Positions 1-64,000 of a stretch of 64,000 nt of DNA are shown in pieces. A program made the translations under genes and the position numbers. This stretch comes from Azospirillaceae bacterium (GTDB taxonomy: Bacteria > Pseudomonadota > Alphaproteobacteria > Azospirillales > Azospirillaceae). The stretch spans positions 1 to 64,000 of the forward strand of contig JARLIO010000083.1 of the NCBI GenBank assembly GCA_031291675.1. The letters are read 5' to 3'. Each line of letters starts with the position of its first letter. Position 1 is the first letter of the stretch. Under the pieces are notes generated by a model, which made no database searches, was not told the origin of the DNA, and saw only the letters and a program-made list of their open reading frames with translations.

Positions 1-2
1 CG

Positions 3-965
3 CGACGGGAAAATACCGTGGGTTTCTGTACCGCCAGGGACGCCGAACGGGCTGGTTTTCGGCCGTGCAAACGCTGTCGCCCAGACCAGGCGGCGGGAGC
101 GGGGCCGCATGTGGCGGCAATCGTCGCAGCCTGTCGTCGCATCGAGACCGCCGAGGAATTGCCCAGCCTGGCCGATCTGGCGGCAACGGCGCATCTCAGC
201 CCGTCCTATTTTCTGCGCCGGTTCAAGGCCGTCACCGGGGTCACGCCGCGGGCCTATGGTGCCGAAACCCGGGCGCGTCGGGTCCGCGAGGGCCTTGCGC
301 TCGCCCCGTCGGTGACCCAGGCGGTCTATGACGCCGGGTTCAACGCCGGCAGCCGGTTCTATGCCCAGTCCGGGAGTTTGTTAGGGATGAAACCACGGAC
401 CTATCGTCAACGCGGGGTCGGCACCGTGATCCGGTTTGCTGTCGGCCGCTGCATCCTGGGCGATGTCCTGGTCGCGGCGACGGATCAAGGCGTCTGCGCG
501 ATCGAATTTGGCGATGACCCCGATGATCTGGTCCGGGCGTTCCAGGATCGCTTCGCGGCCGCAACGCTGTGCGGCGATGATCCTGGTTTCGCGGGCCTGA
601 TCGGCCAGGTCGTGGGTCTGATCGAAAGCGACGGCCCGGTCGAGGATCTGCCGCTCGATGTCCGTGGCACCGCGTTCCAGCATCGGGTCTGGCAGGCCCT
701 GCGCCAGATCCCCTGGGGCCAGACCGCGAGCTATGCCGAGATCGCCCGACGCATTGGCGCGCCCACGGCGGCACGGGCCGTCGCCAGAGCCTGTGCCACC
801 AATCCGGTTGCCGTGGCGATCCCCTGCCATCGGGTCGTGCGGATCGATGGTGGTCTTTCAGGCTATCGCTGGGGTGTCGAGCGTAAGCGCCAACTGCTGG
901 AACGCGAAGGCGCCGCCGTCGGGACCGAGCGCTCAGTCGATCTCTTCGAGCAGGGCCATGACTGA
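3..965 (+). CDS. ada: Ada-type DNA methyl-repair protein and regulator, 5' truncated by window edge
   Basis: This is the adaptive-response protein that removes methyl groups from DNA onto its own cysteines and activates repair genes. The reading frame is open from base 3 and the first visible residues (RRENTVGFC) are internal, so the start lies before the window and about 35 residues are missing; the ATG at 18 is not the true start. Visible order: the end of the AdaA zinc domain with the last two metal cysteines (FRPCKRCRP), an AraC-type helix-turn-helix (residues about 45-125 of the visible part), then the O6-methylguanine methyltransferase domain with the acceptor motif AIPCHRVV. The C-terminus overlaps the convergent recX end by 33 bp. 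The family call is secure. Confidence 0.93.
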   Translation, partial: RRENTVGFCTARDAERAGFRPCKRCRPDQAAGAGPHVAAIVAACRRIETAEELPSLADLAATAHLSPSYFLRRFKAVTGVTPRAYGAETRARRVREGLALAPSVTQAVYDAGFNAGSRFYAQSGSLLGMKPRTYRQRGVGTVIRFAVGRCILGDVLVAATDQGVCAIEFGDDPDDLVRAFQDRFAAATLCGDDPGFAGLIGQVVGLIESDGPVEDLPLDVRGTAFQHRVWQALRQIPWGQTASYAEIARRIGAPTAARAVARACATNPVAVAIPCHRVVRIDGGLSGYRWGVERKRQLLEREGAAVGTERSVDLFEQGHD

Positions 966-1490
966 CGGCGCGTCGACAATACGGCGTGCCGTCTGGTAAT
1001 CGAAGCCGCCCCGTCCCAAAGCGGCCAGATCACGGTCGCGCCACAGCGCCCGCGCCTCCGCCGTCCGCCACGGGCCCAGCCGTCGCCGCCGCGCCAGGGC
1101 GCAGGCGGCCCGGAGATCGGTGTCGCCGCCGACATCGTCGATCAAGGCGTCGAGTGCCGCCGCGCTGTCATCCTGTTGGATGCCTTTGGCCCCCAGCTGA
1201 TCACGGATACGCCGGATCGATCGGCCCTGCCGATGCAGACTGGCCGCCTTGGCCTCGGCAAAGCGCCGGTCATCGAGCAGTCCACTCTGTTGCAGCCGCG
1301 CGATCAGGGTGTCGATGGTCGCGACATGCGGCGCGGGATCGCTGCCGTCATGCCGGGCCGCACGCTCGACGCGGCGCATCAGCACGCGCCGCAGGCTGGC
1401 GACGGAGCTGGCGAAGCGCTCCAGATAGGCCAGCGCCGCCCGTTCGAGACCGTCCGGCGTGATCGGGCGGGGTGGTCGTTGCTCCCTCAT
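933..1490 (-). CDS. recX: Regulatory protein RecX
   Basis: RecX-family modulator of RecA filaments, 185 aa. The protein shows the helical repeats typical of RecX: an N-terminal stretch (AALAYLERFASSVASLRRVL), a segment LLDDRRFAEAKAASLHRQG and a following helix RIRDQLGAKGI. I chose the ATG at 1490 because AAGGA lies 8 nt upstream; a longer start at 1538 is possible. The gene converges on ada with a 33-bp overlap and diverges from the ABC permease at 1644. recA is not in the window. Confidence 0.85.
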   Translation of the reverse strand: MREQRPPRPITPDGLERAALAYLERFASSVASLRRVLMRRVERAARHDGSDPAPHVATIDTLIARLQQSGLLDDRRFAEAKAASLHRQGRSIRRIRDQLGAKGIQQDDSAAALDALIDDVGGDTDLRAACALARRRRLGPWRTAEARALWRDRDLAALGRGGFDYQTARRIVDAPSVMALLEEID

Positions 1491-1643
1491 TGATGCTGTC
1501 CTTGCGATCCGGTCTCTGGCCGTCCCATCGAACGCCATGATGCCGCGGCCAACAGGATTCCACACCGAATTTCGTGGATTGGTCCTTTGCCCCAGCGATG
1601 GTGTCGGTCTATGGTGTGCGCCCCGCAGCAAATTGACGTGATC

Positions 1644-2447
1644 ATGACGCACCCGTTGCCGCCGATGCCCCGCGAATTTGGTCCGGTTAATTGGATCGGG
1701 TTGTGGACGGTTTACCGTCGGGAAGTTCGGCGTTTCCTCAAGGTCCACACCCAGACCATTCTGGCCCCGGTGATTACGACGCTGTTGTTCTTTGCGGTCT
1801 TTGCGCTGGCGCTCGGTGGCGCTCAGCAGCAGATCGCGGGCAAGCCGTTTCTGGAATTCCTGGCACCCGGCCTGATCGTGATGGCGATCGCCCAGAACGC
1901 CTTTGCCAATACGTCGTCCTCGGTGATCATCGCCAAGGTTCAGGGCAACATCGTCGATCTGTTGATGCCGCCTTTGACGGCGGGGGAGTTGGGTGTGGGC
2001 CTGGTGTTGGGCGGTGTCACCCGCGGTATTGTGGTCGGCCTGGCGACCACGGCGGTGATCGCGTTGTTCACACCGATCCATATCATCGATCCGAGTCTGA
2101 TTGTGTATCACGGGGTCATGGCCTCGGTGATGATGTCGCTACTCGGCGTGATCGGCGCGATCTGGTCGGAAAAATTCGATCATATTGCTGCGGTCACCAA
2201 TTTTATCATCACGCCGCTGACTTTTCTCTCGGGCACGTTTTACAGCATCAACCGCCTGCCGCCGACGTTCCAGGTTCTGGCGCGTCTCGACCCTTTTTTC
2301 TATATGATCGACGGGTTCCGGTGTGGTTTCATCGGGACCGCGGATAGTGATATCGGCGTCGGTGTGGTCGTGATGCTGGTTGTTACATTGGCGCTGGGGT
2401 GGCTGTGTCATTGGATGATCGCGACCGGTTACAAGCTGAAGCCGTGA
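1644..2447 (+). CDS. ABC-2 type transporter permease
   Basis: Integral membrane permease of the ABC-2 (YadH/NodJ-like) family, 267 aa. After a short cytoplasmic N-terminus there are about six hydrophobic segments, and the conserved tail region (TFLSGTFYSINRLPP, then DPFFYMIDGFR) is typical of this family. The ATP-binding partner is not next to it. ATG at 1644 is the likely start; the frame extends upstream to 1587 but that part does not look coding. The gene sits directly before argD and is separated from it by a good promoter, so it is probably its own unit. The substrate cannot be read from the sequence. Confidence 0.85.
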   Translation: MTHPLPPMPREFGPVNWIGLWTVYRREVRRFLKVHTQTILAPVITTLLFFAVFALALGGAQQQIAGKPFLEFLAPGLIVMAIAQNAFANTSSSVIIAKVQGNIVDLLMPPLTAGELGVGLVLGGVTRGIVVGLATTAVIALFTPIHIIDPSLIVYHGVMASVMMSLLGVIGAIWSEKFDHIAAVTNFIITPLTFLSGTFYSINRLPPTFQVLARLDPFFYMIDGFRCGFIGTADSDIGVGVVVMLVVTLALGWLCHWMIATGYKLKP

Positions 2448-2496
2448 CCGGCGGCGCACGGCGCCGAGAAACTGGTGTCCATTTCGCCGCAGCCCG

Positions 2497-2525
2497 TTGA
2501 CAGCTGGCCTCGACCCTTCGATAGT
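2497..2525 (+). promoter_or_regulatory. Predicted sigma-70 promoter of the argD-argF-hslO operon
   Basis: A perfect -35 box TTGACA at 2497-2502 is followed by a 17-bp spacer and the -10-like GATAGT at 2520-2525, about 68 bp before the argD start. It fits a promoter for the three tightly packed genes that follow. Confidence 0.6.
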
Positions 2526-2593
2526 CTGCGATTTTCCAGCCGGGGTGGCACTGCCGCCCGCGGCACCTTTTGGTTTCGTTGGGGGAATGTCCC

Positions 2594-3766
2594 GTGATCC
2601 CTGTCGTCATGCCCGTTTATGCCCGTGCCGATGTCGCCTTTGAGCGGGGGGAGGGACCGTATCTCTTCGATACCGAAGGCCGACGTTATCTCGATTTTGC
2701 CAGCGGCATCGCGGTTACGGCGTTCGGGCATGCCCACCCGTATCTCATCGCGGCTCTGGAAGCACAAGCGCGGAAACTTTGGCATACCTCCAATCTGTTC
2801 CGGGTCTCCGGGCAGGAGAGCCTCGCGGCGCGGCTGATCGAACATACCTTTGCCGATACGGTGTTCTTCACCAATTCGGGCGTCGAGGCCTGGGAATGCG
2901 GGACCAAGCTGGTGCGCAAGTACCAGTATGAGAGCGGGCACCCCGAGCGGACCCGGATCATCACCTTTGAAGGGGCGTTCCATGGCCGGACGATGACCGC
3001 GATCGCCGCGACCAAGCAGGAAAAGATGGTCAAAGGATTTGGTCCGTTGATCGATGCTTTTGATCAGGTGCCGTTCAATGACCTGGAGGCGGTCCGTGCC
3101 GCGATCGGGCCGAATACCGCGGCGATCTGCGTCGAACCGATTCAGGGCGAAGGAGGAATCCGGCCCGCGACGGTTGAGTTCATGCAAGGTTTGCGCAAGC
3201 TTTGCGATGACAATGGACTCCTGCTGTTTTTGGATGAGATCCAGTGCGGCGTCGGCCGGACCGGCAAGCTGTTTGCTTATGAATCGGCCGGAATCACCCC
3301 GGACGTGATGTGCATCGCCAAGGGAATCGGCGGCGGATTCCCGATCGGTGCCTGTCTTGCCACCGAGAAGGCGGCGCTGGGCATGACCATTGGGACACAT
3401 GGCACGACCTTTGGCGGCAATCCCCTTGGGACCGCTGTCGGCAATGCGGTGCTGGATTTGATGCTGGCCCCGGGATTCCTCGACGGGGTGCAGGCGATTG
3501 CCGCGGAGCTTCACGCGGCGTTGAACGGTGTCGTGGCGCGCCATCGCGCGGTGTTGGCCGAAGTGCGCGGGGTCGGCCTGCTGCTCGGCCTCAAATCCGT
3601 CGTGCCCAATGGCGATCTTGTCCAGGCTTTGCGGCGCAACGGCATGCTGGTCGTCGGGGCCGCCGATAATGTGATTCGCCTGCTGCCGCCCCTGATCATT
3701 ACCCGCACGCAAATCGACGAAGCGGTTGCGATTCTCGACCGGACTTGTGCGGAGCTCGTGCCATGA
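2594..3766 (+). CDS. argD: Acetylornithine aminotransferase
   Basis: PLP-dependent class III aminotransferase (390 aa) that converts N-acetylglutamate semialdehyde to N-acetylornithine in arginine synthesis, and possibly acts as succinyl-DAP aminotransferase. Family features: [26 protein letters not shown], the PLP-binding block [14 protein letters not shown] and the PLP lysine in CIAKGIGGG. The start is taken as the GTG at 2594, preceded by GGGGGAA; the frame runs upstream to a TTG at 2570. The stop codon overlaps the argF start by 4 nt (ATGA), implying translational coupling. Confidence 0.95.
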
Positions 3767-4680
3767 CGGCGAAGATCCGGCACTTTCTGGATATCGATCG
3801 GTTCGATACGGCGACCCTGCGGGGGATCCTGGACCGGTCCGTCGCACTGAAAGCCGCACACAAGGCCGGTGCGGGCGAAAGACTTCTTCTCGGCAAGTCG
3901 TTGGCGATGATCTTCGAGAAGCCTTCGACCCGAACCCGGGTTTCCTTTGAAGTCGGGATGCGGCACCTCGGCGGCGATGTCGTTGTGCTCCGCCCCGGCG
4001 AGATGCAGCTCGGTCGCGGTGAAACCATCGCCGACACGGCGCGGGTGCTGTCGCGTTATGTCGACTCGATCATGTTGCGAACCGATAGCGCGGCGCGGCT
4101 TGAGGAGCTGGTGCGGTGGGCGACCGTGCCGGTGATCAACGGGCTGACCGAACGGTCGCATCCGTGCCAGTTGATGGCAGACATCATGACGTTCGAGGAA
4201 CATCGGGGACCGATCGACGGCCGGGTCGTCGCCTGGTGCGGTGATGGCAACAATGTCGCCGCCAGTTGGGTCCACGCCGCGGTGCGATTCGACTTCGAAT
4301 TGCGTCTGGCCTGTCCGGAACCCTTGGGGCCGCCCTTGAAACTGTTGCGCTGGGCCGAGGAACAGGGGGGCAGGGTCAGCCTGACCGACGATCCGGCGGC
4401 GGCGTTGCGCGGTGCCGACTGTGTCGTCACCGACGCCTGGGTGTCGATGAATCATGACGGCGACGAAAGCCGGCGCAATCTGTTGATCCCGTACCGCGTT
4501 GACGAGGCGGCGATGGCCCACGCCAAGCCGAATGCCGTGTTCCTGCATTGCCTGCCGGCCCATCGCGGCGAGGAGGTCACCGATGGCGTGATCGACGGTC
4601 CGCAATCCCTGGCCTGGGATGAGGCCGAGAATCGGCTTCATGCCCATAAGGGCATTCTGGCCTGGTGTTTCGACGTATGA
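3763..4680 (+). CDS. argF: Ornithine carbamoyltransferase
   Basis: Makes citrulline from ornithine and carbamoyl phosphate (arginine pathway), 305 aa, normal length. Visible signatures: the carbamoyl-phosphate loop [21 protein letters not shown], and the ornithine-binding HCLPAHRG near the C-terminus. It starts inside the argD stop (ATGA) and ends inside the hslO start in the same way, so argD-argF-hslO are very probably one transcript with coupled translation. Confidence 0.96.
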
Positions 4681-5600
4681 CTTCGGCGCCGCAACGCCCC
4701 TTTGATCAGGATGTGATCCAGCCGTTCCAGATCGACGCCACGGCCCTGCGCGGCCGGCTGGTGCGACTGGGGCCGGCGTTGGACGAGATCCTCGGTCGGC
4801 ATGATTATCCGCTATCGGTGGCCCACTTGCTGGGAGAAACGCTGACGCTGGCCGTCGCCCTGGCCGCGGCGCTGAAATATGAGGGGATCTTCACGCTTCA
4901 GATCAAGGGTGACGGTCCGGTATCGCTGATTGTCGCCGACGTCACCAGCGCCGGCGACCTTCGGGCTTATGGCCAATTCGATACCGCTCGCGTGGCCAAA
5001 CAGACGGCTGCCGGCTGGACCGGGGTCGCGCTCTTGGGCAAGGGCCATCTCGCCTTTACCGTCGATCAAGGGGAACATAGCGAGCGCTATCAGGGGATCG
5101 TGGCATTGCTCGGTCGGTCGCTGGTCGAGTGCGTCCAGCATTATTTTCGCCAGTCCGAGCAATTGCAAACCACGCTGCGCTTGGCGGTCGACCGATCGGA
5201 CAGCGGTTGGCATAGCGGCGCGATCATGCTGCAGCGGATGCCGGGCCCCGTCGTGGGCGCCGGTGACATCACGGATGAGGCACAAGACGCGGATGGCTGG
5301 ACCCGCGCAAAGGCGTTGCTGCAAAGCTGTTCGGACGCCGAATTGCGGGATTCGGCACTGCCGGCCCGTGATCTCCTGTTCCGACTGTTCCACGAGGATG
5401 GGGTGCGGGTCTTTGGCCCGCAGCCGGTGCGGTTCGGCTGCCGCTGTTCCCGCGAACGTGTCGTGACCGTGCTGCAGTCATTGCCCGCGGATGACATCGA
5501 TCACATGCGGGTCGATGGCGTGATTTCCGCGACCTGCGAGTTTTGCAATGCCACCTATACTTTCGACGAGGATCAGATCGCAACGCTTCGCGCACGGTGA
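4677..5600 (+). CDS. hslO: Redox-regulated chaperone Hsp33
   Basis: Hsp33 (307 aa) is a cytoplasmic holdase switched on by oxidation through a C-terminal zinc centre. The zinc ligands are visible as CRC near residue 255 and CEFC about 30 residues later, in the order C-X-C ... C-X2-C. The N-terminal substrate-binding domain has the family pattern [19 protein letters not shown]. It overlaps argF by ATGA. The arg-hslO linkage is common in alphaproteobacteria. Confidence 0.94.
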
Positions 5601-5639
5601 CCGGGTGAAATCCGGGTAAGCGGGACATCGCGAGCGGGG

Positions 5640-5667
5640 TTGCGACGGTTGCGGAAGTCGCTATAGT
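5640..5667 (+). promoter_or_regulatory. Possible promoter before the lipoprotein gene at 5706
   Basis: TTGCGA at 5640-5645, a 16-bp spacer and TATAGT at 5662-5667 lie about 40 bp before the start of the next gene. The -10 is good; the -35 and spacing are weaker. Confidence 0.35.
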
Positions 5668-5705
5668 CGCGCCGGCAATGGTCGTGGCGGCGAGGAGGAA
5701 TCCGG

Positions 5706-6314
5706 GTGATGGTGGCGTTCTTGAGACGCTGGGCGCCGATGGTCGCGGCGATCGCCGTGACCCTGACGGGTGCGGGCTGTGAATCGCCGCGGACGATGTC
5801 TTCGCCGGCGACCCTGAATTTCAGTAATTTCGGAACGATCACGTTTGCCGCCGGGCGTGTCGATGTCGTCGATCAATATCGGTCACCGCGGACACCACCC
5901 CATGTCGAGTATCTGTCCTCGACTCCTCCGAATGAAGCCGTGCGGCGATGGGTGGAGGACCGGCTGCATGCTGCCGGCGGCAGCGATGGCCGAATTCGTG
6001 TCGTGATCAAGGACGCACAGATTGTCGAGGTTCCCCTGCCGCGAACCGGCGGTGTCGAGGGGCTGTTCACCCATGACCAGACATTCCGCTACGATGGCCG
6101 AATCGAAGTCGAAGTCGATGGCGACGATGATGCCAAGCATTTCCATGGGTTGGCGTCGGCCAGTGTCGTGCGCTCGCGGACCCTGGGCGATACCGCCTCG
6201 CAGGGTGACCGCGATCGGCTGTGGGTTGACATGGCCCGCGAAATGGTCGAGCAGCTGAATGGTCAGCTCGACGGCCAGATCCGGGCTAATCTGCGGCCGA
6301 TGGTCGTGCGCTGA
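5706..6314 (+). CDS. Hypothetical lipoprotein
   Basis: A 202-aa exported protein with a basic N-terminus, a hydrophobic core and the lipobox LTGAGC, so it is probably a lipidated envelope protein. The mature part contains the segment VDVVDQYRSP and a C-terminal helical region; I recognise no catalytic motif. Initiation is GTG at 5706 or ATG at 5709 (adjacent codons), with GAGGAGGAA upstream. It follows hslO after a short gap that holds its own putative promoter. Function unknown. Confidence 0.75.
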   Translation: MMVAFLRRWAPMVAAIAVTLTGAGCESPRTMSSPATLNFSNFGTITFAAGRVDVVDQYRSPRTPPHVEYLSSTPPNEAVRRWVEDRLHAAGGSDGRIRVVIKDAQIVEVPLPRTGGVEGLFTHDQTFRYDGRIEVEVDGDDDAKHFHGLASASVVRSRTLGDTASQGDRDRLWVDMAREMVEQLNGQLDGQIRANLRPMVVR

Positions 6315-6401
6315 GCCAAGCCCCGGGGCGCGTCCCGGTCGGGACGTTGGACCATGCGGATCGTGGGAGTGCCGGCGATGCCGGTATTTCGGGCCCCGTG
6401 C

Positions 6402-6443
6402 CTAGAGCTGTTTCCGGTCACGTTGGATCGGAAACAGCTCTAG
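6402..6443. repeat. Inverted repeat between convergent genes
   Basis: Perfect 15-bp arms, CTAGAGCTGTTTCCG at 6402-6416 and its reverse complement at 6429-6443, separated by 12 nt. Its sequence resembles the CTAGAGC(A/T)...-type dispersed palindromes of alphaproteobacteria. It lies between two convergent genes and may act as a bidirectional transcription terminator. Confidence 0.7.
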
Positions 6444-6459
6444 GTCTTTGTTTTGTCGC

Positions 6460-6506
6460 ATTTTCTACGCCCAACCGGAACCCACTGGGTCGGAAAATGC
6501 TCTAGG
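6460..6506. repeat. Second, imperfect CTAGAGC-type palindrome
   Basis: Outer arms GCATTTTC (6460-6467) and GAAAATGC (6493-6500), ending in CTCTAG. It is a diverged relative of the palindrome 17 bp upstream. Its terminal CTA supplies the TAG stop codon of the oxidoreductase gene on the minus strand (6502-6504). Confidence 0.6.
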
Positions 6507-7833
6507 CGTGCGGCGGAAGCGCGGCGCCGCTGAGGCGCGCACGGACGTTGTCGCGCAGGCGCTCCCAGCGCAGCACCATCTGGGGAGCGAACCGCATATA
6601 GAACGGTGCGGCACGTAGTTTTTCCAGGCGGAGCGCGAGGTCCTTCCCGGCCACGCCCATCGTCCATTCCGACAGGATACTGCCAAGCATGCTTCCGGTT
6701 GGCACGCCCCGGCCCGAAAGCCCGGTTAGCGCGACGACTCCGGGCGCCAGTTCATAAAGCCGAGGTACGGTCAAAGGCTGCATGTCGAGTTCGCCAAACC
6801 AGAGGAAGGGCCACTGGACCGGGGCGCGGAGTTGTGGATAGAGCCATTTCAGCCGATCGGTCATGAGCTGTCGGGTATAAGCGAGGTCGCGCCCGCGTCG
6901 GCCCATCGGGAACATTGAGGCGACGATGCGTCCTTCCGCATTGTATTTGTAGACATAGATGTCACCGCGGCCATCGTGGACGGTGGTGTTGAATGGCAGG
7001 ATCGTCTCACGTTCCGCCGGCGCCAGGGGGGCGGTGGCGGCAACGAAGACGCGCATGATCTGGAAGGTTTGGTCGAGTTTTGGCCAACCGCCGACGGTGT
7101 AGGCGCCTGTCGCGAAGACCACCTTGTCCGCTGTCACGCTGCCTTGCGCCGTTGCAACCCGCCAGCCGGCGGTGGTGCGTGCGATGCCGGTGACGGGTGA
7201 TCGCGGATGGATGGTTCCACCTTCCGACAGGACGGCTCGGGCCAAGCCCCGGGCGTAACCGAGCGGGTTCAAATGGCCGCCCTCGGTATGGAGCCAGCCG
7301 CCATGGAAGCGGGGGCTGCCGGTGATTCGTTCCGCTTCTGCGCTGTCGATCAACCGGGTGTTGGCGCCGACCGCGTTATAGTGACTGACCTTGCGGCGCA
7401 GACGGGGGAGATCGCCCGGCGTGGCGGCCGCCATCACGTAGCCGTTCTGTTGCCATTCACAGGCGATTGCATAGCGCGCAATCATCGCCGAAACGCGTTG
7501 GTTGGCCTTGGTTTGGCGTTCGATCAGGCGCTCGGCCCAGGGCTCGCCGAGAAGTGCGCGGATCGCGGGTAACTCGTAGTGGGTGAAAGTTGGCGTGCAA
7601 TGGCCGGCATTGCGCCCCGAGCCGCCAAAGCCGATCTCCTGGGCCTCGAGGACGACGACTTTGACGCCGGCACGGGCCAGTTCGAGGGCGGTCGTCAGGC
7701 CGGTGTAACCGCCACCGACGACACAGACGTCCGCTCGGTTATCGCCTTCAAGCGCTGCCATCGGTGGTGGTGGCGCGGCCGTGGCGTACCAGAGCGTCGT
7801 CTCGAACGGGGAGAAACGGGGTGTCGGAGTCAT
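6502..7833 (-). CDS. FAD-dependent oxidoreductase (DAO family, PuuB-like)
   Basis: A 443-aa flavoprotein of the D-amino-acid-oxidase/glycine-oxidase superfamily, which oxidises C-N bonds of amines or N-substituted amino acids. The FAD-binding Rossmann motif VVGGGYTGLTTALELARAG is near residue 37; the mid-section GSGRNAGHCTP and the C-terminal GLSGRGVPTGSMLG resemble gamma-glutamylputrescine oxidase-type enzymes. The start is ATG 7833 with GGAGAAAGAG before it. It is the last gene of a minus-strand uptake and catabolic gene set. Its stop codon lies inside a dispersed repeat. The substrate is inferred only from context. Confidence 0.85.
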   Translation of the reverse strand: MTPTPRFSPFETTLWYATAAPPPPMAALEGDNRADVCVVGGGYTGLTTALELARAGVKVVVLEAQEIGFGGSGRNAGHCTPTFTHYELPAIRALLGEPWAERLIERQTKANQRVSAMIARYAIACEWQQNGYVMAAATPGDLPRLRRKVSHYNAVGANTRLIDSAEAERITGSPRFHGGWLHTEGGHLNPLGYARGLARAVLSEGGTIHPRSPVTGIARTTAGWRVATAQGSVTADKVVFATGAYTVGGWPKLDQTFQIMRVFVAATAPLAPAERETILPFNTTVHDGRGDIYVYKYNAEGRIVASMFPMGRRGRDLAYTRQLMTDRLKWLYPQLRAPVQWPFLWFGELDMQPLTVPRLYELAPGVVALTGLSGRGVPTGSMLGSILSEWTMGVAGKDLALRLEKLRAAPFYMRFAPQMVLRWERLRDNVRARLSGAALPPHA

Positions 7834-7856
7834 GGCTCTTTCTCCGCCTGGGCGCG

Positions 7857-8744
7857 TCAATCGAGCTCGCTGCGCACATCGAGTGCGTCGCGCAGGCCGT
7901 CGCCGATGAAGTTGAAGGCCGTCACCGCCATGGTGATCGCGACGCCGGGGACGATGGCGAGCCAGGGGGCGTTTGCGAGATATTGTTGGGCGCCGTTCAG
8001 CATGTTGCCCCAGCTTGGGACGGGCGGTTGGATGCCGTAGCCGAGGAAGCTGACATAGGCTTCAAGCAGGATCGCGCGGGCGACGGTCAGTGTCGCCGCG
8101 ACGATGATCGGGCCCGCAACGTTAGGGAGTAACTCATGGACCATGATCGAGCGTCGTGACAGGCCGAGCATGCGTGCGGCGAGGACGAAATCGCGGTCGC
8201 GCAGCGAGCGCACCTCCGCTTCGACGATGCGGGCGATCTCCGTCCAGCTCGTGACGGCAATGATGATGGTGATCATCGCCGGGCTTGGCTTGATAAAGGC
8301 TGCGAGTGCGAGCAACAGGAAGAGGCTGGGGAAAGACAGGATCGCATCGACGAACCGCATCAGGACCATGCCGACCAGTCCGCCGCGATAGCCGGCGATC
8401 ACCCCGACGACCGAGCCGATCACCGTGCTGGTCAACATTGCCATGAACCCAACCAGCAACGAGATCCGGCCTGCCATGAACAGGCGGGCGGCGAGGTCGC
8501 GGCCGAGGGGATCGGTGCCAAACCAGTGCGCACCGGTCAACGGCGGCGCAAAACGTGCGCGCAAATCGATAAAAAGATCGTCGAACGGCAGCAGCATCGG
8601 CCCGAAGATGCAGGCCGCGCCCAGGACGAGGATCATGGCAAGCCCGATCAGCGCCAGCCGATGCCGCAAGAATCGTTGGACGGCACGATGGCGCCACCAC
8701 CGGTCGGGAGCGGAACTTTCAGGTGTGAGGCTAACGGCGCTCAT
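7857..8744 (-). CDS. Peptide/opine-type ABC transporter permease, DppC-like
   Basis: Inner-membrane permease (295 aa) of the BPD_transp_1 family. It carries the DppC-type N-terminal segment with the HWFGTDPLGRDL motif and the cytoplasmic EAA loop (EVRSLRDRDFVLAARMLG). It lies 11 bp downstream of the DppB-like gene, so the two form one membrane channel. Six hydrophobic segments are visible. Confidence 0.92.
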   Translation of the reverse strand: MSAVSLTPESSAPDRWWRHRAVQRFLRHRLALIGLAMILVLGAACIFGPMLLPFDDLFIDLRARFAPPLTGAHWFGTDPLGRDLAARLFMAGRISLLVGFMAMLTSTVIGSVVGVIAGYRGGLVGMVLMRFVDAILSFPSLFLLLALAAFIKPSPAMITIIIAVTSWTEIARIVEAEVRSLRDRDFVLAARMLGLSRRSIMVHELLPNVAGPIIVAATLTVARAILLEAYVSFLGYGIQPPVPSWGNMLNGAQQYLANAPWLAIVPGVAITMAVTAFNFIGDGLRDALDVRSELD

Positions 8745-8755
8745 GGGGATTTCCT

Positions 8756-9706
8756 TTAGCCAAGCCGAATGCGGGGATCGATGACGGCCGCCAGCAGGTC
8801 TGTGACGAGGCTGCCCACCAGCACCAGGATGGCGGAGAACATCAGCAGCCCCATGACGACCGGATAGTCGCTATAGCCAAGGCTGTCGCGGAACAGCCGC
8901 CCCATCCCCGGCCAGGTGAAGACCGTCTCGGCGACAAGCGCGCCGCCGAGCATCGCGGGGAGCTGCATGCCGGCGAGCGTGACCATCGGCAGGAGCGCGT
9001 TGCCGATCACATGCCGTCTCAGGATCCGCCCGTGCGACAGTCCTTTGGCGCGCGCGGTGCGGACGAAGTCCTGGTGGATCACCTCAAGCGTGGCCGTCCG
9101 CATGTAGCGGCTCCAGGTTGCCACGTCGACCAAACCCAGGACGCTCGCCGGCAGGATCAGGTGCCGGGCATAGTCGAGCAGCGAGCCGTTCCCGATCGTG
9201 TACATATTGCCGGCGGGCAGCCAGCCGAGCTTGACCGAGAAGAGATAGATAGCGATCAATCCGAACCAGAAGGTTGGGATCGACAATGCGATCATCGAGC
9301 CGACCGTCGTCATATAGTCGAAGAATGAGCCCCGGTTGATCGCGCTCTTGATGCCGACATAGACACCAATGGACAAGGAGATGGCCATCCCGCTGACCAT
9401 CAACAATAATGTTGCGCCAAGATGGCCGAAAATGACCTGCGCTACCGGGCGATTGTCACGATAGGATCGCCCCCAATCGCCCTGAAGCAGATGCCAGAGC
9501 CAATCCAGGTACTGGATTGGCAGAGGGCGGTCGAGGCCCATTTGCGCGGCCAGATGCGTCATCTGCGCCTGGGTCATGCCCGGGGTCAGTGTGAATTGCG
9601 ACAGGGGGCCGCCTGGTGCCAGATGCAGCAGCGCGAACCCGATCACCGAGACCAGAAGGAGCAGGACGATGCTCTGCCACAGGCGCCCGCCAAGATAATG
9701 CACCAT
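8756..9706 (-). CDS. Peptide/opine-type ABC transporter permease, DppB-like
   Basis: Inner-membrane permease (316 aa) of the DppB/OppB type. It has the N-terminal helix followed by LHLAPGGPLS, the PIQYLDWLWHLLQGDWGRSY segment and the EAA loop (HQDFVRTARAKGLSHGRI). It pairs with the DppC-like gene just downstream and follows the binding-protein gene after 110 bp that contain a strong hairpin. Confidence 0.92.
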   Translation of the reverse strand: MVHYLGGRLWQSIVLLLLVSVIGFALLHLAPGGPLSQFTLTPGMTQAQMTHLAAQMGLDRPLPIQYLDWLWHLLQGDWGRSYRDNRPVAQVIFGHLGATLLLMVSGMAISLSIGVYVGIKSAINRGSFFDYMTTVGSMIALSIPTFWFGLIAIYLFSVKLGWLPAGNMYTIGNGSLLDYARHLILPASVLGLVDVATWSRYMRTATLEVIHQDFVRTARAKGLSHGRILRRHVIGNALLPMVTLAGMQLPAMLGGALVAETVFTWPGMGRLFRDSLGYSDYPVVMGLLMFSAILVLVGSLVTDLLAAVIDPRIRLG

Positions 9707-9766
9707 GAGGGATCTCCATTCTTGCCCTTGATCCGCCGCCGGGGAAACGGGCCCGGATCATCGGTG

Positions 9767-9790
9767 CTGTCGGGGCTGTTGCCCCGACAG
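9767..9790. promoter_or_regulatory. Intercistronic hairpin between binding-protein and permease genes
   Basis: Perfect 10-bp arms CTGTCGGGGC and GCCCCGACAG around a 4-nt loop, with no T-run. In ABC operons such hairpins often protect the binding-protein mRNA or attenuate read-through, so the binding protein exceeds the permeases. That role is inferred. Confidence 0.55.
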
Positions 9791-9816
9791 ATCATCGGTG
9801 CCGTCGGTGCTGCCGC

Positions 9817-11475
9817 CTAGCCGCGCGACCAGTCACCGATGTTCCAGCTGTCGATCCGGGTGTTGACGTTGGGCGTGAAGCCCTTGACGTCCTGCGCCCG
9901 GCCACGCACCGTCGCGAATTGGAACATGGGCAGGAAGGGCAGGTCGGCGCGAATCAACTCCTGGATCTTCAGATACGCGACCTTCCGCTCCTCGGGTTTG
10001 AAGCTTGAGGCGCCCTGCATCAGAAGCTTGTCGACCTCTGGATTGACGTATTGCCAGGTGTTCTGGCCGCCGCCCCCCTTGGCTGGGGAGGCCCCGGACA
10101 GGAAAAAGTCGGACGTATCGGGATCGCCGGTGACGAAATCAAGACCGACGATAACAGAGTCAAATTTTGACAGCATCCAGTAGTCACCCCACATGACTGC
10201 GGGAGGAAGGTTTGAAATCGTCATTTCTATGCCAATGGATTTCAAGTTCTGCTGAATGTATTGCTGGACTTGTTCGCGGATGTGGTTGCCGGCCGTCGTT
10301 GAGTTGGTGAAGCTGAGCTTTATGCCATTTTTGGCGCGGATGCCGTCCGCTCCCGGTTTCCATCCGGCGCCGTCGAGCAGCGCCTTGGCCTTGTCGAGAT
10401 CGAACACATGCTTTGGAAGGTCCGGATTGTAGTAGAACGACTCCTGCGGCATATAGCTTTCGGCTGGCTTGGGCAGGCCATAATAGAGCGCCTCAATGAT
10501 CGTCGCTTTGTCGAGTGCCGCGTAGAGCGCCTGACGCACGGCCAACTCTTTGAACTGCGGGCGCTCCATGTTGAAGGTGAGGGATTCGATCGTGGCGCCC
10601 GGCACGACCTGGACGATTTTCCCCGGGAGGGTTTTGGCCTCGTCATAGTGGTCGGGTGTGATCCACTGCAAGCCCGTGACGTCGACATCGCCGGTTTTGA
10701 ATTGAGTATAGAGGACCGTGAGATCAGGAACGTATTTGTAGATCACTTGCTCGAGATGGGGGCCGGCGCCAAAGTAATCGGTATTGGCCGTAAGCAGGAT
10801 GTGGTCACCGGCGACGCGTTCCGCCCATTTATAGGGGCCGGTGCCGATCGGCGCATTGTTGAAGGATGCGTTGTTCTTGTCGGCTACCCCATCGAAAGCG
10901 TGCTTTGGCACGATGAACGTCGATGCCAAGATCGACGCATAGGGGGCGTAGGGCTTTTCGAGCCGCCAGGTGATCTCGGTCGGCGAGACGACCGTCAGGT
11001 CACGGACCAGATCATGGCCGGCGCGGCGCCAGCTGCGGAATGCCGGATCCACCAGTAATTCGAGCGTGAACTTGACATCCTCGGCCGTGAACGGTTTTCC
11101 GTCGTGCCATTGGACATCGTCGCGCAGCTTGACGTGCCAGTGCAGGCCATCGGCGGAAATGCCCCCGTTTTCGACGGTCGGCACGTCGAGTGCGAGCGCC
11201 GGTGTGAACTTGCCGTTCTCGTCGATGCCGAACAGGGGATTGAAGATGCTGAAATGGATGCCCTCGTCAACCTCGATATGCAGCAAGTGCGGGTTGAAGA
11301 CTGTCGGCTCCTGCGAGAAGGCGATCGTTAGCTGGCCCTTGACCGTCTTTGGCATTGCCGCGGCGGCCGAACCGGCGTGAGCGGCCAGGGCGACGCTGGC
11401 GGCGGTGGCGCCGAGAAGGGTGAGCGCCTGGCGGCGGGAGAGAGTGGCGAACGAGCCGAGCGGCCTATCGGTCAT
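9817..11475 (-). CDS. Periplasmic ABC substrate-binding protein (SBP_bac_5, DppA-like)
   Basis: A 552-aa solute-binding protein for peptides, opines or related cations. The N-terminus has a twin-arginine-type signal (LSRRQALTLLG, then an Ala-rich cleavage region AHAGSAAAA), suggesting Tat export. Family features: TVENGGISADGLHWHVKLRD, GKPFTAEDVKFTLE and the IGTGPYKW segment. The start ATG 11475 has AGGAG 9 nt upstream. It sits between the two FAD oxidase genes of the set. Specificity cannot be read directly. Confidence 0.92.
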   Translation of the reverse strand: MTDRPLGSFATLSRRQALTLLGATAASVALAAHAGSAAAAMPKTVKGQLTIAFSQEPTVFNPHLLHIEVDEGIHFSIFNPLFGIDENGKFTPALALDVPTVENGGISADGLHWHVKLRDDVQWHDGKPFTAEDVKFTLELLVDPAFRSWRRAGHDLVRDLTVVSPTEITWRLEKPYAPYASILASTFIVPKHAFDGVADKNNASFNNAPIGTGPYKWAERVAGDHILLTANTDYFGAGPHLEQVIYKYVPDLTVLYTQFKTGDVDVTGLQWITPDHYDEAKTLPGKIVQVVPGATIESLTFNMERPQFKELAVRQALYAALDKATIIEALYYGLPKPAESYMPQESFYYNPDLPKHVFDLDKAKALLDGAGWKPGADGIRAKNGIKLSFTNSTTAGNHIREQVQQYIQQNLKSIGIEMTISNLPPAVMWGDYWMLSKFDSVIVGLDFVTGDPDTSDFFLSGASPAKGGGGQNTWQYVNPEVDKLLMQGASSFKPEERKVAYLKIQELIRADLPFLPMFQFATVRGRAQDVKGFTPNVNTRIDSWNIGDWSRG

Positions 11476-11565
11476 ACGGGAGGACTCCTCTGTCTGTCGT
11501 CGCATCGGGCGCGATGTTGTGGGGTTGGGGAGCCGCGCCTGCCGCGGCGTGCTCCCGCATGGCGA

Positions 11566-12900
11566 TCAGAATCCGCTGATCGGCCGGACCTTCGAGCCAT
11601 CGGAAAACCGGGAAAACCGGAAGTTCTTCGGGTCGACAAGTGGCGGGCGGCCGACCACAAGATCGGCCATGAGGCGTCCGGCCGCGGGGCCGATGCCAAA
11701 GCCGTGGCCGGAGAAGCCGGTTGCGATGTGGAAGCCGGGGATGGTGTCGACCGCGGAGATCACGGGCACGGCGTCGGGTGTGACGTCGATATAGCCGGCC
11801 CAGGCCTGCGCGACCCGGGCATCGTTGAAGGCCGGGAAAGCCGTTTTCAACGCCTTCAGGGCCTTGTCGATCACGCGCGGCGCGGGCACGGGATCAAGCA
11901 CCCGGCACGCTTCGAAGGGGGTGATCGCATCCATCGACCAGTTGCGCGACTGCCGCGCTTCCTCAAGAAAGCGCGGGCCGATGCGGAAGGACAGCGAACG
12001 CCATTCCTGGGCCAGGGCGGGGAGGAACGCGGTCGCGTAGCGGAACGATTGGGGGACGATGTCGACGATGTTGGTCCTGCCGGACGCGATGGTGTAGCCG
12101 CCGTCCTGGCGTTTGCGAAAGGCGAAATCGTCAGACCACAGGGCGTGTTCCGGGCCGTTCCCCAGGGGTTCGGTGCGCATGACCGAATTCATGACCTTGA
12201 GCTGCGGCAGGTCAATGCCGAACCGGCCGCAAAACAGGTTCGACCAGGCGCCTCCGGCGAGAACGACCGCGGTGCAGGCGATCGAGCCGCGTTCGGTGAC
12301 GACGCCGGAGATCCGGCCGCCGCTGGTCTCGATGCCGCGGACGGCGCATGAGGTGAGGATCGCGGCGCCCCGGTCCCGCGCGGCTTCGGCGATCGCCGGG
12401 GCGGCTTTTTGTGGTTCGGCCCGGCCGTCGGCCGGCGCGTAGAGCGCGCCTTTGACCTTCAGCCGGGAATTGGGATACAGCTCGTCGAATTGCTTCGCGT
12501 CCAGCATGCGCATGCCAACCTGGTAGGGCTTGGCATTCTGGTCCAGCCAGCGCTCGAGGTCGGCGCTATAGCTGTCTGTCGTGGAAGCAAAGGCGATGCC
12601 GGCCCGGGTGTAACCGGTGTCGCGGCCGATCCGCTGGTCGAGCCCGGCCCAGATGCGCAGGGATTCGACCATGAGCGGGACCTCGCGCGGGTCGCGGCGG
12701 GCGAGGCGAACCCAGCCCCAATTCCGGCTTGATTGCTCCTGGCCGATGCCGCCTTTTTCGCAAAGGGCGACGGTGAGACCGGCTTCGGCGAGTTCGAGCG
12801 CGGTCGACGTTCCGATGATTCCCCCACCGATGACGACGACGTCGACTTTCTGCGGGAGGGTCGTCTCGCCCTTCACCGGAACAACCTGGGGGCCGGGCAT
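11566..12900 (-). CDS. FAD-dependent oxidoreductase (DadA-like, D-amino acid dehydrogenase family)
   Basis: A 444-aa DAO-superfamily flavoenzyme, distinct from the one at 6502. It has the FAD motif VVIGGGIIGTSTALELAEAG at about residue 20, the SSRNWGWVRLARRDPREVPL segment and the C-terminal GFSGHGFGIGPAAGRLMADL flavin-contact block. It likely deaminates an amino acid or secondary amine brought in by the neighbouring transporter. ATG 12900 lies one base after the SDR stop and has GAGGAG upstream, so the two genes are probably coupled. Confidence 0.87.
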   Translation of the reverse strand: MPGPQVVPVKGETTLPQKVDVVVIGGGIIGTSTALELAEAGLTVALCEKGGIGQEQSSRNWGWVRLARRDPREVPLMVESLRIWAGLDQRIGRDTGYTRAGIAFASTTDSYSADLERWLDQNAKPYQVGMRMLDAKQFDELYPNSRLKVKGALYAPADGRAEPQKAAPAIAEAARDRGAAILTSCAVRGIETSGGRISGVVTERGSIACTAVVLAGGAWSNLFCGRFGIDLPQLKVMNSVMRTEPLGNGPEHALWSDDFAFRKRQDGGYTIASGRTNIVDIVPQSFRYATAFLPALAQEWRSLSFRIGPRFLEEARQSRNWSMDAITPFEACRVLDPVPAPRVIDKALKALKTAFPAFNDARVAQAWAGYIDVTPDAVPVISAVDTIPGFHIATGFSGHGFGIGPAAGRLMADLVVGRPPLVDPKNFRFSRFSDGSKVRPISGF

Positions 12901-12901
12901 G

Positions 12902-13597
12902 TCAGAACGACTCCTCAAGCTGGCAATTGACGGCGAACTCGGCGACGCTCGCTTCGTTTGGAAGTTCGATCAGCATGGCAATCACCTGGGCGAGATCGAC
13001 CGGATCGGTCATTTCGTTCTCGGCGCGCGGCGTCAGCGCGCGCGCCATGTCGGTGGCGACGAAACCGGGGCAGACGGCCGTCGCGCGGATGCCGTCGCTC
13101 CAGCCGGTGTGGCGGATGCCGTGGGCGAGCGCGACGGCCGCGAATTTCGATACGGAATAGAGCGAGGCCGCCGGCGTCTTCACCCGTTTGCCTGAAAGTG
13201 AGGCGAGTATGATGAAGCGTCCGCGCCGGGAGGCCTGGAGCGCCGCCCAGGCGGCTTTTGCCAACCGGCGTGGCGCTTTCACATTGATCGCCAGCATCGC
13301 GTCAAGGTCGGCGTCCTCGGCCTCGATCACGGTCTTTGGGATCATGATGCCGGCATTGGCGACGATGGCGTCGATGGCGCCGAACCGTTCGAGTGTCGCG
13401 GTGACCCAGGCGGATTCCCCCGCGTCGGCCGCGTCGTAAGCGTGGATCAGGTTTCGTTGCGGATCGAGACCCGGGATTGGCTCGGGTTGGCGCATGCCCA
13501 GCGACAGGCGCCAGCCGCGCCTGTCGAGTTCGCGGGCAATGGCGGCGCCGATGCCGCGGTTCGCGCCGGAGATCATGGCAACGCGCTGTGCTGTCAT
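12902..13597 (-). CDS. Short-chain dehydrogenase/reductase
   Basis: Classical SDR (231 aa): the NAD(P) site GANRGIG at residues 11-17, VANAGIM, and the catalytic YSVSK with an upstream serine (LASLSG). It probably oxidises or reduces a carbonyl compound produced by the adjacent FAD oxidases. It lies 25 bp after the MarR gene and one base before the next oxidase gene. Confidence 0.9.
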   Translation of the reverse strand: MTAQRVAMISGANRGIGAAIARELDRRGWRLSLGMRQPEPIPGLDPQRNLIHAYDAADAGESAWVTATLERFGAIDAIVANAGIMIPKTVIEAEDADLDAMLAINVKAPRRLAKAAWAALQASRRGRFIILASLSGKRVKTPAASLYSVSKFAAVALAHGIRHTGWSDGIRATAVCPGFVATDMARALTPRAENEMTDPVDLAQVIAMLIELPNEASVAEFAVNCQLEESF

Positions 13598-13622
13598 GGC
13601 GATTCCTTTTCGGGGGTGGCCA

Positions 13623-14099
13623 TCAGGTCAGGCCGGCGATCCTGCGATAGGCGCGCCGCAGCATGTCGAGCAGCAGCGTCTGCTCCTCCTGCGGGATGCC
13701 GGCGAAGAAGTCTTGCGATTGCTTGGTGACGAGCGCGCGAACCTTGACGGCCTGCTCCGCACCGCGCGGCGTGATGTAGAGTTCCTGAACCCGACTATCC
13801 CCGGCGGAGGTTTCGCGCCGTATCAAACCGTGAGCGACCATCTGGTCGACGATCCGGCCCATTGCCGACCGGTCCTTGAGGGTCAGTTGTGCCAGGATCG
13901 ACGGCCGGATACCGGGATGGGAGTCAACCAGCAGCAGGGTCGAGATCTTCCCGGTACCCTTCGCAATGTCGAGGCCATCAAGCCGCTCGTCGAGATCGCG
14001 CGACACCGCGATGTTGATCGAGCGGATGTAGAAGCTTAGCGTTCCTTCAAGGACATCAAGATCGACATCTTCAATTGAAGTTGGTGGCTTGTTGGCCAT
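13623..14099 (-). CDS. MarR-family transcriptional regulator
   Basis: A 158-aa winged-helix regulator. The centre shows the MarR pattern: ILAQLTLKDRSAMGRIVDQM (recognition helix region), then HGLIRRETSAGDSRVQELYITPRG (wing with the conserved D-R). Three start codons stand in a row (GTG 14105, ATG 14102, ATG 14099); the last has the best spacing from GGCGAGG. It heads the catabolic genes on the minus strand and is likely their local regulator; direct repeats in the upstream region are candidate sites. Confidence 0.88.
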   Translation of the reverse strand: MANKPPTSIEDVDLDVLEGTLSFYIRSINIAVSRDLDERLDGLDIAKGTGKISTLLLVDSHPGIRPSILAQLTLKDRSAMGRIVDQMVAHGLIRRETSAGDSRVQELYITPRGAEQAVKVRALVTKQSQDFFAGIPQEEQTLLLDMLRRAYRRIAGLT

Positions 14100-14237
14100 C
14101 ATCACCTCGCCCTATATTATTGGGGACATACATGATCTGTTCGCGGAAATGGCGTTCGCGCGAATAAAAAGCGAGATGACGATGCAACGTACCCTGTCTG
14201 TGATCTTATGATCTATCTAATGGTGGATATTCGCAAC

Positions 14238-14272
14238 TATTTTTTTAGCAGGGAAGGATATTTTTTAAGCAG
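14238..14272. promoter_or_regulatory. Two direct AT-rich repeats between MarR and ATPase genes
   Basis: TATTTTTTTAGCAG (14238-14251) and TATTTTTTAAGCAG (14259-14272) are repeated with a 21-bp period, i.e. on the same face of the helix. They stand out in this GC-rich genome and could be an operator or part of a promoter region in the 282-bp gap between the ATPase and MarR genes. Confidence 0.4.
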
Positions 14273-14381
14273 TTCATAGGATGGCTAATATTTGTGCAGG
14301 CGCGCCGGGTTCATGCCGCCGGATCGGGCGGAATGAACCTGGTGAGATCGACGGGAGCAGGGGCAGCGGAACCAGGCCCGC

Positions 14382-15998
14382 TTACGCCGCGGGCTCCCAG
14401 CGTCGGCCCGGGATCGCCGAGACGAGTTGGCGTGTGTAGGGGTGACCGGGATTGAGGAAGATTTGCTCGGGCGTGCCTCGTTCGACCAGTTTCCCGTGGT
14501 GCATGACCGCGATTTCGTCGGCGATGCGGCTTGCGACGCGCAGGTCGTGCGTGATGAAGATCATCGCAACGTGCGTCTCTTGCTGGATCTCCTCAAGCAG
14601 ATCGAGGATCTGCGCTTGAATTGAAACGTCGAGCGCGGAGACGGCCTCGTCGGCGATGAGCAGGATCGGGTCGAGCATCAGGGCGCGGGCGATGCCAATC
14701 CTCTGGCGCTGGCCGCCGGAGAACTCGTGCGGGAAGCGGTTGTAGCTGCCGGCGGCGAGCCCGACCCGGGCGATCAGGCGCTGCGCCCTCGCGCGCGCCT
14801 CGCGCGGGTTGCGGCCGTGGGCGAGCGGCCCCGCGGTCAGGATTTGCCCGATGGTGTGGCGCGGATTGAGCGAGGCAAAGGGGTCCTGGAAGATCATCTG
14901 GACATAGGGTCTGAGTGACCGGAATTTCTCCTCGTTCATGAGAGCGATGTCCTGGCCATCGAAAAGGATGCGGCCGCCATCGGCATTGGTGAGCTTCAGG
15001 AGGACGTGCCCCAGCGTCGACTTGCCGGACCCGGACTCGCCGACAACGCCGAGCGTCCGGCCCTTGTCCAGCGAAAAGCTGACATCATCGAGGGCGCGCA
15101 CCTCGCGGCTGTGACCGAAGAAGCCTCGGGGGGTCCGGTAGGTCTTCCGCAGGCCGGTGACATCGAGCACCGTGACCGCTCTACCCGATCGATTCCGGTC
15201 ACCGGTTTCTAGTCTTGGCACAGCGGCAATCAGGCGCTGGGTATAGGGGTGGCTTGGGGTTGACAGCACGCGGTCCGTCGGTCCCGCCTCGACCAGTCGG
15301 CCTTTTTCCATGACCACGACGCGATCTGCGATATCGGCGACGACGCCGAAATCGTGTGTGATGAACAGCACGCCCATGTGTTTGCGACGCTGGATCTTGC
15401 GGATCAGTTCCAGAATTTGTGCCTGCGTGGTGACGTCGAGGGCGGTCGTTGGTTCATCGGCAATCAGCATGTCCGGATCGAGCGCAAGCGCCATGGCGAT
15501 CATGACGCGCTGGCGTTGGCCGCCGGAGAGGCGAAACGGATATTGGTGCTGGATCTGCGCTGGTTCGGGCAGGCCGACTTCCTCGAGCAGTTGCAGGACC
15601 TTGGCGGTACGGGATTCCCGCGAACCGATTTCATGCGCCTCCATGACCTCCGCGATTTGGCGACCGATGGTCATCAGGGGATTCAAAGCGGAGAGGGGAT
15701 CCTGGAACACCATCCCGATCGCCCGGCCGCGCAGTTGCTGTAGAACATTGGCATCTGCCCCGACCAAATCGCGTCCCTGGAACAGGATTGAACCGGCGGC
15801 GATCGTCATCGTCTTGGGCAGAAGCCCCATGATTGCCGACGCGGTCACGGATTTGCCTGAACCCGATTCCCCAATGATGCATAGGATTTCCCCACTGGCG
15901 AGGTCAAAAGAGACGTCTTCGATCGCATGCGCGCGCTCCATTTCCCGTGGCAGGGTGACGGTCAGGTTTGTGACGCTCAGCAAGGCTGCGTGGGTCAT
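14382..15998 (-). CDS. Fused two-domain ABC transporter ATPase (DppD-DppF type)
   Basis: A 538-aa protein with two complete ABC cassettes in tandem, corresponding to DppD and DppF in one chain. Each half has a Walker A (GESGSGKS near residues 44 and 320), an LSGGQRQRV/FSGGQRQRI signature and a Walker B-type strand (MLIADEPTT; LLIADEAVS). It energises the permease pair downstream in the same set. ATG 15998 or GTG 16004 may start it. Note that the second Walker B reads DEA rather than the usual DEP. Confidence 0.93.
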   Translation of the reverse strand: MTHAALLSVTNLTVTLPREMERAHAIEDVSFDLASGEILCIIGESGSGKSVTASAIMGLLPKTMTIAAGSILFQGRDLVGADANVLQQLRGRAIGMVFQDPLSALNPLMTIGRQIAEVMEAHEIGSRESRTAKVLQLLEEVGLPEPAQIQHQYPFRLSGGQRQRVMIAMALALDPDMLIADEPTTALDVTTQAQILELIRKIQRRKHMGVLFITHDFGVVADIADRVVVMEKGRLVEAGPTDRVLSTPSHPYTQRLIAAVPRLETGDRNRSGRAVTVLDVTGLRKTYRTPRGFFGHSREVRALDDVSFSLDKGRTLGVVGESGSGKSTLGHVLLKLTNADGGRILFDGQDIALMNEEKFRSLRPYVQMIFQDPFASLNPRHTIGQILTAGPLAHGRNPREARARAQRLIARVGLAAGSYNRFPHEFSGGQRQRIGIARALMLDPILLIADEAVSALDVSIQAQILDLLEEIQQETHVAMIFITHDLRVASRIADEIAVMHHGKLVERGTPEQIFLNPGHPYTRQLVSAIPGRRWEPAA

Positions 15999-16141
15999 GC
16001 TCACACTTTCTTTTGATCGAGGAGCCGGACGGGCCGATGTGCCGTCGCGCCGGTTTTGGTCGCGGGGCCTAGCAAGAAGCTTGCCGATATTGACGATGGG
16101 GTGTGCGGAAGCGGAAAGGCCAGGGTTGGAACGCCGAGGTG

Positions 16142-16649
16142 ATGGTCGGGCGAAGCCCGGTGAGCGGTGGCGGCGATGCCTATCTGCTGCGGATGCTGGA
16201 ATTCCAGTCGAGCAGCGACCGCTGGATGGCGTTGCGGGCGATGTCTATGTCGGCCTGCCGTGGCAGCATCTGATCAAGGAGAAGCGATTGCCCGCGGACG
16301 GGTGCCTGCCGCCGGTGGCTCCAATCGTGCTCCACAATGGCGATCCGCGCCCGGCGGCGGCGCTGGCAGCCTTGCTGTTCCGGCGGGAGCATGGTCGCGA
16401 ACGGGATCAGGTGATGGGGCTGGTGACTCGAGGGGGCGGCGGAAAGGGCGCCAAGAGGGCCATCGAGAGGGTCACCAGGAAGGACGGCGGATTGGTGAGG
16501 CCACCGTGCTGCGTCGCCTTCTCGAACGTCGCTTTGGTGATCTGCCCGATTGGGCCGTGTCGCGTATCGCTGCGGCCGATACCCTGGCCCTGGAGGAACG
16601 GAGCCTCCGCGTCCTCGACGCGGCGAGCCTGGACGAGGTTCTGCACTGA
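16142..16649 (+). pseudogene. Decayed Rpn/YhgA-like (PD-(D/E)XK transposase-related) gene
   Basis: Three blocks of one protein family appear in order but in three different plus-strand frames: GDAYLLRMLEFQSSSDRWMA (from about 16175), GDVYVGLPWQHLIKEKRLP followed by LPPVAPIVLHNGDP (about 16230-16345), and EATVLRRLLERRFGDLPDWA to the stop at 16649. Together they match the core and C-terminal part of Rpn-family recombination-promoting nucleases, including the repetitive GH/REG-rich linker. The 5' part is missing and at least two frameshifts are needed, so the gene is dead. Confidence 0.75.
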
Positions 16650-16805
16650 ACGCTGGCGACCTGAAACCTTGACGCAAGACCCTGCGCTTCCAGGGGAGCC
16701 GGGTCTCGAAAACCGTGGCTGGATACCGGGCTGCGCGATCGGCGGGGACCCTCCCGCTTCAGGGGCGTTTGCTCACTGAAGCGGGCGTCGGGTCGCCTCG
16801 ACCGT

Positions 16806-17132
16806 TCAGAGGGCGGACTCGACCCAATGGTGGAGCGCGCTCTTCGGGGCGGCGCCGATCTTGGTCGCGGCAACCGTGCCGTTCTTGAACAGCATCAGGG
16901 TCGGAATGCCCTTGACGCCATATTTCGTCGGCGTACCCGGGTTTTCATCAATGTTGAGTTTGACGACCGTGACCTTGCCGGCCAATTCCTTGGCGATTTC
17001 GTCAAGCGCGGGCGCGATCATCTTGCACGGACCGCACCATTCGGCCCAAAAATCAACCAGGACAGGTCCTTCAGCCTTCAATACGTCGGTTTCGAAGCTG
17101 GAATCGGTGATCTTGATGGTGTTGGTGCTCAT
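16806..17132 (-). CDS. trxA: Thioredoxin
   Basis: A 108-aa thioredoxin with the WCGPC active site (residues about 32-36) in [15 protein letters not shown] and the cis-proline motif KGIPTLMLF. It is a general cytoplasmic disulfide reductase. It lies 95 bp downstream of a thioredoxin-reductase-like ferredoxin-NADP reductase on the same strand, which may place the two in one redox unit. Confidence 0.96.
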
Positions 17133-17227
17133 GGGTCCTCGTTTCGTGCGTCAACAGGGAGGGGGTGCCGCCGGCAGCACGGGTCTCTCCCCTTGGTCAA
17201 TCTGTTCCGGTGGGTATCCCGGCTGAT

Positions 17228-18247
17228 TCAGGTCCCGGGCACGCCCTTGGTCGTTGAGTACTCGAAATGGAGTGCCTCACCCGGGTGCACAAGCGGGAAA
17301 ATCGCGTGCGCCACCTGGGCGGCTTCAGCGAAACCGGACAGGATCAGTTTCAGTTTGCCGGGATAGCCGGCGATATCACCGATCGCGAACACGCCGGGTG
17401 CGCTGGTGGCGCCGGATGTGGCGTCGACGGCGATCAGGTTGCGGTCGAGATTCAACCCCCAGTCGGCCAGGGGACCCAGTGTCATCGCCAAACCAAAGAA
17501 CGGCAGCAGGATATCGGCTTCCAGGACGCGTTCCCGGCCATCGAGATCGACGACGCGAACGCCGGTCAATTGCCCGTCCGCCCCTTCCAACCCGGCGAGC
17601 TGATAAGGCACGACCAGCTCGACCTGGCCGGTTTTCGTCAACTCTTCCAGCCGTTTGACGCTTTCCGGTGCGGCGCGGAATTTGGCGCGCCGATGCACCA
17701 GCATCACACGCTGCGCAACTTCGGCCAGGGATACCGCCCAGTCGACCGCCGAGTCGCCGCCACCGGCAATCACAACGCGCTTGCCGGCATGGTCCTGTCG
17801 CCGCCGAACCAGGTAATGCACCGATCGGCCTTCGTAATTCGCCAGCCCTTCCAGGGGGGGCCGATTGGGCCCGAAGGCACCGCAGCCGGCGGCGATGATG
17901 ACCGCCCGGGCCTCGATCCGGGTCCCGTCCCCGGTCTCGAGCCGCCAGCCCCCGTTGTCGAGCGGCTGCAACACCTGGACCTGTTGACCCAGATGATAGA
18001 CCGGGGAAAAGGGTGCCGCCTGTCGCTCCAGATTGGCGATCAGGTCCGCCGCGTCGATTGCCGGGTGGCCCGGGATGTCGTAGATCGGTTTCTCCGGGTA
18101 GAGCGCGGTGCACTGGCCTCCAATGGCGTCCAGGGAATCCACAACGTGGCATTTCATCCGCAGCATGCCGCATTCGAAGATGGCAAACAGGCCGGCCGGC
18201 CCGGCGCCAATGATCACGACATCGGTGGACTGAAGGGTATCGGACAT
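17228..18247 (-). CDS. Ferredoxin/flavodoxin-NADP+ reductase, thioredoxin-reductase-like type
   Basis: A 339-aa pyridine nucleotide-disulfide-fold flavoprotein. It has the FAD motif IIGAGPAGLFAIFECG, the NADPH-binding VVIAGGGDSAVDWAVSLA and a GDIAGYPGKLKLI flavin block, but no CxxC redox pair between the FAD and NADPH segments. This pattern fits the TrxR-like FNR (YumC type) rather than a true thioredoxin reductase. ATG 18247 is the likely start. trxA follows on the same strand. Confidence 0.88.
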   Translation of the reverse strand: MSDTLQSTDVVIIGAGPAGLFAIFECGMLRMKCHVVDSLDAIGGQCTALYPEKPIYDIPGHPAIDAADLIANLERQAAPFSPVYHLGQQVQVLQPLDNGGWRLETGDGTRIEARAVIIAAGCGAFGPNRPPLEGLANYEGRSVHYLVRRRQDHAGKRVVIAGGGDSAVDWAVSLAEVAQRVMLVHRRAKFRAAPESVKRLEELTKTGQVELVVPYQLAGLEGADGQLTGVRVVDLDGRERVLEADILLPFFGLAMTLGPLADWGLNLDRNLIAVDATSGATSAPGVFAIGDIAGYPGKLKLILSGFAEAAQVAHAIFPLVHPGEALHFEYSTTKGVPGT

Positions 18248-18657
18248 CAAAACTCCCGGGCAGCACGGAATTCCTCGGAACGGCCTCTCGGCGCCCGTCG
18301 CGACGCCGCCGATCCCGACAAACCATGCTGACAGATGTCGGAAAAATCACGCGGCAATCAACCATGGTGATGGGAGGCATGTCGATTCGCGGGGGGCGAT
18401 GCATTGTCGCCGCGGGTTGCGCCGCCCGGCTTCGATCGCGGCTTTACCACGCCGGTCGTCCCCGCCCCGCGTCGCGGGGCCGCGGGCGTCCGGCATATCC
18501 CCGCATGCGATTCCCCAAGGATGCCGCGCGGAGGCTTGGAAATGCGTGAATCGGCGGCTATGGTGTGGCCTCGTTTCGCAAGGCCCTTCCTTGCGGCACC
18601 GTGGCGTCCCGTGGGTCACTGTCCTCGCGACCCTTTGCTATGAGTTCACTTGTGACC
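18248..18657. other. Intergenic region between the FNR gene and trpB
   Basis: About 400 bp between divergent genes; it should hold both promoters. I see a short hairpin (CGCAAGG ... CCTTGCG near 18577-18594) without a T-run, no trp leader peptide that I can support, and no trpF. An alternative trpB start (ATG 18640) falls here. Confidence 0.5.
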
Positions 18658-19872
18658 ATGACCCAGCCGCTGAACACCTATCGCGCCGGCCCCGACGAGC
18701 GAGGCCATTTCGGTCGCTACGGCGGCCGCTACGTTGCCGAAACCTTGATGCCTTTGATCCTGGCGGTGGAAGCGGCCTACAACGAGGCACGCCACGATCC
18801 GGCATTCCGCAAGCAGCTTGACTATTATCTCAAGCACTATGTCGGCCGGCCCAGCCCGCTTTTCCTGGCGGAGCGGCTGACCGCTCACTTCGGCGGCGCC
18901 CGCATCTATTTGAAGCGCGAGGAGCTGAACCACACCGGCGCCCATAAGATCAACAATTGCATGGGGCAGATCCTGCTGGCGCGGCGGATGGGCAAGCGCC
19001 GTATCATCGCCGAGACCGGTGCCGGCCAGCATGGCGTCGCGACGGCGACCGTGGCCGCTTTGTTCGGACTGCCTTGCACGATTTACATGGGCGAGGTCGA
19101 TATCGAACGCCAGCAGCCCAACGTGTTCCGGATGAAGCTGTTGGGTGCCGAGGTCAAGCCGGTTCAATCCGGATCCCGGACCCTGAAAGACGCGATGAAC
19201 GAGGCATTGCGTGACTGGGTCACCAATGTCGACGACACCTTCTATATCATTGGCACGGTTGCCGGCCCCCATCCCTATCCCGCGATGGTGCGCGATTTTC
19301 AATCGATCATCGGCGAGGAGGTTCGTCAGCAATTGCAGGAAGCGGAAGGCCGGCTTCCCGACACCCTGGTTGCCTGCATCGGTGGCGGTTCCAACGCGAT
19401 GGGGCTGTTCCACCCGTTCCTCGACGATCCTACGGTGGCGATGATTGCGACCGAGGCCGGTGGCTATGGTCTCGAAACCGGCAAACATGCCGCGTCCCTG
19501 GCCGGGGGCACGCCCGGGGTGTTGCATGGCAATCGCACGTATCTCTTGCAGGATGGCGATGGCCAGATCATCGAAGCCCATTCGATTTCTGCCGGGCTGG
19601 ACTATCCGGGCATTGGACCGGAGCATAGTTGGCTGCACGATGTTGGCCGGGTGCAATATGTCAGCATTACCGACCAGGAGGCGTTGGACGCGTTCCATCT
19701 GTGCACCCGGACCGAAGGCATCATCCCGGCGCTGGAACCGGCGCACGCCCTGGCCCAGGTCGCGAAAATCGCCGGTGATCTGCCGCGCGATCACCTGATT
19801 GTGGTCTGTCTGTCGGGGCGGGGCGACAAGGATATCTTCACCGTGGCCGATGCCCTGGGGGTCAAGCTGTGA
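18658..19872 (+). CDS. trpB: Tryptophan synthase beta chain
   Basis: PLP enzyme (404 aa) that joins indole and serine to tryptophan. Signatures: the PLP lysine in [26 protein letters not shown], and the phosphate-binding [11 protein letters not shown] chose ATG 18658 ([19 protein letters not shown]) because homologues begin just before the GPDERGHFG block; ATG 18640 is an alternative, and neither has a strong Shine-Dalgarno sequence. The stop overlaps the trpA start (GTGA), as expected for the paired alpha-beta complex. Confidence 0.96.
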
Positions 19873-20693
19873 GCCGGATTGCCAATCGTTTTGCCGCGTT
19901 GCGACGTGCCGGGCGCGCGGGTCTGGTGACCTTTGTCACGGCCGGCGATCCCGATCCCGAAACGGCGCAGGCGATCCTCGATGGCCTGCCGGCGGCGGGG
20001 GCCGATCTGATTGAGTTGGGGATGCCCTTCAGCGATCCGATGGCCGACGGTCCGGCGATTCAGGCCTCTTCGCTGCGCGCCTTGCGCACCGGGATGAGCC
20101 TGGCCGGGACCCTGGCCATGGTGCGGCGCTTCCGCGCCCGGGATGCCGAAACACCGCTGATCCTGATGGGGTATTTCAATCCGATCGAGCATTATGGGGT
20201 CGATCGCTTTCTGGCCGACGCCAAGGCTGCCGGCGTCGATGGCATGATCGTCGTCGATCTGCCGCCGGAGGAAGATGCCGATCTGTGCGTGCCGGCGCGG
20301 GCGATGGGTCTCGATTTCATTCGTCTGGTCACGCCGACCACCGATGATGCGCGACTGCCTGCGGTGCTCGTGAACACCGGCGGCTTTCTCTATTATGTGT
20401 CGATCACCGGCATCACGGGAACCGCCGCCGCGTCGGAACAACAGATTGCCGCGGCGATCAGCCGGCTGCGCCGGCACACCGAACTGCCGTTGGCTGTCGG
20501 TTTCGGCATCACGACGCCCCAGGCCGCCGCTGCGGTCGCCCGGGTGGCCGATGCCGCCGTTGTCGGCTCGGCGATCGTGGCACGGATTACCGCCAATCTC
20601 GATGCCGAGGGCCGCGCCACAGCCGCCCTGGTCCCCGAAGTTCATCGTTTCGTCCACAGCCTTGCCGAAGGCGTCCAGGCCGCGCGCGGCTGA
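19869..20693 (+). CDS. trpA: Tryptophan synthase alpha chain
   Basis: Cleaves indole-3-glycerol phosphate to indole, which passes to TrpB. 274 aa with the TIM-barrel markers [29 protein letters not shown] (catalytic Glu), [12 protein letters not shown] and VGFGI near the phosphate site. The start is a GTG within the trpB stop (4-nt overlap). It lies directly upstream of accD and folC, a common alphaproteobacterial order. Confidence 0.96.
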
Positions 20694-20716
20694 TCGTAAA
20701 CCAGGATCCTGACCCC

Positions 20717-21763
20717 ATGAACTGGCTGACCAACTTCGTCCGCCCGAAGATCCGTGCTCTGGTGTCGCGGCGTGAGGTGCCGGACAACCTTTGGATGAAA
20801 TGTCCGAGTTGCGAGGCGATGATCTTCCATCGTGACCTGGAAGAAAGCCTCCATGTCTGTCCGCATTGCGGCTTCCACATGCGCCTCGACCCGATGCGGC
20901 GGATGAAGATGCTGTTCGATGACGGCGAATTTCAAACCATCGAGCTGCCCAAGCCAGCGCCGGATCCGTTGCGATTTCGTGATCAGAAGCGCTATAGCGA
21001 TCGTCTCCGTGAGGCCCAGGCCAAGACCCAGGCCTTTGACGCCATCCGCGTTGCTCATGGTCGCATGAACGGCATGCCGGTCGTCGTGGCCGCGTTTGAT
21101 TTCGCCTTCATGGGCGGGTCGATGGGCGTCGCCGTGGGCGAGGGCATCCTGGCCGCGGCGCGGCTGGCGGTGTTGCAGGAGGCCCCGCTGGTCGTGATCC
21201 CGGCCTCGGGTGGTGCCCGGATGCAGGAGGGCATTCTGGCCCTGATGCAGATGCCGCGAACCGTGATCGCGGTCGATCTGGTCAAGGAAGCCGGCCTGCC
21301 CTACATCGTCGTGCTGACCGATCCGACCACCGGCGGGGTTACCGCCAGCTTCGCGATGCTGGGCGATATTCACATTGCCGAGCAGGGCGCGCAGATCGGG
21401 TTCGCCGGGGCCCGGGTGATTGAAGATACGATCCGCGAAACCCTGCCGGAGGGCTTTCAGCGTTCTGAATATCTTCTGGAACATGGCATGGTCGACATGG
21501 TCGTGCATCGCCATGAGCTTCGGTTGATCCTGATCCGGGTTCTGGGCCTGTTGTGCCGACCGGCGCCGGCCGCGGCCGTTGTCCCCCTGACCCCGGTGAC
21601 GATTGGCCCCCCTGCCGATCCGACTGAACCGCAGGCAGCGGTTGAAATCCCCGAAACATCCGATCATGACACGCAGCAACCGGCCGAATCCGCCAATGCC
21701 CCCCAGCCCCCTGGACATCAGCCTGCCGTCGAATCCCCAGCCGGTCAGCCTCCCGTCGCATGA
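20717..21763 (+). CDS. accD: Acetyl-CoA carboxylase carboxyltransferase subunit beta
   Basis: Carboxyltransferase beta subunit for malonyl-CoA synthesis. The N-terminal zinc ribbon has C-X2-C-X15-C-X2-C (MKCPSCEAM ... HVCPHCGFH), and the crotonase-like core contains [14 protein letters not shown] and [11 protein letters not shown]. At 348 aa it is longer than the usual roughly 300 aa because of a Pro/Ala-rich, low-complexity tail after residue 285. The coding region of that tail overlaps the start of folC in another frame. Confidence 0.95.
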
Positions 21764-23051
21764 CCGGGTCGATCCGGTTCTGGCGCGTCTGAAGCAGTTG
21801 CACCCCAAGGTCATCGACCTGTCGTTGGCGCGGGTCGAGAGCTTGTTGACGGCGTTGGGGCGGCCACAAGACCGGTTGCCTCCGGTGATCCATGTCGCGG
21901 GAACCAATGGCAAGGGGTCGACCCTGGCCTTTCTGCGGGCCATGCTCGAAGCCGCCGGGCTGCGGGTGCATGTCTACACCTCGCCCCATCTGGTCTGGTT
22001 CCACGAACGGATCCGCGTTGCCGGCGCGCTGATTGACGATAACGCGTTGACCGCGCTGCTCGAGGAATGCGAGGCGGTCAATGGCGGTGCGCCGATCACC
22101 TTCTTCGAGGTCACGACGGCGGCCGCATTCCTGGCCTTTGCGCGCACCCCGGCCGATATTGTCCTGCTGGAGACCGGATTGGGGGGTCGCCTCGACGCCA
22201 CCAATGTCGTCGCCCGGCCGGCGGTGACCGCGATCACGCGCATCAGCTACGACCACATGCAATATCTCGGCACGACACTGGCCGAAATCGCTGCGGAAAA
22301 GGCTGGGATCTTCAAGCCGGATGTCCCCGTGGTCGTCGCGCCGCAACCGGAGCCCGGGGTGATGGACACCTTGCGCGATCACGCGACCGCGGTTGGCGCC
22401 CCGCTGCGCGCTTATGGCGATGCCTGGCGGATTGATCCCGGGGCGGCGGGATTTTGCTTCCAATCCACGACACGGACGCTGGATCTGCCGATGCCGGGCC
22501 TGCTCGGGGCCCATCAGCTGTTCAATGCCGGGACGGCGATTGCCTGTCTCGATCCGCTGGGAATTCCCATCGCCGACACGGCCGTGCGCAGCGGCGTCGC
22601 CGACGTGACCTGGCCGGCGCGGCTGCAACGCTTGACCATCGGTCCCCTGGCGGCGCGGCTGCCGCCCGGCTGGGACCTGTGGCTCGATGGCGGCCATAAC
22701 GATTCCGCGGGGGAGGTGCTGGCGATCCAGGCGGCACGCTGGCGCGACGACGGACGGCCCCTACTGCTGATTGTGGGCATGCTGGCGACCAAGCAGCCCG
22801 ACGCTTTCCTGCGCCCGCTGGCGCCGTATGTCACCGCCCTGCGGAGCGTCGCACTGACCGGCGAGGAAGCGTCGCAGGATCCGGCGGTCCTGGCGGCGTT
22901 GGCACAGACCGTGGGGGTTTTCGATGCTGTGCCGATGGCGTCACCCGCCGCGGCGTTGGACGCGCTGGTGGCGCAGCATGCGGGTCCGGCCCGCGTGCTG
23001 ATTTGTGGTTCGCTCTATCTTGCCGGTGCGATCCTGGCGGCCAATGGCTGA
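21666..23051 (+). CDS. folC: Bifunctional folylpolyglutamate/dihydrofolate synthase
   Basis: Mur-ligase-like ATPase that adds glutamate to folates. The P-loop [15 protein letters not shown] is near residue 80, followed by [26 protein letters not shown] and, near the C-terminus, DGGHN. The start is uncertain: ATG 21666 or ATG 21696, both inside accD, giving a 98- or 68-nt overlap in a different frame; homologues often begin near the DPVLARL block, so a later non-ATG start is possible. It converges on folE with 23 bp between the stops. Confidence 0.93.
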
Positions 23052-23074
23052 CCGGACCGCGACGGGCCGACGGA

Positions 23075-23740
23075 TCAGACGGTCTTGCCGATCATGGTCA
23101 GGAATTCGCGCCGTGTCGACGGGTCGGTGCGAAAGGCGCCGAGCATCCGGCTGGTGATCATCGTCACGCCGGGCTTGTGAATCCCCCGGGTGCTCATGCA
23201 TTGGTGTTCGCCTTCCAGCACCACCGCGACGCCCAGCGGTTTCAGCACCTCGTCGATGGTGTTGGCAATCTGGGCGGTCATCTTCTCCTGAATCTGCAGC
23301 CGTTTGCCATAGACCTCGACGACGCGCGCCAGCTTGCTGATACCCACGACGCGATGGTGAGGCAGATAGGCGACATGGGCATGGCCGACGATCGGAACCA
23401 TGTGGTGTTCGCAATAGCTCTCGAACCGGATGTCGCGCAGAACCACCATCTCATCGTAGCCGTCGGTTTCCTCGAACGTCCGATTGAGCATCTCGACCGG
23501 GTCCAGCGCGTAACCGGCGAAAAATTCTTCGTAAGACCGGACCACGCGCTCCGGAGTCCCGCGCAGGCCCTCGCGATTCGGGTCATCACCGGCCCAGCGC
23601 AGCAGGACGCGAACGGCCGCTTCGGCTTCGGCCCGGCTGGGACGATCCGCCGCCGGATCGGATTGTGGCGCGATGGCGACCAGGGCATCGCCCTGGGGGG
23701 CGTGGCTTATGCCGGGGCTCGAAATGATACTGCCTTTCAT
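23075..23740 (-). CDS. folE: GTP cyclohydrolase I
   Basis: First enzyme of tetrahydrofolate synthesis, 221 aa, converts GTP to dihydroneopterin triphosphate. Zinc and catalytic residues are visible in [18 protein letters not shown] and [12 protein letters not shown]. The first 40 residues are a variable extension. ATG 23740 is the likely start (a GTG at 23749 is possible). It is convergent with folC, another folate gene. Confidence 0.96.
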
Positions 23741-23908
23741 GGAAGACACGCGATAATGCCTTTCGGTTCCCGCCGTTGCGGCGGGGGCCGCGGCGATGTC
23801 AGCGCCGCAGGGCCGGGGAGAGAGGTCTCACGGCTAGCGATTTGGCGTGCGCCTCCCGACTTTCAAGGGTAGAAAAATAACGGAAGTGCTCGCGCTCGTG
23901 TGCCGACG

Positions 23909-24301
23909 TCAGTGGAGCCGCATCGGCTGGTGCGGGCTGTCGAGCGAAAAAGTCGGGATCACGACATCGAAGGTTTCGCCACTGGGTGTTTCCATCTGGT
24001 AGGCGCCGGACATGATCCCGGACGGCGCGGCGAGCGGTGTGCCGCTGGTATATTCATAGCTGTGCCCGGGCTCCAGCACCGGCTGTTCGCCGACAACGCC
24101 GGGACCGCGAACTTCCAGAACCCGCCCCGTACCGTCCGTGATCTTCCAATAGCGGTTGCGCAGCTGGACCGTTTCCGGACCGAAATTCTCGATACGAACA
24201 TGATAGGCCCAGACATAGTGGCCTTCGACCGGGGATGATTGTTCTTCAAGGAAGACCGGCTTGACGGTGATCCGGATCGACCGGGTTGTTTGCGAGTACA
24301 T
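23909..24301 (-). CDS. apaG: ApaG domain protein
   Basis: A 130-aa single-domain protein of the ApaG/DUF525 fibronectin-like fold. Typical pieces are [19 protein letters not shown], the strand [24 protein letters not shown] and [13 protein letters not shown] 24301 is preceded by GGAG at good spacing. Function in bacteria is not settled (linked to Co2+ resistance and Ap4A metabolism in the literature). It stands alone on the minus strand. Confidence 0.93.
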
Positions 24302-24711
24302 GCGCCACTCCGTCACGATCAGGCTTCGCGGCGGCGTCGCTGTCGTCACAGCGGTCCGCGAGGCGGTCAGCGATGATACATCACGTTCTCCGGGGGGCAA
24401 AGGCAACCGACCGGGTGTTGCGATCCTGCATTGGAACCGGATCGGCCGCCAGGGATCCGGTGGGGTCAAAATTCATTTGTAGTGGGGGGCTATTGGCTTT
24501 ATAGAACCGGCTGTTTCAAACGGTGCGGGAATCACCCTCGTGTTGCAGCGCCTCTCCCCTCAACGACGACGATGCGGGCTCCTCCTTTCGGGGATGTGCC
24601 CTCTGGCTGTCGTGTCGCGGGCTGGCGCCTAGAGCAGGGTTGCAAGACCACTCTTCCGGCGCTGGCGACGTGTTTCGCCTTTTCTTTCTGAGCGCCGGGA
24701 ATACCGAACCC
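24302..24711. other. Intergenic region between apaG and the GNAT gene
   Basis: About 410 bp between divergent genes. The reading frame of the GNAT gene extends into it but the translated part looks random. A CTAGAGCA-like half of the dispersed repeat occurs near 24630. I see no RNA gene that I can support. Confidence 0.45.
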
Positions 24712-25269
24712 ATGACGATTTTCGTGGAACGGCCGCACCATGCTGCGGCTATTGAGGCTTTGCTCGACTCGGCCTTTGGTCCCAATCGGTTTGCCAAGAC
24801 CGCCTATCGGTTTCGCGATGGCGTCGGACCCGTTGGCGATCTGTGCCTGGTTGCGGAAAATGACCGCGGTGAGATCGAGGGCACGATCCGCTATTGGCCG
24901 GTGATGATCGCCGGCCGGTGTCCGTCCCTGCTGCTGGGGCCGATCGCGGTGGTGCCCGATTGTCAGGGCAACGGCCTGGGCGCGGCCTTGATCCGGGCCA
25001 GCCTCATGCGCGCCGCGGCTGCGGGTCATCGCAGCGTGATCCTGGTGGGGGATGAGCCCTATTATCGGCGGTTTGGCTTCGTCCGCGCCCTGACACGGTC
25101 TCTGACGCTGCCGGGGCCGGTCGATCTTGATCGGTTTCTCGGGTTGGAACTGGTCCCGGGCGCGCTGCGCGGCCTGGCCGGGGCGGTGACGCCCTGGGTC
25201 GCGCCGGTACCGGCGGCGGCGCGATCGCGGAGTCGTTTTTCGGTGCTGGCACGGCAAGCCTTGGCTTGA
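24712..25269 (+). CDS. GNAT-family N-acetyltransferase (YhbS-like)
   Basis: A 185-aa acetyltransferase. The acetyl-CoA-binding block LLLGPIAVVPDCQGNGLGAALI (Q/R-x-x-G-x-G/A) is clear, followed by GHRSVILVGDEPYYRRFGF, typical of YhbS-like proteins. ATG 24712 gives MTIFVERPHH at the N-terminus; the upstream Shine-Dalgarno is weak. It lies 57 bp before tRNA-Gly. The substrate is unknown. Confidence 0.87.
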   Translation: MTIFVERPHHAAAIEALLDSAFGPNRFAKTAYRFRDGVGPVGDLCLVAENDRGEIEGTIRYWPVMIAGRCPSLLLGPIAVVPDCQGNGLGAALIRASLMRAAAAGHRSVILVGDEPYYRRFGFVRALTRSLTLPGPVDLDRFLGLELVPGALRGLAGAVTPWVAPVPAAARSRSRFSVLARQALA

Positions 25270-25325
25270 TCTTGCGCCGCGGCTCCCCTATAAAGGCGAA
25301 CGCGGTCGCGCCGGCCGGTTCCGGT

Positions 25326-25399
25326 GCGGGTGTAGCTCAATGGTAGAGCAGAAGCTTCCCAAGCTTACGACGAGGGTTCGATTCCCTTCACCCGCTCCA
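25326..25399 (+). tRNA. tRNA-Gly (anticodon CCC)
   Basis: A 74-nt cloverleaf including the encoded CCA: acceptor GCGGGTG pairs with CACCCGC, D-loop AGCTCAATGGTAGAGCA, anticodon loop TTCCCAA (CCC at positions 34-36), T-arm GGGTTCGATTCCC. It marks the left edge of the accessory block that carries the toxin-antitoxin and CRISPR genes. Confidence 0.95.
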
Positions 25400-25648
25400 A
25401 ATTTTCTGCCGCCCTCTCGTCATTCTCCCTAAATTATCCGAACTGTTTGGACTAAATCGGTCCAAGGGTGGACCCGTTTGGGTTCCTCTTTTCGTCATTT
25501 CCGTTGTTGCCTTCTTGAAGGACATATGACAGTGACGAATTCGTCCGCCTTCTCATCGAGAGGCTGCGATTGCGATTTCAGCCCGAGTCGGTTCGGTCCC
25601 AGTTCGGTAGCGAGGGCGACGAACGAGGTCCCGCCGGAGGCTCCCCGG

Positions 25649-26083
25649 TTATGATGGCAAAGCCGTGAAGGGGTCGAGCGCGGGCACGTCCAATGGTTTG
25701 AAATGCCGGAGATTGCGGGTCAAGATCGTCAGGCCGTGATACTTGGCGGTCGCCGCGATGGCGATGTCGGCGAAACCCGGTGCCTTGCCCTGTGCCCGCG
25801 CCCGGTCGGAAAGCATTCCGGCCACCCGTGCGGCGGCCGTGTCGAACGGCAGGATGCGGCTGCCGTAAAGATGCAGCAGCGTCTCCAGCCAAACCGTCAG
25901 ATCCGCGGCCTTGCGCGTCGCCCCTTCGCGGCGCAGCTTGGCGATGCCGTCCTCGATTTCCGCCACCGTCACCGCCGAGAGGAAAAGCGCCGGCGAATGC
26001 TCGTCCATCCAGGCAATCAGTTCCGCCGGCGCGACACGCGACGGGGCGCCGGCCGACAGGATGTTGGTATCGACCAGGTACAA
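25649..26083 (-). CDS. PIN-domain toxin (VapC/FitB-type)
   Basis: A 144-aa PIN-fold ribonuclease toxin. Acidic active-site residues are visible: LVDTN at the N-terminus, TVAEIEDGI in the middle and GFADIAIAATA in the C-terminal half, followed by ILTRNLRHF. The start is a TTG at 26083, 7 bp after the antitoxin stop, so the two are co-translated. Together they form a type II toxin-antitoxin system. Confidence 0.9.
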   Translation of the reverse strand: MYLVDTNILSAGAPSRVAPAELIAWMDEHSPALFLSAVTVAEIEDGIAKLRREGATRKAADLTVWLETLLHLYGSRILPFDTAAARVAGMLSDRARAQGKAPGFADIAIAATAKYHGLTILTRNLRHFKPLDVPALDPFTALPS

Positions 26084-26090
26084 GGGGCGG

Positions 26091-26369
26091 TCAGAAGCCG
26101 GCGTCGCGCAACGGCGCTTTGTTCCGCGCCGGCGGATCGTCCGGCGCCAGCGGCGCGCTCATCAGTAGATGGCCGAAAGAGGGCACTTGTGACAGGCGCT
26201 CCCATTCGGCGAAGCTCACAATCACGGCCTCCCGTTTGCCGTGGCGGGTGATAATGGCTGGTTCGCCGCATACCGCATCATCGACCACTGCCGACAGGCG
26301 GGCCTTGGCGTCCCGAAGTTGGATTTCGCGCGTAATAGCCTCCCGCAACCATGTGACTATTGTAGTCAT
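26091..26369 (-). CDS. Phd/YefM-family antitoxin
   Basis: A 92-aa antitoxin. The family core is EIQLRDAKARLSAVVDDAV followed by EPAIITRHGKREAVIVSFAEWERL; the C-terminal third is disordered and Pro-rich, as expected of the toxin-binding tail. ATG 26369 is taken, but a perfect palindrome overlaps this start, so a TTG at 26348 is also possible. The toxin gene follows. Confidence 0.85.
   Translation of the reverse strand: MTTIVTWLREAITREIQLRDAKARLSAVVDDAVCGEPAIITRHGKREAVIVSFAEWERLSQVPSFGHLLMSAPLAPDDPPARNKAPLRDAGF
26354..26368. promoter_or_regulatory. Candidate autoregulatory operator of the toxin-antitoxin pair
   Basis: Perfect palindrome TGACTA-TTG-TAGTCA exactly at the antitoxin start. Phd-type antitoxins repress their own promoter through short palindromes at this position, so this is the probable operator. 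Confidence 0.55.
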
Positions 26370-26517
26370 ATATGATCCCAGGCCGCTTTGAAAGCAAGCC
26401 GGCGTGGCGTCGGAACGCAGGTCTCGCCCCTTGCGGGCCGCGGCGGCGATCGCCGCCGATCCCAACCGGCGACGCATAACATCGCTGATGCCGGGATCTG
26501 CGGTGCTGCCCCAAGGC

Positions 26518-27084
26518 CTACGGCTTGCTGACTTCCAGCTTGCCCAGATCATAACCCTTGCCCTGCAGGCGCCCCAGCAGAGCCTGATAGGCCACAGGGT
26601 CGACCGTCGGCGTCCGCGACAGGATCCAAAGATAGGCGCGCCGGGGTTCGCTGACCGCGGCCAGTTGATAGCCGGGGTCAATGTCGATCACCCAATAGTC
26701 GCCCCAGACGGTGGGAAGCCAGCCCAGCCACCAGGGCGCAAACCGGACCTCCAGCCTGGCCGAGGTCGGGCCGCCGCTTTGCCGCGCCGCCCCCACCGCC
26801 TGGTCCATGTCGCCGTTGGCCAGTCGGCACCGGTTGACCACTTTGACCGCGCCGTCCGGTTCCAGGCTGTAGGTGGCGCTGGTCCCGCCGGCGCAGTTGC
26901 GCTGGAACCGGTTGGGATATTTGGCGATTTCGTACCAGGTGCCCAGATAGCGCGGCAGGTCCAGCGTTTCGATGGCGGTCAAGGCGCCCGGGTTGGTTTG
27001 CGGGCCCGGCGACGACGCGCAGCCGCTCACGCTGGTCAGCAGGCCGACCAGGACGGCGATTCGGAACGGATTTGGCAACGGCAC
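26518..27084 (-). CDS. blc: Lipocalin-family lipoprotein (Blc-like)
   Basis: A 188-aa outer-membrane lipocalin. The signal peptide ends in the lipobox VSGCASS; the lipocalin signature GTWYEIAKYPNRFQRNC follows, with later strands containing WVIDIDPGYQLAAVSEP and YLWILSRTP. It probably binds lipids or fatty acids in the envelope. It lies alone between the antitoxin and the HNH gene. Confidence 0.92.
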   Translation of the reverse strand: MPLPNPFRIAVLVGLLTSVSGCASSPGPQTNPGALTAIETLDLPRYLGTWYEIAKYPNRFQRNCAGGTSATYSLEPDGAVKVVNRCRLANGDMDQAVGAARQSGGPTSARLEVRFAPWWLGWLPTVWGDYWVIDIDPGYQLAAVSEPRRAYLWILSRTPTVDPVAYQALLGRLQGKGYDLGKLEVSKP

Positions 27085-27154
27085 TCTCCCTGGGGTCGAA
27101 ATCCTGTCCTCCGTTGGCGGTTCGGGCGCGGCTTGCCAAGGGCGGGGGCGGTCT

Positions 27155-28063
27155 TCAACCCTTGAAACGAAATTCCCGATGCCAGCGCAGAAACTGCGGG
27201 TGCGGCAGTTGGTCGGCGCGTTCCGGCCGCAACAGAAGCCGGTCGGGCGTGATCATCCGTTGTACCGGGTCCGGCACCTTTCCCGGTGCCAGCAGCAGGC
27301 GGTATTCGTCGTCAAGGGACACGAGGCCCCGGTCAAACATCCAATGAAGCGTGCCACAGAGTGCGATCCCGTTGCGAACCGAATCGGGTCCGGATTCCGC
27401 GACGGGACGAATATGGGCGGCCTGGACCTCGCTTCGCCCGCCGCCATTGATGATCTTCAGACCGGTCATGGCACAGGTGTCGCCATAGGCCGCCTTGATC
27501 ATCCCGGAGAACGCGTCATCGCGGAACGGCCTTGCAATGATGCGCTCGACAATCGGTCGTTCGAATGTCGCCGGTTCCTCGGCGAACCCCGGCATCGAAT
27601 AGGCGTCTCCGGGCCTGTCGGCCGCAGGCGCCGCGATCACGGGCGCGAAGCCGGCTTGCGCGATCCTGTCATATTCGCCCGGCGACAAGGGGCGGACGGC
27701 GCGGCCAAAGGCGCCCTTGTTGGTCTTGCCATCATCCCGTTGCAGGGCGGATTCGTAATAAAGCCGGCCCTCCTGGAATGGAACCGGCCGAACGAACTCC
27801 AGATAGTCTTTAATCTTCGCGTAAAAATGGTCGGAGTGGACCGTATCTGGCTCGATATCGACAATGCGGGCCGTCGCGAAATAGGCCTGACGGCCGCCGC
27901 GGCTCGACAGGTTGCCCGAAGAACGCCGCGGTTCGTAATAGACGATGAAATCCCCCAGCGCCGCTTCGACCTGCCGCAGATAGGTGCGCGGGAAGTGATA
28001 GCGCTGTTCGGGGAGATCATCGTAACTCGGTTCGACTTTCGTGGTGAGCACGGCCTTGGTCAT
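27155..28063 (-). CDS. HNH endonuclease (COG3440-like), 34 bp downstream of cas6e
   Basis: A 302-aa protein whose N-terminal two-thirds resemble the DNA-binding half of predicted restriction endonucleases (PRTYLRQVEAALGDFIVYYE). The C-terminus is an HNH nuclease domain: CAMTGL, the metal/catalytic AAHIRP, RNGIALC and the final LHWMFDRGLVSL. All HNH residues are present, so it should be active. It follows cas6e by 34 bp on the same strand and has no separate promoter that I can see, so it probably belongs to the Cascade transcript. Whether it serves CRISPR immunity or is an independent defence gene is unknown. Confidence 0.82.
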   Translation of the reverse strand: MTKAVLTTKVEPSYDDLPEQRYHFPRTYLRQVEAALGDFIVYYEPRRSSGNLSSRGGRQAYFATARIVDIEPDTVHSDHFYAKIKDYLEFVRPVPFQEGRLYYESALQRDDGKTNKGAFGRAVRPLSPGEYDRIAQAGFAPVIAAPAADRPGDAYSMPGFAEEPATFERPIVERIIARPFRDDAFSGMIKAAYGDTCAMTGLKIINGGGRSEVQAAHIRPVAESGPDSVRNGIALCGTLHWMFDRGLVSLDDEYRLLLAPGKVPDPVQRMITPDRLLLRPERADQLPHPQFLRWHREFRFKG

Positions 28064-28097
28064 GATCCACCGCTGGCCGCAGCAAATGAAACCGGCC

Positions 28098-28889
28098 TCA
28101 CCGCGCCACGGGCCGCAGCAACAGCATGCCGAATCCGAAGGCCCGGTGGCGGCCGACGCCGCGCGCCACTGTGGCGGCGAACAGCGCGCTGTCGGTGACC
28201 GTCAGCAGCCCTTCAAACAGCGCATCGGGCTTCTGGATCGATATCAGCGGCCGCGGCGACTCCTTCGGCCCTGTGCCGCGGCGGGAGATGTCGCTGTGAC
28301 GGAATCCTGCCAGCCGCACCGCGGTGACCGCCGCGCCGGGGATCCGTGTTGTCAGCCACTGGCCATAGACCGCCTGACGATCGACGAAGGGCCGTTCCGT
28401 GTCGTCCGTACCCGCCGCGGCCGCTTCAGCCTCGGCCTGGTCGATGGCGGCCAGGAAGGCGTCGACCTCCGCCCCTGGATGCTTGCGGGTCGCCCCCCGG
28501 GCCATCCGGATCGTCGGGCAGGCACGCACCTGAAATCCCAGCGCCATGCCGGCCGGCAAGGGCAGGGGCATGCGTTTGTCTGCCGCATCGACCCAGTCGA
28601 TCGCGGCCAGGGGCACCGGCAGGGCGGTCAGTTCGGCGGTGGCGCGCAGGGCCTCCAGCGGGTGGTGGCTGTAAGCCAGCAGGTCGATGGCCCCTGGCGT
28701 TCCGGCCCGCGGCCGGATCGCAAAGGGCTGCGGCGCCATCGCGCCGAACAGCGCTGTCAGCAGGGCATGGCCGACATAGCCGCCGTCGCCCCGGGTCAGG
28801 TCGGCGGACAGCGACTGGCTGGCGGCAAAGGCGGCCAGACGCCGGTTGTCCAGGGGCAACTGGACCATGGACAGTGCCGCCGCGGCCAT
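28098..28889 (-). CDS. cas6e: Type I-E CRISPR pre-crRNA endonuclease Cas6e (CasE)
   Basis: Cuts the repeat hairpin and stays bound to the crRNA 3' hairpin in Cascade. 263 aa. The N-terminal ferredoxin fold has the conserved DGGYVGHALLTALFG (catalytic His region); the C-terminus has the glycine-rich GVGRHRAFGFGMLLL. ATG 28889 shares one base with the cas5 stop (TGATG); the frame continues upstream but that part antisenses nothing conserved and overlaps cas5. Confidence 0.9.
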   Translation of the reverse strand: MAAAALSMVQLPLDNRRLAAFAASQSLSADLTRGDGGYVGHALLTALFGAMAPQPFAIRPRAGTPGAIDLLAYSHHPLEALRATAELTALPVPLAAIDWVDAADKRMPLPLPAGMALGFQVRACPTIRMARGATRKHPGAEVDAFLAAIDQAEAEAAAAGTDDTERPFVDRQAVYGQWLTTRIPGAAVTAVRLAGFRHSDISRRGTGPKESPRPLISIQKPDALFEGLLTVTDSALFAATVARGVGRHRAFGFGMLLLRPVAR

Positions 28890-29656
28890 CAGAGGCTGTC
28901 CGTGCGGTTCAGGCGGCCTTGATGGACGATGCGCTCGCCGCCATGGCTCTGGTTGCGCCAGTCGCGCCGGTCGAACACCGCTTCGCGATGGCTGAACGTT
29001 CCGGCGCCGGGCTCGTCTTCGGGCCATTGGGCGTCGAGCGCGGTCCATCGGGCCGCCGCGCTCTCGTGGGGCTGGGGTGGCAGGCCCTGGGACAGCAGGG
29101 TTTGCGCCGCCGCGAACAGGGTCACGGCCTGGACGGTCCCGACGCCGATGAAATCGCTGGGCAGGCAGGGTTTGCGGCCGATGAACAAGGGTCGCGCCGG
29201 TTGGCGCAGCGCTGCCAGCAGGTCGGCGACCGTCGGCAGCTCGTCGGCGTCGAGCAGACGCAACAGGACGATCACGGTGGTTTCGACGCGATAGTCGCGC
29301 AGCCGGATATGGGTTTCCCGGGTCGCCGCACCGCTGCCCCGGCCTTCGCGCCGGCCGCGGGTGGTCCAGCCGGTCCCGTTCATGAAGGGCAGGCCGAGAT
29401 CCACGGTCTGGAAATCGGTCAGCCTTTCTCCGGTGGTGCCGAGTTCCAGGCACAGCGGGCGCAGCCGCGCCTGCAACCGGGTCAACGCGGCGGCATCGCC
29501 ATGGCGCCAGCCCAGCGCGTTGCCCAGCAGGCCCGCCAGTTGCGACAGGCCGGGGAACCGGCCGGTCGGGCCGTTCTGATCGATCATCGGCCCGCCGAAC
29601 GCCATCAGGGGCGCCTGCAACCGCAGGATCAGGATGTCCATCACAGTGCCGGTCAT
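28889..29656 (-). CDS. cas5e: Type I-E Cascade subunit Cas5e (CasD)
   Basis: Binds the 5' handle of crRNA. 255 aa from ATG 29656, which overlaps the cas7 stop by ATGA; ATG 29641 (MDILILRLQAPL) is the alternative. Family marks: LQAPLMAFGG, then GPTGRFPGLSQLAGLLGNAL and the glycine-containing RPLFIGRKPCLPS. Confidence 0.93.
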   Translation of the reverse strand: MTGTVMDILILRLQAPLMAFGGPMIDQNGPTGRFPGLSQLAGLLGNALGWRHGDAAALTRLQARLRPLCLELGTTGERLTDFQTVDLGLPFMNGTGWTTRGRREGRGSGAATRETHIRLRDYRVETTVIVLLRLLDADELPTVADLLAALRQPARPLFIGRKPCLPSDFIGVGTVQAVTLFAAAQTLLSQGLPPQPHESAAARWTALDAQWPEDEPGAGTFSHREAVFDRRDWRNQSHGGERIVHQGRLNRTDSL

Positions 29657-30882
29657 GGTGCCGCGGCGCCGACCGTGTCGGCAACCCAGGTGGCCAGGGC
29701 GTCCAGGCCGGGCGCGGCCACCGCCGGGATGCCGTCGATCGCGTCGAGGCTGGCGACCCGCCGCTGTTCGCCCGCGCCATACATCGCGTCGAACCGCGTA
29801 AGATAGCGGGCGATCCGGCTGGTCGCGGCCAGCCAGACATCGCCGTCGCCCGCACTGGCGCGCACCGGCTTCAGGAAGGCATTGGCCAGGGTGCGCGGTT
29901 GGCGGTTGCCCAGCTCCACCAGGACGGTCTGGGCATAGGCATAAGGCGCGGTCGACCCCAGTTTGGCGCCGGGTGATGTCGCGGCGATCAGATGGATCAG
30001 CCGTTGCAGTAATGCGGTCGCCAGATGCCGGTCGGCGGTCTCCCACCCGGTTGGATCGCAGCCCTCGAGATTGGCGACCAGCAGCGGCAGATCGACGACG
30101 ACATAGCCGTAGAACAGGCCGCTGGTCAGTTCGCTGTCGCCCATCATGCCGCTGCCCAACTCGCCGGCGGCACGCTCCAGCTCGTCGACGGCGGTGAAGA
30201 ATTCGGGTTCGCTCTCTTCGGCATGGACGGTAAAGCTATGGGCGACATGCACCGCGGCGTCACCGCGCGCCAGGATGTCGGAGGTCACCATTCGGCCGAA
30301 CAAGGCGGCGTCCAGGCCGGCGGCCAGCCGCAGGGACTCCAGATTGGCCCGGTTGCTCTTGTCCTTCAGATAGGCGTCGACCGCCTTGCGCGCCTCCTTG
30401 GCCGGGGTCGCCTGTTGCAGCAGCGTCCGGGCGGCGTCGCGGATGAAGTCGACCTCCGGCTGTCCCAGCACCAGCACCTGGCCGGTCTTGAGAGCCTCCA
30501 GCCCGGTGTCGTCATCCGCGGCCGCCGCTTTGCCCTTGGCTTTCTCGGCCTTGGCTTTGGCGCTTTCGCCCAACAGGGCGGCCTGGAAACCCTCGACCAC
30601 GGCGCGGATCGCCGCGTCGTCGAAGCCCTCGGCCTGCAACGGCGCGGCGATGAGGCGTACGAAGGTCTGGCGGGAGCGGACGGACATCGGCACCGCCAAC
30701 CCGGCCAGCGACCAGTCCCCCGCGACGGTGCGCCAGTGCCGCTTGAGGCATTGTGATGACACCCGGGTCCGGTTGACGCCGCCGAAGGGCAGGCGCTTGG
30801 CCCGGCCGACATCATCGCGGTTCAGCAGGGCGGCGGCGTAGGGCGTCAGCGTGTGGATCTGCAAGAAACGGGGAAGCGTCAT
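29653..30882 (-). CDS. cas7e: Type I-E Cascade backbone subunit Cas7e (Cse4/CasC)
   Basis: Six copies of this protein form the crRNA-binding spine of Cascade. 409 aa with the N-terminal FLQIHTLTPYAAALLNRDD, GGVNRTRVSSQCLKRHWR, and AYAQTVLVELGNRQPRTLANAF. An Ala/Lys-rich stretch (about residues 105-125, AKAKAEKAKGKAAAADDD) is a local insertion. It overlaps cse2 and cas5 by 4 nt on each side. Confidence 0.95.
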   Translation of the reverse strand: MTLPRFLQIHTLTPYAAALLNRDDVGRAKRLPFGGVNRTRVSSQCLKRHWRTVAGDWSLAGLAVPMSVRSRQTFVRLIAAPLQAEGFDDAAIRAVVEGFQAALLGESAKAKAEKAKGKAAAADDDTGLEALKTGQVLVLGQPEVDFIRDAARTLLQQATPAKEARKAVDAYLKDKSNRANLESLRLAAGLDAALFGRMVTSDILARGDAAVHVAHSFTVHAEESEPEFFTAVDELERAAGELGSGMMGDSELTSGLFYGYVVVDLPLLVANLEGCDPTGWETADRHLATALLQRLIHLIAATSPGAKLGSTAPYAYAQTVLVELGNRQPRTLANAFLKPVRASAGDGDVWLAATSRIARYLTRFDAMYGAGEQRRVASLDAIDGIPAVAAPGLDALATWVADTVGAAAP

Positions 30883-31436
30883 GCTTCATCTCCGGCAAGC
30901 GCGGTTTCGGTGACGACGGTGGGCGCCGCCGGTTGGAAATAGGACCGGGCCAGACGCAGCACGGCGCGATCGGCCCGCTCCGGATCGCCGGCCTGACGGG
31001 CCAGGATCAGGGCGGCCAGATCGGTCCAGTCGAAGCCCAGCCCCTTGGCGAGGCACCAGCGGCTGAGTGTCCGCACCTCGGTTGCCAGGGCTTCGCCGCT
31101 GCCGCGCAGCAGGCGGACGAAGCGTCCTTCGGGATAGCCGGAGTCGGCCAACGCCCGGCCGGCACGGCGTCCGCCCTGGTGGGCCTCCGGGCCCATCATC
31201 GCCATGGCCTGGACGATGATGGCCCAGGCGCGTTCCGTGCTCTCGCCCTTGGCTTCCGGGTCAACCACCTCGAAGAACAGCGGCCAGAACGCGGGGGGCG
31301 GGACGCCCAGCGGGTCCATCCGGCGCAACTGCGCCAGCGGGCCGGTGCCGAGCCGTTCCTTGCGCAGCACCTGCGACAGGGCGAACACGATACCGTCCAG
31401 TTTCTTACGGACCGCGGTCCCGGCGATTTCCGTCAT
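30879..31436 (-). CDS. cse2: Type I-E Cascade small subunit Cse2 (CasB)
   Basis: All-helical subunit (185 aa) present as a dimer along the Cascade belly. It shows the usual LAQLRRMDP motif and WAIIVQAMAMMGPEAHQ, with KGLGFDWTDLAALIL in the C-terminal half. It overlaps cse1 by 4 nt (ATGA) and cas7 likewise. Confidence 0.92.
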   Translation of the reverse strand: MTEIAGTAVRKKLDGIVFALSQVLRKERLGTGPLAQLRRMDPLGVPPPAFWPLFFEVVDPEAKGESTERAWAIIVQAMAMMGPEAHQGGRRAGRALADSGYPEGRFVRLLRGSGEALATEVRTLSRWCLAKGLGFDWTDLAALILARQAGDPERADRAVLRLARSYFQPAAPTVVTETALAGDEA

Positions 31437-32950
31437 GCGGCGTCCTTCTCCGGTTCATCGGGTTGCGGCAGGGGCAGGTTCTTGAACAGCACGGCGCGGA
31501 ACACCGTCTCGGCCAGCGCCAGATTGTGTTCGCGCCGGCCCACCGGGGGTGACAGGCGGGCGCAGCCGAGGCAGAACGCGCGCTTCGCCTCATCATGCAG
31601 CATCTTGCGCCATGTCAGGTCGGCATCGTCGCGCGCCTCGTCCGAACCGGCGTCGACATGGCGCCATAGATGGTCGAAGAACTCGCGATCGATCGCGTCG
31701 GTCAGGGTTGCGACGAAGGGGCGTTCCCGCTTGTCCTCGAAATTGATTTTGTCGGACCGGCCCTGCAACAGGGCCAGCAGCGCCATCCGCACCGCCCGGG
31801 TCGCGGCGCGGGCATTGTTCAGCATGTCGCCGGCCCGGCGATGGATCAGTTGGCGCTGGTCGTCGAGGAACAGCCGGTTCATGCGGTCGGGCCGGACCGG
31901 CAGGATCCGGTCGTGCAGCCCCTCGGTCCTGCCCTGGCCGCGGACCAGGGCGGACAGGTGAACCCACAGCTCCTCGGGATCATCGGCGAAGGGTTGCACC
32001 GACGGGCACAGCTTGAAGGTATCGCCGGCGAACAGCAGATCGGCGACCTTGTCGTAGCGGAAGCCTTCCGCGGAGACGGTATAGGCGCCCCCGGTCGACA
32101 GGTTGACCGGCGTCCAGGGATCGTCCATCACGCCTTTTCGGTCCTTGGCGTCGACCCGCATGACGTCGCTGGGCCGGCCCCAGGCGGTGACCTGTCCGGC
32201 GGGATCGCGGCGCAGGCGGACGCGGCGGCAGATCTCGATGAAGGCGGGGTCAAGATCGGGCACGGCGAGGCTATCCTCCCGATCCCAGGCCGTCAGCCAC
32301 AGCAACCGCCCGGCCGCGGGTCCGAAGCTGAAGCCGGCGCCCTGGGCGCGCAAGAGGTGGCGCTGACGCAACGCGACCCGGACGCCCCAGCGCAGGCCAG
32401 GCACCAGCTCGACCAGCGGCCGGCTGCCGAAACCGCCATTCATGCGGGCAATGCCGAAATTGCCCCGGCCAAGATAGCCCTGGCCGGTTTGCAGGCTGAT
32501 CAGGGCATAAAGCCAATGATGCGGCGCCGCGGCGCCCAGGCGCGCCTGCTTGACGTCATGATTTTTGGCGGTGATCAGCACATCGATGCCGTCGGGGGTC
32601 GTGGCGATCGGTTGCAACCGCGCCGCCGCCGCCGGATCGCGCACCGGCGGCTGCAACAAAGCGGGCTTGTCGTCATCGGCAAGCAGCGCCCAGGCGGTAT
32701 CGGCACCGTCCGGGGTCAGATCGCGCAGTCGGGCGCGCCAAGTGTCCGCGTCGTCGGGCAGCGCGTCGTCTGGTCCCTGGTCGCCTTGTGCCAGGGTTGC
32801 GAGCTGCACCAGAAACAGGAACCAGGATTGCCGCTGGTGCGGCGCCAGCCCTTCGAAACCGTCCACATCATCGGCGCTCAGCGCCGCCAGAAGCGCGGGC
32901 AGCGACAGCGCGACGATCTGGAGAAGCTGTTCTTCGGCGAAATCGTACAC
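31433..32950 (-). CDS. cse1: Type I-E Cascade large subunit Cse1/Cas8e (CasA), N-terminus possibly interrupted
   Basis: Recognises the PAM and recruits Cas3. 505 aa from GTG 32950. Diagnostic segments are APHQRQSWFLFLVQLATLA, LITAKNHDVKQARLG, GFGSRPLVELVP and the C-terminal helical bundle ending near FCLGCARLSPPVGRRE. Upstream in the same frame is ATG 32989 followed by TCC TTC TTC TGA; continuing past that stop gives KPPCRIGP and then the present protein. The canonical N-terminus (an F-L-x-E-P-like block) would fit exactly there, so the gene may carry a nonsense mutation at codon 5 and be re-initiated at the GTG. Confidence 0.88.
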   Translation of the reverse strand: MYDFAEEQLLQIVALSLPALLAALSADDVDGFEGLAPHQRQSWFLFLVQLATLAQGDQGPDDALPDDADTWRARLRDLTPDGADTAWALLADDDKPALLQPPVRDPAAAARLQPIATTPDGIDVLITAKNHDVKQARLGAAAPHHWLYALISLQTGQGYLGRGNFGIARMNGGFGSRPLVELVPGLRWGVRVALRQRHLLRAQGAGFSFGPAAGRLLWLTAWDREDSLAVPDLDPAFIEICRRVRLRRDPAGQVTAWGRPSDVMRVDAKDRKGVMDDPWTPVNLSTGGAYTVSAEGFRYDKVADLLFAGDTFKLCPSVQPFADDPEELWVHLSALVRGQGRTEGLHDRILPVRPDRMNRLFLDDQRQLIHRRAGDMLNNARAATRAVRMALLALLQGRSDKINFEDKRERPFVATLTDAIDREFFDHLWRHVDAGSDEARDDADLTWRKMLHDEAKRAFCLGCARLSPPVGRREHNLALAETVFRAVLFKNLPLPQPDEPEKDAA

Positions 32951-33044
32951 GGGTCCGATCCGACAGGGCGGCTTTCAGAAGAAGGACATTTCTCACAGGT
33001 TGTGCCGGACTGCAAGGTAATAGGGAATGATGCGGTACAACGCC

Positions 33045-35653
33045 CTATTTGGATGTTTCGTCGGGGGCGCGTCTCAATCCCATCCGGTCATAGACCAGTG
33101 TTGCGGTGTCGAAATCCAGGGTCACGGTGCCGGCCTCGGCGTGAATGCGGGGCTCCGACTCCAGGGGTTCGCGGCGCAGCAGATGGGCCGGGACGGCCAG
33201 GGCGCTGATCGGGGTGCCGAACGGGCCGAGGGTGCCGGGGGGCAGCTCGACCCGGCGGTCCTGTTCCCCCAGTCTTGTGGTCACGCGGGTTACCGCCTCG
33301 CCGTCATTCTCCAGCGCCTGCGGATTCCATTGCAGCCAATCCAGCGTGACGGTGCGGGCCAGGGCCCGGTTTCGGCGCCGTCCAGCCGCTGCGCCAGCGG
33401 TCTTAAGGCGTCCGGGTGGGTGATCGCCTCGACCAGGGCGCGGTTGACGGTCGGAACCGGCAGCACCGGGGTTTGTCCGAGCTGTTCCAGCGTCGCGGCC
33501 AGGGCCAGCAGCGCGCGGTACACCGTGCCCGCGCCGGCCGGGGTGATCAGACCCGCCAGCGACTCGAGGGCCGGCGCCAGGATCAGGGCGCGGGGTCTGG
33601 CACAGTCGGGGGGGCGCCCGGGGCGTTCCCGGCGGTGCAGCCGCCCGAGCCGCTGCAACAGCACGTCGGCGGGACACAGGTCGGCATCAATGTCGAGGCT
33701 TTGTTCGGCAGTCTGCGTCGTCACCGCAATCATGCCGCCCGGCGACCGCTCGCCGCCGAAGGCCTTTTCCAGTTCGGCGTCGAGCCGGATCCGGTCTTCA
33801 GCGGCAAAGCGTGCATGATGGGGCGACGGGATCTCGCCAATGCGCAACAGCAGGGTCGGGTCGGGGCAGGCCTGCTCGACCAGGGTCTGGGTGGCCATGG
33901 CATCGCGGACGGTATTGCGCAGGATCAGCACATGGGCGCCGGTCCGTGCCGCGGCGACGGCGGTCCGCACCAGCGCGTCCAGGGCGGAAAGCGGGTGCTG
34001 TTCGACCGTGATGTTTTTCGGGGGGCGTTCCCCGTCCGTCGCCGGGGTTGTCGCGGTGTCCGGCCGCCCGTGCAGGCAGGGATAGGGCACGGTCCGGGCT
34101 GCGGCCAGCGGCAGCGTCACGCCGCCGCGATCGGTCAGGCGCGTCCGCGCCACGGCGCCCAGCGTTGCCGACATCAGCAGCGTGGAACCGCCGGCGGCGC
34201 GGTGCTGGTCCAGGACATGGCCCAGCAGCTCCGTCATGTAGGGATCGCTGGCGTGGACTTCATCAATCACCAGCAGTTGGCGCAGCATCGCCGCCGAGCG
34301 GAACGGGGCATGGCGCACCGGCAACCCGGCGAGCAGCAACTGATCGATCGTGCCGACCATCACCGGCCCGGCGAGATAGCGCAGATTGTGCGCCGCGGCC
34401 CAGCGCCGGTCATCGATCCGCGGCGTGTCACCGTCGGGCCAGGCAACGCGAAAGCCGGGCAGGCGCTGGCCGTCGGCGTCATCGACCCGCAGATAGCCGG
34501 GCACCGCCAGCCCCACCGGCGGGGCCGCGTCACCCAGCGCCGCGCGCAGCAGCGTGCTGATGCGGCGCTGGATCTGCACCGCGGAGGCGCGGGTCGGCAG
34601 GGCGAAATAGAGCCCGTCAACCTGCCGGTGGCGCAGCAGTTTCAGGAACAGGGCGATCGCCGCCTCGGTCTTGCCGCTGCCGGTCTCCGCCTCCAGCACC
34701 AGCACGGTTCCCGGGGCGTGGCGGTCGGCGTCAAGGTCGATCATGGCGGCCTGCATCGGCCGGGGTTGCCAGCCCCGTGCCGCCGCCTCGGGGAACAGGG
34801 TGGCAAAATTCCAGACCAGGGCGGCCGCCCGGGACTGACGCAGGCCGGCATCGAGCGCACGCCCCCGCATCATCACCGCCGCCTGCCGGCACGACTCCGC
34901 AAAGCGGTCATCGCGGGGGGCGTCCAGGGCCGCGACCGGCATCAGTGGAAACGCTCCGACATCCGAGCCCAGCCAATCGGCCCAGACCGTCAATCCGGCC
35001 ACGGCGTAACACAGCCGGGAATTGACCGGCAGCGGCGCCGCGGTTTCGCTGAACGCGTCGGGAAACCAATGCCGGACCCGGGTCGACAGATCGTCGAGCG
35101 CGGCCAGCGGGTCATAGCCCGTCTTGTCGGCGGTCCAATCCGCCATCAGCACCGGGGCCGGGGTTGGGTTGAGCCGGCCATGATGGGCGAGGATCCCCGT
35201 CAGAAGGTCCTCAAGCCCCCCGGTTCCGGCAAACCAGTCGATCAGGGTTGGCAGCATCATGGCGGTGGTGACGCGGCTGCGGACGCGCCGCTGGGCCGGG
35301 CTCGCGGGTTGGGCGTGCAACAGGGCGACCAGCGGCCCGATATGGCCGCCGCCCGTGCCCTCGCCGCGGATCCGCTTCTGGAACCGGGCGGTGACTTTGC
35401 CGGTGTCGTGCAGTGCCGCCAGAACACATAGCCGCGCGCAAGTGACCGGGTCCAAATCGCCGTCCACGCCGATCAAAGCCGCCAGGCGGCGGCGAATCGT
35501 CGGTTGTGCCAGCAGGGTCTGAAACACGGCAGCGACGTCGGCGCAATGGTCGGCCAACGTCAGGACGAGCATCGTGCCATCCGCGGCACGGTCGGTTTTG
35601 CCCAGGGCGACCGCGGCCGGGGGCCGCTTTTCGCCGTCTTTCCAGGAATCCAT
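33045..35653 (-). CDS. cas3: Type I-E CRISPR nuclease-helicase Cas3, frameshifted near the 3' end
   Basis: HD nuclease plus superfamily-2 helicase that degrades DNA marked by Cascade. HD residues: LADHCADV (H36), LAALHDTGK (H82-D83), LAHHGR (157-158) and ADWLGSD. Helicase motifs: ETGSGKTE (322-330), IDEVHASD (463-470), MSATLG (494-499), QRLGRLHRR (667-675). The 5' frame ends at 33290 with about 23 unrelated residues; the true C-terminal domain (from RTVTLDWLQWNPQ to ETSK) continues in another frame to the stop at 33045. One extra base, or a deletion of 3n+1 bases in this sequence, would explain it, at about 33365-33395. The joined length (about 870 aa) is close to E. coli Cas3. Confidence 0.88.
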
Positions 35654-35745
35654 GAAAACGCTACCCGTAATGGGATTGTTGTGCTACGGTTACGCACGTA
35701 TTGAATCTCTGACAAGTGAATTTTTTCAAATGTTTACGGTCTAGA
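35654..35745 (+). promoter_or_regulatory. Leader of CRISPR array 1, shared with the cas3 promoter region
   Basis: The 92 bp between the cas3 start and the first repeat. It contains GACAAGTGAATTTT at 35711-35724 and TTACGGTCTAGA immediately before the repeat, both also present in leader 2 at the same distances. Between them, TTTCAAATGTTTA (35724-35736) fits the IHF consensus at 8 of 9 defined positions. On the minus strand the same motif gives TTGTCA, a possible -35 for cas3. Confidence 0.7.
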
Positions 35746-36017
35746 GGCTCCCCCGTATGCGCGGGGATGGACCCCTCGTTGCGGGAGATCCTCCCGGAGA
35801 TATTTGGGCTCCCCCGTATGCGCGGGGATGGACCGCAGGTTGAGAAAACAACAATCAAGCGGCATGCGGCTCCCCCGTATGCGCGGGGATGGACCCCTTA
35901 GGAAGGCCAACATCTGTGGCGTCGACCTGGCTCCCCCGTATGCGCGGGGATGGACCCTGCCGCAGCGTCTCGTACTCCAACTCGAATCGGGCTCCCCCGT
36001 ATGCGCGGGGATGGATC
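35746..36017 (+). CRISPR. CRISPR array 1 (type I-E, 5 repeats, 4 spacers)
   Basis: 28-bp repeats start at 35746, 35807, 35868, 35929 and 35990, a strict 61-bp period with 33-nt spacers. Each begins GGCTCCCCCGTATGC and ends GCGGGGATGGACC. A 6-bp stem CCCCGT/GCGGGG (with one T-G wobble) closes an ATGC loop. The last repeat has ...GGATC in place of ...GGACC, marking the trailer end, so the leader lies to the left and transcription is on the plus strand. By analogy with E. coli the 5' handle would be ATGGACC plus one spacer base. Confidence 0.97.
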
Positions 36018-36225
36018 TCTGCTGATTTTCTCCAACGCGCGCTTGACGATTGTGGCCCGAGCATAGCGCTTTGATGTCATCGGCAGACCGTCGATGATCA
36101 TCGAGTCGGTCCTGGCGCACCTTGAACACGGCGAACCGATAGTCCGAATTGAGGAAGCTGTGAGGTCAAATACAACCTTTACCTTTGGGTTGACCTGCTG
36201 AAACAGTGAATGAAGGGAAGGGGCC

Positions 36226-36657
36226 ATGCCAAACGCGCTTTACGATACCGACTTCTATGCCTGGGCCAACGAACAGGCCGCGCTGTTGCGCGCCGGAAAT
36301 CTTTCGGCTGCGGATATCGAGAACATCGCCGAGGAAATCGAGAGCATGGGTCGCACGGAGAAACGCGAACTGGTCAACCGGCTGACGATGCTGTTGCTGC
36401 ATCTTCTGAAATGGCGATTCCAACCCGGGCTTCAGGGGGCGTCATGGCGCGCGACGATCAAGGTCCAGCGCCGCGATCTGGCACGCCACCTGAAAGACAA
36501 TCCGAGCCTGAAGGCCACGGTGCCCGAAGCTATTGCCGACGCGTACGGTGACGCCGTGATCCAGGCCGCCGCCGAAACGGGACTTCCGGAAAGCACCTTT
36601 CCGGTAGCCTGTCCGTGGTCATTCGACCAGGTGACGGATCCGGATTTCTGGCCATAG
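36226..36657 (+). CDS. DUF29 family protein
   Basis: A 143-aa protein of the DUF29 family, recognised by YDTDFYAWANEQAALLRAG at the start, the helix NIAEEIESMGRTEKRELVNRL, then HLLKWRFQPG and the late ECxxxYPWSFDQ-like region, here FPVACPWSFDQVTDP. DUF29 proteins are small, helical and of unknown function. The start has AAGGGAAGGGG before it. It sits between array 1 and cas2 on the opposite strand to the cas genes, so it is an independent gene inside the locus. Confidence 0.88.
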   Translation: MPNALYDTDFYAWANEQAALLRAGNLSAADIENIAEEIESMGRTEKRELVNRLTMLLLHLLKWRFQPGLQGASWRATIKVQRRDLARHLKDNPSLKATVPEAIADAYGDAVIQAAAETGLPESTFPVACPWSFDQVTDPDFWP

Positions 36658-36771
36658 ATTCGGTTGTCGTTGTTCGCCACGAAACGACGTGACACACTTC
36701 CTGGCAGGCGGAAAACAAGTCCGGGTTTGCTGTGAACACCGGGGAATCAAGGTCGGGGAAATCGCCCGAAA

Positions 36772-37089
36772 TTACCGGGGTGGCAGAGCGGGCGCGTCGC
36801 GGAGCCGGGACAGGTAAAGACCGTCATGTTCGACAATCTCCCGCGCCGGCGTCCCGAGAAACGACAGGCCGATGCCGCCGGTGGCGCGCGCGTCCTGCCA
36901 GGCCAGGACGACGCTGCCTTGTGCCAGTTCGCCCTGCCAATCGGTCAGGACCTGCCAGATCCGGTTGCGGACCGCGGCACTCAGGACCGGCGCGACATAA
37001 AATCCCGGCCCCAGTTCCAGCATGACCGAGCCGACGAAGCCGCGCACCCGATCGGGCACGTCACGGGTGATCAGGATCGTCATGGGCAT
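36772..37089 (-). CDS. cas2: Type I-E CRISPR integration subunit Cas2
   Basis: Structural dimer that bridges two Cas1 dimers during spacer integration. 105 aa, with the Cas2e start ILITRDVPDRVRGFVGSVMLE, FYVAPVLSAAVRNRIW, and the beta strand GSVVLAWQD. It starts 13 bp after the cas1 stop. The C-terminus is slightly longer than in E. coli Cas2 (94 aa). Confidence 0.95.
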   Translation of the reverse strand: MPMTILITRDVPDRVRGFVGSVMLELGPGFYVAPVLSAAVRNRIWQVLTDWQGELAQGSVVLAWQDARATGGIGLSFLGTPAREIVEHDGLYLSRLRDAPALPPR

Positions 37090-37102
37090 CGGCGCCCGCT
37101 CC

Positions 37103-37969
37103 TCAACTCAGCTCAAACAGGGCCTTGATCCGGTCGATCATGGTGGGAATCACCTGCTGTTCGCGCAGGGTGCGCCCCGCGATGCGGCGAACCAGCCGTT
37201 CGACCGGGGTGTCCGCGTCCTTTTGTGCCGCCCGGACCCCCTCGAAGGCAACGGGCACGGTCACGCTGTCGCGAAACAGGTCGGCGATATCCAGCACGAA
37301 GGCATTGGCCGAATCCTCGTGGATGAAACCTAGTTGCGGCACCGCCGCGGTCGCGGCGACGGCAATCGCGGCCGCCGCTTCGATTGCCGTCGCGGCATGG
37401 TTGATCGCCTGGTTGGGCAGATCCGCGGCCCCGGGATTGGCGCGGTCATAACGCCGGCCGTTCCAGGCCACGCCATAAAGCTGGGCCAGGCGCTGATAGG
37501 TCGCCTTCATGCGCGCACCCTCGATGCCGCGCAGCACCTCGATCTCCTGGTGCGGCAGGACCTCGCCCAGGCGCCAGGCATAGAGCCGCCGTGCCAGGGA
37601 CAGCCGCGCGCCATCGGCATCGGCCCAGGCACGGGCGTGTCGGCGGGCGATCTGGCTGTCGTCGCTGCCCAGCGGCGGAGCGGTATACGCCCGGACCCCA
37701 TCGTCACCCACGGCGGCCAGTCCGGTGCCATGGCGGGCCATCAGACGCAGAACGTCATGGCTGACGGTGCTTCCCGGCCCCAGCAGGATCAGGCTGACCC
37801 CCTGGAACGGAATGCTGTATACGCCCGCGTCCAGGTCCGGTCCGCCGGCCGTGGTGAACACCAGACAGCCACTCTCCACCGTCAAGGCACCCCGCGACAG
37901 CGCGATCAGGCCATGCCGGTCAGCATGTGGCACCCGCGCCGTTTCCAGCCCCAGCCGCCCTTTCAACAC
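37103..37969 (-). CDS. cas1: Type I-E CRISPR integrase Cas1
   Basis: Catalyses spacer insertion. 288 aa from GTG 37969 (preceded by GAGAAGAA); the frame runs on into the array but the extra residues are translated repeats and are not part of the protein. Active-site metal ligands align with E. coli E141, H208 and D221: E150 in LRGIEGARMKATY, H217 in LGFIHEDS and D230 in LDIADLF. Also seen: LLGPGSTVSHDVLRL and YGVAWNGRRYD. cas2 follows by 13 bp; array 2 is divergent. Confidence 0.95.
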   Translation of the reverse strand: MLKGRLGLETARVPHADRHGLIALSRGALTVESGCLVFTTAGGPDLDAGVYSIPFQGVSLILLGPGSTVSHDVLRLMARHGTGLAAVGDDGVRAYTAPPLGSDDSQIARRHARAWADADGARLSLARRLYAWRLGEVLPHQEIEVLRGIEGARMKATYQRLAQLYGVAWNGRRYDRANPGAADLPNQAINHAATAIEAAAAIAVAATAAVPQLGFIHEDSANAFVLDIADLFRDSVTVPVAFEGVRAAQKDADTPVERLVRRIAGRTLREQQVIPTMIDRIKALFELS

Positions 37970-38063
37970 GTCAGTTTCTTCTCGTAATCCGCGTAATTCC
38001 CTGATATCTATACGCCTGTGTTTTCTTCGACAAGTGAATTTTGTCAGCACCTTACGGTCTAGA
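37970..38063 (+). promoter_or_regulatory. Leader of CRISPR array 2, shared with the cas1 promoter region
   Basis: Holds GACAAGTGAATTTT at 38029-38042 and TTACGGTCTAGA just before the first repeat, at the same 35-bp and 12-bp distances as leader 1. An IHF-like TGTCAGCACCTTA is at 38042-38054. On the minus strand TTGTCG followed 15 bp later by TATAGA could be the cas1-cas2 promoter. Confidence 0.7.
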
Positions 38064-38518
38064 GGCTCCCCCGCACGCGCGGGGATGGACCTTGTCACCC
38101 AGAGACTCCAGTGACAGCATCGCCGGCTCCCCCGCACGCGCGGGGATGGACCCTGGAGCGCATCGTCGGAACCAGACTGTTCAATGGCTCCCCCGCACGC
38201 GCGGGGATGGACCTTACGACAAGCGCCCAATGCGTAAGCCAACGCAGGCTCCCCCGCACGCGCGGGGATGGACCCGGTCGGGTCGTGCCGGTTCGTCTAT
38301 AACCTGTGGCTCCCCCGCACGCGCGGGGATGGACCCGACGCCAAGCGCTTCGCCCAGCGTCACCGGGGGGCTCCCCCGCACGCGCGGGGATGGACCCTTC
38401 TTGAGCGGGTCGAGGCCGCCAAGAGAACGGGCTCCCCCGCACGCGCGGGGATGGACCTGTCGGCAGAGACACGGCTGGCAACCTCATTGCGGCTCCCCCG
38501 CACGCGCGGGGACGAACC
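38064..38518 (+). CRISPR. CRISPR array 2 (type I-E, 8 repeats, 7 spacers)
   Basis: 28-bp repeats start at 38064, 38125, 38186, 38247, 38308, 38369, 38430 and 38491 (61-bp period, 33-nt spacers). Each begins GGCTCCCCCGCACGC and ends GCGGGGATGGACC, differing from array 1 at positions 11 and 13 (C,C instead of T,T). The stem CCCCGC/GCGGGG is fully paired around an ACGC loop. The terminal repeat is degenerate (GACGAACC instead of GATGGACC), so the array reads left to right from the leader. I saw no match of any spacer to this window by eye. Confidence 0.97.
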
Positions 38519-38678
38519 CCTGTCATAACTTACGATAATAAGGCCGAGGGGCATCGGCGCTCGCCGCCCCATCGCGGCCCCGGCCGCGTTTCGGGCCAAT
38601 TTTTCGATTGAAATTGCCGTGGCGCCGGTTCATTGCCAGAAGGCGAAACTTCACCTCTGACACGGCGGGATCGGTGGC

Positions 38679-39416
38679 ATGGCGAGTAGAATTACAGCGA
38701 TCGCGCTGTCAGTGATGGCAGCAACCCTTTCAGCGTGTGCGACGCCAGAACCGGCGACCACGCCTCTGGCGTCGGGGCTCAACGCTTTGTATGAGGACTC
38801 GATTCGGGCGGCGGCGGTCCGTCAGCCGGATTGGAATGTGCCGCTGCGCGCGCTCGGGGACGGTCCGACCGTCACGGTCGGGACCTTCACGGCCTATCCC
38901 AACCTGGACACGGTGAATTATTATGTCTGGGTGTCGGTTCCCGCCCAACTGTGGGAGCTGTGCCGCCGCAAGCCCGATCCCGTGCTGGCGATCCAGCAGA
39001 TTCTGGGCCTGCCGCCCCAGGCCGACCCCGGGGCGGGCAAGGCCTGGCATCTGTTCCTGTTCCAGGTGCCACGGACGTCGCTGTTCCGGCCCTGTCCCGG
39101 CGGGGTCGATCCCGACGCGCCGGCCGAGGCGCCACGCTGCCGCGCCGGCAATAGCCTCGATCCCCAGCTGGATCCGGAAACGCAGCGCTTCCTGCTCAAC
39201 CAGTACTGGACGGCGCACCATGCCAGCGTCACCGTCGCGGGCCGGACCAGCTACGGTTATCCGTGGACGGCGATGGGTTGGACCTATGACTGGGATCCCG
39301 AGTCCAAGAGCCATATCGGCGCGTCGGAATTCGTGGTGCGCAAGGGGACCCCGACGGACAAGGTGACCTCGGTCACCCCGGCGGCGTTCTGCGGCGCGTC
39401 TCAGCCGCCGGCCTGA
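38679..39416 (+). CDS. Hypothetical lipoprotein
   Basis: A 245-aa exported protein with a signal peptide ending in the lipobox LSACATP, so probably membrane-anchored. The mature part has a distinct block TVNYYVWVSVPAQLWELCRRKP and several cysteines (two near residues 135-155, one near the C-terminus) that could form disulfides. I recognise no domain. It follows the end of array 2 and is not linked to cas genes by strand coupling. Confidence 0.72.
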   Translation: MASRITAIALSVMAATLSACATPEPATTPLASGLNALYEDSIRAAAVRQPDWNVPLRALGDGPTVTVGTFTAYPNLDTVNYYVWVSVPAQLWELCRRKPDPVLAIQQILGLPPQADPGAGKAWHLFLFQVPRTSLFRPCPGGVDPDAPAEAPRCRAGNSLDPQLDPETQRFLLNQYWTAHHASVTVAGRTSYGYPWTAMGWTYDWDPESKSHIGASEFVVRKGTPTDKVTSVTPAAFCGASQPPA

Positions 39417-39648
39417 CAGAGCCTGTCTTGTCGCCGTTGCGCCCGAAAGCGGACAAGCGGGAATTGGTCCGGAGGGAAGGTCAAAGCGCCACGCCGACGG
39501 CCGGAGGATCGTGGCTGACCCCGGCCGCACCCGGGGCGTGGCTCCGGTCCGGTGCGGGGACTGTCCGGAAAGATAGGCCGTCGAGGTTTGCTGACGACAT
39601 CGGCGGGTGTGTTAGGCTGAAGCCATCTGTCCCCGGACCCGGCACGCC

Positions 39649-40056
39649 ATGTCCGATACGCCGTCGCCCGATTCGGACGCGTTGATTGCCGTGCTGCGGC
39701 AACTCAGTGATGTTCAGGCTCGCAGTGTCATCGCCGAGGATCATCTGGTCAAGATCCGGGCGCAACTGGACCGGTTGAAGCCCGGGGTCGTGGTGCATCT
39801 CCATGACATCGCCCTGCCCAACGACTATGACGTCTCTTTCCGCCCGTGGTACTGGAACGAACAGTATCTGCTGGCGGTCTATCTGATGAACGGTGCCGCA
39901 CGGATCCGTCCGTTGTTTCCCACCAGTTTCGTTTGCAACCATCCCGCTCTGGCCGCGCATTTTGCGACACCGTTCGCGTTGCCGGGGCTGTCGCTGTCCT
40001 GGAAAGGCGGGGGGTCGATGTGGTTTACCCACACCGCGGGGCTGCCCGATCCATGA
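39649..40056 (+). CDS. C-terminal fragment of a class I SAM methyltransferase-like protein
   Basis: 135 aa. The segment LKPGVVVHLHDIALPNDYD, then WYWNEQYLLAVYL and RPLFPTSFVCNHPAL, is the usual C-terminal third of class I methyltransferases of the Methyltransf_24 type. The SAM-binding Rossmann part (GxGxG) is absent; instead there is a short leading stretch of 40 residues (SDTPSPDSDALIAVL...) that I do not recognise. It is likely a truncated, perhaps non-functional gene or a fusion of a new N-terminus. It converges on draG with 6 bp between the stops. Confidence 0.55.
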   Translation: MSDTPSPDSDALIAVLRQLSDVQARSVIAEDHLVKIRAQLDRLKPGVVVHLHDIALPNDYDVSFRPWYWNEQYLLAVYLMNGAARIRPLFPTSFVCNHPALAAHFATPFALPGLSLSWKGGGSMWFTHTAGLPDP

Positions 40057-40062
40057 TCCCGG

Positions 40063-40962
40063 TCAGGCCGGTTCGCGGAACGCCGGGGCAAAGCCGAGCA
40101 GGCTGTCGACCTGGGCGCGGATTTCGCGTTCGACCGCTTTGTCGAGCTTGCGCAGCCAGCGCGGGGGAATAGCCCGGACGCCATAGGTGGCGCCGGCCAG
40201 CATGCCGGCGATGGCGCCGGTGGTATCGGCGTCGCCGCCTTGATTGACAGTCTCGACGATGCAGGATTCGATGCTGTCGGTTTCGAAATAATAGTGCAGG
40301 ACCGTTTGCATCGTGTCGACGATGTAGCCCGTCGATAATTGGGGATAGGGGCTGAAGCGGAATTTCCGGTTCTGCTCGACCAACTGGTTGGCGAGGATCC
40401 GGCACGCCTTGATGCCACCGCCCAGGATCAGGCTGCGGATCATGTGGCCCAGCGCCAGTGTCGCCATGTCGGACAGCGGGTTGTTGTGGGTGATATGGGC
40501 CTGTTCCAGGGTTTGGCGGGTGAATGCTGCGTCATCGCCCAGGGTGGCCAGACAGACCGGCAGATTGCGCATCGCGGCGCCGTTGCCGGCACTGGCCTCG
40601 TGGGGCGGCGATTCCAGCGTGCCATGGATGATGTAGGCGCGGATGCCCCGGCGCGTCGTGTCGCCGACATCGGCAGGAACCCCGCGCAGCCACGCCGCAA
40701 ATTCGTCGGCGACCGCGGTCAGGTTCCAGAGGCCCCCGGTGGCGATCAGGGCGCGGCCGATGCACAGGCTCATCTCGGTGTCGTCGGTGACCTGTCCGGG
40801 TGCCAGCCGCAGCCAGCCGCCGCCCTTGAGATGTTGATGAACGCCATGGTCGCGGGTGATTTCGCTGCGCGTCATGAATTCGACAGTGGCACCGAGAGCG
40901 TCGCCGCAGGCGAGGCTCAGATAGGCGCCCAGTGCCCGCTCGCGGATCCCGTCATCGATCAT
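40063..40962 (-). CDS. draG: Dinitrogenase reductase-activating glycohydrolase
   Basis: ADP-ribosylglycohydrolase (299 aa) that removes ADP-ribose from the arginine of NifH and restores nitrogenase activity. Close to R. rubrum DraG in layout: ERALGAYLSLACGDALGATVEFMT, GGGWLRLAPGQVTDDTEMSL (metal-binding DD), ITHNNPLSD, and TVNQGGDADTTGAIAGMLAGA (second metal site). It lies 28 bp after draT, so the pair is one unit. Confidence 0.95.
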   Translation of the reverse strand: MIDDGIRERALGAYLSLACGDALGATVEFMTRSEITRDHGVHQHLKGGGWLRLAPGQVTDDTEMSLCIGRALIATGGLWNLTAVADEFAAWLRGVPADVGDTTRRGIRAYIIHGTLESPPHEASAGNGAAMRNLPVCLATLGDDAAFTRQTLEQAHITHNNPLSDMATLALGHMIRSLILGGGIKACRILANQLVEQNRKFRFSPYPQLSTGYIVDTMQTVLHYYFETDSIESCIVETVNQGGDADTTGAIAGMLAGATYGVRAIPPRWLRKLDKAVEREIRAQVDSLLGFAPAFREPA

Positions 40963-40990
40963 GGGCTGAGCAATTTTGGTGATGATCGCA

Positions 40991-41872
40991 TCATAGCACC
41001 GATACCGTAACGCGATAATCGCCGCCGATCACCAGGAATTCGCCTTCGCCGGCAAATGGGTAGCGCGGCAGTAGCTCACGGAAGAACAGCAGCTTGACCA
41101 GAGGGACGCGGGCTTCAAGAATATGGTCGCCGAACTGGCCGGCAATGTCGCGGTCCTCGGTGAAGGAAACCAGATTGTTGAGCCGCAGCACCGCGGTGCG
41201 CCGGTCGGGACGCGCCAGGATCGGGTGTTCGTCAAAGTCGTTGACGCCGCGATACAGCGTCCGATGCGCGCCGCTGGCGACGATGCGCCAGGCGCTGTGC
41301 AGCGACCACTGGCAAAACTCGTAGAGCAGATCGAGTTGCAGGGCGATCATGTTGTTGGAAAAGCGCGATGACAGCTTCTCCTCGACATAGGCCATGGTCC
41401 GTTCGTCGGACAGGCGCCGCAGCGGGCCCTTGTGATAGGTGGGCATCAGGCCAAAGCGGCTTTCGACCCAGCCCTTCAGGACCGCGCCTTCGGTGCTGTT
41501 GGCATCGAACATCCAGCCCTTGAGCAGGCGCAGATAGCTGGCACGGAAGCGGCGGCGTCCGTCGGGACCGTCGCGACCGCTGAAATCGGGCGACAGCTCG
41601 AACCGGTGCGCCATGTAGTTCTGGAACACGGTCGCGGCCTCATCGGCGGAAACGGCCAGTTCCAGGGCGCCGAACAGCTCGGCATGGGTCGAGCGGGTGC
41701 CGGCGATGTGCAGCGCCGTGGGCTCGTCGTTGAAGGCGGCGCTGCCGAGATGGGCGGTCGGGACCTTGACCAGATTGCTGCGAAACCCGCGCGCCGGATG
41801 GGGCGGCGGCTCGTCAAAAGCCGGATTGGCAGGGACGTCTTCCGGGGCGGCACGGTCGGTGGTGTCGGGCAT
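40991..41872 (-). CDS. draT: NAD+-dinitrogenase-reductase ADP-ribosyltransferase
   Basis: ADP-ribosylates nitrogenase reductase in response to ammonium or darkness/energy loss. 293 aa with family blocks FRSNLVKVPTAHLGSAAFND, SPDFSGRDGPDGRRRFRASY, LKGWVESRFGLMPTYHKGP, HRTLYRGVNDFDEH and NNLVSFTEDRDIAGQFGD. The N-terminal 30 residues are a variable Pro-rich region. draG follows; no nifH is next to it, unlike some relatives. Confidence 0.95.
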   Translation of the reverse strand: MPDTTDRAAPEDVPANPAFDEPPPHPARGFRSNLVKVPTAHLGSAAFNDEPTALHIAGTRSTHAELFGALELAVSADEAATVFQNYMAHRFELSPDFSGRDGPDGRRRFRASYLRLLKGWMFDANSTEGAVLKGWVESRFGLMPTYHKGPLRRLSDERTMAYVEEKLSSRFSNNMIALQLDLLYEFCQWSLHSAWRIVASGAHRTLYRGVNDFDEHPILARPDRRTAVLRLNNLVSFTEDRDIAGQFGDHILEARVPLVKLLFFRELLPRYPFAGEGEFLVIGGDYRVTVSVL

Positions 41873-42336
41873 GACCCGGTCGATCCTGTCAGTTCGGCAT
41901 GGTCCCGCTTTCTAGCAAATTTTGCGCAAATTGGGCAGCGCCTCGACGCGTTGCCGGGCGCGCAACGGGTCCGGCCGAAACCAGGAACACCGGAAGAGAC
42001 CGCCTCCATGGCGCCATCGTTCGGATTTCGTCCAAAATCTTGACACCAGGTCGCATGCGGCAACGCCGTGGTGAAGGCGTCGAGACTCTCGAAATTTGCT
42101 GTTCCGCGGCTCCCCGGTTCCGTGCTTCCGCCGGTTGCGTCGCCCGGAATGGCCGTCAGCAACATGCCGCAACAAAATGTGACCGTCCTGTCGTGACAAG
42201 CCGCTTGGCAGCGGGCCGGCGCCGCGGTAAGCGGTAGGGGCCGGGATGGTGCCAGCGGTGGCATTCCGGCATCATGGGCCCGCGGCATCACCGGGGCCGG
42301 CGGTACGGGGTGTTTATGCCCGGCAAGGGGAATTTC
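41873..42336. other. Intergenic region between draT and lpxA
   Basis: About 460 bp between divergent genes. Near draT there is a palindrome TTTGCGCAAA (41921-41930) overlapped by two direct GCAAATT repeats 11 bp apart (41915 and 41926). A TTGACA box stands at 42040-42045 without a good -10. I see no NifA-type TGT-N10-ACA and no gene. Confidence 0.5.
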
Positions 42337-43155
42337 ATGGTTCATCCGACATCGATTGTCGATCCCGCGGCGACACTGGGGGGCGATGTTGAAATCGGCC
42401 CGTACTGCGTGATCGGGCCCGATGTCGAACTGGGGGACGGGGTTCGGTTGGAATCCCATGTCGTCGTCCAGGGGCGGACGAAGGTCGGGGCGCGGACCCG
42501 GATCTTTCCCTTTGCTTCAATCGGTCATGAACCGCAGGACCGCAAATATGCGGGCGAGGCGTCATCGCTGGAAATCGGTGAGGATTGCGTGATCCGCGAG
42601 CATGTCACGATCAATCCCGGCACCGCGGGGGGCGGGATGGTGACGCGGGTTGGCGCCCGCTGCCTGATCCTGACCGGGGCGCATATCGCCCATGATTGCC
42701 AGATCGGTGTCGGCGTGACGATCGTCAATCAGGTGCTGCTGGGCGGGCATATCGTGGTTGGCGATTATGCCGTGCTGGGCGGCGGGGCGGCGATCCATCA
42801 GTTTGTGCGCATCGGCCGCCACGCCATGATCGGCGGTCTGGCCGGTGTCGAACACGACGTCATTCCGTTCGGTTTGGTGCTCGGCAATCGCGCGCGGCTC
42901 CAGGGCTTGAACCTGATCGGCCTGAAGCGGCATGGTTTTTCGCGCGAGGAGATCAGGCTGGCCCAGGACGCCACGGCCTATCTGTTTGGTCCCGGCATTG
43001 TGCCGTTGAAATCGCGGGCGGCGCAGGCCGCCGGCCTGTTTGCCGATGGCGAGGCGGCGATGGAAATTGTGCGCTTCGCCCAGGATTCCAGCCGTCGCTC
43101 CCTGGTTCAGGCCGAAGACGGTGCGTTCCGCGACGTCGCCGAACCGGTCGACTGA
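42337..43155 (+). CDS. lpxA: Acyl-ACP-UDP-N-acetylglucosamine O-acyltransferase
   Basis: First step of lipid A synthesis; left-handed beta-helix trimer (272 aa). Hexapeptide repeats fill the N-terminal two-thirds; catalytic His lies in GAHIAHDCQIG and the family block LGGHIVVGDYAVLGGGAAIHQF is clear, followed by the C-terminal helical domain. ATG 42337 is preceded by AAGGGG. It stands alone here, not in the usual lpxD-fabZ-lpxA-lpxB set, so it could be the only copy or a second one. Confidence 0.92.
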   Translation: MVHPTSIVDPAATLGGDVEIGPYCVIGPDVELGDGVRLESHVVVQGRTKVGARTRIFPFASIGHEPQDRKYAGEASSLEIGEDCVIREHVTINPGTAGGGMVTRVGARCLILTGAHIAHDCQIGVGVTIVNQVLLGGHIVVGDYAVLGGGAAIHQFVRIGRHAMIGGLAGVEHDVIPFGLVLGNRARLQGLNLIGLKRHGFSREEIRLAQDATAYLFGPGIVPLKSRAAQAAGLFADGEAAMEIVRFAQDSSRRSLVQAEDGAFRDVAEPVD

Positions 43156-43190
43156 GGGACGGAAGCCGCGAGACGCCGCCGTCACCGGAG

Positions 43191-43211
43191 GGGGCCCGAC
43201 GTTCGGGCCCC
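43191..43211. terminator. Hairpin between convergent lpxA and bfr genes
   Basis: Perfect 9-bp arms GGGGCCCGA and TCGGGCCCC around a 3-nt loop, between two convergent genes. No U-tract follows on either side, so termination is plausible but not certain. Confidence 0.5.
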
Positions 43212-43245
43212 ACAATTCAGGCTGTGGTGATCACCCGGGGCGCGG

Positions 43246-43722
43246 TCACGCCTCGTCGTTGATCTGTTCCTGTTGATAGGCCTGGATGCCGACGCGCTTG
43301 ATCAGATCGAGCTGGGTCTCGATCCAGTCGATATGCTCTTCGGTGTCTTCCAGAATTTCGCCGACCAGACGACGGGATTCGTAATCGCGGATCGTCTCGA
43401 AATAGGTCATGGCATCGACGACGGTCAGCCGGCTGCCTTGCTCCAGCCGCAGATCGGCCTCGAGAATCTCAAGAATATCTTCGCCGATGAACAGTTTGTG
43501 CAGATCCTGGAGATTGGGAAGTCCTTCCAGGAACAGGACTCTTTCAACCAGCTTATCGGCATGCTTCATTTCATCGATGGATTCGTGGTAGACTTTATTT
43601 GCGATCCGTTTCAGGCCCCAGTTTTTCAGAATTCGCGCATGCAGAAAATATTGGTTAACCGCCGTAAGTTCGTTGGTTAATATTGCATTAAGATGGGTTA
43701 GAACCTGAGAATCGCCCTTCAT
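43246..43722 (-). CDS. bfr: Bacterioferritin
   Basis: 24-mer iron-storage heme protein, 158 aa. Four-helix bundle with ferroxidase residues in LTNELTAVNQYFLHARI (Glu18), HESIDEMKHADKLVERVLF (Glu51/His54 and heme Met52) and EDTEEHIDWIETQ (Glu127/His130). It pairs functionally with bfd just upstream on the same strand. Confidence 0.97.
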   Translation of the reverse strand: MKGDSQVLTHLNAILTNELTAVNQYFLHARILKNWGLKRIANKVYHESIDEMKHADKLVERVLFLEGLPNLQDLHKLFIGEDILEILEADLRLEQGSRLTVVDAMTYFETIRDYESRRLVGEILEDTEEHIDWIETQLDLIKRVGIQAYQQEQINDEA

Positions 43723-43858
43723 GTGTCCTCACTGTCGCTGATAGAACCCGAAAGGGTGACGCCGCATCGCCCCTGAGAGCGAGATTGGCATTATTCAATG
43801 TCGCTGACAATGGCTCGGCACCGAAGGATCTGAAAAAGGCCACGGTTGCTGGTGGCGC

Positions 43859-44110
43859 TCAGGGCGGTACGGCGACGAGGGGAAGCGCAGACCCGGGGCC
43901 GGGCGAAATTCGCTCGGTGGGGCGCGGCCTGGCTTCACCGCAGGCCGCTATGTGGCCGCTATTGATCATCTGGCGGATATAGGGAATGCATTTCCCGCAT
44001 TGCGGACGGCAGCCGAATTGGCCAAACACGCTGGCGCAGGAGCGGGCGCCGTCCGCGACAGCCTGTCTGACCATCTTGTCGTTCAGCGCGTTGCAAACGC
44101 AGAGAAACAT
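43859..44110 (-). CDS. bfd: Bacterioferritin-associated ferredoxin
   Basis: [2Fe-2S] protein that reduces bacterioferritin to release iron. 83 aa; the core MFLCVCNALND and CRPQCGKCIPYIR gives the four cysteines C-X-C ... C-X2-C of Bfd, and the last 25 residues are an unusual Pro-rich tail. ATG 44110 is preferred over an upstream start at 44137 because it begins right at the family core. A Fur box lies 38-52 bp upstream. Confidence 0.92.
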   Translation of the reverse strand: MFLCVCNALNDKMVRQAVADGARSCASVFGQFGCRPQCGKCIPYIRQMINSGHIAACGEARPRPTERISPGPGSALPLVAVPP

Positions 44111-44147
44111 GGCATCGCCTTGATCGGGGCCTGGCATCAGATGAAAC

Positions 44148-44162
44148 TAAGAATGATTATCA
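44148..44162 (-). promoter_or_regulatory. Fur box upstream of bfd
   Basis: On the minus strand TGATAAT-C-ATTCTTA matches the 7-1-7 Fur consensus TGATAAT-N-ATTATCA at 12 of 14 defined positions. It precedes bfd by 38 bp. Iron-replete repression of bfd is the expected outcome, since bfd mobilises stored iron when iron is short. Confidence 0.75.
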
Positions 44163-44611
44163 TATAGCGGCAAGGATTCGGGTCACGCCAGCGCCAAAGC
44201 GCGACAGTCAGGGATTTTTCCCGTTGCCGCGCTCCGCACCGACCCGTCGCCGGTTCGGTGGCGCGCCACAGACGTCACATCAAGAGTCTATCATGGCTTC
44301 CAACCCGGCTCGATCGGCGCGGTCCCGGACAAGTTCGAAATGGGAAGACCGTGGCGTCGATGCAAATCGGAAGGTCTGATATATTTCGGTACCGCAACCC
44401 GTCCGGCACATGATTCCGGCCTGGATCGGGGCGCGTACCCGCCCGTGATGGCGTCGGGCAGAGCCCTCGCCGGATCAAAGCGAGCCTCCGAGGTCCGCCG
44501 TGTCGAGATTTCCACCGCGGATCGCCTGTCGGCGGAAGGGCAACAACCATTTCTGATAACATCATGCTTGCCGTCGGCTATAACAAACAGTCGCGGCGGG
44601 AGGGGAATACG
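44163..44611. other. Intergenic region between bfd and the DUF2336 gene
   Basis: About 450 bp. Open frames here have no conserved look, and I find no RNA gene or repeat. It should contain the promoter of the DUF2336 gene. Confidence 0.4.
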
Positions 44612-45619
44612 GTGGAGGAACAGAAACGGAAGGTCCTGGTGGAGGGCTTGGAGAAGCTGGCAATTGCGGATCGCGTTGCCGTGGCCCGCCGACTCGCGGA
44701 CTATCTCGACGACGGATCTCCGGCGGATCGGCGTGGCGCAACCATTCTTATCGGTTGCCTGGTCCAGGACGCCGCGGTCGACGTGCGCGCCGCGATCGCA
44801 GAGGCCGTCGCCGCCAACCCGGCTCTGCCCCGCGAGGTCGCCCTGCGCCTCGCCCATGACGTCGACCGTGTGGCCTTGCCAATTCTCGAAATCTGCAAGG
44901 TTCTGACCGCCGAGGATCTCGGGAAACTTGCCCACGCGACCAGCGAAGCGGGTCGGGTCGCGCTGGCCCGCCGGCCCGATCTGACCGGCGCGGTGCGCTG
45001 GGTCCTGATTGAGCTGGGCAGCGGACCGGTTCTGGTTGCCCTGGTCGAGAATCAGTCGACGACGCTGGCGGGGCGCGAAGCCAAGGCCATCCTGCAGCGA
45101 ACCGACGGTTTGTTGCGATCCGATAGTCAGGCGGTCTTGCTGGCGATGGCCGCGCGGGGCGGTGTCGATGTCGGCCTTGCGATCCGGATTCTCGACCGGT
45201 TGGTGGCGCGGTTCCGCGAAGTCCTGCTCGAAGATCCGGCCAATGGCGATGCGGTTGCGGCGGTGATTGCCGATGCCCGCCACCATATCATTCTGCGCAT
45301 GGCTGATACCCTGTCCGACGGCGAACTTGAGGCGACGATCGCGGCGCTTAAAGGCGCGAGTGCCTTGAACGACATGGTGATCATTGCCGCCTTGCGGGCA
45401 CATAAGCGGCGATTCATTGTCGCGGCCCTGGCCGCACGTGCCGGGATCCCCCGCGCCAATGTCGAAGCCGTGCTGGCCTCGGGGGCGGAGACGGCGTTGA
45501 CCGCGCTCTATCGCCGGTGCGCGATGGCACCGATCCATGAACCTGCGGTCCGTCACCTGTTGCTGGCGTTGGCGCGCGATGTTGGCTGTGGGCCCGACCT
45601 CGGTGAGGCGGGGGCCTGA
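44612..45619 (+). CDS. DUF2336 domain protein
   Basis: A 335-aa protein made of short helical, HEAT-like repeats such as VDVRAAIAEAVAANPALPREV and LTEEDLGKLAHATSE-type units (here LTAEDLGKLAHATSEAGRV). DUF2336 is widespread in alphaproteobacteria and has no assigned function. GTG 44612 is preceded by GGGAGGGG, better than the upstream ATG at 44564. It converges on the hydrolase gene. Confidence 0.85.
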   Translation: MEEQKRKVLVEGLEKLAIADRVAVARRLADYLDDGSPADRRGATILIGCLVQDAAVDVRAAIAEAVAANPALPREVALRLAHDVDRVALPILEICKVLTAEDLGKLAHATSEAGRVALARRPDLTGAVRWVLIELGSGPVLVALVENQSTTLAGREAKAILQRTDGLLRSDSQAVLLAMAARGGVDVGLAIRILDRLVARFREVLLEDPANGDAVAAVIADARHHIILRMADTLSDGELEATIAALKGASALNDMVIIAALRAHKRRFIVAALAARAGIPRANVEAVLASGAETALTALYRRCAMAPIHEPAVRHLLLALARDVGCGPDLGEAGA

Positions 45620-45634
45620 GCCGGAGGTCCGACA

Positions 45635-46405
45635 TTACGGTCGTGGCGTCGCGGGGCGAAGCTGTTCCTGAAAGAACGCCAGCATCCGTTGCCGGGCGTC
45701 GGCGGCGTCCGCGCCGGCGAAGCCGTGGCCAGCGCCGGGATACACGACCATGGTGGCCGATTGCCCGAGGCGTTGCGCCAGATCAACCAGGGCCTGGCCC
45801 CGCAGCAGCGGGACGACGCGGTCGGCGTCGCCATGCAGTTCCAGAAGCGGCGGCAAACGGGTGATTTGCCCGGCTGGCAGCGGGTTTCCGCCGTAATAGA
45901 CCACGATGGCGGCAATGCGCGGGTCCTGGCTGGCCGCGGCGGCGGCCAGGAAGCCACCCTGTGAGAAGCCGAGCACGCCGATCCGGTCCGATGATTGCGC
46001 CAAAAGATCGCCGACGACATCGCTGACCAGCCGCGACCAGGCCGGAAGGCGGCGATCGAACACGGCCTGTCGTTCCGGGGCACTGGGGTTGGCGGTCTGC
46101 GCGGCGTCGCTGTCGCTGTAATAGCGCAGAAGGTAGGCATCGAACCCGGAAGCGGCCAGGGCCGCGGCGGCGTGTTGATAAGAGGCGGCGAACCGGTCGG
46201 GGCCCTGCCGTCCGTGCAGAATGATCACCGCGGGCCGCTTTGTGGGTCCGGGAACCGCGAAACGTTGCGCCGTCACCGGCCCTTCGGCGGTCGAGAACAT
46301 CACGCGGTCCGGATCGGTTTCGGCTCGGATGGCGTGTGACGCCAGCATTGTCCCGAACAGGATCAGGAGGACAAAACGCAGCAACCTGGTCGTCATTCGC
46401 GCCAT
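45635..46405 (-). CDS. Exported dienelactone-hydrolase-like alpha/beta hydrolase
   Basis: 256-aa alpha/beta-hydrolase with an N-terminal signal peptide (FVLLILFGTMLASHAIRAE). The nucleophile elbow is GFSQGG (Ser), the acid lies in LELHGDADRVVP and the catalytic His in YPGAGHGFAG. It is a DLH-family member, probably periplasmic. The substrate is not known. It converges on the DUF2336 gene with a 15-bp gap. Confidence 0.87.
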   Translation of the reverse strand: MARMTTRLLRFVLLILFGTMLASHAIRAETDPDRVMFSTAEGPVTAQRFAVPGPTKRPAVIILHGRQGPDRFAASYQHAAAALAASGFDAYLLRYYSDSDAAQTANPSAPERQAVFDRRLPAWSRLVSDVVGDLLAQSSDRIGVLGFSQGGFLAAAAASQDPRIAAIVVYYGGNPLPAGQITRLPPLLELHGDADRVVPLLRGQALVDLAQRLGQSATMVVYPGAGHGFAGADAADARQRMLAFFQEQLRPATPRP

Positions 46406-46623
46406 TGGCTCCGGGCGTTCACGCTTTTGAAAGTGCGGCCTGCGACGCGCGTGGCCGGGTTCGAGAACAGTATTCGTGAATGCGCTTGGACTCTTTAATG
46501 CGGTTCGATTGGGACGTGAAGAGTCTCATCGGGATGAGCCCATCCATCCGCATCGGCCTGGCCTGTGACAAGCATGTCGTCGCTGGCGGTGGCATCCGAG
46601 GCGATCCTGGTGCCGGATCCGAA

Positions 46624-46658
46624 GAGGGGCGGTGCGACCTGAGATCGCGCCGCCCCTC
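46624..46658. terminator. Strong hairpin downstream of the tRNA gene
   Basis: 14-bp stem (GAGGGGCGGTGCGA with its complement, one G-T pair) and a 7-nt loop. Read on the minus strand, a run of seven T follows the tRNA and lies just before the hairpin; on the plus strand the hairpin is followed by an A-rich run. It probably ends the tRNA transcript, but the order of hairpin and T-run is not canonical. Confidence 0.45.
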
Positions 46659-46684
46659 TCAGAACAATGATAAAAAAAGGCGTT

Positions 46685-46760
46685 TGGTGGGCCCGGCAGG
46701 ACTCGAACCTGCGACAACACCGTTATGAGCGGCGCGTTCTAACCGCTGAACTACAGGCCC
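46685..46760 (-). tRNA. tRNA with CAU anticodon (tRNA-Ile2 or elongator tRNA-Met)
   Basis: A 76-nt cloverleaf including CCA: acceptor GGGCCTG / CGGGCCC, D-stem GTTC/GAAC, anticodon loop CTCATAA (CAU), T-arm GCAGGTTCGAGTCCTGC. The acceptor stem resembles alphaproteobacterial tRNA-Ile2 (whose C34 is changed to lysidine by TilS) more than elongator Met, but sequence by eye cannot settle it. It is not the initiator, which lacks a first base pair and has GGG/CCC in the anticodon stem. Confidence 0.93.
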
Positions 46761-46849
46761 GACCGGCGCAAACCATGACTTTGCCCGGCAAACTGCGCCA
46801 ACGCAACCCCCTTGTCGGGGGCGGCGTCGTCACGCGGTCGCTGTCGGGG

Positions 46850-48901
46850 TCAGGTGTCGAGGAAGCTTCGCAGTTTGCGGGACCGGCTCGGATGCTTCAG
46901 CTTGCGCAGCGCCTTGGCTTCGATCTGACGGATGCGCTCGCGGGTCACCGAGAATTGCTGGCCGACTTCTTCGAGCGTGTGGTCGGTATTCATGCCGATG
47001 CCAAACCGCATCCGCAGAACCCGCTCCTCACGCGGCGTCAGGCTGGCCAGAACCCGCGTCGTGGTCTCGCGCAGATTGGCCTGAATTGCGGCGTCGAGCG
47101 GCAACACCGCGTTCTTGTCCTCGATGAAATCGCCGAGATGGCTGTCTTCCTCGTCGCCGATCGGCGTCTCGAGGCTGATCGGTTCCTTGGCGATCTTGAG
47201 GACCTTGCGGACCTTTTCCAGCGGCATCAACAGGCGTTCCGCCAACTCTTCGGGTGTCGGCTCGCGGCCGATCTCATGCAGCATTTGGCGCGAGGTGCGC
47301 ACCAGCTTGTTGATCGTCTCGATCATATGCACCGGGATGCGGATCGTCCGGGCCTGATCGGCGATCGAACGCGTGATCGCCTGCCGGATCCACCAGGTCG
47401 CATAGGTCGAGAATTTGTAACCACGGCGATATTCGAATTTATCAACGGCCTTCATCAGCCCGATATTGCCCTCCTGGATCAGATCCAGGAATTGCAGGCC
47501 GCGATTGGTGTATTTCTTGGCAATCGAGATCACCAGACGGAGATTGGCCTCGACCATTTCCTTCTTGGCGCGGCTGGCTTCCTTTTCGCCCTTCTGAACC
47601 GTGGAGACGATGCGCCGGAATTCGGCGATCGGCAGACCGGCCTCGGCGGACACCGAACTGATGGTCTCGCGCGCCCGGATGATCTCCGCCGTGTGACGTT
47701 CGATGAATTTGGGCCAGCTTTTGCCCGGCAGCGCCCGAATCCGATCGAGCCAGTTGGGGTCGAGTTCATGACCGTAGTGATGCGACAGAAAGTCTTCGCG
47801 CTTGACCCGGCAATCAATGGCCATGCGCATCAACTTGCCTTCCTGGGAGATCAGCTTGCGATTCAGGCCGTAGAGCTGTTCAACCATCTGTTCGATGCGC
47901 GCGTTGTTGAGCCGGACCTTGTTGACCAGCTCGATCAGCTCCGCTTTCAGCTTATCGTATTTTTTGTCCGACTGCTTGACCGGGTCTTCACCGCGTTGCA
48001 GCATCGCCAGCCGGGCTTCCTGCAGCTTGTGCAGCTTTTCGTAAGTGGCCGCGATCTTGTCGAACGTCTCCAGGACCTGCGGCTTCAGCGCCGCTTCCAT
48101 CGCCGACAGCGACAGGTTGTTGTCCTCATTGTCGCCGTCGGGATCGCTTTCGGCTTCGATCCCCGGCGGCAATTCCGTTTCGTCGTCGACCGAAGTCGCG
48201 GGGGCCGCCGCCACCGGGTCCGGTGCCGGCGCCGGCACTGGCGCCAGACCCGGGGCGGGAACGGGGACAACCGGCATCGCGGCTTCGTCCAAGGGCGCGG
48301 CCACCAGGACGACGTCAGGCAGGCCTTCGCTGTCGGGGCCGCCGCCATAGGTGGCATCAAGGTCGATGATGTCGCGCAGCAGCATCTTGCCCTCGTTGAG
48401 GGCGTCATGCCAATCGATGATGGCACGAATCGTCAGCGGCGATTCACAGATGGCGCCAATCATCATCTCGCGCCCGGCCTCGATCCGCTTGGCGATGGCG
48501 ATTTCGCCTTCGCGCGACAGCAGCTCGACCGAGCCCATCTCCCGCAGATACATGCGGACCGGGTCATCGGTCCGCCCGATATCATCGTCGTCGAGATTGC
48601 CGGCCGCGCGAACCTCGCCATCCGATGCGGCCTCGTGATTGGCGGCCTCGTCCTGCTCTTCGCTTTCGATGACGTTGATGCCCATTTCGGACAGCATCGC
48701 CATGGTGTCTTCAATCTGCTCCGACGACGATTGGTCCGGCGGCAGCGCGGAATTCAGTTCATCATAGGTGACGTAACCACGTTCCTTGCCGCGGGCGATC
48801 ATTTTCTTGACCGCCTGAACCATACCGTCCATCAGCGGGCCGTCGACCGATTCTTCCCGATTTTCTGTCGTTTCCGCGCTGCTCGTCGCTTTCGTGGCCA
48901 T
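46850..48901 (-). CDS. rpoD: RNA polymerase primary sigma factor (sigma-70)
   Basis: Housekeeping sigma factor, 683 aa. Region 1.2 ([30 protein letters not shown]), a long non-conserved region with a Pro/Ala-rich insert at about 200-245, region 2 ([34 protein letters not shown] and [15 protein letters not shown]), region 3, and region 4 with [23 protein letters not shown]. Only dnaG and yqeY precede it, an order known as the macromolecular synthesis region. Confidence 0.97.
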
Positions 48902-49127
48902 TCAGTCGCCGCCCCTGTCCACCAAAAAAGACAGAACAACCGGCTGGCGGCACGGTCGCCGTGCCCGCCGGTCATTCTCGAATTCCGTTACCATCGCCTC
49001 GTCGGCGCTGTTCGTTCTGTAGCGGTGACCCGGCATGCAACACCCGGCGCCACGCCAGCGAACCGCCCACCCCTTTGCCGCCGGATTTGCAGCCGATACC
49101 GCCGGTCCTGCAAGCCTTGCGATCATC

Positions 49128-51068
49128 TCATCCATCCGGCTCGTCGTTCCGCTCGCCATTGCGCCCGTCGGTTCCGTTCTCCGCTTCACGCCTTATCGCC
49201 TGAAAGCGAATGAACGTTGCCCCACTATTGTCGCGCGCCCAGATCTGCCCGGCCTCCGCCAGATCCTGCTGGATCTGGCCACGTTGCATCAGGGTCCAGA
49301 CATCGCGCCATCCCTGCTGTGCCTGGTCCAGCGGGGCCTCCCGCTTTGCGAACGGAGGCAGATCGACGGTTCCAGCACAACAAAGACCATCCAAAACATC
49401 AGATAGCCCGGTCTCACACAAGTGGCGCCAAAGTCCTGTGTCGTCAAGTCCTGAATCCGCGGCAAGCGTTTGAATCACGGCCTGTCTCAACCCGTCGAGG
49501 GCAGGGTCGGAAAACCGGTGACCGGCCAGCGCTTCGCCCATTTCGTCGAACAGTTGCGGGTGATTGATCAGCGTCGCCAGCAGGATCCGGTCGCGGTGCT
49601 GGCGGACGTCGGTGGGCGGTTGACGGGTTACTTGGATCGGCGCCGGCCAGCCGCCGCTGCGTCCGCCGGCGCGGCCGGGGACCCCGCTGCGGCTCCCCGG
49701 GGCGGTGCGCATCCGGGAACCGGGGCGCCCGCCGGGGCCTGTGTCCTGGCGCCGTTGGGCGCGCCAGTCAAAGGCTGCGGCGACCCGGCGCTTCATATCG
49801 TCGCGGAAGAAATGCTGGACCGTCCCGTCGGCGATCGTGGCGACACGGGCCTGCAACGCAGCGTCCAGGCCGGCGCGCGCCTCGGGTGTATCCAGCCGGC
49901 GGTTCTGGATTTCCATCGACCAGACCATCTCCGCCAAAGGCAGCGCGGCGTCGAGGACCTGTTGCATGGCGCGGGGGCCGCCCTTGCGCAGCAGGCTGTC
50001 GGGATCCTCGCCGTCGGGCAGAAAGGCAATCATCGCCGATTGGTCAGGCTGCAGCAGAGGCAGGATGCGTTCCACGGCCCGGAAGGCGGCGCGCCGGCCC
50101 GCGTTGTCGCCATCAAAGGCGAGGATCGGCGTGCGTTGCCCCGCCGGCGCCAGTTTCCACAACTCCAGCACCTGGCTTTCGGTCATGGCGGTGCCCAGGG
50201 GGGCAACCGCCCCGGTGAAGCCGGCGGCGCACAGCGCGATCACGTCCATATAGCCTTCGGCGACGATCAGCGGCTTGCCCTCGGCGGCGGCGAGGCGGGC
50301 GCGGGCCATGCCATAGAGCAACCGCCCCTTGTGGAACAGCGGGCTTTCCGGGGAATTGAGGTATTTGGGGCCTTCGCCCTGGATCAGCCGGGCGCCGAAG
50401 GCGACGACGCGGCCGCTGCGGTCGGCGACCGGAAAGATCACGCGATGGCGAAAGAAGCTGTAAGGGTCACGACCGCGGGCCGCTGTCGGCTCGTCCCCGC
50501 TTGGCTCCGGGCGCTTTAACAAACCGGCCTCGACCATGTCGGCGGCGTCATAGCCGGCGGCGGCCAGCATCGCGGGCAGGGCTTTGCCATCGGAGGGTGC
50601 AAAGCCGAGGCGAAAGCGGGCGATGGTTTCGTCACTCAGCCCGCGGCCATGGAGATAGTCCAGGCCCGCCCGGCCGCCCGGAAGGTGCAACTGCTTTTCA
50701 AACCACTGCGCCGCCGCTTCGGTCAGGTCATGAAGCGATTTCTGGCGTTCATAACGTCGCCGATCCTCCGGCGTCGATTGCGGCACCTGCATTCCGGCCA
50801 GCGCCGCCAGCTGTTCGACGGCTTCGTGAAACGCCAGATTGTCGTGGCGCATCGTGAAACCGATAATGTCGCCATGGGCACCACAGCCGAAACAGTGGAA
50901 GAACCCCTTCTGGTCGTTGACGTAGAAGCTGGGGGTCTTCTCGTTGTGAAACGGGCAGGGTGCCTTGAACTCGCGGCCGGCGCGGATCAGGCGCAGGCGT
51001 TTGCCGATGACGTCAGAGAGCGCGAGCCGGGCGCGCAATTCGTCCAGGAAGGCGGGAGGCAGGGTCAT
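49128..51068 (-). CDS. dnaG: DNA primase
   Basis: Makes RNA primers for replication. 646 aa. N-terminal zinc ribbon CPFHNEKTPSFYVNDQKGFFHCFGCG (CHC2 type), then the primase core and Toprim domain (VAEGYMDVIAL; FDGDNAGRRAA), and the C-terminal DnaB-interacting domain after a Gly/Arg-rich linker at about 430-475. rpoD follows 226 bp downstream on the same strand. Confidence 0.96.
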   Translation of the reverse strand: MTLPPAFLDELRARLALSDVIGKRLRLIRAGREFKAPCPFHNEKTPSFYVNDQKGFFHCFGCGAHGDIIGFTMRHDNLAFHEAVEQLAALAGMQVPQSTPEDRRRYERQKSLHDLTEAAAQWFEKQLHLPGGRAGLDYLHGRGLSDETIARFRLGFAPSDGKALPAMLAAAGYDAADMVEAGLLKRPEPSGDEPTAARGRDPYSFFRHRVIFPVADRSGRVVAFGARLIQGEGPKYLNSPESPLFHKGRLLYGMARARLAAAEGKPLIVAEGYMDVIALCAAGFTGAVAPLGTAMTESQVLELWKLAPAGQRTPILAFDGDNAGRRAAFRAVERILPLLQPDQSAMIAFLPDGEDPDSLLRKGGPRAMQQVLDAALPLAEMVWSMEIQNRRLDTPEARAGLDAALQARVATIADGTVQHFFRDDMKRRVAAAFDWRAQRRQDTGPGGRPGSRMRTAPGSRSGVPGRAGGRSGGWPAPIQVTRQPPTDVRQHRDRILLATLINHPQLFDEMGEALAGHRFSDPALDGLRQAVIQTLAADSGLDDTGLWRHLCETGLSDVLDGLCCAGTVDLPPFAKREAPLDQAQQGWRDVWTLMQRGQIQQDLAEAGQIWARDNSGATFIRFQAIRREAENGTDGRNGERNDEPDG

Positions 51069-51182
51069 GACCGGGCGACCGGGCGGCCCGTTGCCGGGTG
51101 GATGCCCGTCGGGCCCTCAGGGTGCCGCGTGGGCAGGCTCACCAGGAGCCGGGTCGATACGGGCGGCAACGGGCGCATCACG

Positions 51183-51653
51183 TCAGGAGGCGGCGGTCAG
51201 CTGTTGCTTGACGATCACGCTGGCCTTGGCAAAATCCATTTGCCCGGCCAGCCGGGCGCGCAAGGCGGTCATGACCTTGCCCATGTCTTTGACGCCGGTG
51301 GCCCCGACCTCGGCGATCGCAGCGGCGATCGCCGCCGCGGCTTCGGCATCGTCCAGTTGGCGGGGCAGAAAGCCTTCGATGATCGTGACCTCCTCCGCCT
51401 CCTGCTGCACCAGATCGGCACGGCCGCCCTGTTCGTAGAGGACCATCGACTCACGCCGTTGCTTGATCATGCTCTGCAGCAGCGACAGAATCGAGTCGTC
51501 ATCAATGCCGTCGGCATTGCCCTGGGGACGGGCGGCGATGTCGCGGTCCTTGATCTGGGCCAGTACCATCCGAAGCGTCGACACCGCACGGGCGTTCCGG
51601 GCGCGCATGGCGTCCTTCAAAGACTCATTGAGTCGAAGGCGCAGGGTTCCCAT
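51183..51653 (-). CDS. YqeY/GatB-like protein
   Basis: 156-aa GatB/YqeY-domain protein, mostly helical, with the hallmark TLRMVLAQIKDRDI, SMIKQRRESMVLYEQGGR and EVTIIEGFLPRQLDDAE. ATG 51653 has GGAG upstream. It is related to the tail domain of GatB but its own role is not defined. It diverges from carA and precedes dnaG. Confidence 0.9.
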   Translation of the reverse strand: MGTLRLRLNESLKDAMRARNARAVSTLRMVLAQIKDRDIAARPQGNADGIDDDSILSLLQSMIKQRRESMVLYEQGGRADLVQQEAEEVTIIEGFLPRQLDDAEAAAAIAAAIAEVGATGVKDMGKVMTALRARLAGQMDFAKASVIVKQQLTAAS

Positions 51654-51865
51654 TTGATCTCCGATATCCAATAATCACAGTCCGTCAAAAACGTCGGGCC
51701 GAAGCTGCGGGCCGTCCCGGGGGTGCGCCCGGCGTTCACAGCGCCCCGGTTCGGCCGTCGCCGCTGCGGTGCCGGTGGCTCCGACGGTGGTATATCCTGC
51801 ATCCGGGCCCGGCGCATTGAAACGCGATTATATCGGTCCGTGTCACAAGAGAGTAGGTTTTGTCG

Positions 51866-53053
51866 ATGGTCTCAGTGTCCTCCCTTCCCCGCGACCCCGC
51901 CGCCGCGCCGGCCGCCGCGACCGGGGCCCTCGTGCTCGCCGATGGCACGGTCTTTTGGGGCCGCGGCATCGGGGCGACCGGAAGCACGGTCGGCGAGGTC
52001 TGTTTCAATACCTCGATGACCGGCTATCAGGAAATCCTGACCGACCCAAGCTATGCCGGTCAGATCATCACCTTCACCTTTCCCCATATAGGCAATGTCG
52101 GGACCAATCTCGAGGATATCGAGACGCTGACGCCGGCGGCGCGGGGCCTGGTGATTCGCGCCGACATCACCAGCCCGTCCAACTGGCGCGCCACCGCCGG
52201 CCTGAATGACTGGCTGAAAAGCCATCATCTGGTGGGGCTGGCCGGCGTCGATACCCGCCAGTTGACGCGGCGGATCCGCGACGGCGGTGCTCCGACCGGG
52301 GTGATCTGTCACGCCCCGGACGGTCAGTTCGACATCGCCGCTCTGCAGCGCCAGGCCGCGGCGTGGCCAGGCCTTGAGGGTATGGATCTGGCCCTTGATG
52401 TGTCCTGCCGCCAGACCTATGGCTGGGATGAAACGCTTTGGACCCTGGGTAAGGGCTACGGCCGGCAGACGGCGCCGCGGCACCATGTCGTCGCCATTGA
52501 CTATGGTGCGAAGCGCAACATTCTGCGCTGCCTGGCGGCGACCGGGGCGCGGGTGACCGTAGTGCCGGCGACGGCGACGGCGGCGGAGGTGCTGGGGCAT
52601 CGGCCGGACGGTGTGTTCCTGTCCAATGGTCCGGGCGATCCGGCGGCGACCGGGGTCTACGCGGTTCCGACGATCCAGGCGCTGATGGCGGCGGGCATCC
52701 CGATCTTTGGTATTTGCCTGGGCCATCAGATGTTGGCGCTGGCTCTGGGCGGGCGGACCGAGAAGATGGCGCGGGGCCACCGCGGTGCCAATCATCCGGT
52801 CAAGGATCTGGCCACCGGGCGGGTTGAGATCACCAGTCAGAATCATGGTTTCTGCGTGGTTCCGGAAAGTCTGCCCGACGCCGTCGAAGTGACCCATGTC
52901 AGCCTGTTTGACGGCAGCAATGAGGGGCTGCGGGTGACCGGGCGGCCGATTTTTTCGGTGCAGTATCACCCGGAGGCGTCGCCGGGCCCGCAGGACAGCC
53001 ATTATCTGTTCGAGCGCTTCGTCGGCCTGATCGAGCAGCGGGCGACCGCCTGA
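51866..53053 (+). CDS. carA: Carbamoyl-phosphate synthase small subunit
   Basis: Glutaminase subunit (395 aa) that feeds ammonia to CarB for arginine and pyrimidine synthesis. N-terminal domain with CFNTSMTGYQEILTDPSYAGQI; class I amidotransferase domain with FGICLGHQMLALALGG (nucleophile Cys) and QYHPEASPGP (His-Glu). ATG 51866 is preferred to TTG 51860. carB does not follow here, so the two subunits are encoded apart, at least locally. Confidence 0.96.
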   Translation: MVSVSSLPRDPAAAPAAATGALVLADGTVFWGRGIGATGSTVGEVCFNTSMTGYQEILTDPSYAGQIITFTFPHIGNVGTNLEDIETLTPAARGLVIRADITSPSNWRATAGLNDWLKSHHLVGLAGVDTRQLTRRIRDGGAPTGVICHAPDGQFDIAALQRQAAAWPGLEGMDLALDVSCRQTYGWDETLWTLGKGYGRQTAPRHHVVAIDYGAKRNILRCLAATGARVTVVPATATAAEVLGHRPDGVFLSNGPGDPAATGVYAVPTIQALMAAGIPIFGICLGHQMLALALGGRTEKMARGHRGANHPVKDLATGRVEITSQNHGFCVVPESLPDAVEVTHVSLFDGSNEGLRVTGRPIFSVQYHPEASPGPQDSHYLFERFVGLIEQRATA

Positions 53054-53204
53054 ACTTCGATGCCGGCGGGCGCCGGGCGTTTCGTCGCGGGGTGTTGCCA
53101 GGCCGGGCGGTGCTGCCGGCCGGCGACGGTCCCGCGGTCCTCTTGACAGGCATGCCACGGTCATGGTGGCGGATCGCTGTCGGTTTTCTGCGCCGGAGTT
53201 CCCG

Positions 53205-53810
53205 ATGATTGCGCCGATCCGCGTTGTTGCCCTGGCCGCCTTGCTGGCCGCGCTGTCGGCGTGCAGTGGCGGCTGGTTCGGCGGGGGGCCAAGCCACCCG
53301 CGCCAACCCGACCCTTATGAACAGGCGAGCCGGCTGCAGGACAAGGGCGACTGCGCAAAGGCGGTTGCGTTGTTTCAACCCCTGGCGGCACGCGGGCGCG
53401 GCTACGAGATGGCCCAGTTCAATCTGGGTCAATGCCTTCTGGTGACGGCCGCGGCGGCGTCATCGCCTCAGGAGGCGCAAACGCAGCGTGTGCAGGCGGC
53501 GGGTTGGATCGTCAAGGCCGCCGATTCGCGTGTCGCGATCGCGCAGGAGGCGGCCGAGCGGCTCTACCTGGACGGCGTCGGCGTTGCCGCCGATCCGGTT
53601 GAAGCCGGCAAATGGGCCCTGCTCTTCAAGCACAATTCGCTGCGACTCGAGGTCGGGCCGGCGACGGCGGATCCGGAGCTGGAACGAAGGTTGATGCACC
53701 AATTGAGCGCCGCCCAGTGGCAACAGGCGGCGATTCGGGCCGATCGCTGGCAGCCGGTCGAGCAGTCGCTGACCCTGCCACCGGCTTCACCGCAAGCGCC
53801 GCCGCCTTGA
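53205..53810 (+). CDS. Sel1-like repeat lipoprotein
   Basis: A 201-aa exported protein: signal peptide and lipobox LSACSGG, then about three Sel1/TPR-like helical pairs (DKGDCAKAVALFQPLAARG, AQFNLGQCLL, AQEAAERLYLDGVGVAADPVEAGKWALLFK). It probably scaffolds protein contacts in the envelope. ATG 53205 has GGAG 8 nt upstream. Function unknown. Confidence 0.75.
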   Translation: MIAPIRVVALAALLAALSACSGGWFGGGPSHPRQPDPYEQASRLQDKGDCAKAVALFQPLAARGRGYEMAQFNLGQCLLVTAAAASSPQEAQTQRVQAAGWIVKAADSRVAIAQEAAERLYLDGVGVAADPVEAGKWALLFKHNSLRLEVGPATADPELERRLMHQLSAAQWQQAAIRADRWQPVEQSLTLPPASPQAPPP

Positions 53811-54026
53811 GCCACCGTTCCCGGTCATTGCGGTGTCGCTGCCCGCGCGCTGCGGTTTGACGGCGTGGCGCGCGCGCAACTCAACCGGCCCCGGGCGGCT
53901 TGCGCGCAACAGGCGCGCGGTCCGCGTCACAATGCACCTCTTTCATGGCAATGTTCGGCACTGCCGGGGTAAATTTTGCGCTATTCTCTCGTGATCAGGA
54001 CAATTGTTCGGCAAGGGAACCGCGCC

Positions 54027-54227
54027 ATGAGTTGCAATCCGGCTGATATTGAATTGTTTGCCTGGGTCTACGGCCGCCGCTATGGCGTCGCCGCGGAATC
54101 GGTCGCCCGGAGCTGGGCCGATCACCTGAACGGTGTCGGCGATTGTGACGGCTATCATGTCTGGGTTGAGGTCGCGAACCGCATTGCCGATCTTGGCGCC
54201 GCGCTCGACGCACCACAGGCGGCCTGA
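54027..54227 (+). CDS. Small hypothetical protein, 66 aa
   Basis: ATG 54027 is preceded by AAGGGA. The protein (NPADIELFAWVYGRRYGV, DGYHVWVEVANRIADLG) is acidic, helical and has strong third-position GC bias, so it is probably real. I recognise no family. Confidence 0.55.
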   Translation: MSCNPADIELFAWVYGRRYGVAAESVARSWADHLNGVGDCDGYHVWVEVANRIADLGAALDAPQAA

Positions 54228-54236
54228 GCGGACATT

Positions 54237-54376
54237 CCCGGATCCCGGCCGTTCTCATTTTGGCTGTTGGCCCGCGGGCTGCCGCCCGCACCCGCTCGGG
54301 GTTCGCCCCGGTTGGGTTTGGGCGAAAGCCCAACGCTTCGTCGCCAAAATGAGAACCGCTGCCCGGATCCCGGCCG
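54237..54376. repeat. MITE-like element with terminal inverted repeats and flanking direct repeats
   Basis: 14-bp perfect terminal inverted repeats, GTTCTCATTTTGGC (54251-54264) and its reverse complement (54343-54356), are bracketed by 15-bp direct repeats CCCGGATCCCGGCCG (54237-54251 and 54362-54376). The interior forms further hairpins (GTTGGG ... CCCAAC near 54311-54334). No coding potential. It lies right after the small gene ending at 54227. Confidence 0.65.
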
Positions 54377-54557
54377 GCTCGCGTCTGCGACGCCGATCAT
54401 GATACCCTTTGCCGCAAGATCCGGGTGCGGCTTGCCGTGGCGGGTTTGGGGCCTTACGCTTGGAATCGCTCCTGGTCGCGCGGCCCGTTGAAACGACCGT
54501 GATCATCTGGCATCGGGGTTGCCAGGAGCAACGTCATCAAACAGGGCGGGGGCAGCA

Positions 54558-55109
54558 ATGGTTGAGCACGATCTTGTCATCGCCGCCATGCGGTATGCTG
54601 CTGATCTTCACGCGGACACCTTTCGGCCCGATAGCAAGCGCACGCCCTTCATCACCCATCTCAGCGAAGTCGCGACCCTGGTCGCCGGCGCGGGTGGCGG
54701 CGCCGCGGAAATCGCGGCGGCGTGGCTGCATGACGGCATTGAGGATGGGCTGACCACGGTTGAGGACATCACCGCCCGCTTTGGCGGCGAGGTCGCGGCT
54801 CTGGTTGTCGCGGTCACCGACCCGGTTCCGCTGCGTCAGGAATCGATCCGCGAACGCAAGGATCATCAGGCGGTGCGCCTGTCGACGGCGCCGGCGGCGG
54901 CCCGGCGCATCAAGCTGGCCGAGCAGATCTCGATCCTGCGGGCGCTGGCGGTCGAACGGCCCCTGTCCTGGACGGTGGATCGCAGTATCAACTATGTCGC
55001 CGGCGCCGATCAGGTTGCCGCGGTCTGTCACGGCGCCAGCCCGTTGTTGGATGCCGAATTTGCGACCGCTTATGCCCTGGCCCACGCATCGCTGCCGATG
55101 TCGTCTTGA
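54558..55109 (+). CDS. HD-domain phosphohydrolase-like protein
   Basis: 183-aa protein with the metal-binding HD pattern: RTPFITHLSEVATLV and IAAAWLHDGIEDG, then a C-terminal helical part with RRIKLAEQISILRAL. It resembles the stand-alone (p)ppGpp hydrolase / MESH1-like branch of HD proteins, without the synthetase domain. ATG 54558 has GGGGG upstream. The substrate is inferred, not shown. Confidence 0.78.
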   Translation: MVEHDLVIAAMRYAADLHADTFRPDSKRTPFITHLSEVATLVAGAGGGAAEIAAAWLHDGIEDGLTTVEDITARFGGEVAALVVAVTDPVPLRQESIRERKDHQAVRLSTAPAAARRIKLAEQISILRALAVERPLSWTVDRSINYVAGADQVAAVCHGASPLLDAEFATAYALAHASLPMSS

Positions 55110-55223
55110 AAACCGTTGCGAACCGGCGTCGCGTGCAGCTTTGTCACATTTCGCGGTGCCGGCCAACATGCGACAAGCGGGTGGCTTTACGCCGATAATC
55201 ACGCGCCTCCTTCGCGGCAACGA

Positions 55224-55253
55224 TTGACAGGATTGGGCGCCGTTGCCCATAGA
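55224..55253 (+). promoter_or_regulatory. Promoter predicted to give a leaderless mRNA for the MOSC gene
   Basis: TTGACA at 55224-55229, an 18-bp spacer and CATAGA at 55248-55253. The start codon ATG is at 55261, only 7 nt after the -10, so transcription would begin at or next to the ATG. No Shine-Dalgarno is present. Confidence 0.45.
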
Positions 55254-55260
55254 GTTAGCA

Positions 55261-56025
55261 ATGCAGCCAGTGATCGCCCAGATTTTCCGCTATCCGGTCA
55301 AGAGCCTGTCGGCTCAGCGGTTGAGCGAGGTTCGTGTGGAAGCCGGCGAAGGCCTGCCACAGGATCGCCGATTCGCGCTGACAACCGGGGCCGGTGGTGT
55401 TGATCGCGGCACCGGTTGGCATCCGCCGGGCAATTTTCTGACCCTGGCCCGGGTGGAACGCCTGGCGGCACTGCAGACCGAATATGACGCTGCCAGCGAG
55501 ACGCTGGTGATTTTGCGGCGCGGCCGGCAGGTTGCCCGCGGCAATCTCGGCACCGACACCGGGCGCATGCTGATCGGCGAGTTTTTCGCGGCCTATTTGC
55601 GCGGCGCGGCGTTGGGCATGCCGCGACTGGTCGAGAGCCCGGGCGTGATGTACACCGACCGTGAAGACAAGCTGGTGACGCTGATCAACCTGGCCTCGGT
55701 GCGCGATCTCGAGCGTGTGGCTGGCGAGCCGGTGGATCCGGCGCGATTTCGTGCCAATCTTCACATCGACGGTGCCGATGCCTGGGCGGAACAGAAGTGG
55801 ACCGGGGAACTGCTGCGGATCGGGACGGCGCGCCTCGAGGTCATCGAACCGATTGTTTGTGCTCTAGCCGCCAACGTCCATCCCACGACCGGCGTCTGTG
55901 ATCTCAACCTGCCGCAGATCCTGAAGCGGGGCTACGGCCAAACCCGGTTTGGCATCTATGCCCGTGTCATTACCGGGGGCACGATCCGCGTCAACGACCG
56001 GATCAGCGGCACCGCGCTGCCGTGA
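55261..56025 (+). CDS. MOSC-domain protein
   Basis: A 254-aa protein with an N-terminal beta-barrel (MOSC_N: IFRYPVKSLSAQRLSEVRVEAGEGLPQDRRFAL) and a C-terminal MOSC domain (RFRANLHIDG, CALAANVHPTTGVCDLNLPQIL). MOSC proteins bind molybdenum cofactor or carry sulfur; YcbX/mARC-like N-hydroxylated-compound reductases are the best-known relatives. It has no Shine-Dalgarno and a promoter almost on the start codon. Confidence 0.88.
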   Translation: MQPVIAQIFRYPVKSLSAQRLSEVRVEAGEGLPQDRRFALTTGAGGVDRGTGWHPPGNFLTLARVERLAALQTEYDAASETLVILRRGRQVARGNLGTDTGRMLIGEFFAAYLRGAALGMPRLVESPGVMYTDREDKLVTLINLASVRDLERVAGEPVDPARFRANLHIDGADAWAEQKWTGELLRIGTARLEVIEPIVCALAANVHPTTGVCDLNLPQILKRGYGQTRFGIYARVITGGTIRVNDRISGTALP

Positions 56026-56097
56026 CACCGCCCGTTGCGGGCGGCTTCATGCCGTCCGTGCCCGCCCGCCATGACTCACGATCAAAGCGGATCGCTA

Positions 56098-56514
56098 TTA
56101 GGCCGTCGCCGTCGAATACTCACGATCGCCCTCGGCGGCGGCTTCATCGTCCCCCGGCCCGGCGTCAGCTTCGTCACTGTCATTGTCGGCCAAGCCGGCT
56201 GTCCGGGGTTGATTGCGCCCCTTGCCTTGGCCGTGTTGTGCGGCTTCGCCGTTACCGCTATTGCTTTCGTTGATCAGACTGATGATCCGGAAGTAGTGTT
56301 CGGCATGCTGATAATAATTCTCGGCAGCGATGCGATCACCAGCCGTCGTGGCATCGCGGGCCAGTGCGATATATTTCTCGTAAACCTGGAACGCATTCCC
56401 ACGAATACGAACATCTGGACCATTACTATCAAATGTCTGGTGTCGAAGCGGAACATTCTGGTGCCGGCCATTCCCCCGGCCCCGCGACCGCCTGGAATTG
56501 GGTCCTTGTCTCAT
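56098..56514 (-). CDS. DUF4167 domain protein
   Basis: A 138-aa protein, N-terminal Arg/Gly-rich (GPNSRRSRGRGNGRHQ) followed by the DUF4167 core QTFDSNGPDVRIRGNAFQVYEKY and NYYQHAEHYFRI; the tail is acidic and low-complexity. The family is alphaproteobacterial and often sits next to prmC-prfA, as here. It may bind RNA by its basic N-terminus. Function unknown. ATG 56514 starts at the family core. Confidence 0.88.
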   Translation of the reverse strand: MRQGPNSRRSRGRGNGRHQNVPLRHQTFDSNGPDVRIRGNAFQVYEKYIALARDATTAGDRIAAENYYQHAEHYFRIISLINESNSGNGEAAQHGQGKGRNQPRTAGLADNDSDEADAGPGDDEAAAEGDREYSTATA

Positions 56515-56824
56515 TGCGGCTGCAGAGCCCCTGTTCTTGCCGTTCGGCGCGTTCCTCAAAAACAGCCGGCCTCGGCGCGGGTTGGCTACACTCGCTGATA
56601 ACCCGCGGAACCTCATCCGATCTCGATCCCTCAGGGCCGCCGCGCCACCAGGACTTCGGCCGGGGGTCGAACGCGACCGAAAGCCCCGTCGGGGCTATTC
56701 TACGCATCGCCGTCTTGGAGGAATATCAGCACCACCAGCGCGTCGGTTGCGCGATGTGCCTGGGCGCAAACCCTAAACGGGATGACATCACAATCCAATT
56801 GTTTTTTTGCCATCCTGGTCTGAT
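56515..56824. other. Intergenic region between DUF4167 and prmC
   Basis: 310 bp downstream of prmC and upstream of the DUF4167 start. It holds a 6-bp hairpin AGCCCC-GTC-GGGGCT at 56682-56696, possibly a weak terminator for the prmC operon, and presumably the DUF4167 promoter. Nothing else is recognised. Confidence 0.4.
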
Positions 56825-57745
56825 TCAACCGGGTACGCCGGCCCCGGCGCGCCGGCGCGCGACGATGCATCGGGGCACGCCACCGAGATCCGGATGAACC
56901 GCGTCAATGGCCAGTTGCGCGGCTTCCAGGATCGCCGTGACCGTTTCTCGCTGATCAAAGCCGATTTCGAGCACGAGACGGCCTCGCTCGGACAGCAGGG
57001 CCGGTGCCTGCTGTGCCAGGGCCCTGTAGGCAGCCAGTCCATCCGCGCCGCCGTCCAGCGCCAGCGGCGGATCAAACAGGCGGACTTCGGGCTGCAGTCC
57101 TGGCAGGACGCCGGTCGCGATATAAGGGGGGTTGGAAATGATCACGTCAAAGGGTGCGGTCAGGCCGGTGCACCAATCACCTTCGACGAAGCGGGCGCGA
57201 TCGGCGAGCCCCAGCCGTGTGGCGTTGACGGCGGCGGCCGCGACGGCTGCCGCCGCTTTGTCGACTCCGAGCCCGGTCGCGGCCGGCAGTTCCTGAAGCA
57301 ACGCCAGCAAGAGACAGCCGCTGCCGGTTCCGAGATCAAGCAGGCGGAGCGGGGCACGCCGGTCGCCAATGCCGTCCAGTGTCGCCTGGATCAGGGTCTC
57401 GCTGTCGGGTCTCGGGTCCAGGGTGGCGGGGGCCAGCAGAAAATCAAGGCTCCAGAACTCCCGGTGTCCCAGGATCCGCGACACGGGCTCCCGCGCCGCA
57501 CGGCGCCGGATCAGGGCCATCACCCGGTCGAGCTGGGGCTGATTGAGGCGCGCTGTCGCCTGGATCATCAAGCGTTCCCGGCTGAGCCCGAGCGCGTGCT
57601 GGACCAGCAATCGCGCGTCCAGGTCCGGGTCATCGATCGCGGCCTGGCGCAACAGGGCGGCACCGGCACGCACCGTGTCGCGCAGGGTCGGGTTCTCCGG
57701 CCGCGGCCCGGCCACGGGCTGTGCCGGTGTCGCGATTTCGGTCAT
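56825..57745 (-). CDS. prmC: Peptide chain release factor N5-glutamine methyltransferase
   Basis: Methylates the glutamine of the GGQ motif in RF1/RF2. 306 aa: N-terminal helical RF-binding domain, SAM motif [16 protein letters not shown], and the catalytic NPPYIA tetrapeptide. It starts inside the prfA stop (ATGA), coupling it with the gene of its substrate. Confidence 0.95.
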
Positions 57746-58827
57746 TGCAGGGCGGCGAGGCGGGCGGCCTCGTCCTCGGCGATCAGCGCATCGATGATGT
57801 CGTCGAGCGCTTCGCCGAGCATCACCTTATCGATTTTGTACAGGGTCAGATTGATTCGGTGATCCGTGACGCGTCCCTGGGGAAAATTATAGGTGCGGAT
57901 CCGCTCCGAGCGATCGCCGCTGCCGACCTGATTTTTGCGATCGGCGGCGCGGACGGCGTCCTTTGCCGCGCGCTCCTGGTCATAGAGCCGGGAGCGCAGG
58001 ACCCGCAGCGCCTTGGCCTTGTTTTTGTGCTGGGATTTCTCGTCTTGCTGAATCACCACCAGGCCGGTTGGCAGATGGGTAATCCGGACCGCGCTGTCGG
58101 TGGTGTTGACCGACTGGCCGCCTGGTCCGCTGGAGCGATAAACATCAATCCGCAGATCCTTGTCGTCGATGTGAATGTCGACTTCTTCGGCCTCGGGCAG
58201 AACGGCGACGGTCGCGGCCGAGGTGTGGATCCGACCGCTGGCCTCGGTCTGTGGAACCCGTTGCACCCGATGGGCGCCGGATTCGAATTTCAGCCGGGCG
58301 AAAACACTGCGCCCGGTGATCGAGGCGGTGGCCTCCTTGTAGCCGCCGATCCCCGTCTCCGAGATGTCGAGCGCTTCGAAACGCCAGCCCCGCAATGCGG
58401 CATAGCGCTGATACATGTCGAACAACTCGGCCGCGAACAGCGCCGCTTCGTCGCCGCCGGTCCCGGCGCGAACCTCAAGGATCGCGTTTTTTTCGTCGGC
58501 TTCGTCCTTTGGCAGCAGCAGCAGCTGGATCTGGCGTTCCAGTGCGGGAACCCGCCGCGCCAGAACCGCCAACTCATCGGTGGCCAGCGCACGCATTTCC
58601 GCGTCGCTGGTGGGATCCGCGGCCATCGCGTCAAGATCGCGCCATTCGGCCCGGGCCTGAGTCAAGGTTTGGATCGCTTCGACCAGCGGTCCCAACTCGG
58701 CATATTCCTTGGACATGCGGGTGAAGGTCTCGGCGTCAAGCGTGCCGCCTGCCATGGCGTCGCGCAACTCGTCGAAGCGTGTTGCCACACGTCTGAGCCT
58801 GTCACTGAACTGGTCGTCGAAACTCAC
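57742..58827 (-). CDS. prfA: Peptide chain release factor 1
   Basis: Terminates translation at UAA and UAG. 361 aa, with the peptidyl-tRNA-hydrolysing GGQ in [18 protein letters not shown] and the helical domain 1 at the N-terminus. The start is GTG 58827, overlapping the hemA stop by 4 nt (GTGA); prmC follows with another 4-nt overlap. Confidence 0.96.
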
Positions 58828-60098
58828 GAATCCTGGTCTCCCTTATGCCCGTCATTCAAAGCGAACAGGCGCCGCAGCAACTGCTCCATGGCTTCCTGCT
58901 CGGTGGTCATTGCGCCATCGGCCGCCCGTCGTCGCAACCTCTCCGACGGTTCGTGTAACAGCCGGTTGATCAGCAGCCGGGTCGCGGCGGCGCCGTCGAG
59001 ATGGTCATGCTCTGCCAGCAACTGCAGCCGGGCCATCTCGAAATGATGGCGCAGCGCGGCAATGGCCGGGATGGCCGCCCGCTCCGCGCGACTGCGGCTG
59101 AATTCCGCGACGGCGTCATCGACGATCGTCCAGGCCCCGGCGGCGGCGGCCTCACGACTGGCGCGCCCTTCAAGGGCCAGGCGCTCCAAATCGTCGAGAT
59201 CATAGACGAAGATCCCGTCCAGGGTCGCAACGGCGGGGTCGACATCAGCCGGGACCCCGCCATCGATCAGAAACATCGGGCGTCGCCGTCGGCGTCGCGA
59301 TGCCGCGTCGATCAGGGCGCGGTCGAGGATATAGCGCCCCGACCCGGTCGCCGTTATGACGATATCGGCGGCGACAACGGCTGATTCCAGCTCGGAGAAC
59401 GGCGTCCAATGGGCGGCCATGCGCCGTGCCGCCGCCTCGGCCCGCCGGTCCGATGGCGCCGTGACGCTGAACCGGGCGAGTCCGGCGTCGCGAAACTGTT
59501 CGGCCAGCAACAGGCCGATATCCGCCAGCCCGACCACCAGTGCCGAGCATTGGCTCAGGTCACCGTGAATATCGCGGGCGACCTGGACCGCGGCGGCCGC
59601 GATCGAGGTCGGGCGTTTGGCCAGGGCGGTTTCGTTACGGACCCGCTTGGCCGCGGCGTAGGCGGCCTGAAGTGCTGCCTCCATGTCCGATCCGCTCAGA
59701 CCAGCCGAGGCGGCCAGCCGATGCGCGGCCTTGATCTGGCCCAGAACATGCGGTTCGCCGATGACCTGACTGTCGAGAGAACAGGCGACACTGAACAGGT
59801 GACGGGTCGCCGCCGGACCGAACAGCGTGTAGGTCTGGCTGGCCAGGTCCGGTTCGGGCGCCCCGACCCGTTGCGCGAAGACCTGGATGATGGCATCGGC
59901 GGCACGCATCGGCTCGGTGTCCGCCGCGACAACCTCGATCCGGTCGCAGGTCGAAATCCACAACGCCTGTGTCAGGCCGTGACCGCGCAACTGATCGAGC
60001 AGGGCCGGAACCTCCGCCTCATCGCTGGCCAAGCGATCGCGAAACCCGGGTGTCGCGGTTCGATAGTTTGCGCCGACGATGAAGAGGTGTGTGGGCAT
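58824..60098 (-). CDS. hemA: Glutamyl-tRNA reductase
   Basis: First enzyme of the C5 route to 5-aminolevulinate and heme. 424 aa. Catalytic Cys in [12 protein letters not shown], substrate site [17 protein letters not shown], a weakened NADPH-binding stretch [16 protein letters not shown] (lacking a full GxGxxG), and the C-terminal dimerisation helix. ATG 60098 is the family start; the frame reads on upstream without homology. Its presence means the C5 route is used here although many alphaproteobacteria use ALA synthase. Confidence 0.93.
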
Positions 60099-60172
60099 GC
60101 GGTCGCCGGGCCATGGCGCGACAAGGCGCCCCTGCAACAAACCGGGTTGGGGCAGGCCCAACCCGGGGAACT

Positions 60173-61303
60173 TTATTCGGCCGCGGCGCTCGTCGCCTCG
60201 GCATCCAATTGCGCCTGGATTTGGGCCGCCTTGTTTTCGACCAGTTCGACCAGATGGTCCACGATACTTTCGTCCTCCAACCGGTGGGCGGGAACGCCGG
60301 ACAGATAGATCTGGTGGTGTCCCTGGCCGCCGCCGGTGAAGCCGATATCGGTCTCTCGCGCTTCGCCCGGGCCATTGACGACACAACCGATCACCGACAG
60401 GGTCAAGGGGGTCGTGATATGGCTCAGCCGTTCCTCAAGCTTGGCGACCGTGGCAATGACGTCGAAGCGCTGACGGGCGCAAGACGGGCAGGAAATGACG
60501 GTGACGCCGCGTCGACGCAGGCCCAGCGTTTTCAGCATGTCATAGCCGACCGAAATCTCTTCGACCGGATCGGCGGACAGGGAAACGCGGATGGTGTCGC
60601 CAATCCCCGACCACAACAGCATACCCAGGCCGACCGAGGATTTCACCGTGCCGGCCCGCAGGCCACCGGCCTCGGTAATGCCGATATGCAGAGGATAGTC
60701 GCAGGCTTCGGCCAGTTGCTGATAGGCGGCGATGGCCAGGAACACATCGGAGGCCTTGACGCTGATCTTGAAGTTGAAGAAATCATGGTCTTCGAGAATC
60801 CGCGCATGATTCATCGCTGACTCGACCATGGCTTCAGGGCAGGGCTCGCCATATTTTTCCAGCAGCTCGCGTTCCAACGAACCGGCATTGACGCCGATAC
60901 GCATCGAACAGCCGTAGTCCTTGGCAGCCTGAACCACCTCACGAACCCGGTCGGCGGAGCCGATATTACCGGGATTGATCCGCAGGCAGGCGGCGCCGCT
61001 CTCCGCGGCTTCGATCGCGCGCTTGTAGTGGAAATGGATGTCGGCGACGATCGGCACCGAGACCTGGGCGATGATCGGCTTCAGGGCCAGGGCGGATTCC
61101 TGATCGGGGCAACTGACCCGGACGATGTCGGCCCCGACGCGCTCCAGCGCATGGATCTGCGCGACCGTCGCCGCCACGTCGGTGGTCGGCGTGTTGGTCA
61201 TCGATTGCACGGTGATCGGCGCGTCGCCGCCAACCGGCACTTTGCCGACGAAGATCTGGCGGCTGCGCCGACGGTGGATGTCGCGATAGGGGCGAACGCT
61301 CAT
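60173..61303 (-). CDS. ispG: 4-hydroxy-3-methylbut-2-enyl diphosphate synthase (flavodoxin-dependent type)
   Basis: MEP pathway [4Fe-4S] enzyme, 376 aa. Iron-sulfur cysteines lie in [11 protein letters not shown] and [14 protein letters not shown]; the TIM-barrel start has [15 protein letters not shown] and [11 protein letters not shown]. It lies 74 bp before the hemA start on the same strand. Confidence 0.96.
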
Positions 61304-61328
61304 CTCAAGCCTTTACGATAGTGGATCG

Positions 61329-61448
61329 TCAACCAAGCCGGCCGCGCAGGGCCGCGATCGCGGCAGCAATGACCCGGGACGCCGGGCCGACGTCTTGCGG
61401 TTCGCCCCAGATGTGGCACCCGGGCAGCCGAATTTCCAGCATTTCCAT
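61329..61448 (-). CDS. Possible small ORF, 39 aa
   Basis: ATG 61448 (with GTG 61451 just before) starts MEMLEIRLPGCHIWG and ends GRLG at a TGA. AGGGG lies upstream and third positions are GC-rich, in keeping with coding use. It sits between the RodZ-like gene and ispG on the same strand. I recognise no family and the call is tentative. Confidence 0.3.
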   Translation of the reverse strand: MEMLEIRLPGCHIWGEPQDVGPASRVIAAAIAALRGRLG

Positions 61449-61501
61449 CACGGCGACCCCTGACGGCGTCGATGTCGGCCGGACACCGGCACCGCTCCGG
61501 T

Positions 61502-62788
61502 TCAGTTGGCGGTACCGGCCATTTTGCTGGCATCGAGCGGAACATTGCGCATGACCTGTCCGCGATTTCCGATCGCGGCAACCTTGTTGCCGTCGACAGT
61601 GACTTCAAGTCCGCCGGCGTTGCCGGTGTTGAGGCGGATTCCCGAACGATCCGGCACCCGATAGACCTCCCCGGGACGCAGGACCCGGCTGAACAGGATC
61701 TCGTTGTTGCCGTCGCGGATTTCAACCCAGCTTTCGGCGGTCGCCTTGAACTGGATGCGGGAATCACGGCCGTTGTTGCCATAGACCCGGGAATTCGCGG
61801 TGCTGCCGGCATCGCCGGCGGCGGCGGGCGGGGGCGTCGCGGCCTCCGCCGAGGTTGCGCTCGTGGTCGGGGGCGTGGCCGGGGCGGTGGGTGCCTGCGC
61901 CGCCGCGGTGGCGATCGGCGATGGTCCTGGCGGTCGCGGGGATGGCGGTTGTGGCGGTACGATCGCGGTGGGACCTTCACCGGTCATCGGCTCACCGTTC
62001 ATGCCGCCGACCTGAGGAACCTCGTCCTCGTCGTCACCGCCGGCGGACCCGGGCGGCGTCGCGGCGGCGGGATGACGCGTGGCCGAAGCGGTCGCGGCGG
62101 GCGCCGGGGTTGCCGGCGGCGGCAGCGCGGCCAGGGCGGCGGGTGGCGGCGGTTCGACCGTCGTGCTGGGCAGCGGCACCGCGGTTGCCGGCTTGTCGGC
62201 CATTTCAGGCGCCAGGGGGACCACCGGAACCGTCACCGGCGGCGGTACCGTTGTCCCGTGAATCAGGCTGGCGAGGCGATCGGGCAACGCGGGCACATAG
62301 GCAACCAGGCTGCGATCGGCGCGTGACATGAAATACCAAGCACCATAGGTGCAGACGCCCAGCACCAGCGCCAGCATCAGCAGGGCGCCACCGGGTACCC
62401 GGCTTTCCGGGATCGGCTTGGGCAGATAGAATTCCGGTTTGGTCGCGCCGCCGGAGACTTCTTCCTTGAAGCGCTGAACGATGACGGCGGGATCAAGGCC
62501 GAGATGTTCGGCGTAACTCCGCAGGAAACCGATGGCATAGGCCGTCCCCGGCAAGTCCGTGAAACGGCCGGCCTCGATCGCCTCGAGATAGGTCTGGCGA
62601 ATCCGCAGTGCACGGGCAACCTGCACCAGTTGGAGGCCACGTCCCTCCCGGTTTTCCCGCAGCGTCGCCCCGACCCCCCCTTTGGGGAGATCATGCCGAT
62701 CGAGTTGCGGTTCGACCTGTCCGTGATCGGTCGTCGACCTGGACTGTTCGAAGAATCTGCGCTGTTTCTCGCCCATTCCGCCGGTCAT
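61502..62788 (-). CDS. RodZ-like membrane helix-turn-helix protein
   Basis: A 428-aa single-pass protein: N-terminal HTH_25 domain (VGATLRENREGRGLQLVQVARALRIRQTYLEAIE), a transmembrane helix at about 135-155, a very long Pro/Ala-rich periplasmic linker (about 180-315) and a C-terminal DUF4115 beta domain (ESWVEIRDGNNEILFSRVL). This layout is that of RodZ, which links MreB to cell-wall synthesis. ATG 62776 is an alternative start. The linker is longer than usual. Confidence 0.87.
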   Translation of the reverse strand: MTGGMGEKQRRFFEQSRSTTDHGQVEPQLDRHDLPKGGVGATLRENREGRGLQLVQVARALRIRQTYLEAIEAGRFTDLPGTAYAIGFLRSYAEHLGLDPAVIVQRFKEEVSGGATKPEFYLPKPIPESRVPGGALLMLALVLGVCTYGAWYFMSRADRSLVAYVPALPDRLASLIHGTTVPPPVTVPVVPLAPEMADKPATAVPLPSTTVEPPPPAALAALPPPATPAPAATASATRHPAAATPPGSAGGDDEDEVPQVGGMNGEPMTGEGPTAIVPPQPPSPRPPGPSPIATAAAQAPTAPATPPTTSATSAEAATPPPAAAGDAGSTANSRVYGNNGRDSRIQFKATAESWVEIRDGNNEILFSRVLRPGEVYRVPDRSGIRLNTGNAGGLEVTVDGNKVAAIGNRGQVMRNVPLDASKMAGTAN

Positions 62789-63067
62789 CCGTTATGCCAA
62801 TAAGTCACCCGGCCAGCGTGCCGGTGACAGCGTCTACTTTGATTTACCGGAAAGCACAGTGTTTGCCACGATTCGTATCGCCGCGATACACCGGTTTATC
62901 GTCGTACCCGCCCGCACGTCTGATAGCCCGAGGCCAAATCATTGCGATTCCACCCCTGTGCCCTGTCATTGGCGGGACACAACCGCCAGCTCCCACCCTA
63001 CCATAGCGCGGGCCCGAACGGCGGAATAGCCCGCATCGGGTCCAGCAACAATCACGGCATCCCCCCG

Positions 63068-64000
63068 TCAGATCATAATCGCATGGTCTTTGGCATAAGC
63101 CCGCAAATTCTCGCGAAAGCTATGCGACGGGGAATCGATCATTCCCCGTAGATACCGCCGCAATCTGTCGACATCAAGGCTGCGCACCATAATCTTGACC
63201 GGCCCGACCGCGGGCGGTGACATCGACAGGCTGCGCAAGCCGATCCCGACCAGAACCATCGCTTCCAGCGGCCGCCCCGCCATCTCACCGCAGACGCTGA
63301 GCGGAACGCCTGCGGTCTCGCAGTGCTCGACCAGATGGCTCATCACACTCAGCATCGTCGGCGACAGCGGGTCATAGCGATCGGCCAGCCGCGGATTCCC
63401 GCGATCGGCGGCGAACAGGAACTGCATCAGATCGTTGGAGCCGATCGACAGGAAATGGACCCGTTGCACCAGTTGCGGCAGTTGCCACAACAGCGACGGG
63501 ACCTCGACCATGACGCCAATCCGGATCCGTGTCGGTTGGGATTCCCCCCGGCGCTCCAGACGGTCCAGCTCGAGCATCATGATGGCGTGGGCGGCATCGA
63601 ATTCGCTGACGTCGGCGACCATCGGGAACATGACCCGAAGTTCCTGGCCGGCCGCCGCCCGCAGCAGCGCCCGTAATTGCTGACGCAGCATGGCCGGACG
63701 ATCGAGACCGATCCGAATCGCCCGCCAGCCCATCGCCGGGTTTTCTTCCTGCTGCGCCGTGAAATAGGGCAACATCTTGTCGCCACCGACATCGAGCGTG
63801 CGAAACACCACGGGCTTGCCATCGGCCTGTTCCAGGACCTTGCGATACAGGGTCGTCTGGGTTTCGACATCGGGGTAGGTCGAGCGAACCATGAACGGGA
63901 TTTCGGTGCGATACAATCCGATCCCGGCGGCACCGCTGTCATGGAGATGTGGTAGATCCATCAACAGGCCGCAATTGACATTGATCGCGATCTCGATCCC
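63068..64000 (-). CDS. ptsP: Phosphoenolpyruvate-protein phosphotransferase PtsP (EI-Ntr), 5' part beyond window
   Basis: C-terminal part of enzyme I of the nitrogen PTS, which phosphorylates NPr. The frame is open to the window end, so the GAF and N-terminal part lie outside. PEP-binding residues are seen in GIGLYRTEIPFM, VVFRTLDVGGDKMLPYF, VEVPSLLWQL, LSIGSNDLMQFLFAADRGN and SVCGEMAG (catalytic Cys region). It precedes the RodZ-like gene after 279 bp in which I see nothing clear. Confidence 0.93.
   Translation of the reverse strand, partial: GIEIAINVNCGLLMDLPHLHDSGAAGIGLYRTEIPFMVRSTYPDVETQTTLYRKVLEQADGKPVVFRTLDVGGDKMLPYFTAQQEENPAMGWRAIRIGLDRPAMLRQQLRALLRAAAGQELRVMFPMVADVSEFDAAHAIMMLELDRLERRGESQPTRIRIGVMVEVPSLLWQLPQLVQRVHFLSIGSNDLMQFLFAADRGNPRLADRYDPLSPTMLSVMSHLVEHCETAGVPLSVCGEMAGRPLEAMVLVGIGLRSLSMSPPAVGPVKIMVRSLDVDRLRRYLRGMIDSPSHSFRENLRAYAKDHAIMI

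Follow-up and report, generated by a model that had tools for sequence, protein, structure and literature searches.

VcaM4I is an enzyme of 309 residues in which an EVE domain (residues 1-147) is joined by a linker helix (148-178) to an HNH domain (179-309). Its flipped-base pocket involves P24, W82 and Y130; alanine changes at H224, D250 and D254 drastically impair the enzyme, N241 being of little weight; and its EVE domain is itself called distant from known EVE domains (PMC7897488, in the portions available). A second HNH enzyme of interest here, TagI, is named as an SRA-HNH enzyme in a title cited by PMC8989522. HNH domains are also found inside subunits of Cascade, namely in the Cas5-HNH (type I-E) and Cas8-HNH (type I-F) systems, which are CRISPR-linked and from which cas3 is mostly absent, with rare remnants (PMC10910872, in part). 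Proteins of another architecture, PIN-GNAT-EVE, are reported near CRISPR-Cas (PMC7641849, in part), and the available portions of two papers that bear on EVE-HNH proteins and CRISPR (PMC7641849, PMC8989522) hold no description of an EVE-HNH protein within a type I-E operon.

Here a candidate for such an arrangement is analyzed within a 64,000-nucleotide stretch of DNA from an Azospirillaceae bacterium (termed the window). On the minus strand of the window lie, in order, cas1 and cas2 and then cas3, cse1, cse2, cas7e, cas5e and cas6e, accompanied by two CRISPR arrays whose extents, as defined by their repeat families, are 35741-36021 and 38059-38522. The features from cas3 onward, with the basis of each assignment in brackets, are these:

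33045..35653, minus strand: cas3, its frame interrupted near the C-terminus as assembled (ORFs, Pfam; one frame in five relatives)
31433..32950, minus strand: cse1 (cas8e) (NCBIfam below threshold, PADLOC; HNH domain match absent)
30879..31436, minus strand: cse2 (cas11e) (Pfam, NCBIfam, PADLOC)
29653..30882, minus strand: cas7e (Pfam, NCBIfam)
28889..29659, start approximate, minus strand: cas5e (Pfam, NCBIfam; HNH domain match absent)
28098..28889, minus strand: cas6e (Pfam, NCBIfam, PADLOC)
28064..28097, minus strand: intergenic stretch of 34 bp separating cas6e from the HNH gene (scan for sigma-70-like sequences across this region: no match)
27155..28063, minus strand: gene for the putative EVE-HNH protein, 302 aa, complete, with an ATG start (ORF, PF13391, 20-sequence alignment)
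27632..28063, minus strand: predicted N-terminal EVE-type (PUA-like) domain, residues 1-144 (AlphaFold model and structure comparison)
27158..27538, minus strand: predicted C-terminal HNH nuclease domain, about residues 176-302, with H217, N231, H240 and D244 as active-site candidates (domain model, fold, profile alignment to 6yex)
26518..27084, minus strand: lipocalin gene after the HNH gene (PF08212; this order also in locus L048)

Within the operon, Cas6e scores above the Pfam cut-off and slightly below that of NCBIfam (43.6 of 45.2 bits); Cse1 has no Pfam match and does not reach the cut-off of NCBIfam (50.6 of 70.05 bits), and is clear as Cas8e in PADLOC (426.6 bits). A reading of this DNA made from the sequence alone (termed here the sequence-only reading) had called cas3 damaged, and this is borne out for the window as assembled, where the gene falls into two frames that overlap (33290-35653 and 33045-33677). 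The HD and helicase matches both fall in the first of these; hence the displacement is confined to the C-terminal part. Five relatives were examined (L084, L086, L087, L090 and L091), and each has cas3 as a single frame, of 885-970 aa.

Several further observations concern the CRISPR region. The repeats of the two arrays are nearly identical, differing at two positions, and the arrays also have adjoining sequence in common (85% over 68 nt, including a repeat). One array and a DUF29 gene (36226-36657, plus strand) occupy the region between cas2 and cas3 (35741-36657), unlike in L090 and L091, where about 80 bp separate cas2 from the cas3 match. Elsewhere in the same genome there is a second, divergent type I-E locus (L081; G000:C56:12446-13396), with cas3, cas7e, cas6e and cas1 matches and a CRISPR array.

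The sequence-only reading had a complete HNH protein encoded on the strand of cas6e, 34 bp beyond that gene, and the ORF at 27155-28063 confirms this. This frame contains a Pfam HNH_2 match (PF13391, E 1.6e-11) and has full-length homologues, and it is therefore no chance ORF. Its GC3 is 0.73, as against 0.80-0.86 for the window cas genes read in frame, cas5e left out. A promoter scan of positions 26900-29000 gave 0 matches where 0.3 were expected, a null that is weakly informative because the genome is GC-rich. The 34-bp spacing and the lack of a promoter match are as expected of a co-transcribed gene and count against a stand-alone reading; transcripts of the cas operon may read through into the HNH gene.

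With cas3 broken, one might suppose from this position that Cascade uses the protein as an accessory or substitute nuclease, which would act in trans at the R-loop as a two-piece counterpart of Cas5-HNH. The close spacing on one strand without a separate promoter match, the broken frame of cas3 and the existence of Cas5-HNH systems, most of them without cas3, all speak for this, and the locus does resemble Cas5-HNH and Cas8-HNH Cascade in that an HNH nuclease is encoded with a type I operon. It differs from them, however, in that the HNH protein is a separate ORF of another HNH branch and lies beside cas genes once; window Cas5e and Cse1 have no match to an HNH domain. Unlike most HNH-Cascade systems, moreover, the window has a long cas3, in which the HD and helicase matches still share one frame; the presence of cas3 alone decides little, because rare cas3 remnants have been reported in HNH-Cascade (PMC10910872, in part). 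Also against this explanation is that the HNH protein appears to have an EVE-type domain of its own.

The evidence for that domain comes from predicted structure. The full-length AlphaFold model is mediocre (mean pLDDT 64.7) and poor in much of the HNH part; within residues 1-144, however, 11 of 14 ten-residue blocks have a pLDDT of 79-91, the weaker stretches being around 11-20 and 41-60. Structure comparison of the full-length model matches this N-domain to PH1033 (Z 12.8, rmsd 2.8, 129 residues aligned), to MJECL36 (Z 11.8), to 2eve (Z 10.5, rmsd 2.6, 118 aligned), to human THYN1 (Z 10.0) and to an archaeal McrB N-domain (Z 9.7), with ASCH and YTH domains following from Z 9.2 downwards. VcaM4I (6yex_A) aligns with the whole model at Z 9.5 (rmsd 14.9, 191 aligned, 13% identity). 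The Pfam EVE family matches none of 20 members of the HNH family, and the assignment of the N-domain therefore rests on the predicted model; NCBIfam gives a sub-threshold match (E 0.065) to PRK02268, which we take to be an EVE family. By its modeled fold, then, the N-domain is a divergent EVE-type domain, and the models show a two-domain architecture of EVE and HNH.

For the C-terminal domain, residues 142-302 were modeled separately (mean pLDDT 76.8, the best of five models ranging from 39.7). This model matches TagI at Z 12.7 and VcaM4I at Z 11.1, after which scores drop to 6.3 (a Cas9), 6.2 (EcoKMcrA), 5.5 (CBASS Cap5) and 4.0 (ScoMcrA); chains of type I-E HNH-Cascade reach only 4.4, 4.0 and 3.9, contrary to what a Cascade nuclease would suggest. 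Foldseek agrees on TagI and VcaM4I as the top two (E 3.8e-06 and 7.8e-06), and a family sequence profile run against the PDB finds TagI (7.7e-09), VcaM4I (4.2e-08) and the modification-dependent enzyme 6ghc (0.051), with nothing else up to E 1. TagI (6ghs) is thus the closest HNH domain both by fold and by profile; the window sensor, unlike the SRA domain of TagI, is EVE-like by fold.

In its overall plan the window protein is like VcaM4I (6yex): each has about 300 residues, with EVE followed by HNH, and the active-site positions align (H217, N231, H240 and D244 with H224, N241, D250 and D254 in the profile alignment to 6yex), the likeness resting on length, domain order and active site. Neither has a metal ligand before the first His, this position being A216 in the window family and, in VcaM4I, a Ser in place of the ligand. 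The two differ at the third moniker position, which is H240 here and D250 there, and the 191 aligned residues are only 13% identical. In an alignment of 20 members, conservation extends along the full length, catalytic positions included. (The alignment comprises the window protein and those from 19 of 30 loci found by a contig scan; the broken or partial L021, L041, L043-L046, L048 and L049 were left out, as were L028, L029 and L031, which are close to other members.)

If the HNH protein were a component of Cascade, then the two might be expected to recur together, and the sequence-only reading had proposed a search for the same cas6e-HNH pair in other genomes. Such a search was run from both sides. 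The 30 scan loci and others drawn from 82 genomes of the family and 385 of the class give 57 HNH loci besides the window (L143 was removed as a duplicate of L020; L029/L042 and L043/L044 were counted apart despite near-identical stretches of 3-4 kb), 8 of which are partial matches (L043-L046, L049 and L144-L146). On the side where cas6e would be expected, upstream of the match, the flank is 96 to 516 bases in L034, L044, L046 and L121, 1.7 kb in L130, 2.0 kb in L132 and at least 2.5 kb in the other 51. The cas queries were of type I-E, other cas types being covered by a scan for CRISPR arrays (exact 21-mers, at least 3 copies). Within these flanks, four of them under 600 bases upstream, neither type I-E cas genes nor CRISPR arrays were found at any of the 57 loci. 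Conversely, a search with the HNH protein found no relative near cas7e at any of the 19 other cas7e loci of the family, which represent 18 other genomes and the second locus of the window's own genome (16 of the 19 cas7e genomes being over the family cut-off). As controls, the window cas proteins found cas genes at all 19 of these loci (tblastn, E 1e-3), a result that is partly circular because the loci were chosen by a cas7e profile, and the array scan detected arrays at all 19. The loci with the closest cas relatives, L084, L090 and L091, have cas6e as their last cas gene and no HNH relative after it.

Nor do the two genes co-occur across genomes more often than expected. Of the 82 family genomes, 15 match the HNH protein to some extent at E 1e-5, 4 contain a full-length match and 19 have cas7e. 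Two combine full-length HNH with cas7e (Fisher P 0.23), namely the window's genome and G076; in the latter the genes are about 290 kb apart. Among the 385 class genomes, 26 carry an HNH relative (E 1e-15 or better) and 13 carry cas7e, with both in the window's genome and in G242, there on different contigs; co-occurrence does not exceed chance whether the window's genome is included (Fisher P 0.22) or not (P 0.56). The recurrent tie to type I cas genes that characterizes HNH-Cascade is therefore not found at 57 HNH and 19 cas7e loci, and homologues of the HNH protein lie mostly away from cas genes, an outcome that the sequence-only reading had itself set against a role in Cascade. Taking neighborhood, co-occurrence and fold together, a Cascade-linked nuclease was rejected as the best reading, and the proposal that the protein supplies nuclease activity to Cascade did not survive these comparisons; we consider it very improbable. 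The juxtaposition with CRISPR genes appears to be peculiar to this locus and not the mark of a novel type of CRISPR machinery.

What surrounds the relatives elsewhere is varied. Ten flanking proteins from six HNH loci were scanned with Pfam: a GDSL lipase and a chaperonin (L020); a HYR protein and one without a match (L023); a MaoC/mesaconyl-CoA hydratase and AtuA (L024); a lipase and a C5 methyltransferase (L025); one protein without a match (L026); and a MarR-like protein, under its cut-off (L050). In Arenimonas composti (L025:10001-12703) a Vsr gene lies between the EVE-HNH relative and the C5 cytosine methyltransferase gene. In L026 a helix-turn-helix gene and then a HipA gene follow the HNH relative. 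An ORF of 737-802 aa, which lies upstream of the HNH relative in the opposite orientation, is common to the rhizobial loci L026, L032, L041 and L042, for which reason the HNH gene may not be solitary in that branch; the L026 copy (L026:7497-9902) has no match in Pfam or PADLOC. In Geminicoccus harenae (L048:10001-11508) a frame-split EVE-HNH relative is followed by a lipocalin gene, with no cas matches. An HNH-lipocalin pair as a unit was rejected, L048 being the only one of the 57 other loci with this order; of the 82 family genomes, 5 have a lipocalin relative (E 1e-20 or better) and four a full-length HNH protein, the window's being the only one with both.

Some relatives are damaged: there is a stop inside L021 and L041, the match is split over two frames in L048 and in L043/L044, and an in-frame deletion in L042 (L042:10001-10843) removes the catalytic His and Asn region. 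The window gene might accordingly be viewed as a decaying or inactive passenger, as these broken copies would suggest; against this, the window copy is full length and retains all four catalytic positions, so that we regard such a state as extremely unlikely.

A different question is what the protein recognizes. It could be a restriction nuclease of another specificity, either of type II and sensitive to methylation or of type IV and sensing phosphorothioates. Its C-terminal HNH is similar to those of phosphorothioate-dependent endonucleases of the NF045808/ScoMcrA type, matching NCBIfam NF045808 (phosphorothioated DNA-binding restriction endonuclease) with 77.7 bits; yet this is far below the cut-off of 180, only residues 179-300 match, and ScoMcrA itself scored just Z 4.0 above. 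As for methylation, the L025 relative adjoins C5 methyltransferase and Vsr genes, and L146, a more distant match to the C-terminal part only, has a C5 methyltransferase about 600 bp away; on the other side, tblastn with the methyltransferases of L025 and L146 found no further one among the 57 loci, two queries making a weak search. Another specificity of this sort thus seems unlikely. Pfam finds no methyltransferase among those proteins of the window on which it was run; there is one match to PF00145 somewhere in the genome as a whole, the window included. Specific sensing of 5mC was also rejected: it predicts that carriers avoid C5 methyltransferases, and this was not found, such enzymes occurring in 12 of 26 genomes that carry the HNH gene versus 131 of 359 others (Fisher P 0.40). 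Given this and the C5 methyltransferase/Vsr neighborhood of L025, general 5mC sensing is not supported.

The sequence-only reading had alternatively suggested a stand-alone, restriction-like gene in a defence island. The island is weak: CRISPR-Cas is present, and the only other candidate nearby is a PIN/Phd-YefM toxin-antitoxin pair (25649-26372), beyond the lipocalin gene, which PADLOC does not list. On the far side of the CRISPR region (40063-41872), an ADP-ribosylglycohydrolase gene adjoins that of dinitrogenase reductase ADP-ribosyltransferase (DRAT), the usual nitrogenase-regulating pair.

The stand-alone gene itself fares better, the EVE and HNH folds, the likeness to TagI and VcaM4I, the lack of a cas link at 57 loci, the lack of excess co-occurrence in the class and the lower GC3 all agreeing with it. 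Judging from the models and by analogy, the HNH gene quite probably specifies a restriction endonuclease of the EVE-HNH, modification-dependent (type IV-like) kind, which works on its own and stands at the end of a type I-E operon by chance. If VcaM4I is a guide, the EVE-type N-domain would bind to DNA at a modified base that is flipped out, and cleavage close by would fall to the HNH domain at the C-terminus, working as a dimer and with a single metal ion. From the same analogy we infer dependence on modification, DNA as the substrate, dimerization and restriction of phages or plasmids.

A further scenario, which we hold to be most improbable, is that, in this lineage only, a type I-E operon with a failing Cas3 has taken the gene of a solitary EVE-HNH enzyme into its transcription unit, where the enzyme would either back up target destruction in trans or couple the sensing of modified bases with CRISPR (for instance, through cut phage DNA being fed to Cas1-Cas2); if true, the locus would be an intermediate towards HNH-Cascade. 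On the preferred reading, a stand-alone restriction endonuclease placed here by chance, one candidate for a new Cas3-less type I-E variant is removed, and the protein would instead represent a divergent, mostly alphaproteobacterial branch of EVE-HNH enzymes whose sensor domain goes unrecognized by Pfam.
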